Assembly: GCA_015661005.1 (NCBI GenBank)
Contig: JACTTX010000009.1
Coordinates: forward strand, 1-56,125
Source of the DNA: Candidatus Magasanikiibacteriota bacterium
GTDB taxonomy: Bacteria > Patescibacteriota > Patescibacteriia > Magasanikbacterales > JACTTX01
Reading direction: 5' to 3'
DNA length: 56,125 bases
Numbering within the stretch: the stretch's first letter is position 1; each line of letters opens with the position of its first letter. The notes beneath the pieces are model-generated. The model had not been told where the DNA came from, did not search any database, and worked only from the letters and a program-made list of their open reading frames with translations. Shown here piece by piece: positions 1-56,125 of the stretch. Made by a program: the position numbers and the translations under genes.

Positions 1-193
1 AAATTTGTTTGCAAAAGAACAGATTATCAACCGAATTGATTCCATCATCCCATACATATCATAGATGAAACAGTTATGAATAACTGCTTCATCTTACCCT
101 ATGGGGAGGACATTTTGATTTCCTTCAGATAGGACATTATCACTTCCGTGGGACAGGGCGTGGGACAGGGCGTGGGACAGGTGGAAAAAATTT

Positions 194-901
194 TTACAAC
201 TCCAACTTCACGTATTCACCGACCTTTTCATTCCATTTATAACCATTCTCTGCCATAAACGAATCTAACCGAGCCCCTGCGAAATTAGTATGAGGATTAT
301 CATCAAGATATGCTTGATGAAGTTGGTTAGCCAATGTCAGATCCGTATTTAAATCAAGCAACTCTACTTTACCTCTGGCCACTCTCATAACTTTTTCACC
401 CAGAGATAATAAGGGGTTATGCTCTCTATATTCGGCGGCTTTGGCATCGCTCATTTTATTCGTTCTTTCTTGGATCTCGGAATAACCCCGCCATAAACTT
501 GGTACTACTGACTGAATGCTCCTTAATTTTTCCTCTGTTGTGCCCCCGCCGGAAATTATTTTCTGAAGCGCCATTTCGCCATAGTGAGACATGGCCGCTG
601 TCACTGCGTTCGGACCTGTATCAGGAGGAAAAAATCTCCATTTATCCTTCATAGTGGCAATACTGACATGAAATCCCGGTCTAATTTTATCTAAAAATGC
701 TTCCTTAGCGCTTTCATTCATTTCCTGATAATTTTTTATGGCCTTCTCCCCTTCCGCTGAAGCAATAAAATCAAGCGCCTTTTTGGCTTCATCGGACAAC
801 GCATACTTACCTTCCATTAACGCCTCCCGAAATGGTTTCTCCGCGTGCGCGCCCGCCCGAGCTGTCTCTACATCTTCCACACGTTGATGCCATTTTTCCA
901 T
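194..901 (-). CDS. hypothetical protein
   Basis: 235 aa ORF, no family recognised. Confidence 0.6.
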   Translation of the reverse strand: MEKWHQRVEDVETARAGAHAEKPFREALMEGKYALSDEAKKALDFIASAEGEKAIKNYQEMNESAKEAFLDKIRPGFHVSIATMKDKWRFFPPDTGPNAVTAAMSHYGEMALQKIISGGGTTEEKLRSIQSVVPSLWRGYSEIQERTNKMSDAKAAEYREHNPLLSLGEKVMRVARGKVELLDLNTDLTLANQLHQAYLDDNPHTNFAGARLDSFMAENGYKWNEKVGEYVKLEL

Positions 902-951
902 ATTGTATTGTTTATTGATTAATATTGAGATCGCCTCGCGATTATATACCC

Positions 952-2247
952 CTAATAATCCCGCAACTTTTCAATCCCGGGCATGGTCTGCACTTTTTCC
1001 AGCGCTTTGGCTTCAATCTGGCGAATGCGCTCGCGCGTGACGTCAAATTCACGGCCGACTTCTTCTAAAGTGTGCGAAACGCCGTCCAACAAACCAAAAC
1101 GCATTTCCAAAATTTTCTGCTCGCGCGGATTCAAATCTTTGATGGAGTCCCGGACATAATCACGCAACAATTGCAGAGCGGCGGCGCGATCCGGCGAAAC
1201 ATTCTTAACGTCTTCAATGAAATCTTCAAGCGAGGAATCATCATCATCCTCTCCAACCGACGTTTCCAAAGAAATTGTTTCTTGGGAAATCTTGATGATG
1301 TGCTTGACTTTTTCCAAGTCCTCTCCCATTTCCGCGGCAATTTCTTCCGGTGTGGGGTCTCTTCCCAAATCCTGAAGCAAACGCCGTTCTACTTGCTGGA
1401 ACCGATTGATGGTTTCCACCATATGCACCGGAATGCGGATGGTTCGCGATTGATCAGCCAAAGCGCGGGTGATGGCTTGACGAATCCACCACGTGGCGTA
1501 GGTGGAAAATTTATAACCTTTCCGATACTCAAATTTTTTGACGGCGCGAAACAGTCCGATGTTCCCCTCTTGAATCAAGTCCAACAATGACAATGACTTC
1601 CCGACAAATTTCTTGGCAATGGAAACGACTAAACGCAAATTGGCCTCAATCAATTTTTTTTCCGCTTCTTTTTCATTTTTTTCTTTGCGCTTGGCCAAGG
1701 CCACTTCTTCCTCCGCATTCAAAAGAGAAATTTTTCCTATTTCCCGCAAATAAATTTGAATGTTGTCGGCCGTGAGTTCCGGCAAATCAAAAACCTTGCT
1801 CTTGCGTTCCGCTTTTTTTGGCGTCTCATCATCTTTTTTCCAACCCAAGAGCCCCTCTTTCATCTCCACCACGGAAATTCCAATCCGCTCCATCCGTCCC
1901 AAAAAATCCTCATAAAGATCAATGTACTCTTCCAGTTCCGGAAAAATATGCAATGACTCCACTTCCGTCAAGAAACCGCGTCGCCTTCCCTTAGTAATCA
2001 GTTGCTCAACCTGTTCGGGAGTTGGTTTTTGAACGGTTGGCTCGGCAACTTTAGCCGGTTTTTTTCCTTTGAGGTGATGCTTAATTTTATGCAAAGCCGC
2101 CAAGGCGCGGGGATTCAACTTATGAAACTTTTTTACCGGCTGGTGAACACGATGATGAACACGCCGCGACGTTGCCTTGTGCCTTACCGGCGAGCGTCTC
2201 ACCGAACGCGGACGCTGATGATGTCCCCGCTTTTTATTCTTCTTCAT
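952..2247 (-). CDS. rpoD: RNA polymerase primary sigma factor RpoD
   Basis: Sigma-70 regions: [54 protein letters not shown] and C-terminal [24 protein letters not shown]. Confidence 0.96.
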
Positions 2248-4058
2248 AATGATGTTGGCGTCCGTCTACCGACTCGCGCCACTAAATCTGTGAGTACTTG
2301 ATATTGCACAATTAATTCCTCAATCTGACTTTTATCCTGACGCCCTTCCGCCAAACGCAGTGCGTCTTCCAAATGTCGGCGCTGTTCGTCCAACCAATGC
2401 CGTTCTAAACGCTCGGCGGTAGCATGCAGTTCGCGGAGAAAATCGTAGCGCTCAAAATCCGCAAAATCCTTATCAACCAAAAGACGCAGGACGGCAATTT
2501 CATCCCCGCCGCCCTGCTCTTTCCAGACGGCTTCCATCATTTGAGCCGGATCTTTGAGATCAACTTTATTATAGAGGGCAAGGAGCGTTGTGTAAAGATT
2601 GGCGTTTCGCTCATTCCCAAACATCTGCGGATGGAGTCCGGCCATAAGCGGCAGAGCGTCGCGATTCAAATGCAGAGCAAAAGCCAATAAATACTGCTCA
2701 ATGATCTCGGCCGGGGTGCGAGCTGTGATTGTAGGCGACGCGCTTTCCGCGCTTGTCGCGGCGGGATTGGGCGCAACCGGTCGGCCGAGCTTGCGCATTT
2801 CTTCACGCAAAGCATCTTCCGAGACGGCAATTCTCTGACCCAAAGTTCTTAACCATGTTTCCCGTTCAATGGCTGATGGAAGCGCCGCGATTTCCGTCAA
2901 CACTTCCCGTGCCGCTATGACTTTTTGTTTGGGATCCGCCAAATTTTTTCCATTGAGAGCGCGTTCAATTATAAAAGCCATAATCGGCGCCGCTTCTTCC
3001 ACCGCGCGCTTAAAAATTTCCGGATCTTTTTTAATGCAATCATCCGGATCTTTTCCGGCGTCAGCCGGAATTTTAATAACGCGAATATCCAATCCGGCAT
3101 CACGGGCAATATTCAATCCGCGTTTGGCCGCCGCTTGACCAGCGACATCAGCGTCAAAGGAGATGGCAATTTTATTGGTGTAGCGTTTCAGGAGATTCAC
3201 CTGATCCGGCGTGAGCGCCGTGCCGGATGATGCAATGACGTTTTTAATTCCGGCCTGCCAGGCGCTCACCACGTCCATCTGGCCTTCCATAATAATGGCA
3301 AAACCGGCATCCTTGATAAATTGTTTGGCGCGATGCAAATTGTACAATAATCGTCCCTTGTCAAAAAGAATTGTTTGCGGCGTATTCACGTATTTGCCGC
3401 CGGAAACGGCGGTCTCCACCAAAACGCGGCCCGTGAAACCGACAACATTGCCGTGAACATCATGAATCGGAAACATTATTCGTCCGCGAAAACGATCGTA
3501 AATTCCGCCGTCGTCTTTTTTTACGGCCAAGCCGGCTTTAGCAATATCTACGGCGGGCACGCCGCGTTTCAAAAGAAAATCGGTGAGAGCATTCCAATCT
3601 TCGGCGCTCCAGCCAATGCCGAACTCGGCAATCGTGGTGTTTTTTAGACCGCGATGATCCAAATATTCGCGGGCCGCTTGGGCGCGGGGGGAATCGTGAA
3701 AAATTTTTTGGAAAAATTGGGCGGCTGATTTCAAAACCTCCAAAAGCCGATTGCGTTCACTGCGATCAACATCCGCGGCCGCGCTGATTTCAACACCGGC
3801 CCGATCCGCCAATAATTTTAACGCTTCCACAAACTCGAGCCCTTCCATTTTCATGACAAACGTAAAAATATCGCCGCCTTCATGGCATCCGAAGCAGTGC
3901 CAAATCTGCTTTTCGCGATGCACCATGAATGACGGCGACTTTTCGTGATGAAAGGGGCAAAGTCCTTTCCAATTGGCGCCGGACGCTTTGAGCTGGAGAT
4001 ATTCTCCAAGGACGCTCACAATATCCAGCCGATCTTTGATTTCCTGAAGGTCAGCCAT
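2244..4058 (-). CDS. dnaG: DNA primase DnaG
   Basis: N-terminal zinc finger [30 protein letters not shown] and TOPRIM region ([15 protein letters not shown]...[16 protein letters not shown]); overlaps rpoD start. Confidence 0.96.
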
Positions 4059-4069
4059 ATTTTTGGTTT

Positions 4070-4139
4070 GGGGACAGTTCTAAAGGGGACAGTTCTAAAT
4101 CCGCGATTGCGCAGAAGTGTCCCCTTTAGAACTGTCCCC
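4070..4139. repeat. REP-like palindrome with GGGGACAGTTCTAAAGGGGACA arms
   Basis: 22-bp perfect inverted repeat GGGGACAGTTCTAAAGGGGACA / TGTCCCCTTTAGAACTGTCCCC. Confidence 0.85.
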
Positions 4140-4140
4140 A

Positions 4141-4434
4141 TTATTCGTACAGCGCAACTAATTTTTTGATTCGCGCCAACTCCCGTTCCACCACCGCGCC
4201 GTCATATTCTCCGGCGTGCATTTTTACGCCGCCGTAGGTTGGCGCTTTTTGATCCAGATGCAAATTGATGCTGACGCCTTTTTTTGTTTCCTCCACGTAG
4301 GCGTGCAGACGCGGAAACGGCTGGTGGGATATTCTCCGCTCATAGGAAATCTCCCGACCTTGATGCAAACCGTAACCAAAACGGCGCATCAAGAGCGTTG
4401 TGCTCATCTGAATTTTTCCCAGAGATAATTTCAT
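4141..4434 (-). CDS. conserved hypothetical protein
   Basis: 97 aa ORF overlapping the downstream end of folC-like gene by 4 nt. Confidence 0.65.
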   Translation of the reverse strand: MKLSLGKIQMSTTLLMRRFGYGLHQGREISYERRISHQPFPRLHAYVEETKKGVSINLHLDQKAPTYGGVKMHAGEYDGAVVERELARIKKLVALYE

Positions 4435-5744
4435 AGTGATTTAAAACTCATACGATGTTTCAAAATAAAATCTTCCGTGACCCAACATGTCCGCACTTCA
4501 CCGGCCAAATAAAACGAGCCGGTAATGAGGATAATATCATTGATCTTGGCCATCCGCAATGCCCATTGGAGCGCCTGCTTTGAATTTGGAAACGCCCGGA
4601 CCGGCGCCGTTTTTTTGGTGAATTTTTGCGCCAGCCGATGTAATTTTTCCGGCCCCAGGCTCGCCTTAATGGCCGAGTGAATACCGGTTGTTGTAATAGT
4701 GTCCGCGAGCGGCACAATCTGTTTCAAAATTCCTCTGACGTCCTTATCGGCAGCAATCCCGATCACCAAATGCACGCGCCCGAATTTTTTTTGTTGGAGA
4801 TAGTCCTTGAGACTATTTGCGGTGCTACGCATTTTTCCGACATTATGCGCGCCGTCAATAATCACTGTTGGATTTTTTTGCACGATTTCAAAACGGCACG
4901 GCAAACGCGCTCGCCCGATGCCGTTGATAATTGCTCTTTGAGGAATTTTCAAATGTTTTAAGACCGCGGCGGCGAGCGCGGCGTTCAACTCTTGATGTTG
5001 ACCCAACATTCGCGGGCGCCAACTTCTCACGGCGCGCGCTATAATCTGCGTCGGCGCATGATGGTCAGCGCAAATTTTCCGAAAAATTTTGAGAAGAGCG
5101 GGCCGCTTTTCCGTGGTAAAAAATTCCGTGCCGGTTTTTATGATACCGGCCTTGTCCCGCGCAATCTTCGGCAGAGTTTTTCCAAGGATTTGCGTGTGAT
5201 CAAAATCAATATTGGTAATCACCGCCGCTGATTTTTTTTGAATGGCGTTGGTGGCGTCATAACGGCCGCCGCAACCAACTTCCAAAACCGCCCAAACGCA
5301 TTTTTGTTCCTGAAAATATTTCAACGCGATGGCCAAAAAAATTTCAAAGTATGACGGGCCGCCAAACGGGCCGCTTTTATCCGCGCGTTGAACGGATGGT
5401 TTCAGTTGTTTCCAAATTCGGACAAAAGTCGCCGGTGAAATATATTTGTTATTCACGCGGATTTTTTCAATCGCGCTCGTGCAATAAGGCGAAGTGAAAA
5501 GGCCCACCTGATGTCCGGCCGCGGCCAGCGCTTCCTGCATCATTACGGAAACGGAACCTTTGCCACTGGTTCCAGTAACATGAATAAATTTTATCCGTGC
5601 GTCCGGCGCACCAATTAAATCCAAAAAATAACGCATGCGGGACAGGAAACGGTCGGGTGAAGCGCGATCGCGCATGTAGTTGCCGCCCTTAACGTTCCAC
5701 CGGCGATCAATCTCACGCATTGAAGAAAAATATTTTTTGAACAT
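4431..5744 (-). CDS. folC: folylpolyglutamate synthase / Mur ligase family protein
   Basis: FIHVTGTSGKGSVSVMM P-loop, GLFTSPY, GGRYDATN, IIDGAHN motifs. Confidence 0.9.
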   Translation of the reverse strand: MFKKYFSSMREIDRRWNVKGGNYMRDRASPDRFLSRMRYFLDLIGAPDARIKFIHVTGTSGKGSVSVMMQEALAAAGHQVGLFTSPYCTSAIEKIRVNNKYISPATFVRIWKQLKPSVQRADKSGPFGGPSYFEIFLAIALKYFQEQKCVWAVLEVGCGGRYDATNAIQKKSAAVITNIDFDHTQILGKTLPKIARDKAGIIKTGTEFFTTEKRPALLKIFRKICADHHAPTQIIARAVRSWRPRMLGQHQELNAALAAAVLKHLKIPQRAIINGIGRARLPCRFEIVQKNPTVIIDGAHNVGKMRSTANSLKDYLQQKKFGRVHLVIGIAADKDVRGILKQIVPLADTITTTGIHSAIKASLGPEKLHRLAQKFTKKTAPVRAFPNSKQALQWALRMAKINDIILITGSFYLAGEVRTCWVTEDFILKHRMSFKSL

Positions 5745-6425
5745 TTATTTGGCAAAATGAACCAAGTATTTTTCTTCAATCACGAATGGTAATTTGAGAA
5801 CGCGCTTTTTCATCAAAAGCGCCAAGACATTGCTGACCACCAAATACATGAGCGTGATGCCGACGGCAAACATTAAACGTTCAGCGGCAACAACGGGAAT
5901 TAACGCCACCCAAACCGCTTTCGGCAAAGCAAAAAACCAAATCCAAAGCGCGCCGCCGACGGAATGGGCTGTCATCGTGGCGCCAAGAGAACGCGCCAAA
6001 AGGAAACGATCGCGTAAAAAATGGCAGGCAACGGGAATGAGCCAGTAAAGAGAAAAATACCAGACACTGCGACCAATGGGATTCATATTCCAGGCGATAA
6101 TAGCAATAATCGGCACGGCGACAATCCATTTGCTTTTACGAGCAAAATAAAGCACGGCAAAAAACATTGGGAAAAAGCGGATGACAGCGCCGACGTCAAT
6201 AATTTTTGCCCCATGCGCCAAAAAATTTGCCAGTTGCATCAAAAAAACGGCAATCACACCCGGGAGTGAACTGATAAAAGCGCCGACCAGCGGGCCAAAG
6301 GCGTCAAAGAGCGTGAACTTGGCTTTGGATCCGGCCAGTTGCGCGACCGGAACCTGAAGCGCCAGGAAACCAAGAACAGCGAAGATGAGAATGAATAAAA
6401 TGTTTTGCTTAGTGAAAAGTTTCAT
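5745..6425 (-). CDS. multi-pass integral membrane protein (possibly ECF transporter S component-like)
   Basis: Hydrophobic segments; start placed at MKLFTKQNILF (6425) because the upstream part of the ORF is palindromic repeat DNA. Confidence 0.6.
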   Translation of the reverse strand: MKLFTKQNILFILIFAVLGFLALQVPVAQLAGSKAKFTLFDAFGPLVGAFISSLPGVIAVFLMQLANFLAHGAKIIDVGAVIRFFPMFFAVLYFARKSKWIVAVPIIAIIAWNMNPIGRSVWYFSLYWLIPVACHFLRDRFLLARSLGATMTAHSVGGALWIWFFALPKAVWVALIPVVAAERLMFAVGITLMYLVVSNVLALLMKKRVLKLPFVIEEKYLVHFAK

Positions 6426-6461
6426 AGAATGGGATTGGCGATTGAACATATTATAGATTCC

Positions 6462-6559
6462 TTGTTGAATAGTTACCGGCAAATGGCGTGCGCTATCGGA
6501 GAATGAAGCGCAAATGTCGTGTTGCTTAGAACAAGAACGACATTTACGCTTCATTCTCC
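6462..6559. repeat. Palindromic repeat family A: half copy (6462-6497) plus complete hairpin (6498-6559)
   Basis: GGAGAATGAAGCGcAAATGTCGTgttgcttagaacaagaACGACATTTaCGCTTCATTCTCC; preceded by GTTGAATAGTTACCGGCAAATGGCGTG half arm. Confidence 0.85.
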
Positions 6560-6574
6560 TCCAGCTTCCAGCTT

Positions 6575-7312
6575 CTAATTTCCCACTCCCGGCACCCATC
6601 CGCCGCTCACTTCAATGTTGGCGCCATTTATATATTCCGATTCCGGCGCCAAGAGAAATTTAACGGCATTCCAGATATCTTGAAACTGCGCGTAACGACC
6701 GGTCGGCACTTTGTGCTTGGCGACACTCGTTTCCAAAATTCCCGGCGAGACGGCGTTCACCTTAATTCCATACGGCGCATATGCGTTAGCCAGAATTTTG
6801 GTGAGCATCAATACTCCCGTTTTAGCAATATAATACGGCGTTGTCAATTCGCGAATAGTCATCCGGTCAGCGGCGGCACAGCCAAAATTAATGATCTGTC
6901 CGCTTTTTTGTTTCTTCATTTTTTCCAGCGCGATTTTACTCATCAAAAAAGTTGAATACAAATTGGTCTCAATCACGTCCTTAAATTTTTCAAAAGTCGT
7001 TTCTTCAATCGGTTCATAAATAAAATTACCGACGAGATTTACAAGGACGTCAATTTTTTTGTGCTGTGCGAAAATTTTTTTGAAAACGGCGGCGACTTGG
7101 CCCTCATTACGAACATCAAGTTTGAAAACCCCTGAACGCTGATCAAAGGCGGACAGTTCCTTTTGAAGCGCAACGGCTTCGTGACGGCTTGTTTTGTAAG
7201 TGACTATAACAACCGCTCCGGCCGACGCAAATTTCAAGGCCAACGCCCGGCCCAAACCTTTGGCCCCGCCCGTTAAAACCACAATTTTCCCGCGAAAAAA
7301 TTCATCGGACAT
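6575..7312 (-). CDS. SDR-family NAD(P)-dependent oxidoreductase
   Basis: VVLTGGAKGLGRALALKFA, NLVGN, YYIAKTGV, VSPGI motifs. Confidence 0.92.
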   Translation of the reverse strand: MSDEFFRGKIVVLTGGAKGLGRALALKFASAGAVVIVTYKTSRHEAVALQKELSAFDQRSGVFKLDVRNEGQVAAVFKKIFAQHKKIDVLVNLVGNFIYEPIEETTFEKFKDVIETNLYSTFLMSKIALEKMKKQKSGQIINFGCAAADRMTIRELTTPYYIAKTGVLMLTKILANAYAPYGIKVNAVSPGILETSVAKHKVPTGRYAQFQDIWNAVKFLLAPESEYINGANIEVSGGWVPGVGN

Positions 7313-7384
7313 GGTGCCATTATGGCGCGGGATGGCATTCCTGGCAAGATCGTGCGGACAATCGCGCCGTTATAAACTTCAATG

Positions 7385-8509
7385 CTATTCTTTGGGTTTT
7401 TTGGTCTCGCGGCGATGCTTATAAAAAGATGCGCCCGCGCCGGCTAAAAGCGCGGCCACAGCGCTCGCGCCAACCAATGTTAAAATAAAATCACGGCTGA
7501 TTTTGTTGCCATCGGATTTGTGATCATCTTTTTCCGAATCAGAATCATTTTTAATTTCCGCGGCCGACGACGTGACCGTTTGTTCAGATAACGGCACGGT
7601 AAATATTACCGGCGACTCGGATGCGGCCAGAACTGCCGACGTAAAATTCACGATTGGCGAAGACGGAACAATCAAATTGGACGTGGCTTTTTCGGACGGC
7701 TCTATTGCCGCGATTGACTTCGTCTTTGATCCGGCCGTATCAGTAGAACCAGTTGTGTCGGTACCCGTCCCCGAGGAACTGTTGCTTGAAGGACCGGACC
7801 CTGCTCCGCCACTTGCTCCGCCACCGCTCATGCCACCACCACCGCCACTACTGCCACCGCCACTTGATCCTCCTCCGCCACCACCACCGCTTGGCGGGTT
7901 AGGCGGCAAATCAGAAACCAACGGATTCGTGCCGCGCAAATACTCACTCAAGTTGCTGGCGCCATCAGCATCCGGATCCTTGACCGCGTCACTTGGGTCC
8001 AAAGGATTAAAACCGTACTTCTCCTCCCAGATATTTGGCATACCGTCGCCATCAGCGTCCGGATCATCAACGTCCGGAATGCCATCATTGTCAGCGTCCG
8101 CCAAGACATTTCTTGAGATGACAACGCTGTTGTTGCTTTCATCCACATCCGGCGTTTCCGTTGAACTGATAATTTTCACCTGAATAGCATGCAAACCGGG
8201 CCGTGTTGGTGTCCACTCCACCCAAATTTCTTCTTGCACGCCGTTTGTGCGCACGGAAATCGGCCGCGCTGTTTCAATGATTTCTCCATCATCAGTGAAA
8301 TAAACCGTGCCAATAAAATTCTCGCCGTAATTATGAACCGTGGCGTAAATTAAGACGGGTATATTCACCACCAATGGATTATTGGACGCAATCCAAACGT
8401 CGCTGACCCCAAGTCCGACATCATATACAGCGGCCCGCGCTGTGCCGCTCACAAAGACAGATGCAAAAATTATGAGCGCGATTCCAAAAGTGACATACTT
8501 TTTTTTCAT
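7385..8509 (-). CDS. secreted/anchored CARDB-like protein with thrombospondin type 3-like Ca-binding repeats, Gly/Ser-rich linker and C-terminal TM
   Basis: N-terminal signal, DADNDGIPDVDDPDADGDGMPNIWEEKYGFNPLDPSD, poly-G/S linker, LTLVGASAVAALLAGAGASFYKHRRETKK. Confidence 0.8.
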   Translation of the reverse strand: MKKKYVTFGIALIIFASVFVSGTARAAVYDVGLGVSDVWIASNNPLVVNIPVLIYATVHNYGENFIGTVYFTDDGEIIETARPISVRTNGVQEEIWVEWTPTRPGLHAIQVKIISSTETPDVDESNNSVVISRNVLADADNDGIPDVDDPDADGDGMPNIWEEKYGFNPLDPSDAVKDPDADGASNLSEYLRGTNPLVSDLPPNPPSGGGGGGGSSGGGSSGGGGGMSGGGASGGAGSGPSSNSSSGTGTDTTGSTDTAGSKTKSIAAIEPSEKATSNLIVPSSPIVNFTSAVLAASESPVIFTVPLSEQTVTSSAAEIKNDSDSEKDDHKSDGNKISRDFILTLVGASAVAALLAGAGASFYKHRRETKKPKE

Positions 8510-8609
8510 AGCATTAAATCAGAGTGAATGGCGCGCCTCTTAAATTTTCGGCGTGTTGACCTTGCATATTATAACCAATTTTATCCCGAATCCGCAATTG
8601 CCTGTGCAA

Positions 8610-9011
8610 TTACTCCGTAGTTTCCTCATCAAACTCCGGACTATCAACAACAGCTTCTTTTTTTGTTGCCCTGACCACGCCGTCTTGATGATGCGGCGGA
8701 GAGTAAATCGTGTAAAATTTTAGCGCTTGCGTTTTTGAGGTGTTGATGACATTGTGCCGCGCGCCGGAGGGAACTATGACACAATCACCGTCTTGCACGA
8801 CGTATTCAGTTTCATTGATGATGACTTTTCCATCCCCTTTTTCAAAACGGAAAAACTGATCATTGTCTTTGTGGATTTCCCAACCGATTTCCTCTTCGGG
8901 CAGAAGCGACATTAAAACCAACTGACAATGCCGCGCCGTATAAAGAACGTGACGGAAATTTTTATTTTGCCGGGTCAATGACTCAATGTTTCCTTTGTAA
9001 CCTTTTTTCAT
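8610..9011 (-). CDS. cupin domain-containing protein
   Basis: LPEEEIGWEIHKDNDQFFRFEKGDGKVIINETEYVVQDGDCVIVPSGARHNVINTS; start chosen at MKKGYKGNIE. Confidence 0.85.
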   Translation of the reverse strand: MKKGYKGNIESLTRQNKNFRHVLYTARHCQLVLMSLLPEEEIGWEIHKDNDQFFRFEKGDGKVIINETEYVVQDGDCVIVPSGARHNVINTSKTQALKFYTIYSPPHHQDGVVRATKKEAVVDSPEFDEETTE

Positions 9012-9161
9012 AACTGGCGGTGTTTTTGATTGATGTTCGAACATTCTTTGAGCAAACCCCCCAATAAGGAAGCCAGCCCCGCCACTGCGCGCCTTGCTCG
9101 CCACACCCCCCCCTCCTGCCGAGCCGTCCTCGCTCCGACAAAAGGTTTTTCGGCGGGCTTA

Positions 9162-9818
9162 TCAAAATTTGATTGTTTTTTCGGCAGTAATACTTTCCAA
9201 ATCTAAAAGCACCTTCGCGTTCCGTGGACTCCCATCAGAATTTCTAAACCCTTCTTGAAATGAACCAAGTCCACGAACCTTTTTACCATCAAGTAAAATC
9301 AATTTAATCTCTCTCAACCTAAACTCGATTTTTCTCAAACGCGAAGGTGCTTTACGCAAGATTCTTTCTTTCTCAAAATTCGATAGTCCGCCCTTGAGTT
9401 CTTGGTGCCAAACTTGGAAACTTCTATCCTCGTCATTATATTTTGCATCCCCGATTGCCAATATAAGTCCTGCCCCACCAAATTGTTTAATTGCCTCTGC
9501 AATAGCTAAGCTATCATTTACAATAACACTTTTGCTATCTTGACCATTCGCGTTTTTATCTGGGTGTGCCTTAAAGTCCCATGGTATTTCCGAAAATCCA
9601 TCGAATTCAACTCTGCCATATTTTGGACATGGTATTTTTACCAATGGCGGCAATTTTGTATCACAAAGAAACTGAAAATAGAAACCTATCCATTCCATTT
9701 GTTTCCAGTGCGGATAACCTGAATCACGCATTTCTAAAATTGCCTTGCGTCCGTCCCACACAGCGGGCATCTGTTTTAACAATTCTTCTAATTGCGCGAT
9801 TAACTTTTTTGAAATCAT
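9162..9818 (-). CDS. putative Type II restriction endonuclease
   Basis: Located 5 nt downstream of a DNA adenine methyltransferase gene; EIPWDFKAH resembles a PD-(D/E)xK-type metal site; no direct family match possible here. Confidence 0.6.
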   Translation of the reverse strand: MISKKLIAQLEELLKQMPAVWDGRKAILEMRDSGYPHWKQMEWIGFYFQFLCDTKLPPLVKIPCPKYGRVEFDGFSEIPWDFKAHPDKNANGQDSKSVIVNDSLAIAEAIKQFGGAGLILAIGDAKYNDEDRSFQVWHQELKGGLSNFEKERILRKAPSRLRKIEFRLREIKLILLDGKKVRGLGSFQEGFRNSDGSPRNAKVLLDLESITAEKTIKF

Positions 9819-9823
9819 AATAA

Positions 9824-11365
9824 TTAAATTACTGAATTGTTATGTACTAACTCAAGCGCACTCGCAAAACTAGGAAATAAACCTTTGGTGATCTCCCTTA
9901 CCAGTGATGGGTCGTGTTTTACATTTTCATTATCTTTACCAGCATTTCGTTTAATTACGCGATTTGTTTTTTCTGATAGTTCAATTCTTGCTAACAAATT
10001 TTTACTAACCGACATTTCATTTATAATCGGCAATGTTAGTAAGGTTTTTTCTGATATTGTCATTCCGCCATCATTAACTCGCCACCACCAATACATATAA
10101 CTACTGTTTAATAATAAATATGCGATATCCATTTCTTTTTCGCTATAAAAATATAGTGTCTTAAACGACGAGCGTTCAACCTCACATTTGAGAGCAGAAA
10201 TGAAATACCTTGGGGTCGAGGGAACAATTAACCTGTACAATGTTTGGCGGCGGGATACCAGATGAGCCAGCATTTTCTCTTGTTTTTTTGCAAAATCATA
10301 GAGAGGCAATAAGTCCTTTTGTAATTTCGGGAAAATATCTTCTCTTGGTTTAATTTCGGTTAAAAAGTTGTCTACGGAATCAAGAAGATTTTGTCTTTCT
10401 TTAACTCGCCATCTAAGCAGTGGTGTTATTCTAAAAATTTGTTTATTGCCATTTTGTTTTGCAACAATAATTCCCGCACGTGTACTATTCGCCGTATTTG
10501 TATTTTTTGAGCCAAATTTTATACCCCGAAAAATATTATCCGGAACATTATCAAAGCAATAAACATCGAGAGCGGTAAAATTATTCAATAATAGTTTTCT
10601 TAATGAATTAAACTTTTGTCCGTTTGTAAATGTCTGTGGCGTAATAGAAACAAAACCCGTAGAAGTTTTTATAACTCTTTCCAAAAAATAAGCATACAAA
10701 TCACGCGCCGAGCTAGTTTCAAATCGAACATCTGGCTCTACCATTACATATGGCGGATTAAGAATTGCGTAATCATATTTAGGCAAGTTATCAGAAAGCA
10801 AAAAATCAGCTACGACAAAGCGCGATTTTATATTTTCAAATAATCGTAAATCATTTTTTTGAAAATTAACTGCTAAAATAAATCGTGCAATAAATAGAGC
10901 TAATTTATCTCGGTCAATAAGGTATATGTTGCTCTTCAAAAAATCCTCTCGGTTTTCTTGATTTTTAATAAGCCAAAAAGACAAATTTCCAACACCAGAG
11001 CAAGGGTCCATCCAAATTTTATTTTTTGGAAAGGTAAGTGTTTTTTTAGCCATGACTTGTGCAACATCATCAGGCGTAAAATATTGTCCCTCTTCTTTTC
11101 GCTTATCGCGATCCATGTAGGCGAGTGAATACTCATAAAGTACAGAAATTTCTCCAACTGAAAGACCGTCTAGAAAATCAAAGTTTTGAATTTCAATATT
11201 TTTGAACTCCTTTTCATCAAGAATGTATCTCAAGTCGGCTCTATCAAATCTATGTAAATGCGTAGCCAAAACTGAATACCACGCTTTTTCTAATCCAAAG
11301 CGGTCAAGAACAAGATTAAATTCTTGTATTGGCAAACTATTTATTATTGACCTACTCTTGCTCAT
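9824..11365 (-). CDS. N6-adenine DNA methyltransferase (restriction-modification)
   Basis: EEGQYFTPDDVAQVMAKK, WMDPCSGVGNLSFWL (motif I), YAILNPPYV (NPPY motif IV); start set at MSKSRSIIN because the ORF otherwise reads through the tRNA. Confidence 0.9.
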   Translation of the reverse strand: MSKSRSIINSLPIQEFNLVLDRFGLEKAWYSVLATHLHRFDRADLRYILDEKEFKNIEIQNFDFLDGLSVGEISVLYEYSLAYMDRDKRKEEGQYFTPDDVAQVMAKKTLTFPKNKIWMDPCSGVGNLSFWLIKNQENREDFLKSNIYLIDRDKLALFIARFILAVNFQKNDLRLFENIKSRFVVADFLLSDNLPKYDYAILNPPYVMVEPDVRFETSSARDLYAYFLERVIKTSTGFVSITPQTFTNGQKFNSLRKLLLNNFTALDVYCFDNVPDNIFRGIKFGSKNTNTANSTRAGIIVAKQNGNKQIFRITPLLRWRVKERQNLLDSVDNFLTEIKPREDIFPKLQKDLLPLYDFAKKQEKMLAHLVSRRQTLYRLIVPSTPRYFISALKCEVERSSFKTLYFYSEKEMDIAYLLLNSSYMYWWWRVNDGGMTISEKTLLTLPIINEMSVSKNLLARIELSEKTNRVIKRNAGKDNENVKHDPSLVREITKGLFPSFASALELVHNNSVI

Positions 11366-11485
11366 AGTTTTATTTGAAGCTCGAACCGTACTTTTTGAGC
11401 CACGCGGAGCGTGGCGAACCCTTTCAGATTCAGGATTTTTTGAGAGGAATACCCCATTTCGGCTTCCGATTCCGATTTTCAATTT

Positions 11486-11573
11486 TGGCGGAGAGGGAGG
11501 GATTCGAACCCTCGGAACCTTTCGGTTCACACGCTTTCCAAGCGTGCGCACTAGACCGCTATGCGACCTCTCC
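11486..11573 (-). tRNA. tRNA-Ser(GGA)
   Basis: GGAGAGG...CCTCTCC acceptor, TTGGAAA anticodon loop, long variable arm GAACCGAAAGGTTC, GGTTCGAATCC T-arm, encoded GCCA 3' end. Confidence 0.95.
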
Positions 11574-11589
11574 AGCTGTCACTTCTACT

Positions 11590-12353
11590 CTATTTTATCG
11601 CGCGATTCTGGCGCCGCCAAAATCGTGTCAGTAAAATACCGCCAACAATCATCAATATCCCCGCATACTGGCCGGGCGTCAGTCCAAAGTAGCGGGCATC
11701 AGCGCCCATAATATCCCGAGCGCGGAAAAAATCCAAGAGCAGGCGCATCGCGCCGTAATAAATCAAAAAAATCACCGCGAACCAATAATCCAATAGACGC
11801 GCGCCCATCAAACGTCGCAGGAGCAAAAAAACTCCGCCCAGCGCAAAAAGCAGAACCGCTTCAATGAGTCCCATATCCAGACGCGGCCCATCACACTGTT
11901 ATGAATGCCCGGATGCATTTTCGTCAAAAAGCAACCGATCCGACCAAACCCCCAGGCAAAAGGCAAAGCAAAAAAAATTGCGTAGAGATAGGGCGCAAAG
12001 GTGGCCAAGCGCATTCGCCGGAGGCGTAAAAATAATAAAAGCGCCAACACCCCGCCGATCATCCCGCCAAAAGAAGACAAACCGCCGTGCCAAACTTTAA
12101 AAATTTCCAGCGGCGACGCCAGAAAATACTCGGGCTCATAGGCAAAAACGTGGAGCAAACGGGCGCCGGTTAAGCCGCCCACCACCATCCAAAAAGCGGC
12201 GTCAATAATCAAATCAGCGGAAAGACCGCGGCGTCGGACAAAACGCGCCGCCAAAACCACGCCGAGCAAAATTGCCAGAGCAACAAACACGCCCCAGACA
12301 TAAATTGTGATGGGGCCGAGATGGATGACTCGCAATTCAAACCAGGGAATCAT
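11590..12353 (-). pseudogene. lgt: prolipoprotein diacylglyceryl transferase, frameshifted into two ORFs (11808..12353 and 11590..11874)
   Basis: GGLSSFGGMIGG, WGFGRIGCFLTKMHPG in the first ORF; DMGLIEAVLLF...RFWRR continues in another frame. Confidence 0.8.
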
Positions 12354-12370
12354 AAATTATTTAGAATATC

Positions 12371-12438
12371 TTGTTGCTTAGAACAAGAACGATATTTGTC
12401 GGTTACTATTCAACTTATACGCCATTTGCCATTCACTA
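12371..12438. repeat. Palindromic repeat family A, truncated copy plus second right-arm fragment
   Basis: AGAACAAGAACGATATTTGTCGGTTACTATTCAAC followed by GCCATTTGCCATTCACTA. Confidence 0.75.
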
Positions 12439-13782
12439 AAAATAACTACGTCTCTTGGCGGCGAGCATTTCCTTAACCGCCGCCTCCGGCGTATCAATAA
12501 TTTTGAAGAGCGACATGTCCTCCGGCGCCACCGCCGCTTCCCGTTCAAAAACATTTTTTTGAATGAAATCAAAAAGCGGTTGCCAAAACTCGCGGCCGTA
12601 AAGCAAAACCGGAATCCGTTCCATTTTTTTGGTTTGCATCAAAGTCAACACCTCAAAGCATTCAGTGAGCGTCCCATAACCGCCGGGAAATAAAATGAAA
12701 CCTAGGGACGGCGAGGAGAGCATATACTTGCGCACAAACGTATAATGGAAACTGATGGAACGCCGGACAAACGGATTGATCCGTTCTTTGTGATCCACAC
12801 TGATGTCCAAGCCCAGCGATTCGGCGCCGGCGTGTGTAGCGCCTTTGTTGGCCGCTTCCATAATTCCCGGGCCGCCGCCGGTGATGATTGTTTTGCCGCG
12901 TCGACCAAGCTCTTTGCAAATGCGGTAGGCGTCGCTGTAAAATCGCGATTGCAATTTGATGTGCGCCGTGCCGATCACCGTGACGGGATTTTTTACGTTC
13001 TGCAAAAATTGATAACCTTCCACCAACTCCGCCATAATCCGGAAGACGCGCCAATTGACTTCATCGCCGTCGCAAAAGGCCTCCGGAGAAATTTCACAAC
13101 GCGGCCGTTCTTTGGTGCGGTGGACAATTTCATAGACCTCTTCAGCGGTGTCAACAATATGAAAGAGCGTCAGGTCTTCCTCGCGCAGAGCATGAATTTT
13201 TTGGTAAGCGTTGTGGCGAAGAAATTCCAAAAGCGGTTGCCAAAATTTTCGGTCAACCATAATGAGCGGCACGCGCATCATACGTTCGGAACGGATGAGA
13301 TCAAGCACTTCAAAAAATTCGTCCAAGGTTCCAAAACCGCCGGGGAAAAAAACAAACGCCTGCGACGGCGCGGTCAGAATCACCTTGCGCGTAAAAAAAT
13401 AATAAAAACCGACGGCCTTCTTGACGTACGGATTGATGCGCTGTTCGCGCGGCAATTGGATATTGATGCCAATTGATTCTCCCCCGCCTTCATAGGCGCC
13501 CTTGTTGGCCGCTTCCATAATTCCCGGGCCGCCGCCGGTCACGGTGGAAAATTTTCCTTTGGCCAACAAGCGTCCCAATTTTTGCGCTTCCTGATAATAC
13601 CACGATGTCGGCAAGGTGCGCGCCGAACCAAAAACCGTCACGGCGCGCGCAATGGATGCGAGAAAAGTGTACCCTTCAACCAGCTCCGCCATCACCCGAA
13701 AAATGCGCCACGTTCGTCCTTCGCCGAATTCGCGATAGATCGGCGTTGGAGAATTTGATTTTGAAGGCGCCGGTGGAGTCAT
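12436..13782 (-). CDS. LOG-family (TIGR00730-like) Rossmann protein with two tandem LOG domains
   Basis: Two copies of GGGPGIMEAANKGA and of PGG(F/Y)GTL.E.FEVL. Confidence 0.9.
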   Translation of the reverse strand: MTPPAPSKSNSPTPIYREFGEGRTWRIFRVMAELVEGYTFLASIARAVTVFGSARTLPTSWYYQEAQKLGRLLAKGKFSTVTGGGPGIMEAANKGAYEGGGESIGINIQLPREQRINPYVKKAVGFYYFFTRKVILTAPSQAFVFFPGGFGTLDEFFEVLDLIRSERMMRVPLIMVDRKFWQPLLEFLRHNAYQKIHALREEDLTLFHIVDTAEEVYEIVHRTKERPRCEISPEAFCDGDEVNWRVFRIMAELVEGYQFLQNVKNPVTVIGTAHIKLQSRFYSDAYRICKELGRRGKTIITGGGPGIMEAANKGATHAGAESLGLDISVDHKERINPFVRRSISFHYTFVRKYMLSSPSLGFILFPGGYGTLTECFEVLTLMQTKKMERIPVLLYGREFWQPLFDFIQKNVFEREAAVAPEDMSLFKIIDTPEAAVKEMLAAKRRSYF

Positions 13783-13795
13783 GCCATTAATTTTA

Positions 13796-15232
13796 TCACA
13801 TTTCTCTTTCCATCGCACGGCCGATCCTCAAAATAATATCTTCTTTAAATCTCGGGCCGATAATTTGCGCGCCAACCGGAAGCGTTCCGACTTTTCCGCA
13901 AGGCACGCTCAAAGCCGGCACACCGGCCAAATTTGCCGGTACCGTCAAAACGTCTGCCAAATACATGGCCAAAGGATTATCAACTAATTCTCCAATTCCA
14001 AAAGGCAATCCCGGATAAGTTGGTGTGATGAGCGCATCAACTTTTTCAAAAACATTTTCAAAGTCCTGTTTGATCAGCGTCCGAACTTTTTGCGCTTTCA
14101 AATAATAAGCGTCATAGTAACCGTGAGACAGCGCGTAGGCGCCGATCATAATGCGGCGTTTTACTTCCGCCGGCAAACCGGACGCGCGGCTTTGCGTGTA
14201 CACCCGCAAAAGATCGTTGCTGTCGCCGTTGGTGACGCGCGCGCCGAAGCGAAGGCCGTCGTATCGCGCCATGTTGGAGCTGTCTTCGCAAGGCACAACA
14301 ATGTAATAGGTGGCAATGGCGTACTTGGTGTGCCGCAGTGACACTTCTTCAACCGTTGCCCCGGCCTGCTCGCAGGCGGCAACGGCTTTCATCACGCAGG
14401 ATTTCACTTCTTCGTTCAAACCTTCAGCGAAATATTCTCTCGGCAAACCAATTCGCAAGCCGTCAATGCCTTTTTTAAGCTCATCGCGATAATTCGGAAC
14501 CGCTTCCGGCAAAGTGGTGGCGTCATACTGATCAACACCGGCAATCACTTCCATCACCGCGGCCGCGTCTTCAACGGTTTTAGTGAGCGGCCCGACCGTG
14601 TCCAATGATGAGGCCATTGGCATACAACCATAACGCGATGTCCGGCCATAACTCACTTTAAGTCCAACAACGCCGCAAAAAGCCGCCGGTTCCCGGATGG
14701 ATCCGCCGGTGTCCTCGCCGATGGCATAGGCGCAAAGATCAGCGGCCACGGCCGCGGCGCTGCCGCCGCTTGAGCCGCCGGAAACTTTGGCGGGGTCATG
14801 AGGATTTTTGACCGGCCCGTAATCCGAATTTTCATTGGAAGCGCCGTGACCAAAGGCGTCGCAATTATTTTTCCCAATTACAATACCGCCATTGTCGCGA
14901 ATTTTTCCAATAACCGTGGCATCATAAGGCGGAATGAAGTTATCTAAAATTTTGGCAGCCGCCGTTGTTCTGATTCCATGCGTGCACAAAGTATCCTTGA
15001 CGGCAAACGGCACGCCCTCCAGCGGCTGTAACTTTTCTCCAACCGCGATTTTACGATCAACGGCCAACGCTTCTTCCGCCGCGCTTTTTTCAGCAACTGT
15101 TATGAAAGCGTTCAAATCTTGATTGCGTTCGTTAATGCGGGCCAGGTAGGCGGCAACCAGTTCGGCGCAAGAAAAATCTTTTTGCCGAAGGCCTTTTTCC
15201 ACAGCAGAGATTGTAAGATTTTGTAGATTCAT
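13796..15232 (-). CDS. gatA: Asp-tRNA(Asn)/Glu-tRNA(Gln) amidotransferase subunit A
   Basis: Amidase signature GGSSGGSAAAVAADLCAYAIGEDTGGSIREPA. Confidence 0.96.
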   Translation of the reverse strand: MNLQNLTISAVEKGLRQKDFSCAELVAAYLARINERNQDLNAFITVAEKSAAEEALAVDRKIAVGEKLQPLEGVPFAVKDTLCTHGIRTTAAAKILDNFIPPYDATVIGKIRDNGGIVIGKNNCDAFGHGASNENSDYGPVKNPHDPAKVSGGSSGGSAAAVAADLCAYAIGEDTGGSIREPAAFCGVVGLKVSYGRTSRYGCMPMASSLDTVGPLTKTVEDAAAVMEVIAGVDQYDATTLPEAVPNYRDELKKGIDGLRIGLPREYFAEGLNEEVKSCVMKAVAACEQAGATVEEVSLRHTKYAIATYYIVVPCEDSSNMARYDGLRFGARVTNGDSNDLLRVYTQSRASGLPAEVKRRIMIGAYALSHGYYDAYYLKAQKVRTLIKQDFENVFEKVDALITPTYPGLPFGIGELVDNPLAMYLADVLTVPANLAGVPALSVPCGKVGTLPVGAQIIGPRFKEDIILRIGRAMEREM

Positions 15233-15248
15233 AAATACCGCGCGATTC

Positions 15249-15302
15249 GGGGTGTCTCGTCCCGCGACCTCGGACGAAACGGTCGCGGATCCGCGACACC
15301 CC
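15249..15302. repeat. Palindromic repeat family B, intergenic copy between gatC and gatA
   Basis: GGGGTGTCtcgtcCCGCGACCtcggacgaaacGGTCGCGGatccgcGACACCCC. Confidence 0.85.
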
Positions 15303-15323
15303 TGCACCCATCACTATAACCAT

Positions 15324-15674
15324 CTAAGTAAAATCTTTTTCGTCATCATCATCTTCCGCCATTGACGCCGCCTTATTGTGAATCAGAGCGGCCGGAACTT
15401 TAAGCGCCGCGCCTTCGGCATCCGGAAAAAGCGCAACAATTTCCTCGCGGCTGTCTTTCGGACAATCGTGGACAACATCTTCACGGTAAACATCCTGCAG
15501 ACCCGTCACTTGCGCCGTGGGTTCTACGCCGTCCGTGTTCACTTCATTCAAAATCTCCATATATTCCAAAACGGCGGAGAGCTGATGGGCGTAAAGATCC
15601 TTTTCCGCATCAGTCAGTTCAAGGCGGGACAGATGCGCCAGATGTTCAATGTCGGCTTTCGTCAGATTGGCCAT
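15324..15674 (-). CDS. gatC: Asp-tRNA(Asn)/Glu-tRNA(Gln) amidotransferase subunit C
   Basis: LTKADIEHLAHLSRLELTDAEKDLYAHQLSAVLEYMEILNEVNTDGVEPTAQV; adjacent to gatA. Confidence 0.95.
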   Translation of the reverse strand: MANLTKADIEHLAHLSRLELTDAEKDLYAHQLSAVLEYMEILNEVNTDGVEPTAQVTGLQDVYREDVVHDCPKDSREEIVALFPDAEGAALKVPAALIHNKAASMAEDDDDEKDFT

Positions 15675-15681
15675 AATTTTC

Positions 15682-17769
15682 TCAAAGCATTTTTTGAATG
15701 TCGCTTTCCGTCACGATTTTCACCCCGAGCTTCTGCGCCTTATCATACTTTGATCCCGGGTCTTTGCCAACCACCACTAAGTCCGTCTTGGCCGAGACCG
15801 TTTCACCAATATCCGCTCCGGCCGCCCGCAGAGCCGCTTTTATTTTTTCACGGGAAAATTTTTCCAAAGCGCCGGTGACCACAACTTTTTTACCGGCCAG
15901 TGGTCCTCTTGCCAACGCCGCCGCATCGGCAACAACAACAATCTTCACCCCGTTTTTTTGCAGAGTATTAACCAAATCCCGATTTTTGGCGTTATAAAAA
16001 AATTCATAAACGCTTTTGGCCACCACTTCACCAATCCCGAAAATATTTTGAAGCGCCGCCTCATCCGCCGCCATCAACGCTTCAATTTTATGAAAGGCCC
16101 GCGACAAATCCAAGGCCGTCTCTTCGCCAACGTTCGGAATGCCGAGGGAATTTATAAATCGCGATAAATTAATGGTGCGGCGGGCGGCAATGGCATCCAC
16201 CAAATTAACCGCGGACTTTTCCGCAAAACGCGTGAGCGGTTCCAAGTCCCCAACTTTCAAAGTAAAAATATCGGCCGGAGTTTTTACCAATCCCGTTTGC
16301 ATTAACTGTTCCACAATTTTTTCCCCAAAGCCGTCAATATCAAAACCGCTTTTGCCGACAAAATGCCTAACTTTCCGCGATTGCACGGCAAAGCAGTGGG
16401 GATTGGCGCAAACAATCGCCACCTCGCCGTTGCGTCGCAAAACGGGCGAGCCGCAAATTGGACAAAGACGCGGAGGATGAATTGCTTTTTCATTTCCCGT
16501 GCGAAGTTTAGTTAGAACTTGCACCACTTTGGGAATAATGTCGCCGGCTTTTTCCAAAATCACCGTATCCCCGATCTTCAAACCCAAGCCGTAGGGTCGT
16601 CTTGTAATCGAGCGTGAGAATCTGGCGGCCACGCTGACGGTAACGGTGGTGCCGCCAACCGGCGTTGGCTTTAAATTGGCGACCGGCGTTAAGACGCCGG
16701 TGCGTCCAACCGACCAATCCACTCCCAGCACAATCGTCGTGGCCTGTTCCGCCGGAAATTTGTACGCGATATGTCCGCGCGGCGTTTTGCCGACAACGCC
16801 GAGCCGCGTAAAAGTCCGATCATCATTGACCGTGGCCACGACACCGTCAAACCAATAATCTTGTTTGTCGCGCTTCAATAAAAGCGCGACGTGATATTTT
16901 TCCACGTCTTCAAGCGTTCGGCAAAAAAGATTCTGCGGATTGGTCTTGACGCCCAGAAGTTTCATCAATTCATGCCCTTGTTCGTGTGTCGTCAATCCTA
17001 AATCCGTGACCAAAGCGTAACCAAAAAAATCCAAATGACGGCTGGCCGTAATTTTGGAATCCAGCTGGCGAATGGCGCCGGCCGCGGCGTTTCTGGGGTT
17101 GGCAAAGGGCGGCTCGCCTTTCTTTCTTTGGCCGACGTTTAATTTCTTCAACGTCTTCTTGGTCATATAGGCCTCGCCGCGAATTTCCATCGTGCCAGTA
17201 TGCAGAGCCGCCACAATTTTTTTGACGCACATTTCCGGCGCGCCGAATTTTTTTACAAACGTCCGCAATTCAACCAAAGACGGCTCCCGCAATCGCAAAG
17301 GAATGGCCTCAATCGTTTTCAAATTTTCCGTGACGTCTTCCCCTTCTTTCCCGTCGCCGCGCGTTGATCCGCGCGCCAAAAGTCCCCTTTCATATTCCAG
17401 AGAAACGGCCAGTCCGTCCATTTTAATCTCGCCGTAAAAATCATAACGGCCGGACGGTTCAATTTTTTTAAGCCGCGCCAGCCAATCGCGCAATTCTTCA
17501 AAAGAAAAAACATCCTCCATTGAGAGCATGGGGATATTATGAAGCGCTTTTTTGAACTCCGGCAGAGCCGCGCCGCCAACCCGTTGAGTTGGCGAGTCCG
17601 GCGTTACCAAATCAGGAAATTCCCGCTCCAACTTAAAAAGTTCGTGCTTCAAAGAATCAAGCGCGGCATCGGAAATCAGAGAACGGTCATGAACGTGATA
17701 TTCGTAACGATAACGTTCAATTTCCTGTTTGAGTTTGGCGAGGCGAGCCGCGGCGGCGGAGGAAGTCAT
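15682..17769 (-). CDS. ligA: NAD-dependent DNA ligase
   Basis: KMDGLAVSLEYERG, Zn finger CPICGSPVLRRNGEVAIVCANPHC, HhH and C-terminal BRCT. Confidence 0.97.
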   Translation of the reverse strand: MTSSAAAARLAKLKQEIERYRYEYHVHDRSLISDAALDSLKHELFKLEREFPDLVTPDSPTQRVGGAALPEFKKALHNIPMLSMEDVFSFEELRDWLARLKKIEPSGRYDFYGEIKMDGLAVSLEYERGLLARGSTRGDGKEGEDVTENLKTIEAIPLRLREPSLVELRTFVKKFGAPEMCVKKIVAALHTGTMEIRGEAYMTKKTLKKLNVGQRKKGEPPFANPRNAAAGAIRQLDSKITASRHLDFFGYALVTDLGLTTHEQGHELMKLLGVKTNPQNLFCRTLEDVEKYHVALLLKRDKQDYWFDGVVATVNDDRTFTRLGVVGKTPRGHIAYKFPAEQATTIVLGVDWSVGRTGVLTPVANLKPTPVGGTTVTVSVAARFSRSITRRPYGLGLKIGDTVILEKAGDIIPKVVQVLTKLRTGNEKAIHPPRLCPICGSPVLRRNGEVAIVCANPHCFAVQSRKVRHFVGKSGFDIDGFGEKIVEQLMQTGLVKTPADIFTLKVGDLEPLTRFAEKSAVNLVDAIAARRTINLSRFINSLGIPNVGEETALDLSRAFHKIEALMAADEAALQNIFGIGEVVAKSVYEFFYNAKNRDLVNTLQKNGVKIVVVADAAALARGPLAGKKVVVTGALEKFSREKIKAALRAAGADIGETVSAKTDLVVVGKDPGSKYDKAQKLGVKIVTESDIQKML

Positions 17770-18530
17770 AACATCCTCCCGATATATTTCAAAAGCGGTT
17801 CAGCAAAAAAAATCGCGATCAAAGCGCCAGCAATCAGATATGTGCCAAACGGCACCGTTTCCCCAAAGGTCTTACGGCGCAGACCCAGCAAAATCAAAAC
17901 ACCAACGAGCCCGAGCACATAAGCCAAAATAAAAGACGGCGCCACCAAGGGCCAGCCCACCACCAAACCAATCAAAAATCCCAAACGAATATCGCCCCCG
18001 CCAACCCAGCGGCCGCGGGAAATCAAATATTGCGCCAAAAAAAATCCGCCGCCAACAACGCCGCCAATCAAACTGCTCTGCCATCCCCAATGCATCATTT
18101 GCATCCAGACAAACGCGATTAAAATGGCGGGCAGAGTGATTTGATCCGGCAATTCGCCGTAACGGGCGTCATAGACAAACAAGAAAATAAAAATCGCAAA
18201 AATAAACCACCAAAAAAATAATTGCGCCAAGGATACGCCAAGCGGCAAACCCAACGGCACCAAGGTGAGCGCCAGCACAAAAAGCAGAGCCGTCACCAAT
18301 TCCACCACCGGATATTGCCAGTGAATTTCCGCGTCACAGGTGCGGCAATGCCCTCGTAAAAGCAAAAAACTCGCGACTGGCAGCAAATCATGCCAAGCCA
18401 ATTCCATGCGACAGGTGAAACATTGCGAACGACCGCGCCAAATGGGCAAGCCGTAATGCAAACGAAAAATAGCGGCGTTCAAAAAACTCCCAATCGCGAG
18501 GCCAAACAAGAGAGAAATAAGAACGGGCAT
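17766..18530 (-). CDS. pilD: prepilin peptidase (type IV leader peptidase, A24 family)
   Basis: SFLNAAIFRL, CFTCRMELAWHDLLPV...CRTCDAEI CxxC pairs, YDARYGELPDQITLP, GGGDIRLG. Confidence 0.94.
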   Translation of the reverse strand: MPVLISLLFGLAIGSFLNAAIFRLHYGLPIWRGRSQCFTCRMELAWHDLLPVASFLLLRGHCRTCDAEIHWQYPVVELVTALLFVLALTLVPLGLPLGVSLAQLFFWWFIFAIFIFLFVYDARYGELPDQITLPAILIAFVWMQMMHWGWQSSLIGGVVGGGFFLAQYLISRGRWVGGGDIRLGFLIGLVVGWPLVAPSFILAYVLGLVGVLILLGLRRKTFGETVPFGTYLIAGALIAIFFAEPLLKYIGRML

Positions 18531-18692
18531 AAGTTGGAGACCGGTAAATATTGAAGAGTGACCAGAATAGTAACCTGTGAATGTCGTGTTCGATCAGAGA
18601 GTGAACTCTGGTTGGCGAATGAAAGGGCACAAATATCGTGTTCTCCAAACAAGAACGATATTTGTGCCCTTTCATTCTCCGGTCTCCAGCTT
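18531..18692. repeat. Nested palindromic repeats: outer AAGTTGGAGACCGG/CCGGTCTCCAGCTT, inner family A hairpin 18617-18677
   Basis: GAATGAAAGGGCACAAATATCGTgttctccaaacaagaACGATATTTGTGCCCTTTCATTC. Confidence 0.85.
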
Positions 18693-18695
18693 CTT

Positions 18696-19532
18696 CTACT
18701 GTATGCCACTGGGGCTGGCCGTCACCACCCCGCTCAAATTACCAACCGTTCCTTCAAGGCCGCCCTTTACCGTATAGGTTGAAAAGGGTTTTTCCGAGGT
18801 GTAACGGTAACTCGTGCCGCCGGGAATTGGATTGGACGGCACGGCATCCAAATACACGCGTCCATTACACTCATTGGCGCCAGCCGCAAAGCCGTCACCG
18901 CCGGAGCCGTCATCGCATAACACCAGGTAATTACCTACTCCCAAAATGGCTTCCTTGCCCTGTGGATAAGCGTTTTTATCGGAAAAATAAAGTTCCAACG
19001 CCGTTTGCACCACGCGCAAATCAGACACGCGTTTGGAATCGCGCGATTTTTCCCGCGCCGAACCCAAAGCAACGACGGCCAACGTGGAAAGCAAACCAAT
19101 TATGGCAATCACCACCAAGAGCTCAATCAAAGTAAATCCTTTCCGATGCTTTGCCAACACTTTCTTAATTCTCACACATGTCTCTGACGGCTTAAAGTGC
19201 GCCTTGATTAAATAATCTTCGGCGCCTAATTGGAAGCCGCGCTCAATTTCATCTTTTTGTCCGAGATTGGTAAGCATAATAACAGGAATGTTTTTAGTCG
19301 CTGAATCTTTCTTGAGCTCTTCCAAGATACTAAACCCGTCCACTTTAGGCAGCAAAACATCAAGCATAATTAGGGCGGGTACCTTGCTCCTGGCCTTACG
19401 TAGTCCGTCGGTACCGTTTCGCGCTATCTGAACGTTATACCCCTCAAGTTTTAATTTTGTTTCGTAAATGCTGACTAGAAATGGATCGTCGTCAATAATG
19501 AGTATTGTTTCTGAAATTTGTTTCTTATTCAT
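18696..19532 (-). CDS. response-regulator receiver domain in one frame with type IV prepilin
   Basis: [19 protein letters not shown]...[13 protein letters not shown]...[10 protein letters not shown]...[12 protein letters not shown] then [56 protein letters not shown]. Confidence 0.9.
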
Positions 19533-19582
19533 AACTAAAGAACTACGGTTGCCAGATTCTATCATTGAAGCGCTAGACAGCA

Positions 19583-20671
19583 CTATACCACATTGCGCAT
19601 GGCCAGACCAATCGCGACGCTGAAACGCGGCCCGATCTGCTGTAAAACCGGCTTCAATGGCGCCGGCGCCGTCACCCGCGTCCACGGATCTCCAATGACA
19701 GTTTTCAGATTGTAGGTCTTTTCAATATACGCCGCCAGATGCGGAATCAAAGCCGAACCGCCGGTTAAAATAATGCGATCCGGACGGCGTTCCTCCACCA
19801 AATTCTGATCGGCAAACACTTCCATGGCATATTGAATTTCTTTCAAAATGGGCGAGACGGAATTTTCCAAGAGTGAAAAAAAACCGGCGTGATTGGGGTC
19901 ATGTTGCGCTGATTCCGCCAGATCAATCTTAAGCGGCCCGACTTCTTCCACTGAAACCCCCAACGCCTTGGCCAGCACCAAGTCAAAATTCCGGCCGCCC
20001 AATTCTATAGAACGGTCAATTCTGGGCACTCCGCGATCAACGACTAAAAAATTTGTCCGCTCCGCGCCAATGTCCACAATGACTTGCGCGTTCTGATCTT
20101 TTCCCACCAAGGCGCGGATTAAAGCGAACGATTCCGTTTCCAAACTATCCAGCGTCAAACCGGCGCCGGTGAAAATATCCGAGTACACCTGCACAACATT
20201 TTTTCTGGTGGCCGTCACGAGTAATTGTTCCACCCGCTCGGCCACACGCTTATCTCCGCCGTCGGTGAGAGGTATCTGACGGGTATCAAGCATGGCTTCA
20301 TCCAATGGAAAAGGGATAAGTTTTGAAACCTCGCGATTCACCACTTCTTGAAACTCTTTTTTAGCCACCTTGGGAATGGTGATGATGGCGCTAAACACCA
20401 TTGAAGCCGGCAAACTGGCGACCGCCATTTTGGAAACGGCTTTGGCTTGCTTAACCACAATAGCCAAACGACGCGCCTGTTCTTTGACCACCGGTAACGG
20501 ATCTTCTCCGGCGGAAAATTTAGCGCGAACCGGCGTCAACTCATCCGTGAATCCGTAAGTGCGGAGCTTGGCTTTACCGCCTACATTTTCCAGTTCCACA
20601 AGTTTGATGCCACCGGCGCCCAAATCAACACCCAGGAAGCTCGCGGATTTTTTTGATGGGAAAGGCCACAT
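19583..20671 (-). CDS. pilM: type IV pilus assembly protein PilM
   Basis: [52 protein letters not shown] actin-like ATPase motifs. Confidence 0.93.
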
Positions 20672-20691
20672 AGTAAAGATAACAGATAACA

Positions 20692-20721
20692 TTGTATCAC
20701 AATGGTCAAAAAGGGTACAAT
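20692..20721 (+). promoter_or_regulatory. candidate promoter for cysS (TTGTAT-18 bp-TACAAT)
   Basis: -35-like TTGTAT at 20692, -10-like TACAAT at 20716, ATG at 20728 (near-leaderless); overlaps palindrome CATTGTATCACAATG. Confidence 0.4.
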
Positions 20722-20727
20722 TGAAGC

Positions 20728-22182
20728 ATGCTAAAATTATTCAACACCCTCACCAGAAAAATTTCACCCTTCACTCCACTGCGGCCCGGACGCGTTGGTC
20801 TTTATACCTGCGGACCCACGGTTTATGACTATGCGCACATCGGCAATTTGCGAACATATATTTTTGAGGACGTTTTACGTCGGGCCTTGGAGCACGATGG
20901 TCTCCGCGTGAAGCATGTGATGAACATCACGGACGTCGGGCATCTGACGGATGCCGATACGCGCGGCGATGTTGGCGCCGATAAAATAGAAAAAGCGGCG
21001 GCCGCGGCCGGAAAGGGCGCCAAAGAGATTGCGGCTTTTTATACCAAAGCATTTTTTACCGATACTCGCGCCCTAAATATTTTAAAACCAAACGTTGTTT
21101 GCGCGGCCACGTCGTATATAAAAGAGCAAATCGCCCTCATAAAAAAATTGAAAGCCCGCGGTTTTACCTACAAAACCGGCGACGGTATTTATTTTGACAC
21201 CGGCAAATTGCGTGATTACGGACGCCTGGCGCGATTGGACATTGGCGGTTTAGAAGCAGGCGCGCGCGTGCCCATGAGCGCGGAAAAAAGAAATCTAACC
21301 GACTTTGCGCTTTGGAAATTCTCACCCCCGGGAAGTAAACGACAAATGGAATGGCTATCACCGTGGGGCGTAGGATTTCCGGGCTGGCATATTGAATGCT
21401 CGGCCATGAGCGTCAAATTTTTGGGGCAGCCGTTTGATATTCACACCGGCGGCATTGATCTGATCCCGGTGCATCACACCAATGAGATCGCGCAATCGGA
21501 AGCGGCCACCGGCAAACCTTTGGCGAAATTTTGGATGCACGGCGCTTTTCTCTTGATTGACGCCAAGCGGATGGGAAAATCCGAAAGAAATTTTTTAACG
21601 CTTAGCGCCTTGAGCAATCAAGGCATGAACCCGCTCGCTTACCGTTATTTTGTTTTGGGCGCGCATTACAGAAGCGAGCTCAATTTTTCTTTGCCCGCTC
21701 TGCAAGCGGCGCAAAATGGTTTGGCGCGGCTTTATCGCGCCGCCAGCGGGCTCGGCGTGTTCTCGCCCCGCAACCTTGAACGAAACGGTCGCGGGGTCAA
21801 GACACACCTGCGCCCGCCTGCGTCGGTGACGCCGTTTGTGAAAAAATTTTGGAACGCGATCAATAATGATTTAAACACGCCAACGGCGTTGGCCGCGCTT
21901 TGGGAAATGTTGGCTTCAGACGGCGCACCCAAAGAAAAATTGAAGGCGCTCCGTGAGTTTGATGAAATTCTCGGCTTGGATATTTTGAAATCAGCGCGGC
22001 GCTTGGCCAAAGAAGAGAAAAAAATTCCGGCGGCTGTGCGGCGGCTGATGGCGAATCGTGAAAAAGCGCGGGCGGAAAAAAATTGGAAACGCGCCGATGC
22101 GCTCCGGCAAAAAATTTTGAGGCATGGATTTTTCGTGATGGATACGCCAGAAGGATCGGTGTTAGAAAAACGCCGGAAGTGA
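20728..22182 (+). CDS. cysS: cysteinyl-tRNA synthetase
   Basis: [49 protein letters not shown]-like [12 protein letters not shown]. Confidence 0.96.
21754..21808. repeat. Palindromic repeat family B inside cysS, in frame
   Basis: GCGTGTtctcgCCCCGCaACCttgaacgaaacGGTcGCGGGGtcaaGACACaCC; shares CCT(T/C)GAACGAAACGGTCGCGG-type core with 15249-15302. Confidence 0.75.
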
Positions 22183-22226
22183 TATAATCCGGATGTTGTT
22201 TGTTATATGTTGTCTGTTGTCTTCCT

Positions 22227-22700
22227 ATGCCTGACGAACTGAAACCACTGGCCCGCGTTGAAACGCCGACGCCCGGGCCGGAAATGACACCCGCGCCGGA
22301 ACAACCGGAAGAAATTCCGGAGACCATACCGGAAACGCCGGCAATGCCGGTTAAAGAAACCGCCGCGGAAGCCGCTCCCCTGCCAACGCCGGTTCAAATC
22401 GCGCCGCCAAGACGCCCAATACCTCACCCCAAAGATGAGGAGACCCTTAAAATAGAAAACATTTTGGAAGAGGATTTAGCGGATCTTTACAAACAAATGT
22501 CGCCGGAAAAACAAAAGGCCTTTGCGGAACGCGGAGAAACGGTCACACGTCGTATTAAAGAGATGCTGATGAAAGGCGTCCGGCACGCTAAAAAAATTCT
22601 GGAGATGATTATTGAGTGGCTCAAAATGATCCCGGGCGTCAATAAATTTTTTCTGGAACAGGAAGCCAAAATCAAAGCTGACAAAATTATGAAGCTCTAA
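22227..22700 (+). CDS. hypothetical protein, Pro/Glu-rich N-terminus
   Basis: ORF 22200-22700; MPDELKPLARVETPTPGPEM start preferred; directly upstream of HerA-like gene. Confidence 0.6.
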   Translation: MPDELKPLARVETPTPGPEMTPAPEQPEEIPETIPETPAMPVKETAAEAAPLPTPVQIAPPRRPIPHPKDEETLKIENILEEDLADLYKQMSPEKQKAFAERGETVTRRIKEMLMKGVRHAKKILEMIIEWLKMIPGVNKFFLEQEAKIKADKIMKL

Positions 22701-22706
22701 AATTGT

Positions 22707-25214
22707 ATGTTTCCGCTCTTTGATCTCCCGCTCTTACAACTCGCCGGACTGGCGCAAGTTCAGGAAGAAGCCACTGGTAACGGCCTATCGTTTGGTTCAT
22801 CTTTCGGCGTGCCGGGTTTGGGAGCGCCGCTTTTAATGGCGCTCTACTTTATTGTCGGGCTGGCTATTTTGGTCGGTATTTTTTTTATTCTGCGCGCCGT
22901 TCTGCGCCATGTCTCGGAACGCAACGCCTCCTTCAATCAAGTTCTCTTGATGGTATTGGTGCCCAAGCAGGTTAAAAAGGAAAATGAACAGACGAATAAC
23001 ATTAACGCCGTGCGGGAAAAAATCGCCACGGCGGAAACATTTTTTACTTCCATCGGCGCTTTGAAAGCGCAAAAACATTTAGGCGCATGGCTTTTGGGAA
23101 GAGATGACCAGTTCGCTTTTGAAATCGTGGCCAAAGACGGCGTGATAACTTTTTACGCGGCTTGTCCCAAAAAATTTCAACAATTTATAGAACAGCAAAT
23201 TGTGGCGCAGTGGCCGGACGCCCAGCTTGAAGAAGTGACGGATTATAATATTTTTTCCAAGACCGGAACAATTTATAGCGCTTATCTGAAATTTGCCCGG
23301 GCCGACGCTTATCCGCTCAAAACATTCAAAACCTTGGACGCTGATCCCTTGAGCGGACTCACCAATTCCATGTCCAAAGTAACGGCCGAAGACGGCGCGG
23401 CCATTCAGTTTATTGTCCGCTCGGCGCGTAAGAAATGGCGCGCCAAGGGTTTGCAGATGGCCAAGGAAATGCAAAAAGGCAAAAAACCGAAAGAGGGCGA
23501 GCCGCAAGTTCAGCTCACACCAATGGAGCAGGACACCATCAAAGCCATTCAAGAAAAAGCCGGCAAGGCCGGCGTGGATGTTAACGTTCGCGTCATTGTT
23601 TCCTCGGAAGATGAGACCCGCGCCAAACTTAATTTGGAAAATATTTTGGGATCGTTTGGACAATTTAATTTGTATCAGACCGGCAACACTCTCAAAAGTC
23701 ACGTCCCCTCGCGCTCGGCGCACTTGATCCGCGATTTTGTTTATCGCGCTTTCAATGAGAAGCAGAAAAATATTTTGAACACGGAAGAAATAGCGAGCAT
23801 GTTCCACTTCCCTTTGCCCTCCACGGAAACGCCGAATATCCGCTGGCTCATGGCGCGCAAAGCGCCGGCGCCGGTCAATACGCCGACAACCGGGGTCATC
23901 ATCGGACACTCCATGTATCGCGGGACGGATACGATTATTCGCATGCTCCCGCAAGACCGCCGCCGCCATTTCTACGTCATTGGAAAATCCGGCTCCGGTA
24001 AAACCACGGTTTTGAAACAAATGGCTATTCAAGATATTGAAAACGGTCAAGGGGTGTGTGTGGTTGATCCCCACGGTGATTTTGTGGAGGATGTTTTGGC
24101 CAACATTCCCAAAGAGCGTGTTGATGATGTGATTGTTTTTGATCCCTCGGACGTAGAACGGCCGGTTGGTTTGAATATGTTGGAGGCAAAAAATCCTGAT
24201 CAACGCGATTTCCTGGTGCAAGAAATGATTTCCGTTTTCTACAAACTTTTCCCGCCGGAAATGATGGGCCCGATGTTTGAACACAATATGCGGAACGTGA
24301 TGCTGACCTTGATGTCGGACACGGACAATCCCGGGACGCTGGCGGAAATTCCGCGGATGTTTTCCGACACCGATTTTCAAAACCAGTGGGTTGCCAAAGT
24401 GACGGATCCGGTGGTGCGCGCTTTCTGGGAAAAAGAAATGGCCAAGACCTCGGACTTTCACAAATCGGAGATGCTCGGGTATCTGATTTCCAAAGTCGGA
24501 CGCTTTGTGGAAAATGAAATGATGCGAAACATCATCGGTCAAGCGCGTTCTGGTTTTGATTTGCGAGAAATAATGGACACTAAAAAAATTCTTCTCGTCA
24601 ATCTGGCCAAAGGAAAAGTCGGTGAGGTCAACGCCAATCTGCTCGGGCTCATTATCGTGTCCAAATTGCAAATGGCGGCCTTCACCCGCGCCGAACTGCC
24701 GGAAGAAGAACGCCATGATTTCTTCCTTTACATTGACGAGTTCCAGAATTTCATCACCCCGTCCATTGCCACGATTCTTTCCGAGGCCCGCAAGTACCGT
24801 TTGAATTTGCAGATCGCTCATCAATATATGGCGCAGTTGGTGGATAAGGGCGATGCATCTATTCGTGACGCGGTCTTGGGCAACGTGGGCACCATGGCCA
24901 TCTTCCGCATTGGCGTTGAAGACGCGGAAATTCTGGCCAAAGAATTCGCGCCAACTTTTGGCGCTTATGATTTGGTGAATGTGGAAGCGCGCACGGCTTT
25001 TGTAAAACTTTTGATTGACAGCACCGCGGCCGTGCCTTTCACCATGCAGACCTATCCGCCGCGCCATGGTAATCGTGAACTGGCGGAAGCCATCAAAGAA
25101 TTATCACGATTAAAATACGGCCGACATAAAAAATTGGTGGAGATGGAAATTTTGGAGCGCACGCAGTTGGGAGAAACCGCGCCAGAACCGGAAGCGGTAC
25201 CGCCGAGTTTGTAG
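22707..25214 (+). CDS. membrane-anchored HerA/VirD4/TraD-like ATPase (DUF87-type)
   Basis: VIGKSGSGKTTVLKQMAIQDIENGQGVCVVDPHGDFVEDVL Walker A, DFFLYIDEFQNFITPSIATILSEARKYRLNLQIAHQYMAQL Walker B region. Confidence 0.88.
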   Translation: MFPLFDLPLLQLAGLAQVQEEATGNGLSFGSSFGVPGLGAPLLMALYFIVGLAILVGIFFILRAVLRHVSERNASFNQVLLMVLVPKQVKKENEQTNNINAVREKIATAETFFTSIGALKAQKHLGAWLLGRDDQFAFEIVAKDGVITFYAACPKKFQQFIEQQIVAQWPDAQLEEVTDYNIFSKTGTIYSAYLKFARADAYPLKTFKTLDADPLSGLTNSMSKVTAEDGAAIQFIVRSARKKWRAKGLQMAKEMQKGKKPKEGEPQVQLTPMEQDTIKAIQEKAGKAGVDVNVRVIVSSEDETRAKLNLENILGSFGQFNLYQTGNTLKSHVPSRSAHLIRDFVYRAFNEKQKNILNTEEIASMFHFPLPSTETPNIRWLMARKAPAPVNTPTTGVIIGHSMYRGTDTIIRMLPQDRRRHFYVIGKSGSGKTTVLKQMAIQDIENGQGVCVVDPHGDFVEDVLANIPKERVDDVIVFDPSDVERPVGLNMLEAKNPDQRDFLVQEMISVFYKLFPPEMMGPMFEHNMRNVMLTLMSDTDNPGTLAEIPRMFSDTDFQNQWVAKVTDPVVRAFWEKEMAKTSDFHKSEMLGYLISKVGRFVENEMMRNIIGQARSGFDLREIMDTKKILLVNLAKGKVGEVNANLLGLIIVSKLQMAAFTRAELPEEERHDFFLYIDEFQNFITPSIATILSEARKYRLNLQIAHQYMAQLVDKGDASIRDAVLGNVGTMAIFRIGVEDAEILAKEFAPTFGAYDLVNVEARTAFVKLLIDSTAAVPFTMQTYPPRHGNRELAEAIKELSRLKYGRHKKLVEMEILERTQLGETAPEPEAVPPSL

Positions 25215-25332
25215 AATGGGGACAGTTATCTTGGGGAAAGCTACCTTCGACGCTTGTCCCTATTTATTTAACATTTGAGCCACTGAAGTCACTGGTTTAT
25301 TTTTTACGTCTGCGCTACAATGTTCAGGCACT

Positions 25333-26961
25333 ATGTCTTCTCTCTACCGCAAACATCGTCCGCAATCGTGGTCAGAAATGATTGGTCAGGATCACGTCCG
25401 GCACGCTCTCACCCAAGAAATTATGAGTAACCGGGTGAACCACGCTTATTTATTTTCCGGATCGCGGGGCTTGGGAAAAACCACCACCGCGCGCTTGTTG
25501 GCCAAGGCCGTGAACTGCGCCGGACGCGTTGACGGCGCCTATGAACCGTGTAATGAATGCGTAAGTTGTGTCGCAATCACTAAAGGATGCGATTTAGACG
25601 TCATTGAAATTGACGCCGCCTCGCAAAGCGGCGTTGACAATGTCCGGGAAACAATTATTGACAATAGCCGCCAACTGCCAACGCGGAGCGCCAAGAAAAT
25701 CTTCATCATTGATGAAGTCCATATGCTTTCCAACGCCGCTTTCAACGCTCTTTTGAAAACATTGGAAGAACCGCCGTCGCATGTGCTGTTTATTTTGGCC
25801 ACTACGGAACTGCACAAACTGCCGGAAACAATTCTCTCCAGATGCGAACGCTTTACTTTTGATCGCGCGCGTCCGGAAACAATCAAGGCGCGACTAACGG
25901 ACATTGCCACCAAGGAAGGAGTCGCCATCGCACCAACCGTTCTTGAACGTTTGGCGCGCGCCGGTAACGGATCATTCCGCGATGCGGAAAGCATCCTTGG
26001 TCAATTGTTGAGTGCGGGAGATGGATCAGTGATTACGGATGAGGCCGCCACGATGATCTTACCGCCGAACATCACGGCTGATGTGGCGCGGTGGCTGGAA
26101 CGCGCGCTCTCCGGAGATGCCTCGGTTGCGCTCGCTGTTTTAACGGCGCTCACGGAGCGCGGAATTGACGCTAAAATTATTGCTATGGAGGCGATTGAAC
26201 TCACGCGGTTAGCCGTGAAAATTCGCGCCAAAGCCGGAGCGAGCAATGAGTTAGGAAATGAGACCGCGGCGGTTTTAGAAACACTATCAGCATTGTCGGC
26301 CAAAATTTTGGTGGCCACGATGGATATTTTATTCAAACGCCGCAGTGAAATTGGCAACGCGCCAATTGCCATTCTGCCCTTGGAAATGGCAACACTGGAA
26401 TTGACGGAATTGACTGCGGCAGGGGCAGATGGACCAGACGGGCGCAGGTATGTCACGGATCGAGGCGATTCCGTTTCGCTCGCCGAGAGACGGGACATAC
26501 CGAGCCCGTTAGATCCGTCCGCGCAAGCGCCCGCCAAACAAAATTTGAACGAAATCATTGAATCACTGCGGACAAAACCTGCTGATGTCGTTGCACCGTC
26601 ATCGGCAGTAGAAAACAATGACACAAATGTCTCATTAGATGAAGTAAAAAATCGTTGGAACGAATGCATTGCCGAAGTGGAAAAAATCAACAATTCTCTG
26701 CCCATCATTTTGGGCGCGATGCAACCGCGGAACGTGGAGAACGGGATGCTCACTTTGGAAACGCGGTTTCCGTTTCATCGTGAAAAAGTGACGGAGCTTA
26801 AAAACCGTTCATTGATTGAAGATGTTTTGCGCCGACTCTGCGGCGGACGCGTCAGTATTCGCTGTGAACTTACGCCTATCGTGGCGCCAATTACGGTTGA
26901 CAATTCCGAGCCAATCGTCAATACTCTGCTCGAAACTTTCGGCGGAAGAGTGATTGAATAG
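25333..26961 (+). CDS. dnaX: DNA polymerase III subunit gamma/tau
   Basis: LYRKHRPQSWSEMIGQDHV, YLFSGSRGLGKTTTARLLAKAVNC, KKIFIIDEVHMLSNAAFNALLKTLEEPP. Confidence 0.96.
   Translation: MSSLYRKHRPQSWSEMIGQDHVRHALTQEIMSNRVNHAYLFSGSRGLGKTTTARLLAKAVNCAGRVDGAYEPCNECVSCVAITKGCDLDVIEIDAASQSGVDNVRETIIDNSRQLPTRSAKKIFIIDEVHMLSNAAFNALLKTLEEPPSHVLFILATTELHKLPETILSRCERFTFDRARPETIKARLTDIATKEGVAIAPTVLERLARAGNGSFRDAESILGQLLSAGDGSVITDEAATMILPPNITADVARWLERALSGDASVALAVLTALTERGIDAKIIAMEAIELTRLAVKIRAKAGASNELGNETAAVLETLSALSAKILVATMDILFKRRSEIGNAPIAILPLEMATLELTELTAAGADGPDGRRYVTDRGDSVSLAERRDIPSPLDPSAQAPAKQNLNEIIESLRTKPADVVAPSSAVENNDTNVSLDEVKNRWNECIAEVEKINNSLPIILGAMQPRNVENGMLTLETRFPFHREKVTELKNRSLIEDVLRRLCGGRVSIRCELTPIVAPITVDNSEPIVNTLLETFGGRVIE
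26447..26501. repeat. Palindromic repeat family B inside dnaX, in frame
   Basis: GGTATGTCacggatcgaggcgattccgtttcgctcgccgagagacggGACATACC; reverse complement aligns with the gatC-gatA copy. Confidence 0.7.
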
Positions 26962-27117
26962 AGGGTTCGTGCTCCGTCCACATTAATATCCAGTTCTCAA
27001 TCACATAAACGCGCCCACTGCGATCACATTAACGCGCCCCCGTGCGGTGGAGAGCCAGAGAACCGATGGTTCCCTAAGAAGGGGGTCCGGGGGCGCGAGG
27101 ATTCATAGAAGCAATGT

Positions 27118-27191
27118 TCCGGGATCGTCTAATGGTAGGACAGCAGCCTCTGAAGCTGTTTATCCTGGTTCGAATCCAGGTCCCGGAGCCA
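27118..27191 (+). tRNA. tRNA-Gln(CTG)
   Basis: TCCGGGA...TCCCGGA acceptor, anticodon loop CTCTGAA, GGTTCGAATCC T-arm, encoded GCCA. Confidence 0.93.
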
Positions 27192-27250
27192 GAGAATTGC
27201 GACACACCGTAGGTGTGGCGCAATTCTCTGCGGGAACTGGATTCGAACGG
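27167..27250. repeat. Inverted duplication of tRNA-Gln 3' half and downstream flank
   Basis: GGTTCGAATCCAGGTCCCGGAGCCAGAGAATTGCGACACACC gta GGTGTGGCGCAATTCTCTGCGGGAACTGGATTCGAACGG. Confidence 0.8.
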
Positions 27251-27361
27251 GAGGGGTTTGGGGAACGGGAGTTCCCCACTTATTCCGGGGGAGAGTCGGA
27301 GAGGGGCGGAAGCCCCTCTCCGAAGCGAGTCGCAGACGATGCCAGACACTTTCTAAACAAT

Positions 27362-28039
27362 ATGCCCAAACCAATCGCTGTCTTTGACATTGACGGCACC
27401 TTATTTAGAAGCGCCTTAGAGGCCGAGCTCAATTTGGCCATGGTTGAATACGGTTTGTTTCCTAAAATAGTGAAAGAAGAGTTAGACACCTCTTTCAAGG
27501 CGTGGGTGAATCGCCAAGGATCATATAATGATTACCTGATGAAATTAGTGGAAGTTTTTGAAAAACGCCTGGCCGGCATCTCCGAGGAAGATGTTCGTAT
27601 CGTTTCCGAGCTGGTGATGAGAGACCAACGCGATCGCGTTTATGTTTGGCCGCGCGATTTCATAAAAAAACTTAGGGCTACGCACAAGCTAATTGCCATT
27701 TCCGGCGCACCGCAAATAATTTTGGATGAGTTCAACAAATATTGGCGCTTTGATTATGTTTATGGCACAATTTTTGAAACCAAAAACGGTATCTTCACCG
27801 GAAAACAGGCCGTTGCTCCCTGGCGGGATAAAAAACGCGCTCTTCTAAATTGCGTCAAAAAAAATCGTCTCTCGCTTAAAAAATCCATCGGTGTCGGCGA
27901 CACGGAAATTGACATTCCCCTCTTGCAAACCGTGGAACAGCCGATTGCTTTTAATCCAAATCTCGCGCTTTATCAGGCGGCAAAAAAACGCGGCTGGGAA
28001 GTTATTGTGGAAAGAAAAAACGTGATTTACGAATTATAA
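27362..28039 (+). CDS. HAD-superfamily hydrolase (SerB-like)
   Basis: IAVFDIDGTLFRSALE, LIAISGAPQIILDEF, SIGVGDTEIDIPLL; start moved to 27362 because the longer ORF overlaps the tRNA. Confidence 0.88.
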   Translation: MPKPIAVFDIDGTLFRSALEAELNLAMVEYGLFPKIVKEELDTSFKAWVNRQGSYNDYLMKLVEVFEKRLAGISEEDVRIVSELVMRDQRDRVYVWPRDFIKKLRATHKLIAISGAPQIILDEFNKYWRFDYVYGTIFETKNGIFTGKQAVAPWRDKKRALLNCVKKNRLSLKKSIGVGDTEIDIPLLQTVEQPIAFNPNLALYQAAKKRGWEVIVERKNVIYEL

Positions 28040-28075
28040 ATGTCGCCTAGCGGCATTGGCGGGGGTGAATTTTTT

Positions 28076-29047
28076 TTAAGTCGATAATTTTTGCGCCGCC
28101 TCCAGCACTTTTCCCACCTCGGCCAAACTTGTGACGCGAACCGCCTGATTGCGCAAATCCCGCGCCTTGGCGAGTCCTTTGAAATACCAACTCAAGTGCT
28201 TGCGAAAACTGACAATTCCGCCCGGCCCATAATGAGCAACGTGAAGTTCAGCGTGTCGCAAAATAACGCGGCGCTTGGCAAAAATATCCGGTTGGGTTAA
28301 GACACGCCCGTGCGTCAAAAGTTCCCGCGCCTGCTTAAAAATCCACGGATTTCCCAAGGCGCCGCGGGCGATCAAAACACCGGCGGCGCCGGTGGCGGCC
28401 AAAGCCGCCCAAACTTTTTCCGGCGTATTAATATCACCATTCGCCAAAACCGGAATTTTCACCTGCGCTCGGGCGCGTCCGATCATTTCCCAATCCGATA
28501 CACCGCTATAATTCTGCGTGCGCGTGCGGCCGTGAATGGTGATGAGCGCCGCCCCGGCATCCTCCAAAATTTTTACAAATTCCAAACATTCATCGGGACG
28601 GGACCAGCCCAGACGAATTTTTACGGAAACTGGAACATTAACCGCGGAGCAAACCGCCCGCACAATTTTCGCGGCCAGTGGCGGATCTTTCATCAAACAA
28701 GCGCCGTTAAAATTGGAGACCATTTTGTAGACCGGACAACCCATATTTATATCAATGCCGTCCGGAGAAAACTTCTCCATAATTTTTGCCGCCGCTTCAG
28801 CCATCACCTCCGGGTCATTGCCAAAAATCTGCTGGATGATCGGCCGCTCCACGTCATCAAACGCCGCCATTCCCCAAGTTTTTTCATTTTCACGAAAAAT
28901 GGCCTCGGATGAGACCATTTCTCTAAAAACAACTGCCGCGCCGATCTCTTTTACAATCCGGCAAAACGGCGAATCCGTCATATCCGCCATTGGCGAAAGC
29001 GCGATAATCGGACGCGGGAACGCTGCCCAGGAAAATTTACTCGTCAT
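28076..29047 (-). CDS. dus: tRNA-dihydrouridine synthase
   Basis: LSPMADMTDSPFCRIVKEIGA, DGIDINMGCPVYKM, ITIHGRTRTQNYSG, VLANGDI, GVLIARGALGNPWIF. Confidence 0.94.
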   Translation of the reverse strand: MTSKFSWAAFPRPIIALSPMADMTDSPFCRIVKEIGAAVVFREMVSSEAIFRENEKTWGMAAFDDVERPIIQQIFGNDPEVMAEAAAKIMEKFSPDGIDINMGCPVYKMVSNFNGACLMKDPPLAAKIVRAVCSAVNVPVSVKIRLGWSRPDECLEFVKILEDAGAALITIHGRTRTQNYSGVSDWEMIGRARAQVKIPVLANGDINTPEKVWAALAATGAAGVLIARGALGNPWIFKQARELLTHGRVLTQPDIFAKRRVILRHAELHVAHYGPGGIVSFRKHLSWYFKGLAKARDLRNQAVRVTSLAEVGKVLEAAQKLST

Positions 29048-29177
29048 TATCATCATCCGTATCATCACTCCCTTTACCAAACCCCAAACCGCTTTCCTCA
29101 TCATCCTCCCCCAACGGGTCTTTCTCCTTCTCCTCATCTTCCGTAAACTCGTCTTCGCTTTTTACAAAATATCCCAT
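29037..29177 (-). CDS. small acidic protein
   Basis: MGYFVKSEDEFTEDEEKEKDPLGEDDEESGLGFGKGSDDTDDDNDE, overlapping dus start. Confidence 0.5.
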   Translation of the reverse strand: MGYFVKSEDEFTEDEEKEKDPLGEDDEESGLGFGKGSDDTDDDNDE

Positions 29178-29295
29178 ATTTAGAATGATTGTTTTTCTTG
29201 TTGGACATACTACACGAGCCCAAAAATCTTTGCAAGATGTCATCAACCGGTTATCCACACCCCCTCGTAACCCCTCCGTCTTATCGGAAATCGTG

Positions 29296-30663
29296 TTATC
29301 GGAATTGAAAATATAAAAGCGCGATTACCGAAGCGGCCATAATCAGAACCGTGAGCCAAAGAAAAATATTACTTATCAAAGAATTTTTTGCACGGCCCAT
29401 AATTTTCTTGTTGTTGCCGATGACGAGCATCATGATAATCAAAGGCACGGCAATGAAACCGTTCACAACGGCGGCATAGACCAAGGCCTTAATGGGGCTC
29501 ACGCCGATAAAATTAATCAGCAAGCCAATGATGGTTGAAATGGTGATGATGCCGTAAAAACCATGTGCTTCTTTAAAGGGACGATACAGTCCGGTTTTCC
29601 ATCCGAGCGCTTCGGAAAGGGCGTAGGAAGATGAGCCGGCCAAAATTGGAACGGCCAAGAACCCCGTGCCAATTATTCCGAACGCAAAAAGATAGGAGGC
29701 AAAGCGGCCGGCAAACGGTTCCAAGGCGGCCGCGGCATCCTGGGCCGTTTCAATGGGAAGGTGTTGGGGAAAAATTACGGCGGCCGCCGTCAAGATCACA
29801 AAAAACATTACCACGTTGGACACGATCATCCCAACCGTCACATCCGAGCGCATCGCTTTGAGCTCTTCGGCGCTCGCACCGCGCCGCGCTCGCAAAGTTG
29901 TTCGGCCGGCGGCGATTTCCTCTTCCACTTCCTCTGATGCCTGCCAAAAAAACAGATAAGGAGAAATCGTTGTGCCGAAAATTGCGACCAAACTTAGGAC
30001 GAAATCCTTTTGCAGATGAAACTGCGGTATAATGAGATTTTTAGCAATGTCTGCCCAATCCGCATTGATCAAAAATCCGGTGATGACATAAGCGGCGACG
30101 GACAAAGTCAGCCATTTCAAAAACTTGGCATAGGATTTATAAGTGACAAAGACTTCTAAAATCAAAGTGATGACCGTAAAACCGAGAGCCAGAAAGATAA
30201 AAGGGAGAGGAACGATGAGTTCCGCGGCTGCGGCCATCGCGCCAATGTCAACCCCGATATTGATGGTGTTGGCCATGACTAAAAGCCAAACGGCAGAATA
30301 AAGAAGTTTTTTTGAATAAAAACGACGCAAAACACCGGCCAAGCCCTCGCCAGTTACCATACCAATACGCGCGGACGCCTCTTGCACCGCAGTCATTAGC
30401 GGCAAAGAGAAAAGAGATGTCCAAATTTGCGTTAGACCAAAAGTTGCGCCGGAGGCGGCGTAAGTGCCAATACCGGACGGGTCGTCATCAGAAACGCCAG
30501 TAATGAGCCCGGGGCCAAATGATTTAAAAAGACGCCGGACCCAGCCGATTTTTTTTTCGGGTATAACCGGCGCATGACTATGAAACTCGCCGTAGGCGGT
30601 TTCAATCGCGTGGACTTCTTTCTGCGCGTTAACGATCTTTTTAAGTTTTGCGGCGTGCTCCAT
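29296..30663 (-). CDS. Nramp-family divalent metal transporter
   Basis: GPGLITGVSDDDPSGIGTYAASGATFGLTQIW (Nramp DPGN-like TM1 variant) and multi-TM organisation. Confidence 0.85.
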   Translation of the reverse strand: MEHAAKLKKIVNAQKEVHAIETAYGEFHSHAPVIPEKKIGWVRRLFKSFGPGLITGVSDDDPSGIGTYAASGATFGLTQIWTSLFSLPLMTAVQEASARIGMVTGEGLAGVLRRFYSKKLLYSAVWLLVMANTINIGVDIGAMAAAAELIVPLPFIFLALGFTVITLILEVFVTYKSYAKFLKWLTLSVAAYVITGFLINADWADIAKNLIIPQFHLQKDFVLSLVAIFGTTISPYLFFWQASEEVEEEIAAGRTTLRARRGASAEELKAMRSDVTVGMIVSNVVMFFVILTAAAVIFPQHLPIETAQDAAAALEPFAGRFASYLFAFGIIGTGFLAVPILAGSSSYALSEALGWKTGLYRPFKEAHGFYGIITISTIIGLLINFIGVSPIKALVYAAVVNGFIAVPLIIMMLVIGNNKKIMGRAKNSLISNIFLWLTVLIMAASVIALLYFQFR

Positions 30664-30689
30664 GCCGCAAATTATAACATGTTCACGGG

Positions 30690-31304
30690 TTAGGCCATGC
30701 TAAACTTGCGGATAACAGCGCGCACTACTCCTTGGATAATTGGATCATGACAAAAGATTGGTTGCATGGAGGTGTTGGCGGGCTGAAGACGGATACGGTC
30801 ACGTTCACGATAAAACTTTTTGAGCGTGGCAAAAGCGTTATCCAGCAGAGCCACCACCACGTCACCGTTTCTTGGTGAAGGATTCCGCTCCACCACCACA
30901 AAGTCCCCGTCAAAAATACCTTCATCTATCATGGACTCGCCTTTCACCTTAAGCACATAAGAGTTGGCGCCATCCACCACAAAGTCCGCGGGCACGGCCA
31001 CGCTCTCCTGCCCCGCGTCCACTGCTTCAATGGGCTCACCAGCCGCAATGAGTCCGAGGAGCGGCAAAATCAACGCCCGTGTCATTCCAACGGCTTTAGA
31101 TGTGGGAATGAGGGAACGAGACGCCCCAGACCGCGATTGGGCCAAATAACCCTGCTCCTTGAGCGCTTCCACATGCTCATGGACGGTGGCGACGGATGAG
31201 AGACCAAACTCCGTAGCAATTTCTTCAAATGACGGGGCATAGTCATGCTGTTTAACATGATTGATAATGAAATTGAGAAGCTCCTTCTTTCTTTTGGTGA
31301 GCAT
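30690..31304 (-). CDS. lexA: LexA repressor
   Basis: N-terminal wHTH (SFEEIATEFGLSSVATVHEHVEALKEQGYL), S24 peptidase domain VKGESMIDEGIFDGDFVVVER. Confidence 0.93.
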   Translation of the reverse strand: MLTKRKKELLNFIINHVKQHDYAPSFEEIATEFGLSSVATVHEHVEALKEQGYLAQSRSGASRSLIPTSKAVGMTRALILPLLGLIAAGEPIEAVDAGQESVAVPADFVVDGANSYVLKVKGESMIDEGIFDGDFVVVERNPSPRNGDVVVALLDNAFATLKKFYRERDRIRLQPANTSMQPIFCHDPIIQGVVRAVIRKFSMA

Positions 31305-31368
31305 AGAATGATTATACCGAACAAAAACCGAAAGTCAAATCAAGGATGTGGATAAGTACTCAAAAACG

Positions 31369-31496
31369 AAGAGTGAACTGCAAATATCGTGTATGTTGAA
31401 TAGTAACCTTTAAATGTCGTGTTCTCCAAACAAGAACGCCATTTACAGGTTACTATTCAACACAAAGCAAGAACGCTTCTTGCAACTTACTGTTCC
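31369..31496. repeat. Palindromic repeat family A: nested copies (inner 31395-31461)
   Basis: Inner GTTGAATAGTAACCTttAAATGtCGtgttctccaaacaagaacGcCATTTAcAGGTTACTATTCAAC; outer GAAGAGTGAACTGCAAATATCGTG / GCAAGAACGCTTCTTGCAACTTACTGTTCC. Confidence 0.85.
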
Positions 31497-31514
31497 CCAT
31501 TGATTACTTTTCCT

Positions 31515-32213
31515 TTATCTATGATGCTTATTAATAATAATCGCTCTTGCCTTATTATATTGCCGCACCGTCGGCAACCACGGAAACAATTTGTAAGCAA
31601 ATGAAGGCAACCACCGGCTCATCTTGCCGTAGTGCGTGGAAACGCGGAATAATTCTTCCTTAATCGCGATGCCAACACTTCCTTTTTCGAGCAGGGTGAG
31701 CCAAAGATCCCAATCCTGAAAACGCCGGAGCGTTTCATCAAATCCGGGAAACGCCTCTCGGCGGATGAGTGAGGTGGTATGAATAAAATTATTAACGCGT
31801 AAAATCGCGGAATCAAAATCTGGCGCCGCCATTTTTTTAAAACCAAAACGGAAACGGCTGTAAACATAGGCCGCTGACGGATGCTCGCTTAAGGCGCGAA
31901 CCATTTTTTCTAACATTGTTGGAATCATTTGAACGTCGGCATCGCAAAAAATTACCATCTCGCCGCGAGACAACTTAAATCCGGTATTGCGCGCCACCGG
32001 AGCGCCGCTATGTTCAATCCGCTGATATTGAAGCGAGGGAAAAATTTTTCCGCACTCTTTGAGCGTGTTCTCAATCGCATCAGTTGAACCGTCATCAACA
32101 ATTATCACTTCAAAATCTTGAAACGTCTGTTTAGAAATACTTTGACAACAGGGAATTAATTCTTCCGCATGATTATAAACTGGAATGATGATGGAAATTT
32201 TCGGCGGCGTCAT
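31515..32213 (-). CDS. glycosyltransferase family 2
   Basis: ISIIIPVYNHAEELIPCCQSISKQTFQDFEVIIVDDGSTD, GEMVIFCDADVQ. Confidence 0.92.
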   Translation of the reverse strand: MTPPKISIIIPVYNHAEELIPCCQSISKQTFQDFEVIIVDDGSTDAIENTLKECGKIFPSLQYQRIEHSGAPVARNTGFKLSRGEMVIFCDADVQMIPTMLEKMVRALSEHPSAAYVYSRFRFGFKKMAAPDFDSAILRVNNFIHTTSLIRREAFPGFDETLRRFQDWDLWLTLLEKGSVGIAIKEELFRVSTHYGKMSRWLPSFAYKLFPWLPTVRQYNKARAIIINKHHR

Positions 32214-32229
32214 AATTGAGAAGTTATAA

Positions 32230-33408
32230 TTACGCCTTCCGCGTTGGCAACTCCGTCAATCGCGATTTTAGTTTTTGAACTTGGATCTCCGGCTGAAAAT
32301 CTTTTTGGTTGCGTAGACGAGCCCGCTCGCCTAAGGTGAGCGCCAACGTCGCATCGTCTTTAAGACGTGAAGTGGCCCGCACAATCTCTTCTGTTTTTTC
32401 GGGATCAACAATAATTCCGGTTTCTCCTTCAATGATGGCTTCGCCAACTCCGCCTCCCGCGCCGCCAATCGCCGGTTTGCCAAAAGCGGCGGCCTCCAGA
32501 AAAACAATGCCAAATCCTTCCACATCTTCTTTTGACTCGCGCGAAGGCATAATAAAAACGTTGGCTACCGATAGCCACTCTGCGGTCTCCAAATCCGAGA
32601 GCGGTCCGGTGAAACGAACACTGTTTTGCAAACCAAGTTCCACCACTTGGCGCCCCAAGGCGTTAATTTCCGGCCCGTCGCCGACTAAAACGTAGACCAA
32701 ATCGTGATATTTTTTAAGGATTACCGGTAAAGCGGCAATAACCGCATCAAATCCTTTGCGCTTAATCATTCGGCCAATGGAAAGCAAAATCCATTTGCGC
32801 TCCACGGCATAACGGCTCCGTAAATCATTCATTGCTGATTCCGAAACCGGAAAGCGAGCGGGCGTCAAATGAGCGCATGGATAAACCACAATGACGCGCG
32901 TTCCTATTTTGACGCGGTCGCGGGCATTGAACAATGATAAAAGATTTTTTTTAGTCGCTTCGGAATTAACGGTGATTAAATGCGCGCGACGCAAAATCAT
33001 TCGCGCCATCTGCCGTTTCCAAAAATGAGCGGCGGCGGATTTAACGTCCAGACCGTGAAGAGAAATGATGAATGGCGTGCGGCGCCACCACTTGGCCCAA
33101 AGAGCGGCGTAGCCCAAAGGCAAGAGATGGCTGACGTGTAAAAAATCTATTTTTTCTTTTTTGACAAAACGGCGGACGGCTTTGAGCGTCGGCATCCATG
33201 TCGGCCACAAAAATTTTCTCATCAACCGTTCTTTGATCACGCGGCGTCCGCTCGCATCTTTAAGTTCACCGCGCTGGCGGCGATCAGTGACATTAAGCAG
33301 TACAACAGCTTCATCAAAAGAAAATTGCGCGATGGTTGACGCGAGGGAATTACCAAGTCCGCCGATCTGCTCGGGCGGATATTCAAGAGTGAGGAAACCG
33401 ATGCGCAT
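32230..33408 (-). CDS. glycosyltransferase family 4
   Basis: ILLSIGRMIKRKGFDAVIAALP, YVLVGDGPEINAL, VEGFGIVFLEAAAFGKPAIGGAGGGVGEAI. Confidence 0.93.
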   Translation of the reverse strand: MRIGFLTLEYPPEQIGGLGNSLASTIAQFSFDEAVVLLNVTDRRQRGELKDASGRRVIKERLMRKFLWPTWMPTLKAVRRFVKKEKIDFLHVSHLLPLGYAALWAKWWRRTPFIISLHGLDVKSAAAHFWKRQMARMILRRAHLITVNSEATKKNLLSLFNARDRVKIGTRVIVVYPCAHLTPARFPVSESAMNDLRSRYAVERKWILLSIGRMIKRKGFDAVIAALPVILKKYHDLVYVLVGDGPEINALGRQVVELGLQNSVRFTGPLSDLETAEWLSVANVFIMPSRESKEDVEGFGIVFLEAAAFGKPAIGGAGGGVGEAIIEGETGIIVDPEKTEEIVRATSRLKDDATLALTLGERARLRNQKDFQPEIQVQKLKSRLTELPTRKA

Positions 33409-33420
33409 AGTTGGAGGTTA

Positions 33421-33593
33421 GAAGCTGGAAGCTGGAAGCTGGAATGTGTGGCGAGTGCGCATCTCTATTTGTTCGACATGGGTCCCGCGCATCTCTGATG
33501 ATAACACTAAGGTAGCGCAAACCCATGTCTCACAAACCCATGTCTCACAAACAGAGATGCGCACCCTTAACAACATTTTTATATTCCAGCTTC
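33421..33593. repeat. Complex palindromic repeat (outer GAAGCTGGAA/TTCCAGCTTC, inner GTGCGCATCTCT/AGAGATGCGCAC)
   Basis: Inverted arms plus tandem 15-bp unit ACCCATGTCTCACAA at 33521-33550. Confidence 0.85.
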
Positions 33594-33604
33594 TATCTTC
33601 ATAT

Positions 33605-34979
33605 TCATTTGCCATTCAACATCCTAACACCCAACTTCCGCCAAGAAACTGCCCGCAGAACAAGAATCATCGCGCCATAAATCAGCGCGCCAATCAGGGC
33701 GGCAACCAGAACATGCGTAAAGGGCTTCACCAATAAAACCGCAACGCCCATCGCTACCGTAGCGGCGCCAAGTTTGAGCCAGCCCACAAGAAGCAATCGC
33801 CATGGTATCACAAGCGGCGGCCGCGGCCCCGGTTATTCCCCATCGCGGAATAAAAAATAAATTGGCGATGAGATTAACAACCATGGTGGCGCCCATGGCC
33901 AACGTCTGGGCGTGCTGGCGATTGCAGGCATTCAAAAGCGAACCCACCGGAAAATCCAAAAAAGAAAAAATCAGCGCGGCCATTAAAAAAATCAACGCCG
34001 ACGCGGCGACACCATACTCCGGCAGAAAGGCGAACGCCAAAATTTCCTTGGCCAAGACACTGATGCCGACGGCCACCGGAAAAACAATTAAGGAAAGAGT
34101 AAAAGTGGCGCGCTCAAAAAGATGCGCCAAACGCGTTTTATCGCGAGCAAAACACTCGGACATTGCCGGATAAAGGGCGGCGGAAACGGCCATCGGGATG
34201 AATTGAAAAGCAAACGCGATTTTGTAGGGCACGCTGTAAAGTCCGACGGCGCGGCTGTCATTCAAAGTGCGCAAAAGCACCGAATCCAATCCAGAATAGA
34301 CGCGAGTGAAAATACCGGCCAGCGCAAAAGGCACGGCTTCTTTCACGATAGTCGGCAAAATGGCCATGCGCCCGACACCAAAAAGAGAAATCTTCTGCCA
34401 ATGCCAAAGTGACCAAGTTGACCACAAAACATTAAAGAGTGATCCGCCGGCCAAGGCGGCAATTAAAGTGACGAGCGGCCAATGTAAGAAAAGCGCCACC
34501 GCGCCAAATCCCAAGGTGAGCGTCTGCCCGATCACCACGCCCACGGCCTCCACTTTCAAATTTTGATGGGCGCGAAAAACGCCGTAGACCGTCAAATGCA
34601 CCGAATCAAACATCATCACCGCGCCAGCGGCGACGATCAAAATAATTTCCTCGGGACTGTAATGCTTGAGACCAATCGCGAAGAAAACGGCCAGAGCGTA
34701 AGCGCAGAGAACAAGAATTATTTTCACCCCTAGAACGGTGTGCAAAATTTCTCGGGTGCGTTCACGAGCGCGGGAAATTTCCCGAATCATGACCGGCGTC
34801 AATCCCAAATCAGCGACAATGGAAAAAATTGTCGTGAAAGCCAACGCAAAGGAGTATTTCCCTTGCTCGCCGGCGCCGAGCAAATTGGAAATGTAAGTGA
34901 AATAGACAAAAGACAGTAATTTTTGAGCAACAGAAGCGGCGCTCAAATAAAAAGCGTTTTTAGCCACCGTGGCATTCAT
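33605..34979 (-). pseudogene. polysaccharide flippase (Wzx/MATE-like), apparently frameshifted near 33800-33830
   Basis: 33624..34979 encodes the multi-TM N-terminal portion; the TM-rich C-terminus continues in 33605..33811 in another frame. Confidence 0.75.
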
Positions 34980-35053
34980 GGAGACATTGTACGCGATTTT
35001 ACGACTCGCTGAAAGCGCGAAGCGCTGTTGGCGCCATGCCCGCCAACGGAAAC

Positions 35054-35082
35054 AAAAACGCCCACTCGCGCGGGCGCTTTTT
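35054..35082 (-). terminator. Rho-independent terminator downstream of rpsI
   Basis: On minus strand: AAAAGCGCCCGCGCGAGTGGGCGTTTTT. Confidence 0.7.
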
Positions 35083-35132
35083 AGAAGTGGCGCCTTTGAT
35101 TTTTAGAAGTGGCGCCTTTGAGAGTGACACCT
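35078..35132. repeat. Tandem TTTTTAGAAGTGGCGCCTTTGA repeat
   Basis: Two direct copies, second extended to AGAAGTGGCGCCTTTGAGAGTGACACCT, identical to 49758-49788. Confidence 0.85.
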
Positions 35133-35134
35133 TT

Positions 35135-35770
35135 TTAACGCTTGGCCCATTGCGGCGCACGACGCGCGCCGCGCAAGCCGAACTTTTTACGTTCTTTCAT
35201 TCGCGGATCGCGGCGCAAATATCCCACGGCCTTCAAAACCTTGCGCAATCCTTCTTCCGTGGAAACAATGGCGCGAGCAATGGCGAGTCGCACCGCTTCC
35301 GCTTGAGCCGGTTGGCCGCCGCCCGCCACTTTGGCCGTAACGTCAACAACGCCTTCTTTTCCGGATATAGTGAGCGCCTCTTTCACGGTTTGTTGTTGAA
35401 TCCAAAATGGGAAATACGCTTCCAACGTCCGTCCGTTGATCACGATTTTCCCCGTTCCGCCGACGTAAACGCGAACGCGCGCGGCCGCTTCCTTGCGCCG
35501 CCCGACAGCGTTCACAAAAGGACGACCGACAAATTCCGCAAAAGCGGCGGCCACCACCCGTGGCGCCGTCACCACTGTTTGTCCTTCCGCCTTGAGAACG
35601 GATTTTTTCGGACCGGATTTTTTGATTACCGTCACGCGCACGCCTTTGGGCGCCACGGCCTTTGGCGTCACCGTCTTGACAGAAGGTTTCTTGGCGGCTT
35701 TCTCCACCGCGGCCTTTTCCGGCGCTTTTGTTTTGACAACTTTGTTGGATTTAAGGATTTTGTCAGCCAT
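35135..35770 (-). CDS. rpsI: 30S ribosomal protein S9 with N-terminal extension
   Basis: NAVGRRKEAAARVRVYVGGTGKIVINGR... RRDPRMKERKKFGLRGARRAPQWAKR. Confidence 0.95.
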   Translation of the reverse strand: MADKILKSNKVVKTKAPEKAAVEKAAKKPSVKTVTPKAVAPKGVRVTVIKKSGPKKSVLKAEGQTVVTAPRVVAAAFAEFVGRPFVNAVGRRKEAAARVRVYVGGTGKIVINGRTLEAYFPFWIQQQTVKEALTISGKEGVVDVTAKVAGGGQPAQAEAVRLAIARAIVSTEEGLRKVLKAVGYLRRDPRMKERKKFGLRGARRAPQWAKR

Positions 35771-35774
35771 ATTA

Positions 35775-36131
35775 TTATTTCACGATGGTGAGCCGCTTCA
35801 TCAAGTGCTTCCGCGTCCGGTTCTTTGGCAACATAAATAGAACAGCATGTTCCAACACTTCTTCCGGCCGATGCTTCATAATATCTTTGACCGGCCGCAC
35901 TTTAATGCCGCCCGGATGAGTGGTGTGATGGCGCAAAGCTTTTTGTTCAATTTTCTTTCCGCTCCAGGACATTTGCGAAACATTCACGACTTTCACGATA
36001 TCTCCATCATCAATATGCGGCGTATAAGTGGCTTTTTGTTTCCCGCGCAAAAATCCGGCCACTTCTGTGGCGATTCTTCCGACCGGTTTTCCCGTAGCGT
36101 CAATTATGTGCGTTACTCGGCTCATATTCAT
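35775..36131 (-). CDS. rplM: 50S ribosomal protein L13
   Basis: HIIDATGKPVGRIATEVAGFLRGKQKATYTPHIDDGDIVKVVN. Confidence 0.95.
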   Translation of the reverse strand: MNMSRVTHIIDATGKPVGRIATEVAGFLRGKQKATYTPHIDDGDIVKVVNVSQMSWSGKKIEQKALRHHTTHPGGIKVRPVKDIMKHRPEEVLEHAVLFMLPKNRTRKHLMKRLTIVK

Positions 36132-36157
36132 TTGATTGAAGCGTCAGCTGATTTAAC

Positions 36158-36330
36158 GTTTGAATAGTATCCTGCGAATGTCGTTCTTGTCTTATGTTGG
36201 ATAGTTGCCGACAAATGTCGTGTTGCTTTGAACAAGAACGGCATTTGCCGATTACTATTCAATATGTGACAAGAACGCCATTTGCAGGTTACTATCCAAC
36301 GTCTACGTCATTGGCAAGTAACTATCTAAA
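36158..36330. repeat. Palindromic repeat family A cluster: outer 36158-36300, nested inner 36196-36263, plus right-arm fragment 36301-36330
   Basis: GTTTGAATAGTATCCTGCGAATGTCGTTCTTGTC ... GACAAGAACGCCATTTGCAGGTTACTATCCAAC enclosing GTTGGATAGTTGCCGACAAATGTCGTG...ACAAGAACGGCATTTGCCGATTACTATTCAAT. Confidence 0.9.
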
Positions 36331-36357
36331 TAAATCATGAATCTCATTCTTCTTCAT

Positions 36358-36708
36358 TTACACCAACTCAATCATCACCGTCTCTCCTGCATCTCCCTGC
36401 CGCCGTCCGATTTTTATGATTCGCGTGTAGCCGCCAACCCGCTCCTTATACCGCGGCGCCAGCACTTCAAAAATTTTCTTGACCGGATGTTCCGTGGAGA
36501 ATTGAGATAAAAGCAATCGCCGTCCGGCTAAAGTTCCGGCCTTCCCGCGGGTAATTGCCCGTTCAACAATCGGCGCTACCGCCCGCGCCTTGGCATCCGT
36601 GGTTGTCACGCGCTCGTACAAAATCACCTGCGCCGCCAAATTCTTAAGCAGAGCCGTGCGCGGGCCGACTTTGCGATCAAGAGTAATTTTTTTCTTGCGA
36701 TGCCTCAT
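36358..36708 (-). CDS. rplQ: 50S ribosomal protein L17
   Basis: MRHRKKKITLDRKVGPRTALLKNLAAQVILYERVTTTDAKA. Confidence 0.95.
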   Translation of the reverse strand: MRHRKKKITLDRKVGPRTALLKNLAAQVILYERVTTTDAKARAVAPIVERAITRGKAGTLAGRRLLLSQFSTEHPVKKIFEVLAPRYKERVGGYTRIIKIGRRQGDAGETVMIELV

Positions 36709-36713
36709 AAAAA

Positions 36714-37517
36714 TTATTCCGCCTTCTCGGCGTTCGCCTCTTCAGAAACTTCCTCTTCCTTCTTCTTTCGTCCGCGTTTTTTAACCGGCTCTTCCGCCGT
36801 CATGGGCAAAGCGGCGGCCGCGGCTAAAACTTCAGATCCAGCCACAAACGAGAAGTGATCAATGATAATCTGCACGGCTTGACGCACGGCTTCAGCCGGA
36901 GAAATGGTGCCGTCCGTTTCAATCTTGAACGTTACTTTTTCATAATTGGTGATATCACCGACACGAGTGAACTCCACGGAATAACCAACATCCCGAACCG
37001 GCGTGTAGATGGCGTCAATGGCAATGGTGCCGAGTTCTAAACTTTTCCGATCCCGTTCTTCAACCGGCACAAAACCGCGTCCTTGCGCGACAAAAATTTC
37101 CATTTCTAAATCCCCTTTTCCGTCCGTCAGCGTGGCCAGATGCAAATCCTTATTCATGATTTCCACATTGGCGTCCGGTTCAATGTCGCTGGCCGTAACC
37201 TCCCGCTCTCCTTGGACGTGCAAGGACAAACGCACTTCTTCCGTGGTGAAAACCTTGAGACGCAGTTGTTTCAAATTCAAAATCACCTGCACGACATCCT
37301 CTTTAACGTTCGGGATGGTGCCAAACTCATGCGGCACACCCTTGATTTTGACCGCGGTTACGGCCGCGCCCGGCAGAGAGGAAAGCAAAACGCGACGCAG
37401 GGCGTTTCCAATGGTAGTGCCGTAACCCTGATGGAACGGCGTGATGGTCACCAAGGCCTCATTGGGCTTGGCGCCGGGCGTGTATTCAATCGTGGTGGGG
37501 AGTAAAATGTTTTCCAT
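36714..37517 (-). CDS. rpoA: DNA-directed RNA polymerase subunit alpha (NTD only)
   Basis: GYGTTIGNALRRVLLSSLPGAAVTAVKIKGVPHEF; C-terminus KKRGRKKKEEEVSEEANAEKAE instead of alpha-CTD. Confidence 0.95.
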   Translation of the reverse strand: MENILLPTTIEYTPGAKPNEALVTITPFHQGYGTTIGNALRRVLLSSLPGAAVTAVKIKGVPHEFGTIPNVKEDVVQVILNLKQLRLKVFTTEEVRLSLHVQGEREVTASDIEPDANVEIMNKDLHLATLTDGKGDLEMEIFVAQGRGFVPVEERDRKSLELGTIAIDAIYTPVRDVGYSVEFTRVGDITNYEKVTFKIETDGTISPAEAVRQAVQIIIDHFSFVAGSEVLAAAAALPMTAEEPVKKRGRKKKEEEVSEEANAEKAE

Positions 37518-37535
37518 ATTTTTGGAAAAAGAGCA

Positions 37536-38174
37536 TTAACGGGAATAGTACTCAACAATGGGCTTGGCGCTAAAAGCGTCCCCGAGTTCCATTCCCTGCG
37601 GCCGCGAGACAACGCGGGCGCTTAAATTATTAGTATCAAGTGATAACCAAGACGGCGGCGTGATCTTTTCCAGTGACGGTTTCAAATTCTCAAAATATTT
37701 TCCGTCTTTGTCCGAAACATGCACCACGATGGCGTCATCCAATCGCACCTGAATGGATGGAATGGTGACTTTTTTGCCGTTGACCGTAAAGTGGCCGTGA
37801 GCGACAAGTTGCCGCGCTTGGGCGCGCGATTTGGCGAGCCCCAAACGATAAATGACATTATCAAGACGCATTTCCAGCATCTGCTTCAAAATTTCTCCGG
37901 TATCGCCGGTTTTTTCCGAGGCCTTTATAACGTAATTGCGGAACTGGCGCTCAAAAATACCGTAGATGCGTTTGGCTTTCTGCTTCTCTCGCAACTGTTT
38001 GCCAAAACCGCTCATCTTCGGTTTGCGCGCGCCTTGCGTTGGGCCGTGCGCGCCGGGCGGAAAGGCGCGACGCACGACCGGACACTTGGACGTAAAACAT
38101 TTCTCACCTTTGAGGAAAAGTTTTTCGCCTTCACGGCGGCACTGGCGGCATTTTGGTCCGGTTAATCGTGCCAT
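37536..38174 (-). CDS. rpsD: 30S ribosomal protein S4
   Basis: GPKCRQCRREGEKLFLKGEKC, LRLDNVIYRLGLAKSRAQARQLVAHGHFTVNGKKV-type S4 domain. Confidence 0.96.
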   Translation of the reverse strand: MARLTGPKCRQCRREGEKLFLKGEKCFTSKCPVVRRAFPPGAHGPTQGARKPKMSGFGKQLREKQKAKRIYGIFERQFRNYVIKASEKTGDTGEILKQMLEMRLDNVIYRLGLAKSRAQARQLVAHGHFTVNGKKVTIPSIQVRLDDAIVVHVSDKDGKYFENLKPSLEKITPPSWLSLDTNNLSARVVSRPQGMELGDAFSAKPIVEYYSR

Positions 38175-38182
38175 AAATCAGG

Positions 38183-38692
38183 TTAGACGCGGCGCGGCCG
38201 TTTTTGGCGGCAACCGTTATGCGGGAGCGGCGTCATATCAATCACGGAAAGCACATTCAAACCGTTGGCGTTCAAGGCGCGAATGGCGCCTTCCCGCCCT
38301 TGTCCGATGCCTTTCAAAAAAACATCAACATCTCTCAAGCCCACATCGGCAATTTTTCCCAAAGCCGTTTTCACGATTATCCCGGCGGCGTACGGCGTTG
38401 ATTTTTTTGGGCCCTTGAAGCCGACTTGTCCGGCCGAGCACCAACCCAAAACATTTCCCTGCTTGTCCGCAAAGGTCACGATGGTGTTGTTGAAGGTTGC
38501 CAAAATATAAACATTGCCGTTGGTGATGGTCTTAGCGCCTTTCTTACGCTTGGCCTGTGGTTTGCGTTTAATTTTTGTTTTCCCGTCTTTTTTATCAGCT
38601 TCCGGTTTTTCTCCATTCTTTTCCGCAACGCCAACCTCACCGCCTTCGGCGGCCGCTATGTCAGTTTCTATTTTTTTTAGCTCGTCAGTCAT
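38183..38692 (-). CDS. rpsK: 30S ribosomal protein S11
   Basis: GNVYILATFNNTIVTFADKQGNVLGWCSAGQVGFKGPKKSTPYAA ... MTPLPHNGCRQKRPRRV. Confidence 0.96.
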   Translation of the reverse strand: MTDELKKIETDIAAAEGGEVGVAEKNGEKPEADKKDGKTKIKRKPQAKRKKGAKTITNGNVYILATFNNTIVTFADKQGNVLGWCSAGQVGFKGPKKSTPYAAGIIVKTALGKIADVGLRDVDVFLKGIGQGREGAIRALNANGLNVLSVIDMTPLPHNGCRQKRPRRV

Positions 38693-38736
38693 ACCTTATA
38701 CTTATGCTTAAACATTCTCTATTCTCTATTCTCCCC

Positions 38737-39132
38737 CTACGTCTTCTCGGCCGATGATTTTTTGCCGGAGCCCATGGTCTTCCGGGTATTATGCCGCACC
38801 GTCCGACAATTGGTTTTAGTGCGCTGTCCGCGCGTTGGCAATTCTTTAATGTGCCTGATGCCGCGATAGCACTTAATCTCTTTCAAACGCTTGATGTTGC
38901 TCAAAACCTCGCGCCGTAAATCGCCTTCAACACGAAAATTCTTTTCAACGTAATCGCGCAAATGATCAACGTCTTCCTGGGATAAATCTTTGGTGCGGGC
39001 ATCCGGGCTGATTTTCAAAACCGCCAAAATTTTTTGGCTCTGGGTGCGGCCAATACCGTAAATATACGGCAGAGCCGCTTCAATTCTTTTGTTAGCCGGT
39101 AAAACTATTCCCGCGATTCTGGCTGTGGCCAT
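38737..39132 (-). CDS. rpsM: 30S ribosomal protein S13
   Basis: [33 protein letters not shown] ... [33 protein letters not shown]; start MATAR at 39132. Confidence 0.95.
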
Positions 39133-39133
39133 A

Positions 39134-39247
39134 TCAACCTTGTCTTTGTTTATGTTTGGGGACCCTACAAATACAAACAACGCGTCCATGACGGCGCAAA
39201 ACTTTGCAATCCTTACAGATGGCTTTGACGGACGCTCTAACTTTCAT
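39134..39247 (-). CDS. rpmJ: 50S ribosomal protein L36
   Basis: Not in ORF track; translated by eye: [37 protein letters not shown]. Confidence 0.95.
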
Positions 39248-39298
39248 AAAACAAAACGCACAGGCCAACCTTACTGTGGCTCGGCCTGAACGTCACGA

Positions 39299-39535
39299 TT
39301 AGTAACGATAGACAATGCGACCTCTCGTGAGATCGTAAGGAGTGATGGCGACTTTAACTTCATCCCCGGGCAACAAGCGGATGCGATGCAAACGCATCTT
39401 TCCGGCCAAGTATCCGCGAATGCTGTGACCATTCTCAAGACGAATTTTGAAAGTTGCCGCCGGCAAAAGTTCCTCAACCACGCCTTTCATTTCCACGACG
39501 TCTTTTGAGGATCCTACTGGCTGGGGTTCTCCCAT
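39299..39535 (-). CDS. infA: translation initiation factor IF-1
   Basis: [61 protein letters not shown]. Confidence 0.95.
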
Positions 39536-39653
39536 AGTTCTAATTTCTTGGCTTAGTATAAAGGAAGGCCAATTAACTGTCAAGTGGTTCAGCGGATTTG
39601 TTAAAGAGTGTCAAGTTGCTGTGTTAAGCGAAAAATTCTGGGGGTGTGGATGA

Positions 39654-41327
39654 TTACTCGGTGTATCTTCCGCCCGGCGGATCAGTCAGATGCAGAAACT
39701 CTCCCCCATCAAAGAGAAAATACTGAATCTCCTTATCACGATTTGTCCGCCAAAAATTTTTAGTCATTTGGATTTCATAACGCCGCGCCCGAGCGCCAAC
39801 CAGATCCGTCAATTTCAAAATATAATCTTCGCTCTCCAAAAATTCCGGACCGCGGAACGGGTAGCCCTGATTGGCCGTAAAAATAAAACCGGATGACGCT
39901 TGCGTAAACGTAAAATTTTTAACACGATCCTGATCAGCGGTCAGAGCGATATTCACGGGCACGAAAATTGTGTCGGCCTGATCATCATCATATAAAAATT
40001 GTGTCGCCAACTTAAAAAATGGATGGGACAGCAGATGCGCGCCGTTATAATTATCCGGAAGCCACAAAAAAATTTCTCCGTGCGGCTTAGTAGATTTTTG
40101 CTCGGCGTAACTCACGAGCATTTTCTGGACACTGATACCGGCGCGGGCGTGCCAGCGCGCCTTGCGCAGAAGCAAGAAGCTGTTGCCGACAATAAAAATA
40201 ATTATTAAAACCATGAGCGCTAGGCGCATTTTTTTTCCGGCGCTCGACCACCAATTAATGACGGCTGTTGCGAGCCAGAGCACGAACCAAACTGACGGAT
40301 AATACAAATATCTTTCACCGCCGTCGTCAACGGCGCCGCGGAAAGTGTTGATTGTAAAAAAGGCGGCGGCCGGAGCGGCGGAGATTATTGTGAGAAGCAT
40401 GAGCCAGCCCGCATCCTGACGGCGGCGGAGCAACATGATGAGCCAAACTAAAATTACAACGGCCAGCGCCACGGCCAACCAGAGATGATCAAGAAAAAAA
40501 AGTGTTGTGGCGGTGCGCCAGCGGCCGCCGACAAAAAACATCGGCAGAGCGGCAAACAAAAAATTCCAGCCCTTAAGAGCGAGTGATGTTATTGTTAGTG
40601 GCTCGTGCAAATAATTAGCGGCAAAAAATCCGGTGGCGTAGGCGCGCACGAAGAAAAAACCAATGACCAAGGCGACGGCGCCACTGATTATGAGCCACAC
40701 GCGGCGCTCACGCAGTGATTCTTTTTTCTGCCAAGCGGCGAGAATTAAAAAAATTAGCGGAGCGGTGATGGCGAACTCCTTGCTCATCAAAGCCAGCGCG
40801 GTAAAAAATAAAGTCAACAGACCGGCCCGAACGCGTCCGGTTTTTAGAAAAGCAAGAAAACTTATTGCCGCCGCCAATAAAAACGCGGTGGCTAAGAGAT
40901 CGGCGCGACTGCCAATCCATAAAACCGGCTCGGCGTGAAAATGCGCCGTGCTAAAAAAAATAACGGCGAGCAAGGTTATACCGACCTGATGGGATTTGAA
41001 TAAACGCCATGAGAGGAGTCCGACTAAAAAGACGACGAGGAGATGCAGGAAGAGTGAAGTCAAATGAAAGGACAAGGGGCTTGGACCAAAAAACGCCAAG
41101 TCCGCAATTATTGAAAGAGTCATGAGCGGGCGGTAAGAGCCACCGTCACGGTTACCGGCATGATTGGTAATCAAGAGGTGCGGAATTGATGAGGGATTGG
41201 CCAACGCGCTTTTGGCCGTGCTTAAAAATTCAAAGTCATCGGCCACAAAAAAGGCGCGCTGGGCCGGGACAAAAAGTGCGGCCGAAAGAACGGCAATGGC
41301 GGCAACGTAGAAAAAAATGCCTCTCAT
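39654..41327 (-). CDS. multi-TM membrane protein, glycosyltransferase family 39/PMT-like
   Basis: Multi-TM profile; N-terminal FFVADDFEFLS acidic loop; next to GT2 and GtrA genes. Confidence 0.7.
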   Translation of the reverse strand: MRGIFFYVAAIAVLSAALFVPAQRAFFVADDFEFLSTAKSALANPSSIPHLLITNHAGNRDGGSYRPLMTLSIIADLAFFGPSPLSFHLTSLFLHLLVVFLVGLLSWRLFKSHQVGITLLAVIFFSTAHFHAEPVLWIGSRADLLATAFLLAAAISFLAFLKTGRVRAGLLTLFFTALALMSKEFAITAPLIFLILAAWQKKESLRERRVWLIISGAVALVIGFFFVRAYATGFFAANYLHEPLTITSLALKGWNFLFAALPMFFVGGRWRTATTLFFLDHLWLAVALAVVILVWLIMLLRRRQDAGWLMLLTIISAAPAAAFFTINTFRGAVDDGGERYLYYPSVWFVLWLATAVINWWSSAGKKMRLALMVLIIIFIVGNSFLLLRKARWHARAGISVQKMLVSYAEQKSTKPHGEIFLWLPDNYNGAHLLSHPFFKLATQFLYDDDQADTIFVPVNIALTADQDRVKNFTFTQASSGFIFTANQGYPFRGPEFLESEDYILKLTDLVGARARRYEIQMTKNFWRTNRDKEIQYFLFDGGEFLHLTDPPGGRYTE

Positions 41328-42019
41328 AATTGATAACGGCGGCGGATTTTAATCAGATCTTTGGCCATTTGCACACCATCGGTGATCACCCGGACAGTTG
41401 AATATCGCGATGGACGGACTTGCGCCACGGGAAACGCGCTGATTTTGAAACCGTAACGGCGCGCCGCGGCCAAAATTTCCACGTCAAAAGCAAAACCGTC
41501 AGTCGCGAGTTCCCTAAAAATCTGCCGGGCCGCGTCCACCCGAAATATTTTTATTCCGCATTGCGTGTCCGTAATTTCTCCGGTCAGTCCGTCAATGCAG
41601 ACGCGCCAAAAAAAACTTGTGAGTTGCCGCAGTGGACCGTTGGATGCAACCGCGTACGCGCCTGCATGCGCACGCGAACCGACAATGATGTCCACGGCGC
41701 CGCCTTGGAGAATATTTTGCATTTCCTTGAGCGGCTCCAGCCCATACGGCAAATCAGCGTCCGTGAAAGCAATGTATTCTCCGCCAGCCGTCAACACACC
41801 GGCTTTAACGGCCGCGCCTTTGCCGCGGTTCTCGGCAAAATTAATCACGCGCAGATCTAAAAAATCGTCCCGGCCGGACAAAATTTCTCCGGTGGCGTCA
41901 TCGCTTCCGTCATTCACAACAATTATTTCCGCGTCGCCGCCAAAAAAATCATTGATCCGGGAAATTGTGTCGGTAATCACCGCCGCCGCGTTGTATGCCG
42001 GAATAATAATGGAAAGCAT
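41324..42019 (-). CDS. glycosyltransferase family 2 (dolichyl-phosphate mannosyltransferase-like)
   Basis: LSIIIPAYNAAAVITDTISRI, AEIIVVNDGSDDATGE, YIAFTDADLPYGLEPL. Confidence 0.9.
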   Translation of the reverse strand: MLSIIIPAYNAAAVITDTISRINDFFGGDAEIIVVNDGSDDATGEILSGRDDFLDLRVINFAENRGKGAAVKAGVLTAGGEYIAFTDADLPYGLEPLKEMQNILQGGAVDIIVGSRAHAGAYAVASNGPLRQLTSFFWRVCIDGLTGEITDTQCGIKIFRVDAARQIFRELATDGFAFDVEILAAARRYGFKISAFPVAQVRPSRYSTVRVITDGVQMAKDLIKIRRRYQL

Positions 42020-42021
42020 AC

Positions 42022-42438
42022 TTATCGTTCACTTTTGAAAACCCAGAACCGATAAAGCAAAAACGTCCAGCTGACGACAATTCCAACGGCCAAAACTTTT
42101 GCCACCAGGTGCGGCAGATGAATCAGCTCCACGGCCAAAACCAAAAAAGCAATTTGAAATAAATTATTCCAGCCGACTAAAATTAGATAACGGATGAATT
42201 CAGCGCGTCCCTGTCCGCGGCTTTCAAAAGACCAATGCTTATTCAAAAGAAAATTATAAGTGATGGCGCAGGTCTGGGAGATAATCGTGGCCAAAATGTA
42301 CCAGACGCCCAGCCGTCGCACGGTTTCAAAAATTCCGGCGTCAATGATAAAAGAAGTCAAACCGGTGATGATATAGCGGCGCAACTGCCGCCGGTTGGCC
42401 ACGCACCAGTCCAAACAAACACGGATAGTTTTTCTCAT
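42022..42438 (-). CDS. GtrA-family membrane protein
   Basis: LRRYIITGLTSFIIDAGIFETVRR...SQTCAITYNFLLNKHWSFESRGQGRAEFIRYL...FLLYRFWVFK; start at MRKTIRV. Confidence 0.88.
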   Translation of the reverse strand: MRKTIRVCLDWCVANRRQLRRYIITGLTSFIIDAGIFETVRRLGVWYILATIISQTCAITYNFLLNKHWSFESRGQGRAEFIRYLILVGWNNLFQIAFLVLAVELIHLPHLVAKVLAVGIVVSWTFLLYRFWVFKSER

Positions 42439-42461
42439 AAGCAGCCGCGGGGGCCGGGAAA

Positions 42462-42893
42462 CTACTTCTGCCGGAAAAGCGCCCGCTCGCTCCACAAATA
42501 CAGCCCGAAAATAATCACGAGCACAATCAAAATTCCGTTCACCAAATAAGCGCCGGAAACAATCGCGGCGTAAATTGAATACGCGACAACCGCGAGCAAA
42601 AGCAACTCGTAGATGAGCATGGCCCAGAATTTCAAACGCCACATTTCAATGCCGACCCCGGCCAAAACAACGCCAATCAAACCGTAAAAAAGTGCCACCG
42701 GCGGTGATAATTTAAAAATAACAGCGGCAATGTAAAAGGCATACGTGGCGGCGGCAACGCCAAAAATTGATAGGGCCATTATCAACCACGTTGGTTTTTG
42801 TTTGGGGCCGATCGGCGCGACCGGCGACGGTGCTGGCGGCATAGCCGACGACGATTGCATTTCTGACGTTGGTTGTTGATTTTGATTTTCCAT
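42462..42893 (-). CDS. small integral membrane protein
   Basis: 143 aa, 4 predicted hydrophobic segments. Confidence 0.65.
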   Translation of the reverse strand: MENQNQQPTSEMQSSSAMPPAPSPVAPIGPKQKPTWLIMALSIFGVAAATYAFYIAAVIFKLSPPVALFYGLIGVVLAGVGIEMWRLKFWAMLIYELLLLAVVAYSIYAAIVSGAYLVNGILIVLVIIFGLYLWSERALFRQK

Positions 42894-42910
42894 AGAGTTT
42901 TGGTGAAGAT

Positions 42911-43041
42911 TGGAGAATAGTGAAAGCCAATAGCATTCTTGACTGGCGTTGGACAGTAACCTGCAAATGTCGTGTCTTCAATCAAGAACGCCATTTGCAG
43001 GTTACTGTCCAACACTCTGCCATTGGTCATTCACTATTCCA
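42911..43041. repeat. Palindromic repeat family A: outer 42911-43041, nested inner 42948-43013
   Basis: Inner 22-bp perfect arms GTTGGACAGTAACCTGCAAATG / CATTTGCAGGTTACTGTCCAAC; outer TGGAGAATAGTGAAAGCCAATAGCATTCT / ACTCTGCCATTGGTCATTCACTATTCCA. Confidence 0.9.
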
Positions 43042-43045
43042 CAAA

Positions 43046-45058
43046 TTAAATTAATTCCGCTTTAATTCTCCTGACGCCATTGCTCACCGCTTCCTCTTTC
43101 AAAATCCGAAAGGTCCCCAACTCACCGGTATGTGCCACGTGCGGCCCGCCGCAAATTTCTTTGGAAAAATAGCCGCGTTCGGCATCCCCAACCATGTACA
43201 CCTTTATTGTATCACCAATTTGACTGTACTTATCCTCAAAGAGCCCAATCGCGCCTTCTGTCTTGGCTTCCGCCACGGAAAGCATTTCAAAATGCACCGG
43301 TAAATCTTTTTTAATCTGCTCGTTCACGATATCCTCCACGGCCTTAATTTCTTCCATGGTCATCTTGGCCGGATGTGAAAAATCAAAGCGCAGGCGCTCG
43401 CGAGTGATATTGCTCCCCTTCTGAAAAACATGCGACCCAAGAATATTACGCAAGGCCTGATGAAGCAAATGGGTGGCGGTATGCAAGCGAGTTGATTCCA
43501 CGGAGTGATCAGCCAAACCGCCGGCGAATTTTTGTCCCAGACCGGCGCGGGAAATTTCCTGGTGCTTGCCAAATTCCGCTTTAAACACGATTTCATCAAA
43601 CGTCAAAGGTAGCCGCACCGTTCCCGAATGCTGTGCAGGATGTTCAATTTCGTCTAGAACTTCTGTGACGAGTTCAATCGGGAAACCGTCGGAAGTGTAC
43701 AAATCAAACAAAAATTTTCCGGAGATGCGAAAGTTATGAAGGAAGTGGTCAAGATGTTTTTTAATCTGGCTGGCGTCGCGCAAATCCAAAATGGCTTTAA
43801 GTTCATCATTGGAATTGAGCCACGGCGCTTTGGTGATGTTCTGCACAAAGGCCCGTGTTTCTCCGTCGTCAAATTTTCCGTCGGAAAATTGCGAAAGCAC
43901 ATTTTCCAAACCGTGCATTTCCCGAACCATCACTTCCAATTTTTTCAAACCGCGGGAGAGAGTGGTGCTGAATTTTTCTTCTTCCCGTTTTAATTCCTCA
44001 AAAATCCGGCCTTGATTTTTTTGGAGCTCCGGATAGACGTTCCCATATTCCGTGATCACTACTTCCGCCAATTTCACCAAAAACGATTCTTTAACGCCAA
44101 GCAAATATCCAAAACGCACGGCGCGGCGGATTAAACGCCGCAAAATATATCCTTGCCCAACATTTGACGGTGTCACGAATCGTTCATCCCCCAGAATAAA
44201 AACAGCGGAACGAACGTGATCGGCAATGACGCGCATAGCGCGTGTGGTTTCCGCGTTTTCCGTGTAGTTCCGGCCGCTGATTTCTTCAATTTTTTGGACA
44301 AGCGGCCGAAAAAGGGTGGTTTCATAGGGCGTACCGACCCCTTCCATAATAGCGGCCACCCGTTCCAACCCCATACCGGTATCAACGTTTTTTTGCTGGA
44401 GCGGTTCATAAACGCCGGGGGCGGTGGCCTTATACTCCATGAAAACATTATTCCAAATTTCCACCCAACGTTCGTCCGCCGGATCAAATTTTTCCGGCGG
44501 CGCTCCCGTGCTCACCCAATAAAAAATTTCCGTGTCCGGTCCTTGCGGCCCAAGCAATTTTCCGCCGGCCGGCCACCAATTATCTTCTTTCCCAAGATAG
44601 GCAATCCTTTCTTCCGGCACGCCCAAATTTTTCCAGCTGTCCGCTGATTCGGCATCGCGAGGCGCATCATTGTCTCCGGCAAAACAAGCGATGGCGATTT
44701 TTTTTTGGTCAAGATTCAACCATTGAGGCGATGTCAAAAATTCATAGCTCCAAGCGATGGCTTCTTTTTTAAAATAATCGCCTAAGGACCAGTTGCCGAG
44801 CATTTCAAAAAAAGTCAGATGACGGTTGTCCCCAACTTCCTCAATGTCTCCGGTGCGCAAGCATTTTTGCACATCCGCCAAACGCGTTCCGCCTGGATGT
44901 TTTTCACCAAGCAAATACGGCACGAGCGGATGCATGCCGGCCGTGGTAAAAAGCACAGTCGGATCATTTTCCGGAATTAAAGAAGCCGAAGGGATGATGG
45001 CGTGTCCCTTGTCTCTAAAAAAATCCAAAAATTTTTGCCGGATTTCCGCGGCAGTCAT
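43046..45058 (-). CDS. alaS: alanyl-tRNA synthetase, short form
   Basis: FLDFFRDKGHAIIPSASLIPENDPTVLFTTAGMHPLVPYLLG; editing-domain HTATHLLHQALR and CGGPHVAHTGELG; ends at VRRIKAELI. Confidence 0.95.
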   Translation of the reverse strand: MTAAEIRQKFLDFFRDKGHAIIPSASLIPENDPTVLFTTAGMHPLVPYLLGEKHPGGTRLADVQKCLRTGDIEEVGDNRHLTFFEMLGNWSLGDYFKKEAIAWSYEFLTSPQWLNLDQKKIAIACFAGDNDAPRDAESADSWKNLGVPEERIAYLGKEDNWWPAGGKLLGPQGPDTEIFYWVSTGAPPEKFDPADERWVEIWNNVFMEYKATAPGVYEPLQQKNVDTGMGLERVAAIMEGVGTPYETTLFRPLVQKIEEISGRNYTENAETTRAMRVIADHVRSAVFILGDERFVTPSNVGQGYILRRLIRRAVRFGYLLGVKESFLVKLAEVVITEYGNVYPELQKNQGRIFEELKREEEKFSTTLSRGLKKLEVMVREMHGLENVLSQFSDGKFDDGETRAFVQNITKAPWLNSNDELKAILDLRDASQIKKHLDHFLHNFRISGKFLFDLYTSDGFPIELVTEVLDEIEHPAQHSGTVRLPLTFDEIVFKAEFGKHQEISRAGLGQKFAGGLADHSVESTRLHTATHLLHQALRNILGSHVFQKGSNITRERLRFDFSHPAKMTMEEIKAVEDIVNEQIKKDLPVHFEMLSVAEAKTEGAIGLFEDKYSQIGDTIKVYMVGDAERGYFSKEICGGPHVAHTGELGTFRILKEEAVSNGVRRIKAELI

Positions 45059-45065
45059 GGGATAT

Positions 45066-46267
45066 TTACTTTTCCTGAAGTCGAGAATTGATACTCATCA
45101 CTCTTTTTACTTCATTATCCGTCAAACGAGTGTTCCACTCTATATCTTTATCATTTTGTGTAGCCACCAAGCGATCCACGTCTATTTTTGATTCACGTGT
45201 CAAATAAGCTGCTACGATCTTTTTTTCCATTTCTCTGAATGCGGCTTTTGCCGCTGGATCTAAACGATTACTTATCCCATCAAGAACCGTATCCAGATTT
45301 TGGAGACGAACCGCATCCGCCATCTGCTGCTTGTCCTCGGGATTTCTTTTTTTTACTCGCAATTCTGCGAGCTTATTGATCATTGTAACAAGCATCTCCG
45401 CCTCCTTCCCGGAATATTTTGTCTCATCTTCTGTTGGCTCAAACCCAAACTTTTCCATTCTTTTTTCCGTCCCTTTTAAGTCAATACCTTTTGCTCGCAT
45501 AGCGCAGAGCTCAATCAGATGATCACCGTTTGCAAACGGCTTCTTCGCAAAAACGGACGACAAATAATTATCCACTTTTTTATCACCGTCTTTCAACTTT
45601 GCGCCCACTTCCGCAAATTGTAATGCCCGCGCGAGCGCTCTTTCACGAATGTCTTGAGAATCTGAATACTTGCTTCGGGCTCTAATAGCCGATCATGCGA
45701 TGTTTCCCTGATAATAAATTCTGCCCGTGCTTTGAAATCTTTTTGATCAGCCACTTCTTCGGCATTCAGACGTCTAACTGCGTCTTCAGGCGACTCGGCT
45801 GGTGCCTTTTCTTCTGTGGCAGACGCTTTCCCCTCCGGCGACGGCTCAACGGCTTTTTCTTCAACGGGCGACGTGGCGGTCTCAAGTAAAGCCATCTCTC
45901 CATCCACTCGGGCAAGCTCCTGCTTGGCTCTTACCAACTGCTCCTCGGCCTGCGCGGCTTCTACTTTGATTGATTCCAACATTGCGACAACATCTGGCGC
46001 GGCATTTTTGCCAAGGCCACTCACAAAGCTTTCCGTCTCGGCCACGGCGCTCCGAGCATCACCTGCCGCCTTCTCTACCGCCGATACTTCCACTGTGACG
46101 CGCTTGCGTTCAGCCGAAAATTCACCGCGCTGTGCTTCACGGCTTTGAGCGGCGGCTTTTGCTTCCGCTTCCGCTTCCGCTTTGGATTTTTCGATAGCTT
46201 CCTTTTGAGCGTTCTCATGTCCCGCTTCTTTGGCCTTCATCTCGGCGAGTTGTTCTGAAAATCCCAT
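45066..46267 (-). pseudogene. coiled-coil hypothetical protein apparently split by frameshift (45593..46267 and 45066..45608)
   Basis: ETSHDRLLE in frame 1; SDSQDIRERALARALQFAEVGAKLKDGDKK in the frame of the downstream ORF continues upstream of its annotated start. Confidence 0.6.
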
Positions 46268-46275
46268 ATAAAGTA

Positions 46276-46452
46276 TTATTTTAACCCAAGCTTCTTTCTT
46301 ATGGCGGCAACCTTAAGAGCATCACTTTGTTTACTTCCCAGCTTCATCACGGCCTTGGCCTTCATCTTAAGATCAGCAAAAACCTTGTTTAAATCGCGAA
46401 ATTCACGTTCAAGGTTGGCCAAATTAACTTTAAGCTGTTTTTTATTAGTCAT
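46276..46452 (-). CDS. small coiled-coil protein
   Basis: Translated by eye: MTNKKQLKVNLANLEREFRDLNKVFADLKMKAKAVMKLGSKQSDALKVAAIRKKLGLK*. Confidence 0.5.
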   Translation of the reverse strand: MTNKKQLKVNLANLEREFRDLNKVFADLKMKAKAVMKLGSKQSDALKVAAIRKKLGLK

Positions 46453-46472
46453 ACTCGGGCATTACGACGATA

Positions 46473-47579
46473 TTATACAATTACTCCGCCACCCAAGCAA
46501 ACATCATTGTCATACAAAACCGCAAACTGGCCGGAGGTGACGGCGCGCTGGGATTTTGAAAATTTCAAAATAAAATCCTCACCATCACGGTTCCAAGTTG
46601 ACGAAACGCCTTCATGACGATAGCGAATTTTTACTTCGCACATAGAAGGCCAGTCCTCAAGCGGCGACAAAAAATGCGGATTAGAGACGCGGCACGTTGT
46701 GCCCATCAAGGCCGGATGATCGGTACGATCGGCAACCAAGAGCGTGTTGGTTTTCAAATTTTTAGCAACAACAAAATACGGCGTGCCGCCACCACCGCCA
46801 AAACCGTGGCGTTGGCCGATGGTGAACTGTTCCAATCCCGAATGTTCGCCAACGTTACGAACCGGCAGCCCGTTTTCATCAATCAGCATGACGGGCCCCG
46901 GACGCATTTTGATTTTCTGCTTCAAAAAATCGCCCAGCGGCACTTCGCCGACAAAACAAATTCCCACACTGTCCTCTTTGTCCGCGTTCGGTAAATTAAA
47001 TTTTTTTGCGAGCGCGCGCACCTCCGGTTTCGTCATTTCGCCAACCGGAAATTTTAATCGCGATAAATATTCCGGATTAAGCTGGTGCAAAAAATAAGAT
47101 TGGTCTTTGTTCTTGTCAGCGCCTTTGAGCAAACGGGGACAGGTGCTCCGGGGACAGATCCCTTCGGGATCAGTCCCCGTTGAACCTGTCCCTAAACGTG
47201 CGTAATGGCCGGTGGCAACCCATTCCGCGCCCACCCGATCCGCTGACGCAAAAAGCGCGTCAAACTTCACATATTTATTGCACATCACGTCCGGGTTGGG
47301 CGTGCGTCCGGCGGCGTATTCGTGAAATAAATAATCAATGACCTCACGCTGAAAGCGCTCTTCATAATCAAGAGTGCGAAAAGTAATACCCAACTGCGCC
47401 GCCACCCGCAGAGCCATTCGCCGCTCATCGCGCCAAGCGCACTCCCCTTTTAAGTTTTTGCTCTCCGACCAATTTTTCAAAAAAACGGCGTGCACTTCAA
47501 AACCGGCCGCTTGCAAAAGGGCGGCCGAAACGGCGGAATCAACGCCGCCGGATAATCCAATGAAGACCTTTTTGTTCAT
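46473..47579 (-). CDS. mnmA: tRNA-specific 2-thiouridylase MnmA
   Basis: VFIGLSGGVDSAVSAALL, GRTPNPDVMCNKYVKF, ATGHYARL, GADKNKDQSYFL. Confidence 0.96.
   Translation of the reverse strand: MNKKVFIGLSGGVDSAVSAALLQAAGFEVHAVFLKNWSESKNLKGECAWRDERRMALRVAAQLGITFRTLDYEERFQREVIDYLFHEYAAGRTPNPDVMCNKYVKFDALFASADRVGAEWVATGHYARLGTGSTGTDPEGICPRSTCPRLLKGADKNKDQSYFLHQLNPEYLSRLKFPVGEMTKPEVRALAKKFNLPNADKEDSVGICFVGEVPLGDFLKQKIKMRPGPVMLIDENGLPVRNVGEHSGLEQFTIGQRHGFGGGGGTPYFVVAKNLKTNTLLVADRTDHPALMGTTCRVSNPHFLSPLEDWPSMCEVKIRYRHEGVSSTWNRDGEDFILKFSKSQRAVTSGQFAVLYDNDVCLGGGVIV
47135..47192. repeat. REP-like GGGGACAG palindrome inside mnmA, in frame
   Basis: GGGGACAGGTgctccGGGGACaGATCCCttcGGGATCaGTCCCCgttgaACCTGTCCC. 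Confidence 0.85.
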
Positions 47580-47668
47580 TTCCCGTTCGTGAATCTTAAT
47601 TTCATCAATAACGAATTTTTTATATCTTTTTTCAATCGTTCTGTCACTATTTTCGGTCGTTGGTCATT

Positions 47669-48952
47669 TTATTTCAATAAATCATCAAGTTCGCACGAAA
47701 GCAGAGCCGATTTGTTGAGCACGATCTGCTCTTTCTGATTGAGATTATCGGCCGTCATCCGGATGACTTTGGTAGTAATAGTGTCGCCAAGCATGACGCC
47801 ATTCGTCTTTTTGAAATACTTTTCGGTTTTCCGATAAAAGAGAGTCGCGTACTGCTTGAGCTTTTTTTCCGGAGTCGGACGGCTACTCGCACCGTTTCTT
47901 CCGAACTCTATTTTATCTTCCAGTTTTTTGTCCGCTTCAATCGGCAAATCACCATCACGAAAATCCATCCAGTAGTCGCTGATGTTATAAATGATCCTGA
48001 CTGATCCGCCATCTTCTGTTTTGTACCAATACACGAATAAAAAAGTACCCGTTCGGAACTCCTGATGTATTGCAATACTTTCCAGCTCCTTTATGGTACG
48101 AATCTTGTATTCATCCAGAAGCCGGAGATAACTCTCCCGCCAGTTCTTCAGCCAGTTTCGAATATAGTTTTTGTCCACGAACAACCGCTCGAGATCCTGC
48201 TCGAGATTTTTGTCGCTTACTTTATTGACTTGGATCGTGAGCTTATCAAAAAGCGCGCGAGGGTCTTTTACATTGACGTTTTTGGCAATGAGATAATCGA
48301 AATCAGGAACCACTTTTTTGCCCATATACCAGAGCAGGTCGTAAATATCACGGCCTTTTTCTTCATAGATCGCATTGCCGATGCCACGAGTCCCTCGCAA
48401 AAAGATAGCGGCAATCTTACTCGCCATGAGCGCGGACATATTGTAGGTGATGATAACGAACGATAACTGATCACGGTTTAACGGCCGACGTTCAGTAACG
48501 GTTTTTGGCGCGATAAAGTGGTTGAGATCAATTTTTATGTGTATCTGCTTGGAAGAATGGCCGAAACTAAGTTCTTCGCCGACGGTGAATTTCAGAAGCA
48601 ATCCGCGGCCCTTAGTGGTTTTAATTGCCAAAAAATCGGCATTAGTACCGTAGGTACTCGCAAAATGCTCATCAACTTCTTTTTTCAGCTCTTCAAGAAA
48701 CTTTTCGGTCACCGCGTGGGATACTTCGAAATCGAGGTCAACTGACATACGATCCAATCCGTGAATGAGGCGTAGAGCCGACCCGCCGTACATGATCCAG
48801 TTGTTATATTCCGGATGGTGATAGATGAAATTCAGAACGTAATACTGCAGCTCCTCTTTGAGCGCATTGCGACGGGTTTCGGCATCAAGCCCGCCATAGG
48901 CGGCGAGGTCTTCAAGCTTTCTTTTTAAGATTGAGGTTAGGCGTTCACTCAT
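47669..48952 (-). CDS. AbiEii/AbiGii-like nucleotidyltransferase toxin
   Basis: WIMYGGSALRLIHGLDRMSVDLDFEVSH nucleotidyltransferase motif; partner gene upstream. Confidence 0.87.
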   Translation of the reverse strand: MSERLTSILKRKLEDLAAYGGLDAETRRNALKEELQYYVLNFIYHHPEYNNWIMYGGSALRLIHGLDRMSVDLDFEVSHAVTEKFLEELKKEVDEHFASTYGTNADFLAIKTTKGRGLLLKFTVGEELSFGHSSKQIHIKIDLNHFIAPKTVTERRPLNRDQLSFVIITYNMSALMASKIAAIFLRGTRGIGNAIYEEKGRDIYDLLWYMGKKVVPDFDYLIAKNVNVKDPRALFDKLTIQVNKVSDKNLEQDLERLFVDKNYIRNWLKNWRESYLRLLDEYKIRTIKELESIAIHQEFRTGTFLFVYWYKTEDGGSVRIIYNISDYWMDFRDGDLPIEADKKLEDKIEFGRNGASSRPTPEKKLKQYATLFYRKTEKYFKKTNGVMLGDTITTKVIRMTADNLNQKEQIVLNKSALLSCELDDLLK

Positions 48953-48987
48953 GGGAGTATTTCTTAATCATTGTATATGCGAGCATA

Positions 48988-49644
48988 TTACCGTCGTTCG
49001 CTCGGAAAAGAAAAATCAGCTTTACTGCTTTTTCTTTTCTCTCGCTTCACTAGGCAATAAAACTTTTCCTGCTCCGATGTATCCATTTCATCTATGTCGA
49101 TTCGCAATTCTTCGATGAGATCCTTAATATTCTCCGGTTTAACGCTACGGAACTGGCGCGTCCTGAAATACAGCAAATCGAACAATGCTTTTGAGGGTGA
49201 GGCGATATAAAAATCGAACTTCCCTTTCGTAAGATAAAAATCCGAAAACAAATCCTTCTTGATCGACTGGTATGAGAAATTGCCGGCCTTGGTTTCAAAA
49301 TCTCTCGTGACTTTGAGCGAAACCGAGGTGATGGAATGGACCGCTTCCGTAGCGAGATTGTAATACTGGAGAGCCGCCCATGAGCTCACATAGGAAGGTG
49401 TGCGTATGACGTTGGCAAGATAGAACGAATATGAAATATCGTTCTTATTTTTTCCGAAAAAATCGGTGGACACGTATAAACCCTTATTGAGCCAAATAAT
49501 TTCTTTGTACTTCAGAAACCGGCTGATGTAAGTGTCAACCGTGCTATCTTTAAGCCCCAGCTGTTTACCAAGCTGATAAACGGTATTTTTGCCGAAGTGG
49601 GGCAAGGATTTTAGCTGTTCTAAAAGGTTTTTTCTGCTTTTCAT
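48988..49644 (-). CDS. AbiEi-like antitoxin (wHTH N-terminus)
   Basis: Upstream partner of AbiEii-like gene; PSYVSSWAALQYYNLATEAVHSITSVSLK; FYIASPSKALFDLLYFR; start MKSRKNLLEQL. Confidence 0.8.
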   Translation of the reverse strand: MKSRKNLLEQLKSLPHFGKNTVYQLGKQLGLKDSTVDTYISRFLKYKEIIWLNKGLYVSTDFFGKNKNDISYSFYLANVIRTPSYVSSWAALQYYNLATEAVHSITSVSLKVTRDFETKAGNFSYQSIKKDLFSDFYLTKGKFDFYIASPSKALFDLLYFRTRQFRSVKPENIKDLIEELRIDIDEMDTSEQEKFYCLVKREKRKSSKADFSFPSERR

Positions 49645-49656
49645 GATTATGACAAT

Positions 49657-49685
49657 AGTGTACCATACACGAAATGTAATGTAAA
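49657..49685 (-). promoter_or_regulatory. candidate AbiE operon promoter with overlapping operator palindrome
   Basis: Minus strand TTTACA-17 bp-TACACT; palindrome GTGTATGGTACAC (49658-49670) overlaps the -10. Confidence 0.55.
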
Positions 49686-49757
49686 GCTGGCTATCCACTT
49701 CCTTGCCGGACCGCAAAATGTCATATTTTGTCCAGTTGAATCACTGTCACTTTGCGA

Positions 49758-49788
49758 TTTAGAAGTGGCGCCTTTGAGAGTGACACCT
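49758..49788. repeat. TTTAGAAGTGGCGCCTTTGAGAGTGACACCT repeat
   Basis: Same sequence as 35102-35132; in a TGTCACT...AGTGACA hairpin context. Confidence 0.85.
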
Positions 49789-49792
49789 ATTC

Positions 49793-52096
49793 CTATTTGG
49801 CTGACGGGAGGGCTGGCGGCGGACCGCTCAATAATCCCTGAAGCTTTTTCAGAATGTCTTTGTTGGCGGGATCAAGTTCCTGCACCGCTTTGTAGAACTG
49901 CACGGCTTCAGTTTTTTTGCCAACGCGTTCCGCCAAGACACCAAGGGCATACAAAGCGTCAGCATAACGCGGCTCAATCTGTAGCGCGGTCCGAAACGCC
50001 AACTCCGCGGCCGCCAGATCATTTCCTTTGCCACGATTAAAGTACAAGCGCCCGATCTGGAAAAGATATTCCGGACTGCGCATGGCGTATTGGATTCCCC
50101 GTTCCATCGCCACGAGCGCGCCGGGCAAATCTCCATTAGCTTCGTTCAAAATCGCCAAGGACTGATAAGCAATCAGAAAATCCGGCTTCAAAGTAATGGC
50201 CGATTCAAAGCCGGCTTTAGCGTCCTCCAAACGCCGCACCGAGAAATACAACCGTCCAATGTTCAACTGCAAAGTGGGATTGGTTGGCTCTAACTCCGCC
50301 GCCCTCTGAAACGCTTTCAAAGCAAAGTCCGTGGTGTTGGCGAGTCCGCTGGCGTTTACATAATTGTTCGCCAAGAGCTCCCAAGTGTTCACGTTCTGCG
50401 GGGAAATCTCGGTGGCTCTTTGCGCCTGATTGACCGCCGCGCCCACATAGGACGCTATCGTCTGGGCATCCGCACCCGGCTTCTCGGAGACGAATCGCGC
50501 TTTAAGAAGGTAGGCATCTGACAATAACAAATGATAATCAATGCGCGTTTCATTCAAAGTGATGGCACGCTGAAGCATGGCAATGCGCTCATCAACGCTG
50601 GCCGGACCGGCGCTTATTCTCTGCGCTTTGGCATAGACCACTTCCGCGCCATAAAATCTGCCCAGATACACACCCAAAACAATCGCGGCCGTAAAAACCA
50701 GAATCACGGCGAAAGAGGAGGCCAAGACATACTGCGGCGAGGTTTTCAAAGAATAAATTTTTTCCGAGATCACCTGCACATAGCCGCGCGAGGAAACCAA
50801 AAAGATCGCCAAGAAGATCCAAAAAGTCAGGAAGAGGACAGATCCGAGGTTCATCAAAAACATCGCGATCAAAACCAAAAGCCAAACCGGCGCCACGCCA
50901 AAGGGCAAGAGGTAGGCCAGATAAATTTTGTCGCCGAGCTCTTCACGAACAGCGTGCATTTGCCTGGAATGCCGACGCATCCAGGCCGCAAAAATAATTC
51001 CGAGACCCATCAAGACGACAAAGAAGAAGGACAAGATCCCCAAAATTCCCCATTCGGCCATAACCGCAAAGAAGAGCGAGTACGGCTCACGGAAGCGCAA
51101 AGACCAGGCCAGTGCGTTCATGTTGAAGGACTGCGGACGGAATTGCGAGAAGTCGTAAAGGAAAGTGGATGGGCCAGAGCCAAAGAAAAAGTGACGGGCG
51201 TTTTGTGAAAACGCGCCCCAAGCAATGTCCCAAGAGGTCTGCGAGGAGAGAGAGATCTCAATTGGCAGGCGAGTTTTCAAGATATCCGGTTCGCCCAAGA
51301 AAATAAACAGAACGGAGACGACAAAAAGCGCAAAAACCAGAGAGATGACCGGAATACGGCTGGCCTCCATCTGCGACATGGCAACAACCAGAACAAAAAA
51401 CAAACCAATGGCTGTCAAAATCCAGACCAACGGGAAACCAGTGAGAACGAGCGTGGCCGCGGAAGCCAACAAAGCCAGAACGCCGATGACATCAACCAGC
51501 ACGGCCGTTTTTTTGACGAGCAGAATACTCAAGGAAAGGAGAAAAACGCTGGCCACAAAAACGGCAAAAATCGTGTGCGAGGAACTGACGGTATTCAACC
51601 CCGGTAAATTCAAAAAATTAAATGACACGAGATCCAAGGCCTTGAGCAGGAAAAAAATGCTGGCCGCTAAACCGGAAAGTAGAAAAGTTACCACCAAAGT
51701 CATCGCGCCTTTGAGCGACTCAAACGTCTGCACAACCAAAAAATAGAAAAGGAACAAGAAGGCAAACGTCAGAAAGCCGCGGTCCAGATAAGCAAAGTCG
51801 CCAAAGAAACTCAAACGGCGATCAACGGACAAGACGCTGGATAGAAGTAATGCGCCCAGCAACACCAGTATTGGGATATCAAGAAGAGTGCGGCGAATGG
51901 TGAACTGGCGCATGAAAATCCCTCGCACCAGCCATAGCAAAAAGGCAATGAGCGTCAGTCCGTACAAAAGAAATTGTTTGTTAAACTCGTAGACTTCCGA
52001 GGTGAACGGAAGGACGAAAAGCGGCATCAAAAAAACGGCCGCGAGTAGCACGACTTTGGTAGCCGTGTTAAGAGTGCGCGATGAATGAAAGGACAT
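49793..52096 (-). CDS. O-antigen ligase-like membrane protein with C-terminal TPR domain
   Basis: Multi-TM N-terminal two thirds, GPSTFLYDFSQFRP loop; C-terminal TPR units (ALQIEPRYADALYALGVLAERVGKKTEAVQFYKAVQELDPANKDI). Confidence 0.85.
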   Translation of the reverse strand: MSFHSSRTLNTATKVVLLAAVFLMPLFVLPFTSEVYEFNKQFLLYGLTLIAFLLWLVRGIFMRQFTIRRTLLDIPILVLLGALLLSSVLSVDRRLSFFGDFAYLDRGFLTFAFLFLFYFLVVQTFESLKGAMTLVVTFLLSGLAASIFFLLKALDLVSFNFLNLPGLNTVSSSHTIFAVFVASVFLLSLSILLVKKTAVLVDVIGVLALLASAATLVLTGFPLVWILTAIGLFFVLVVAMSQMEASRIPVISLVFALFVVSVLFIFLGEPDILKTRLPIEISLSSQTSWDIAWGAFSQNARHFFFGSGPSTFLYDFSQFRPQSFNMNALAWSLRFREPYSLFFAVMAEWGILGILSFFFVVLMGLGIIFAAWMRRHSRQMHAVREELGDKIYLAYLLPFGVAPVWLLVLIAMFLMNLGSVLFLTFWIFLAIFLVSSRGYVQVISEKIYSLKTSPQYVLASSFAVILVFTAAIVLGVYLGRFYGAEVVYAKAQRISAGPASVDERIAMLQRAITLNETRIDYHLLLSDAYLLKARFVSEKPGADAQTIASYVGAAVNQAQRATEISPQNVNTWELLANNYVNASGLANTTDFALKAFQRAAELEPTNPTLQLNIGRLYFSVRRLEDAKAGFESAITLKPDFLIAYQSLAILNEANGDLPGALVAMERGIQYAMRSPEYLFQIGRLYFNRGKGNDLAAAELAFRTALQIEPRYADALYALGVLAERVGKKTEAVQFYKAVQELDPANKDILKKLQGLLSGPPPALPSAK

Positions 52097-52122
52097 AGGA
52101 TTAAGAATATTGAATTGGAAAT

Positions 52123-55100
52123 TTATAATGTAGAAATGGGAGTTGAAGACGCAGTATCAGCCGGTGGACTTTCAGAAATGTCGGCAATCGGTGTTGAAGA
52201 AGTCGTATCAGCCGGTGCTGGTAGTGACGCACTTACGGGGGTAGATGAGGCCGTCGTGTCGGTTGCCACGGTAGATGTTGCTGTAGTATCGGTTACCGTT
52301 GCTTCAACCGGCGCGGCCAAGAGCGTGGAAGTTGGTGTCAGCGGTATCTCCGGCAGAATCACATCCACCAGCCAGTAGTCAAAAACCGCATCCACATCCG
52401 GCACTTTACTCACCGAAAGTTCAAAGTAACCGCTTCCCTGTTTGGAAATCCAGTAAGTGCCACCGGGATTGTTCCGGAAAGTCACAAAGACGCGAGTATT
52501 GTCCGTGACCAACTCATTTTGCACGGTCACGTCTCCGCTTCCGGCGGTTAGAGTGGCATTGCCAATCGTGGACTTGGTTTTATCCGCATCCTGTTTGACC
52601 GAAAGCTTCTTAGTCATGACGTCATCAGTCACAACTTCCGCGCTCACAATCCGGCCGTCATCCGATATTGACCACTTGCCCGAGGCGCTGGCAATGGCTT
52701 TGACGTTGATGATTGAACCATTCATCAAATCCTGACCGCTCGTGCTCGCAAGCGTGCCGCTTGCTGTTTCCGAGGTGTTCAAGATGCCGCTTGAAGAGGT
52801 TTTGATCTTGACGCCGGTTGCCTCTCCTAATGCTACCACATCTTGAGCCAAGGTCTCAAGAGTTGTGGCTCGTGAATTTACCCAGCCGGTCTTAATCAAG
52901 ACCACGATTTTACCCTCAACGGTTTTCAAATCTTCAACGGCGACGCCAAGGACGCCAACCATATTACTATCGTCTTTCTTGTCGTCGTATTTCATGGCAT
53001 AGCCGTTTTTAGAGGAAGTAACCAAGATGTCTCCGGCTTTAATTGGACCGTTTTCGTCAGTTACTTTCACTTTGACAAATCCGGCAAGCGCGAGCGGTAC
53101 GCGGGAGCCGGTGGTATTGGAACCAATGATAAATCGGCCGGTATCAGTCACCACGCCGGCAACTTCGGCCATATGTTTCTTGTCCGAACGGCGATAGCTG
53201 TTTGGCTCTTTCAAATCAGCAACCAGAACATCACCAACTTCAGCCGTTTCATTTTTTGCCATTTCAACATATTCGGCCACGTCCCCCAAGCCAGAACCCG
53301 TGGCGTTAGCAATGAAGGAATTATTGGCGTAGACATTGCCGCCCGCGGAAATGGAAACCTCGGGCGTACCGGCATTTCTGAAAGAAACGAGCATCCGATC
53401 CGTGCCCGAGGTGAAGGAATTCACGGTATCAAAAACATAGGCCTGCGCGCCGGCGGCGTTGAAAGCGTTGTTGCGGAAAAGAACACGATCTGTGGAAGTG
53501 GCGACAATTATTAATCGCGCCGTTCCTAAACTGCTTAAACGCAAAATTTCATCATTTTCCGTGCCGTTTTGCGCCGTGTCAATCGTGAAACGAGTGTCAA
53601 TCTGTCCGACCGTATCCGAAGCATTGCCGGTAAAAGTCCCGTTATTCCAAGTAATGCCGTTTATAACCGTACCAACGCGAATTGTGCCGGAGGCAAACAG
53701 ATCGCGCCAAGCGCGCGAACCCTCACCGAAGTCCAGCTGGTTGTTGGAAACGGGTATGAGCGAAGTGCTGATGCGCGAACTGAAATTAGTGATGTCTGTT
53801 GAAGTAACTTGTCCAAGCGAGGTGTTGCCGGAGAAAAATCCCGCCCAGTTGGTGGCCGCGCCAGTGGAGGAGGCGTAGATACCATAGTTGGTAATGCCTG
53901 TGCCGGATGTGCTTGAAGCTGAAAACCAGCCGCCATAGAGATAGTCAATCTTGCCGACAGGGGCATTAGTATAGTTGGCGCGAGCGCGGATGCCGTAAGT
54001 GGAAGTTGAGTGGGCAGCAGCATTCGTGCCAAAATTGGCCAAAATATCCGCTCCAAATACCTCCGTGATCGTACCAGGCGCGGTGCCCTGATTATTCTGC
54101 ACAAGGGCATTAATGCCTTTAATAAACCCAAGCGCTGATGCGCTTCCGTTAACTGTGGTGCTAATCTCAATTGTTGATGTTGAACCAGAGCTTGCCGTAT
54201 AAGATGGATCACCGACGTTCAAATGCTTCCAGCGCAGATTAGGATATCCGAGCGAGTTATCGCCATCAGTACTTGGAATGAAACTGCTATTCACCCGAGA
54301 CGTAACGGTAAAGGTATCAGTGACAGCGTCGCCAATGGTAAACGAATTGCCGTCAAAACTATTAGTGCCGGTGCCGGTCTGATTAATCCCATCAGGGATA
54401 TTCACCAGAGCGGTATTACTCGTCAAAGTTAAATTGGTTGAAATGGCAATAGTACTGCCATCGCTAAACAAAAGCCCGCCGGTATTCAATTTTATTGCCC
54501 CAGTGCCTCCGGTTAAATCAAGCTGGCCGCGAGCCGAACCTGATCCCGTTGTAATTCGCATATATACCACACCATTACCGTCAATTACCTGTAAATAATC
54601 ACCGCCCGCACTGGTGGCTGTTGGCTGGCCAAGCACTAACCCAACATTATTCTGCTGATAGATAGTCATTTTTGCATAAGGTGTGGAAGTATTCACTGGC
54701 CCAACCATCAGGGCGGCCATTGTGGAGGTAACGCTGGAATAAATTGATGAAGAACTATAGAGATTGCCGCTCGGATCAACAATCATCTGTTTAACACCAC
54801 CGCCGGTGTACCACTCGGTCAAATTTGCCGTTTGCGTGGCGCTGTTTCCTTTTAGCACCAGAACACGATCAGTATCCGCGCCGGCTTGCACTGAAAGTTT
54901 GCCAAACGGCGTGCTTGATCCAACACCGACAAAATCAGCGCCGGTAATCAAGCTCACGTTGCTTCCGGATTTTGTCCAGCCCGTGGAATTGCCGCAACCA
55001 GTGCAAGCGCCGGTAAAGGTGATATTGCCGCCAATGAAAACATCGCCGTTCACGCCAAGTTTGGCCGAAGCGCCCGGGCTGGATGTGGCAATGCCAAAAT

Positions 55101-56125
55101 TTTCCGAGGAGTTGATGGTGACAACCGGAGTGGCATTGGCATCTTCCTGAATGCGTAACAGGTCAGCGCTGGCCAAGGCGCTACTTGAGCGAATTATAAT
55201 AGCCGCGTTGCCAGCTCCGTCAGTTACCGGTGAACCGGTGATGGTGCCGGTGGCGGCGCCGGCAAAAGTTAAAGTGGCGCCGGAAATGGTTGTTGTTGAT
55301 TGATTATTACTTGTTATTAAGAATTGCGAATAAACATTATTCCAATAATTTGTCCCGCTCTTGCCTAAATCTAAAATACCATTAGATGTTGGGATTAACG
55401 AATCACCCAAATAGGATTTGACGTAAGTAACGTCCGTGGTGGTGGCATCGCCAAGATAAGTGTCAGCGTAGTGACGCACTTCACCACCAGCTTGAAACGT
55501 TGATGAGGCGCGTAATCCGCCGCCGGCAATGACCGTCATTTGCAGTACGCCCGAGGCGTCATACCATTCGGAAAGATTGGCGGATTGTGATGAGGTGGCG
55601 GAGACCACGAGTCCAACGTTGCTGGCGGTTTCCGAATTGATGGAAAGTTTTCCGTAAGGCGTGCTGGTCCCGACCCCGACTTTGTCAGTGATGGTGGTTA
55701 GCGTAACGGTCGTGCCATTGTCCGTAAATCCAGCGCCACCACCACAACCGGTACAGGTGCCGGTCACGGTAAAGTTTCCGCCAACAAAGACATCTCCGTT
55801 CACACCAAATTTGGCGGAAGCGCCGGGTGTGGAAGTAGCGATGCCAAAATTTTCCGCTGCATTGATGGTCACAACCGGAATGGCGCTGGAATCTTCCTGA
55901 ATACGCAAAAGATCGGCCGTGGCCAGTGTGCCGTTGCTTCGCAAAATGATGGCGGCATTTCCGGTAGCGTCGGATCCGGCGCTACCGATGATGGTGGTGG
56001 TAGCCGTGCTGCTCACGGTAAGTTCTCCGGTATAGGCAATGGCGGTATTGCTGATTGTGGAGGAGGTGCCGACACGAATTGTGCCAGAGGTATAGATGTT
56101 CTGCCAAGCGCGGCCGAACTCACCA
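52123..56125 (-). CDS. very large repetitive surface/fibre-like protein, 5' end beyond window
   Basis: Minus frame open to the window edge; internal 250-aa-offset repeats (GNAAII.RS...ADLLRIQED...PVVTIN..ENFGIATS.PGASAK.GVNGDVF.GGN.T.TG.CTGCG); C-terminal Ser/Thr/Pro-rich tail. Confidence 0.85.
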   Translation of the reverse strand, partial: GEFGRAWQNIYTSGTIRVGTSSTISNTAIAYTGELTVSSTATTTIIGSAGSDATGNAAIILRSNGTLATADLLRIQEDSSAIPVVTINAAENFGIATSTPGASAKFGVNGDVFVGGNFTVTGTCTGCGGGAGFTDNGTTVTLTTITDKVGVGTSTPYGKLSINSETASNVGLVVSATSSQSANLSEWYDASGVLQMTVIAGGGLRASSTFQAGGEVRHYADTYLGDATTTDVTYVKSYLGDSLIPTSNGILDLGKSGTNYWNNVYSQFLITSNNQSTTTISGATLTFAGAATGTITGSPVTDGAGNAAIIIRSSSALASADLLRIQEDANATPVVTINSSENFGIATSSPGASAKLGVNGDVFIGGNITFTGACTGCGNSTGWTKSGSNVSLITGADFVGVGSSTPFGKLSVQAGADTDRVLVLKGNSATQTANLTEWYTGGGVKQMIVDPSGNLYSSSSIYSSVTSTMAALMVGPVNTSTPYAKMTIYQQNNVGLVLGQPTATSAGGDYLQVIDGNGVVYMRITTGSGSARGQLDLTGGTGAIKLNTGGLLFSDGSTIAISTNLTLTSNTALVNIPDGINQTGTGTNSFDGNSFTIGDAVTDTFTVTSRVNSSFIPSTDGDNSLGYPNLRWKHLNVGDPSYTASSGSTSTIEISTTVNGSASALGFIKGINALVQNNQGTAPGTITEVFGADILANFGTNAAAHSTSTYGIRARANYTNAPVGKIDYLYGGWFSASSTSGTGITNYGIYASSTGAATNWAGFFSGNTSLGQVTSTDITNFSSRISTSLIPVSNNQLDFGEGSRAWRDLFASGTIRVGTVINGITWNNGTFTGNASDTVGQIDTRFTIDTAQNGTENDEILRLSSLGTARLIIVATSTDRVLFRNNAFNAAGAQAYVFDTVNSFTSGTDRMLVSFRNAGTPEVSISAGGNVYANNSFIANATGSGLGDVAEYVEMAKNETAEVGDVLVADLKEPNSYRRSDKKHMAEVAGVVTDTGRFIIGSNTTGSRVPLALAGFVKVKVTDENGPIKAGDILVTSSKNGYAMKYDDKKDDSNMVGVLGVAVEDLKTVEGKIVVLIKTGWVNSRATTLETLAQDVVALGEATGVKIKTSSSGILNTSETASGTLASTSGQDLMNGSIINVKAIASASGKWSISDDGRIVSAEVVTDDVMTKKLSVKQDADKTKSTIGNATLTAGSGDVTVQNELVTDNTRVFVTFRNNPGGTYWISKQGSGYFELSVSKVPDVDAVFDYWLVDVILPEIPLTPTSTLLAAPVEATVTDTTATSTVATDTTASSTPVSASLPAPADTTSSTPIADISESPPADTASSTPISTL

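Follow-up and report, generated by a model that had tools for sequence, protein, structure and literature searches.

A dispersed palindromic repeat nested in the loops of its own copies in a Candidatus Magasanikiibacteriota genome

Mobile elements that are small palindromes have been described before. Small palindromic repeats are common in bacteria, and both how they choose their sites and whether they matter at the RNA level are mostly unsettled. The window analyzed here, a stretch of 56,125 nucleotides from a Candidatus Magasanikiibacteriota bacterium, is one complete contig (C23) of an 870-kb genome in 44 contigs. Between its ribosomal protein genes rplQ and rplM lies a palindrome that seems to sit in the loop of another copy of itself. 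How did one copy come to occupy the loop of another, and what keeps such a structure in the spacer of a ribosomal protein operon?

The nested palindrome of the rplQ-rplM spacer

Both open reading frames that border the element are on the minus strand, i.e., in the same reading direction: rplQ (ribosomal protein L17; positions 36358 to 36708; Pfam PF01196, E value of 3.4e-30) lies upstream and rplM (ribosomal protein L13; 35775 to 36131; PF00572, E value of 5.8e-36) downstream. Read directly, positions 36158 to 36300 consist of two concentric copies of one palindrome, with a leftover right arm. The outer left arm, GTTTGAATAGTATCCTGCGAATGTCG (36158 to 36183), pairs with the outer right arm, CGCCATTTGCAGGTTACTATCCAAC (36276 to 36300), which was also recovered by repeat search and folding. 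The outer loop is split into a 12-nt part, TTCTTGTCTTAT (36184 to 36195), directly 5′ of the insertion point, and a right part, TATGTGACAAGAA (36263 to 36275); this 12-nt junction is found again in most nested copies. The outer loop carries TTCTTG/CAAGAA on each of its sides, an uncommon feature within the family. Inside the loop is a complete hairpin (36196 to 36262, minus strand) that matches the covariance model of the family from 36195 to 36264 with 76.7 bits. Its conserved tip loop (36221 to 36238), aligned with the other loops, reads TGTTGCTTTGAACAAGAA in the window and TTCTTGTTCAAAGCAACA on the minus strand, in which direction the tip is sense to rplQ and rplM.

A repeat search identified an inverted repeat with 62-nt arms that are 79% complementary around a 16-nt spacer, as well as three direct copies of the 31-nt right arm (100, 87, and 61%). 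When the locus was folded, its stability exceeded that of shuffled sequences with z scores of −6.7 as DNA and −9.3 as RNA, and none of 200 shuffles folded equally well. Sequence, repeats, and folding thus agree with the preliminary description of this DNA, which had placed a palindrome inside the loop of its own copy. The third right-arm fragment that it listed is present as well, at 36301 to 36329 (ACGTCATTGGCAAGTAACTATC, the 61% direct repeat), and can be described more closely: it is most simply what survives of another enclosing layer that has lost its left arm.

Copies of the family in this genome and in relatives

A covariance model built from 27 copies was used to search the genome. Counted by eye as hairpin places in the match list, the 870 kb contain about 71 full and about 8 partial hairpins, confirming the proposal that the palindrome belongs to a dispersed family; BLAST of the locus against its own genome gave 71 matches, many of them counted on both strands. 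Five further copies in the window match the model on the minus strand. Two are un-nested, with stems GGAGAATGAAGCG (6494 to 6563, beside a fragment of another family copy at 6464 to 6490) and GAATGAAAGGGC (18613 to 18681). One is partial, comprising the loop and right arm (12365 to 12413; also matched by BLAST), and nesting analysis identified the other two as inner copies: 31394 to 31462, with host arms at about 31370 to 31390 and 31475 to 31491, and 42947 to 43014, with host arms at about 42915 to 42936 and 43018 to 43040.

Detailed analysis of the tips covered 65 tips in 580 kb of the genome, read in stretches. All 65 share CAAATGNCG, a 17- to 18-nt loop of the form TTCTTG...ACA, and CGNCATTTG, while the stems differ widely in sequence and each is still self-complementary. 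There are two main loop types, exactly TTCTTGTTCTAAGCAACA in 23 tips and exactly TTCTTGATTGGAGAACA in another 23. The arms covary strongly, with changes on both sides in 19 of 26 stem pairs (0 of 500 shuffles), which fits a constraint on an RNA or DNA hairpin, or arm-to-arm correction. That the conserved part is the tip rather than the ends, and that the stems vary, are points beyond the preliminary description, as is the strong tip polarity described below. At the third core base pair, next to the loop, 18 of the 65 tips carry a G·A mismatch, across different stem types.

Could these be ordinary intrinsic terminators that grew by chance? This reading is scarcely credible. A T-rich tract lies near the foot of 5 tips (e.g., C33:33818 and C17:28080), as a terminator would have it, but is missing from the other 60, which refutes the reading for most copies. 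A terminator scan found nothing at the rplM-rplQ element, in keeping with the earlier view that it is not a simple terminator, and a shared tip together with nested homologous copies is beyond chance. Long hairpins number 15.7 per 100 kb in this genome versus 0 to 8 in six sampled relatives; those of the relatives are mostly terminator-like, and nearly all of those in the 580 kb belong either to this family or to the two repeat families that flank the Y1 genes discussed below.

The rpoA gene of this genome has its closest named match among public genomes in a Candidatus Uhrbacteria record (64% identity), which places the genome in the Patescibacteria (CPR). The nearest genomes among the relatives searched are of the same order, none being of the same taxonomic family. 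With filters stricter than those of the own-genome search, the covariance model found no copy in the 85 other genomes from the order, nor in 380 genomes sampled across the phylum, so that the nested structure is not conserved in these relatives as one RNA. The exact loop pattern had 0 matches in public genome and viral contigs, a collection from which near-identical records were possibly left out, and the family was not found in phages or plasmids. rplQ directly neighbors rplM in 28 of 29 relatives, with the two genes at most 53 nt apart or overlapping; these are empty sites of the kind for which the preliminary description had suggested looking. The best reading is that the family is a lineage-specific repeat.

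The one exception, genome G002, has an unrelated palindrome in its rplQ-rplM spacer, with many similar ones elsewhere in that genome. These purine-rich palindromes resemble the present family in being self-complementary intergenic repeats, one of which occupies the same spacer, and in forming layers at other sites; they differ in having an unrelated arm sequence and a centre of two small hairpins. G002, which belongs to another family of the same order, has its self-complementary intergenic repeat independently, and intergenic palindromes in ribosomal operons may recur as a trait of the order.

Nesting and the insertion junction

Nesting is not peculiar to the ribosomal locus. The flanks form an outer stem (score of at least 10) around 26 of the 65 tips, versus 1.9% of random places and 17% when flanks were swapped. 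A GTT...AAC foot is present in 28 hairpins of the 580 kb, and 26 of these abut a host-loop half-motif at one side or both, the host being one-sided or degenerate for a few. We parsed 22 junctions. The usual one lies 12 nt into the host loop, with 5 to 6 nt on the other side, and has the form TTCTTGTCTTNT^A(N)TACA; the guest has the orientation of its host in 13 and the opposite orientation in 9. No constant target-site duplication was recognized at the 22 junctions, and the exact preinsertion loop is uncertain. Three layers, the maximum depth, occur at C3:18134, C14:1721, and C14:2903, with the same junction at two levels. Near-matching stems also exist with empty and with filled loops (C39:28370 versus C11:1361 and C20:20657 versus C33:23373). 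The repeated nesting in the hairpin loop that had been proposed from one locus therefore recurs genome-wide, at a near-fixed loop point.

Do these nested copies record separate insertions? Nesting might instead have arisen once or a few times, with the two-layer hairpin then spreading whole and the common core arms, GCAAATGNCG, letting copies exchange loops and stems by homologous recombination or gene conversion. The junctions are indeed highly uniform, and no empty TTCTTGTCTTGTATACA-type loop occurs among the 65 tips. Moreover, at C14:1721, C14:2903, C34:4065, and C39:14638 one and the same inner GTTCAAATAG hairpin is enclosed by outer copies of a single kind, and when every group is counted, sequence distances between inner copies correlate weakly with those between outer copies (r = 0.19, P = 0.03), implying that some composites were copied as units. 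Filled loops also depart from empty ones in their middle ∼8 bases, only C36:1451 clearly retaining the common empty-loop TTCTTGATTGG; for this reason we keep composite inheritance as the main rival. Against it stand the many kinds of host stem, the occurrence of the inner copy in both orientations, and the identical junction at two levels of the three-layer loci. Once the GTTCAAATAG group is left out, the distances of inner and outer copies are hardly related (Mantel r = 0.18, P = 0.11), and this near-independence favors separate insertions over a copied composite. We consider composite inheritance fairly unlikely.

Two other layered arrangements were seen. In five places (C14:10284, C17:45856, C21:13042, C33:4258, and C44:34683), a tip with stem GGCGAATGGAAGGGC precedes a spacer resembling CACTGTAGCG and then a second half-tip, a composite that recurs. 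Another long palindrome (GTGCGCATCTCTATTTGTTCGACATGGGT...) lies at 33455 to 33564 of the window, and its arms also form an outer layer around some family tips, e.g., at C19:6292.

Tip polarity, candidate movers, and known elements

Because a palindrome is the same on both strands, only the loop and the mismatches of a copy give it a direction; purine-rich 5′ arms were rejected as a polarity signal on this ground. The loop is asymmetric, so each tip can be assigned a direction, and with gene calls based on open reading frames, 46 of the 51 tips that lie between same-direction genes read in sense (P = 2.3e-9). Three tips lie where the local genes run against the regional majority, and each keeps to the direction of its local genes; Pfam names five of the six flanking genes there (FtsW/RodA, RmuC, S20, FtsK, and an HTH_25 protein). 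A replication-strand cause of the polarity is accordingly not favored, few as these cases are. Read in the sense direction, stem mismatches are G·T in 26 cases versus A·C in 11 (P = 0.02), an excess that is expected if the RNA matters and is weak evidence when taken alone. The strong tip polarity points to an RNA-level constraint.

Polarity, the G·T excess, the strong covariation, and the preference of copies for intergenic spacers, at ∼70 to 77 nt from each flanking gene, would all suit a conserved cis-acting RNA, a processing, stability, or attenuation hairpin selected at each operon spacer and not mobile. Such an RNA would not be expected to lie at unrelated genes, to be built of several nested layers, or to be absent from the 85 other genomes of the order and the phylum sample, with the relatives' spacers empty. 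In Rfam, no family reaches its gathering score at the element (only tRNAs pass), and below the cutoff there are chance microRNA-like matches of the kind that long hairpins attract. We judge this alternative to be quite unlikely.

On balance, and with somewhat more confidence than doubt, we favor a nonautonomous palindromic repeat, specific to this lineage, whose insertions target hairpin loops, mostly those of its own copies, and which persists as tolerated or retained sense RNA. According to this model, a ∼68-bp palindromic repeat would spread between genes, and its GTT-footed form would insert almost exclusively at one position in the loop of an existing family hairpin, in either orientation, generating concentric palindromes. 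A putative enzyme, supplied in trans, may recognize the conserved tip of an extruded or single-stranded palindrome and may cut or join DNA in the hairpin loop. Most copies lie between same-direction genes, in spacers that are transcribed, and would for that reason be retained mainly with the tip read in sense. The structured sense RNA might be tolerated or might serve as an insulator, processing site, or stability element, with antisense tips selected against. Dispersed copies, homologous nesting, a near-constant junction, empty rplQ-rplM sites in relatives, covariation, and sense polarity are directly seen; mobility, a mover, and any RNA function are conjectural. A bolder version, which we offer tentatively as a lesser possibility, is a hairpin-loop-specific mobile repeat that targets the loops of its own copies and whose tip takes its orientation from transcription: insertion might act on, or be directed by, nascent RNA, or the repeat might carry the sense tip around as a functional RNA signal.

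What could move such a repeat? The preliminary description suggested looking for a Y1 transposase elsewhere in the genome, and two Y1 (REP-associated tyrosine) transposase-like genes exist, at C32:18388-18723 and C32:4073-4402 (83.5 and 79.3 bits against NCBIfam NF047646, with a cutoff of 80). A role as mobilizer is not supported, as the flanks of both genes fail to match the family and consist of their own repeats, AGAAGTGGCACC...GTGACACC and GGGGACAGTTCTAAAGGGGACAC. One of these carries a GGGGACAG motif, typical of TIR-associated transposases (PMC3733652). The TIRYT-associated terminal repeats with their GGGGWSAS motif (PMC3733652) are represented in this genome as separate palindromes, GGGGACAGTTCTAAA..., unrelated in sequence to the present family. 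Solo palindromes of the Y1-flanking repeats occur elsewhere, including at 4069 to 4140 of the window.

A REP or REPIN element moved by these resident transposases would share much with the family: REPINs are mobile hairpins with compensatory changes (PMC3116915), and REPIN/REP systems with RAYTs (PMC3116915, PMC3733652) likewise comprise short, dispersed extragenic palindromes and long hairpins with compensatory arm changes, spread within one lineage, with Y1 genes in the same genome. In REPINs, however, it is the ends that are conserved and the middle that varies, whereas this family conserves tip and loop and varies in its stems, the reverse arrangement. The copies also nest in their own loops, and the GTAG/CGTC tag of REPs was not seen in the family, whose feet are, e.g., GTTGAAT/ATTCAAC. 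With the Y1 genes bearing other repeats, this explanation is very unlikely.

The feet of integron attC sites are RYYYAAC on the 5′ side and GTTRRRY on the 3′ side. GTTGAAT conforms to the latter, but this family has its boxes in reverse order (GTTGAAT...ATTCAAC), and attC was rejected. Inverted repeats are present in the family, and the partner search for a MITE reading covered the Y1 and reverse-transcriptase families. A single partial reverse transcriptase at C44:51058-51324 (184-amino-acid open reading frame; LGNLTSQ and YADD motifs) possibly derives from a diversity-generating retroelement. It was rejected as mover, being one fragment without a link to the repeats.

Palindromes within palindromes have been noted before (PMC3733652). 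In A. variabilis, T. roseum, and H. neapolitanus, REP dimers are likewise palindromic repeats centered in another palindrome (PMC3733652), but there the host is a different sequence, whereas here host and guest are homologous, in up to three layers and with a near-fixed loop junction. Yeast mitochondrial GC clusters and fungal double-hairpin elements, as far as the account in PMC4478555 describes them, are also tiny mobile palindromes that have no known enzyme of their own and that merge or combine; they differ in being mitochondrial and in having short direct repeats at their flanks, and that part of the account reports no transcription polarity of a conserved loop. What is new relative to known palindromic repeats is that homologous copies nest in one another at a near-fixed point of the loop, that the tip is conserved while the stems vary, and that the tip has a polarity relative to transcription. 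With ∼70 copies in one minimal genome, one of the spacers lying within a ribosomal protein operon, the family provides natural replicates for studying insertion into loops and selection at the RNA level.

One other hairpin of the window, at 27190 to 27248, directly follows tRNA-Gln and precedes a T-arm-like GTTCGAATCCAGTTCCCGCAG on the other strand; ARAGORN called no second tRNA there.
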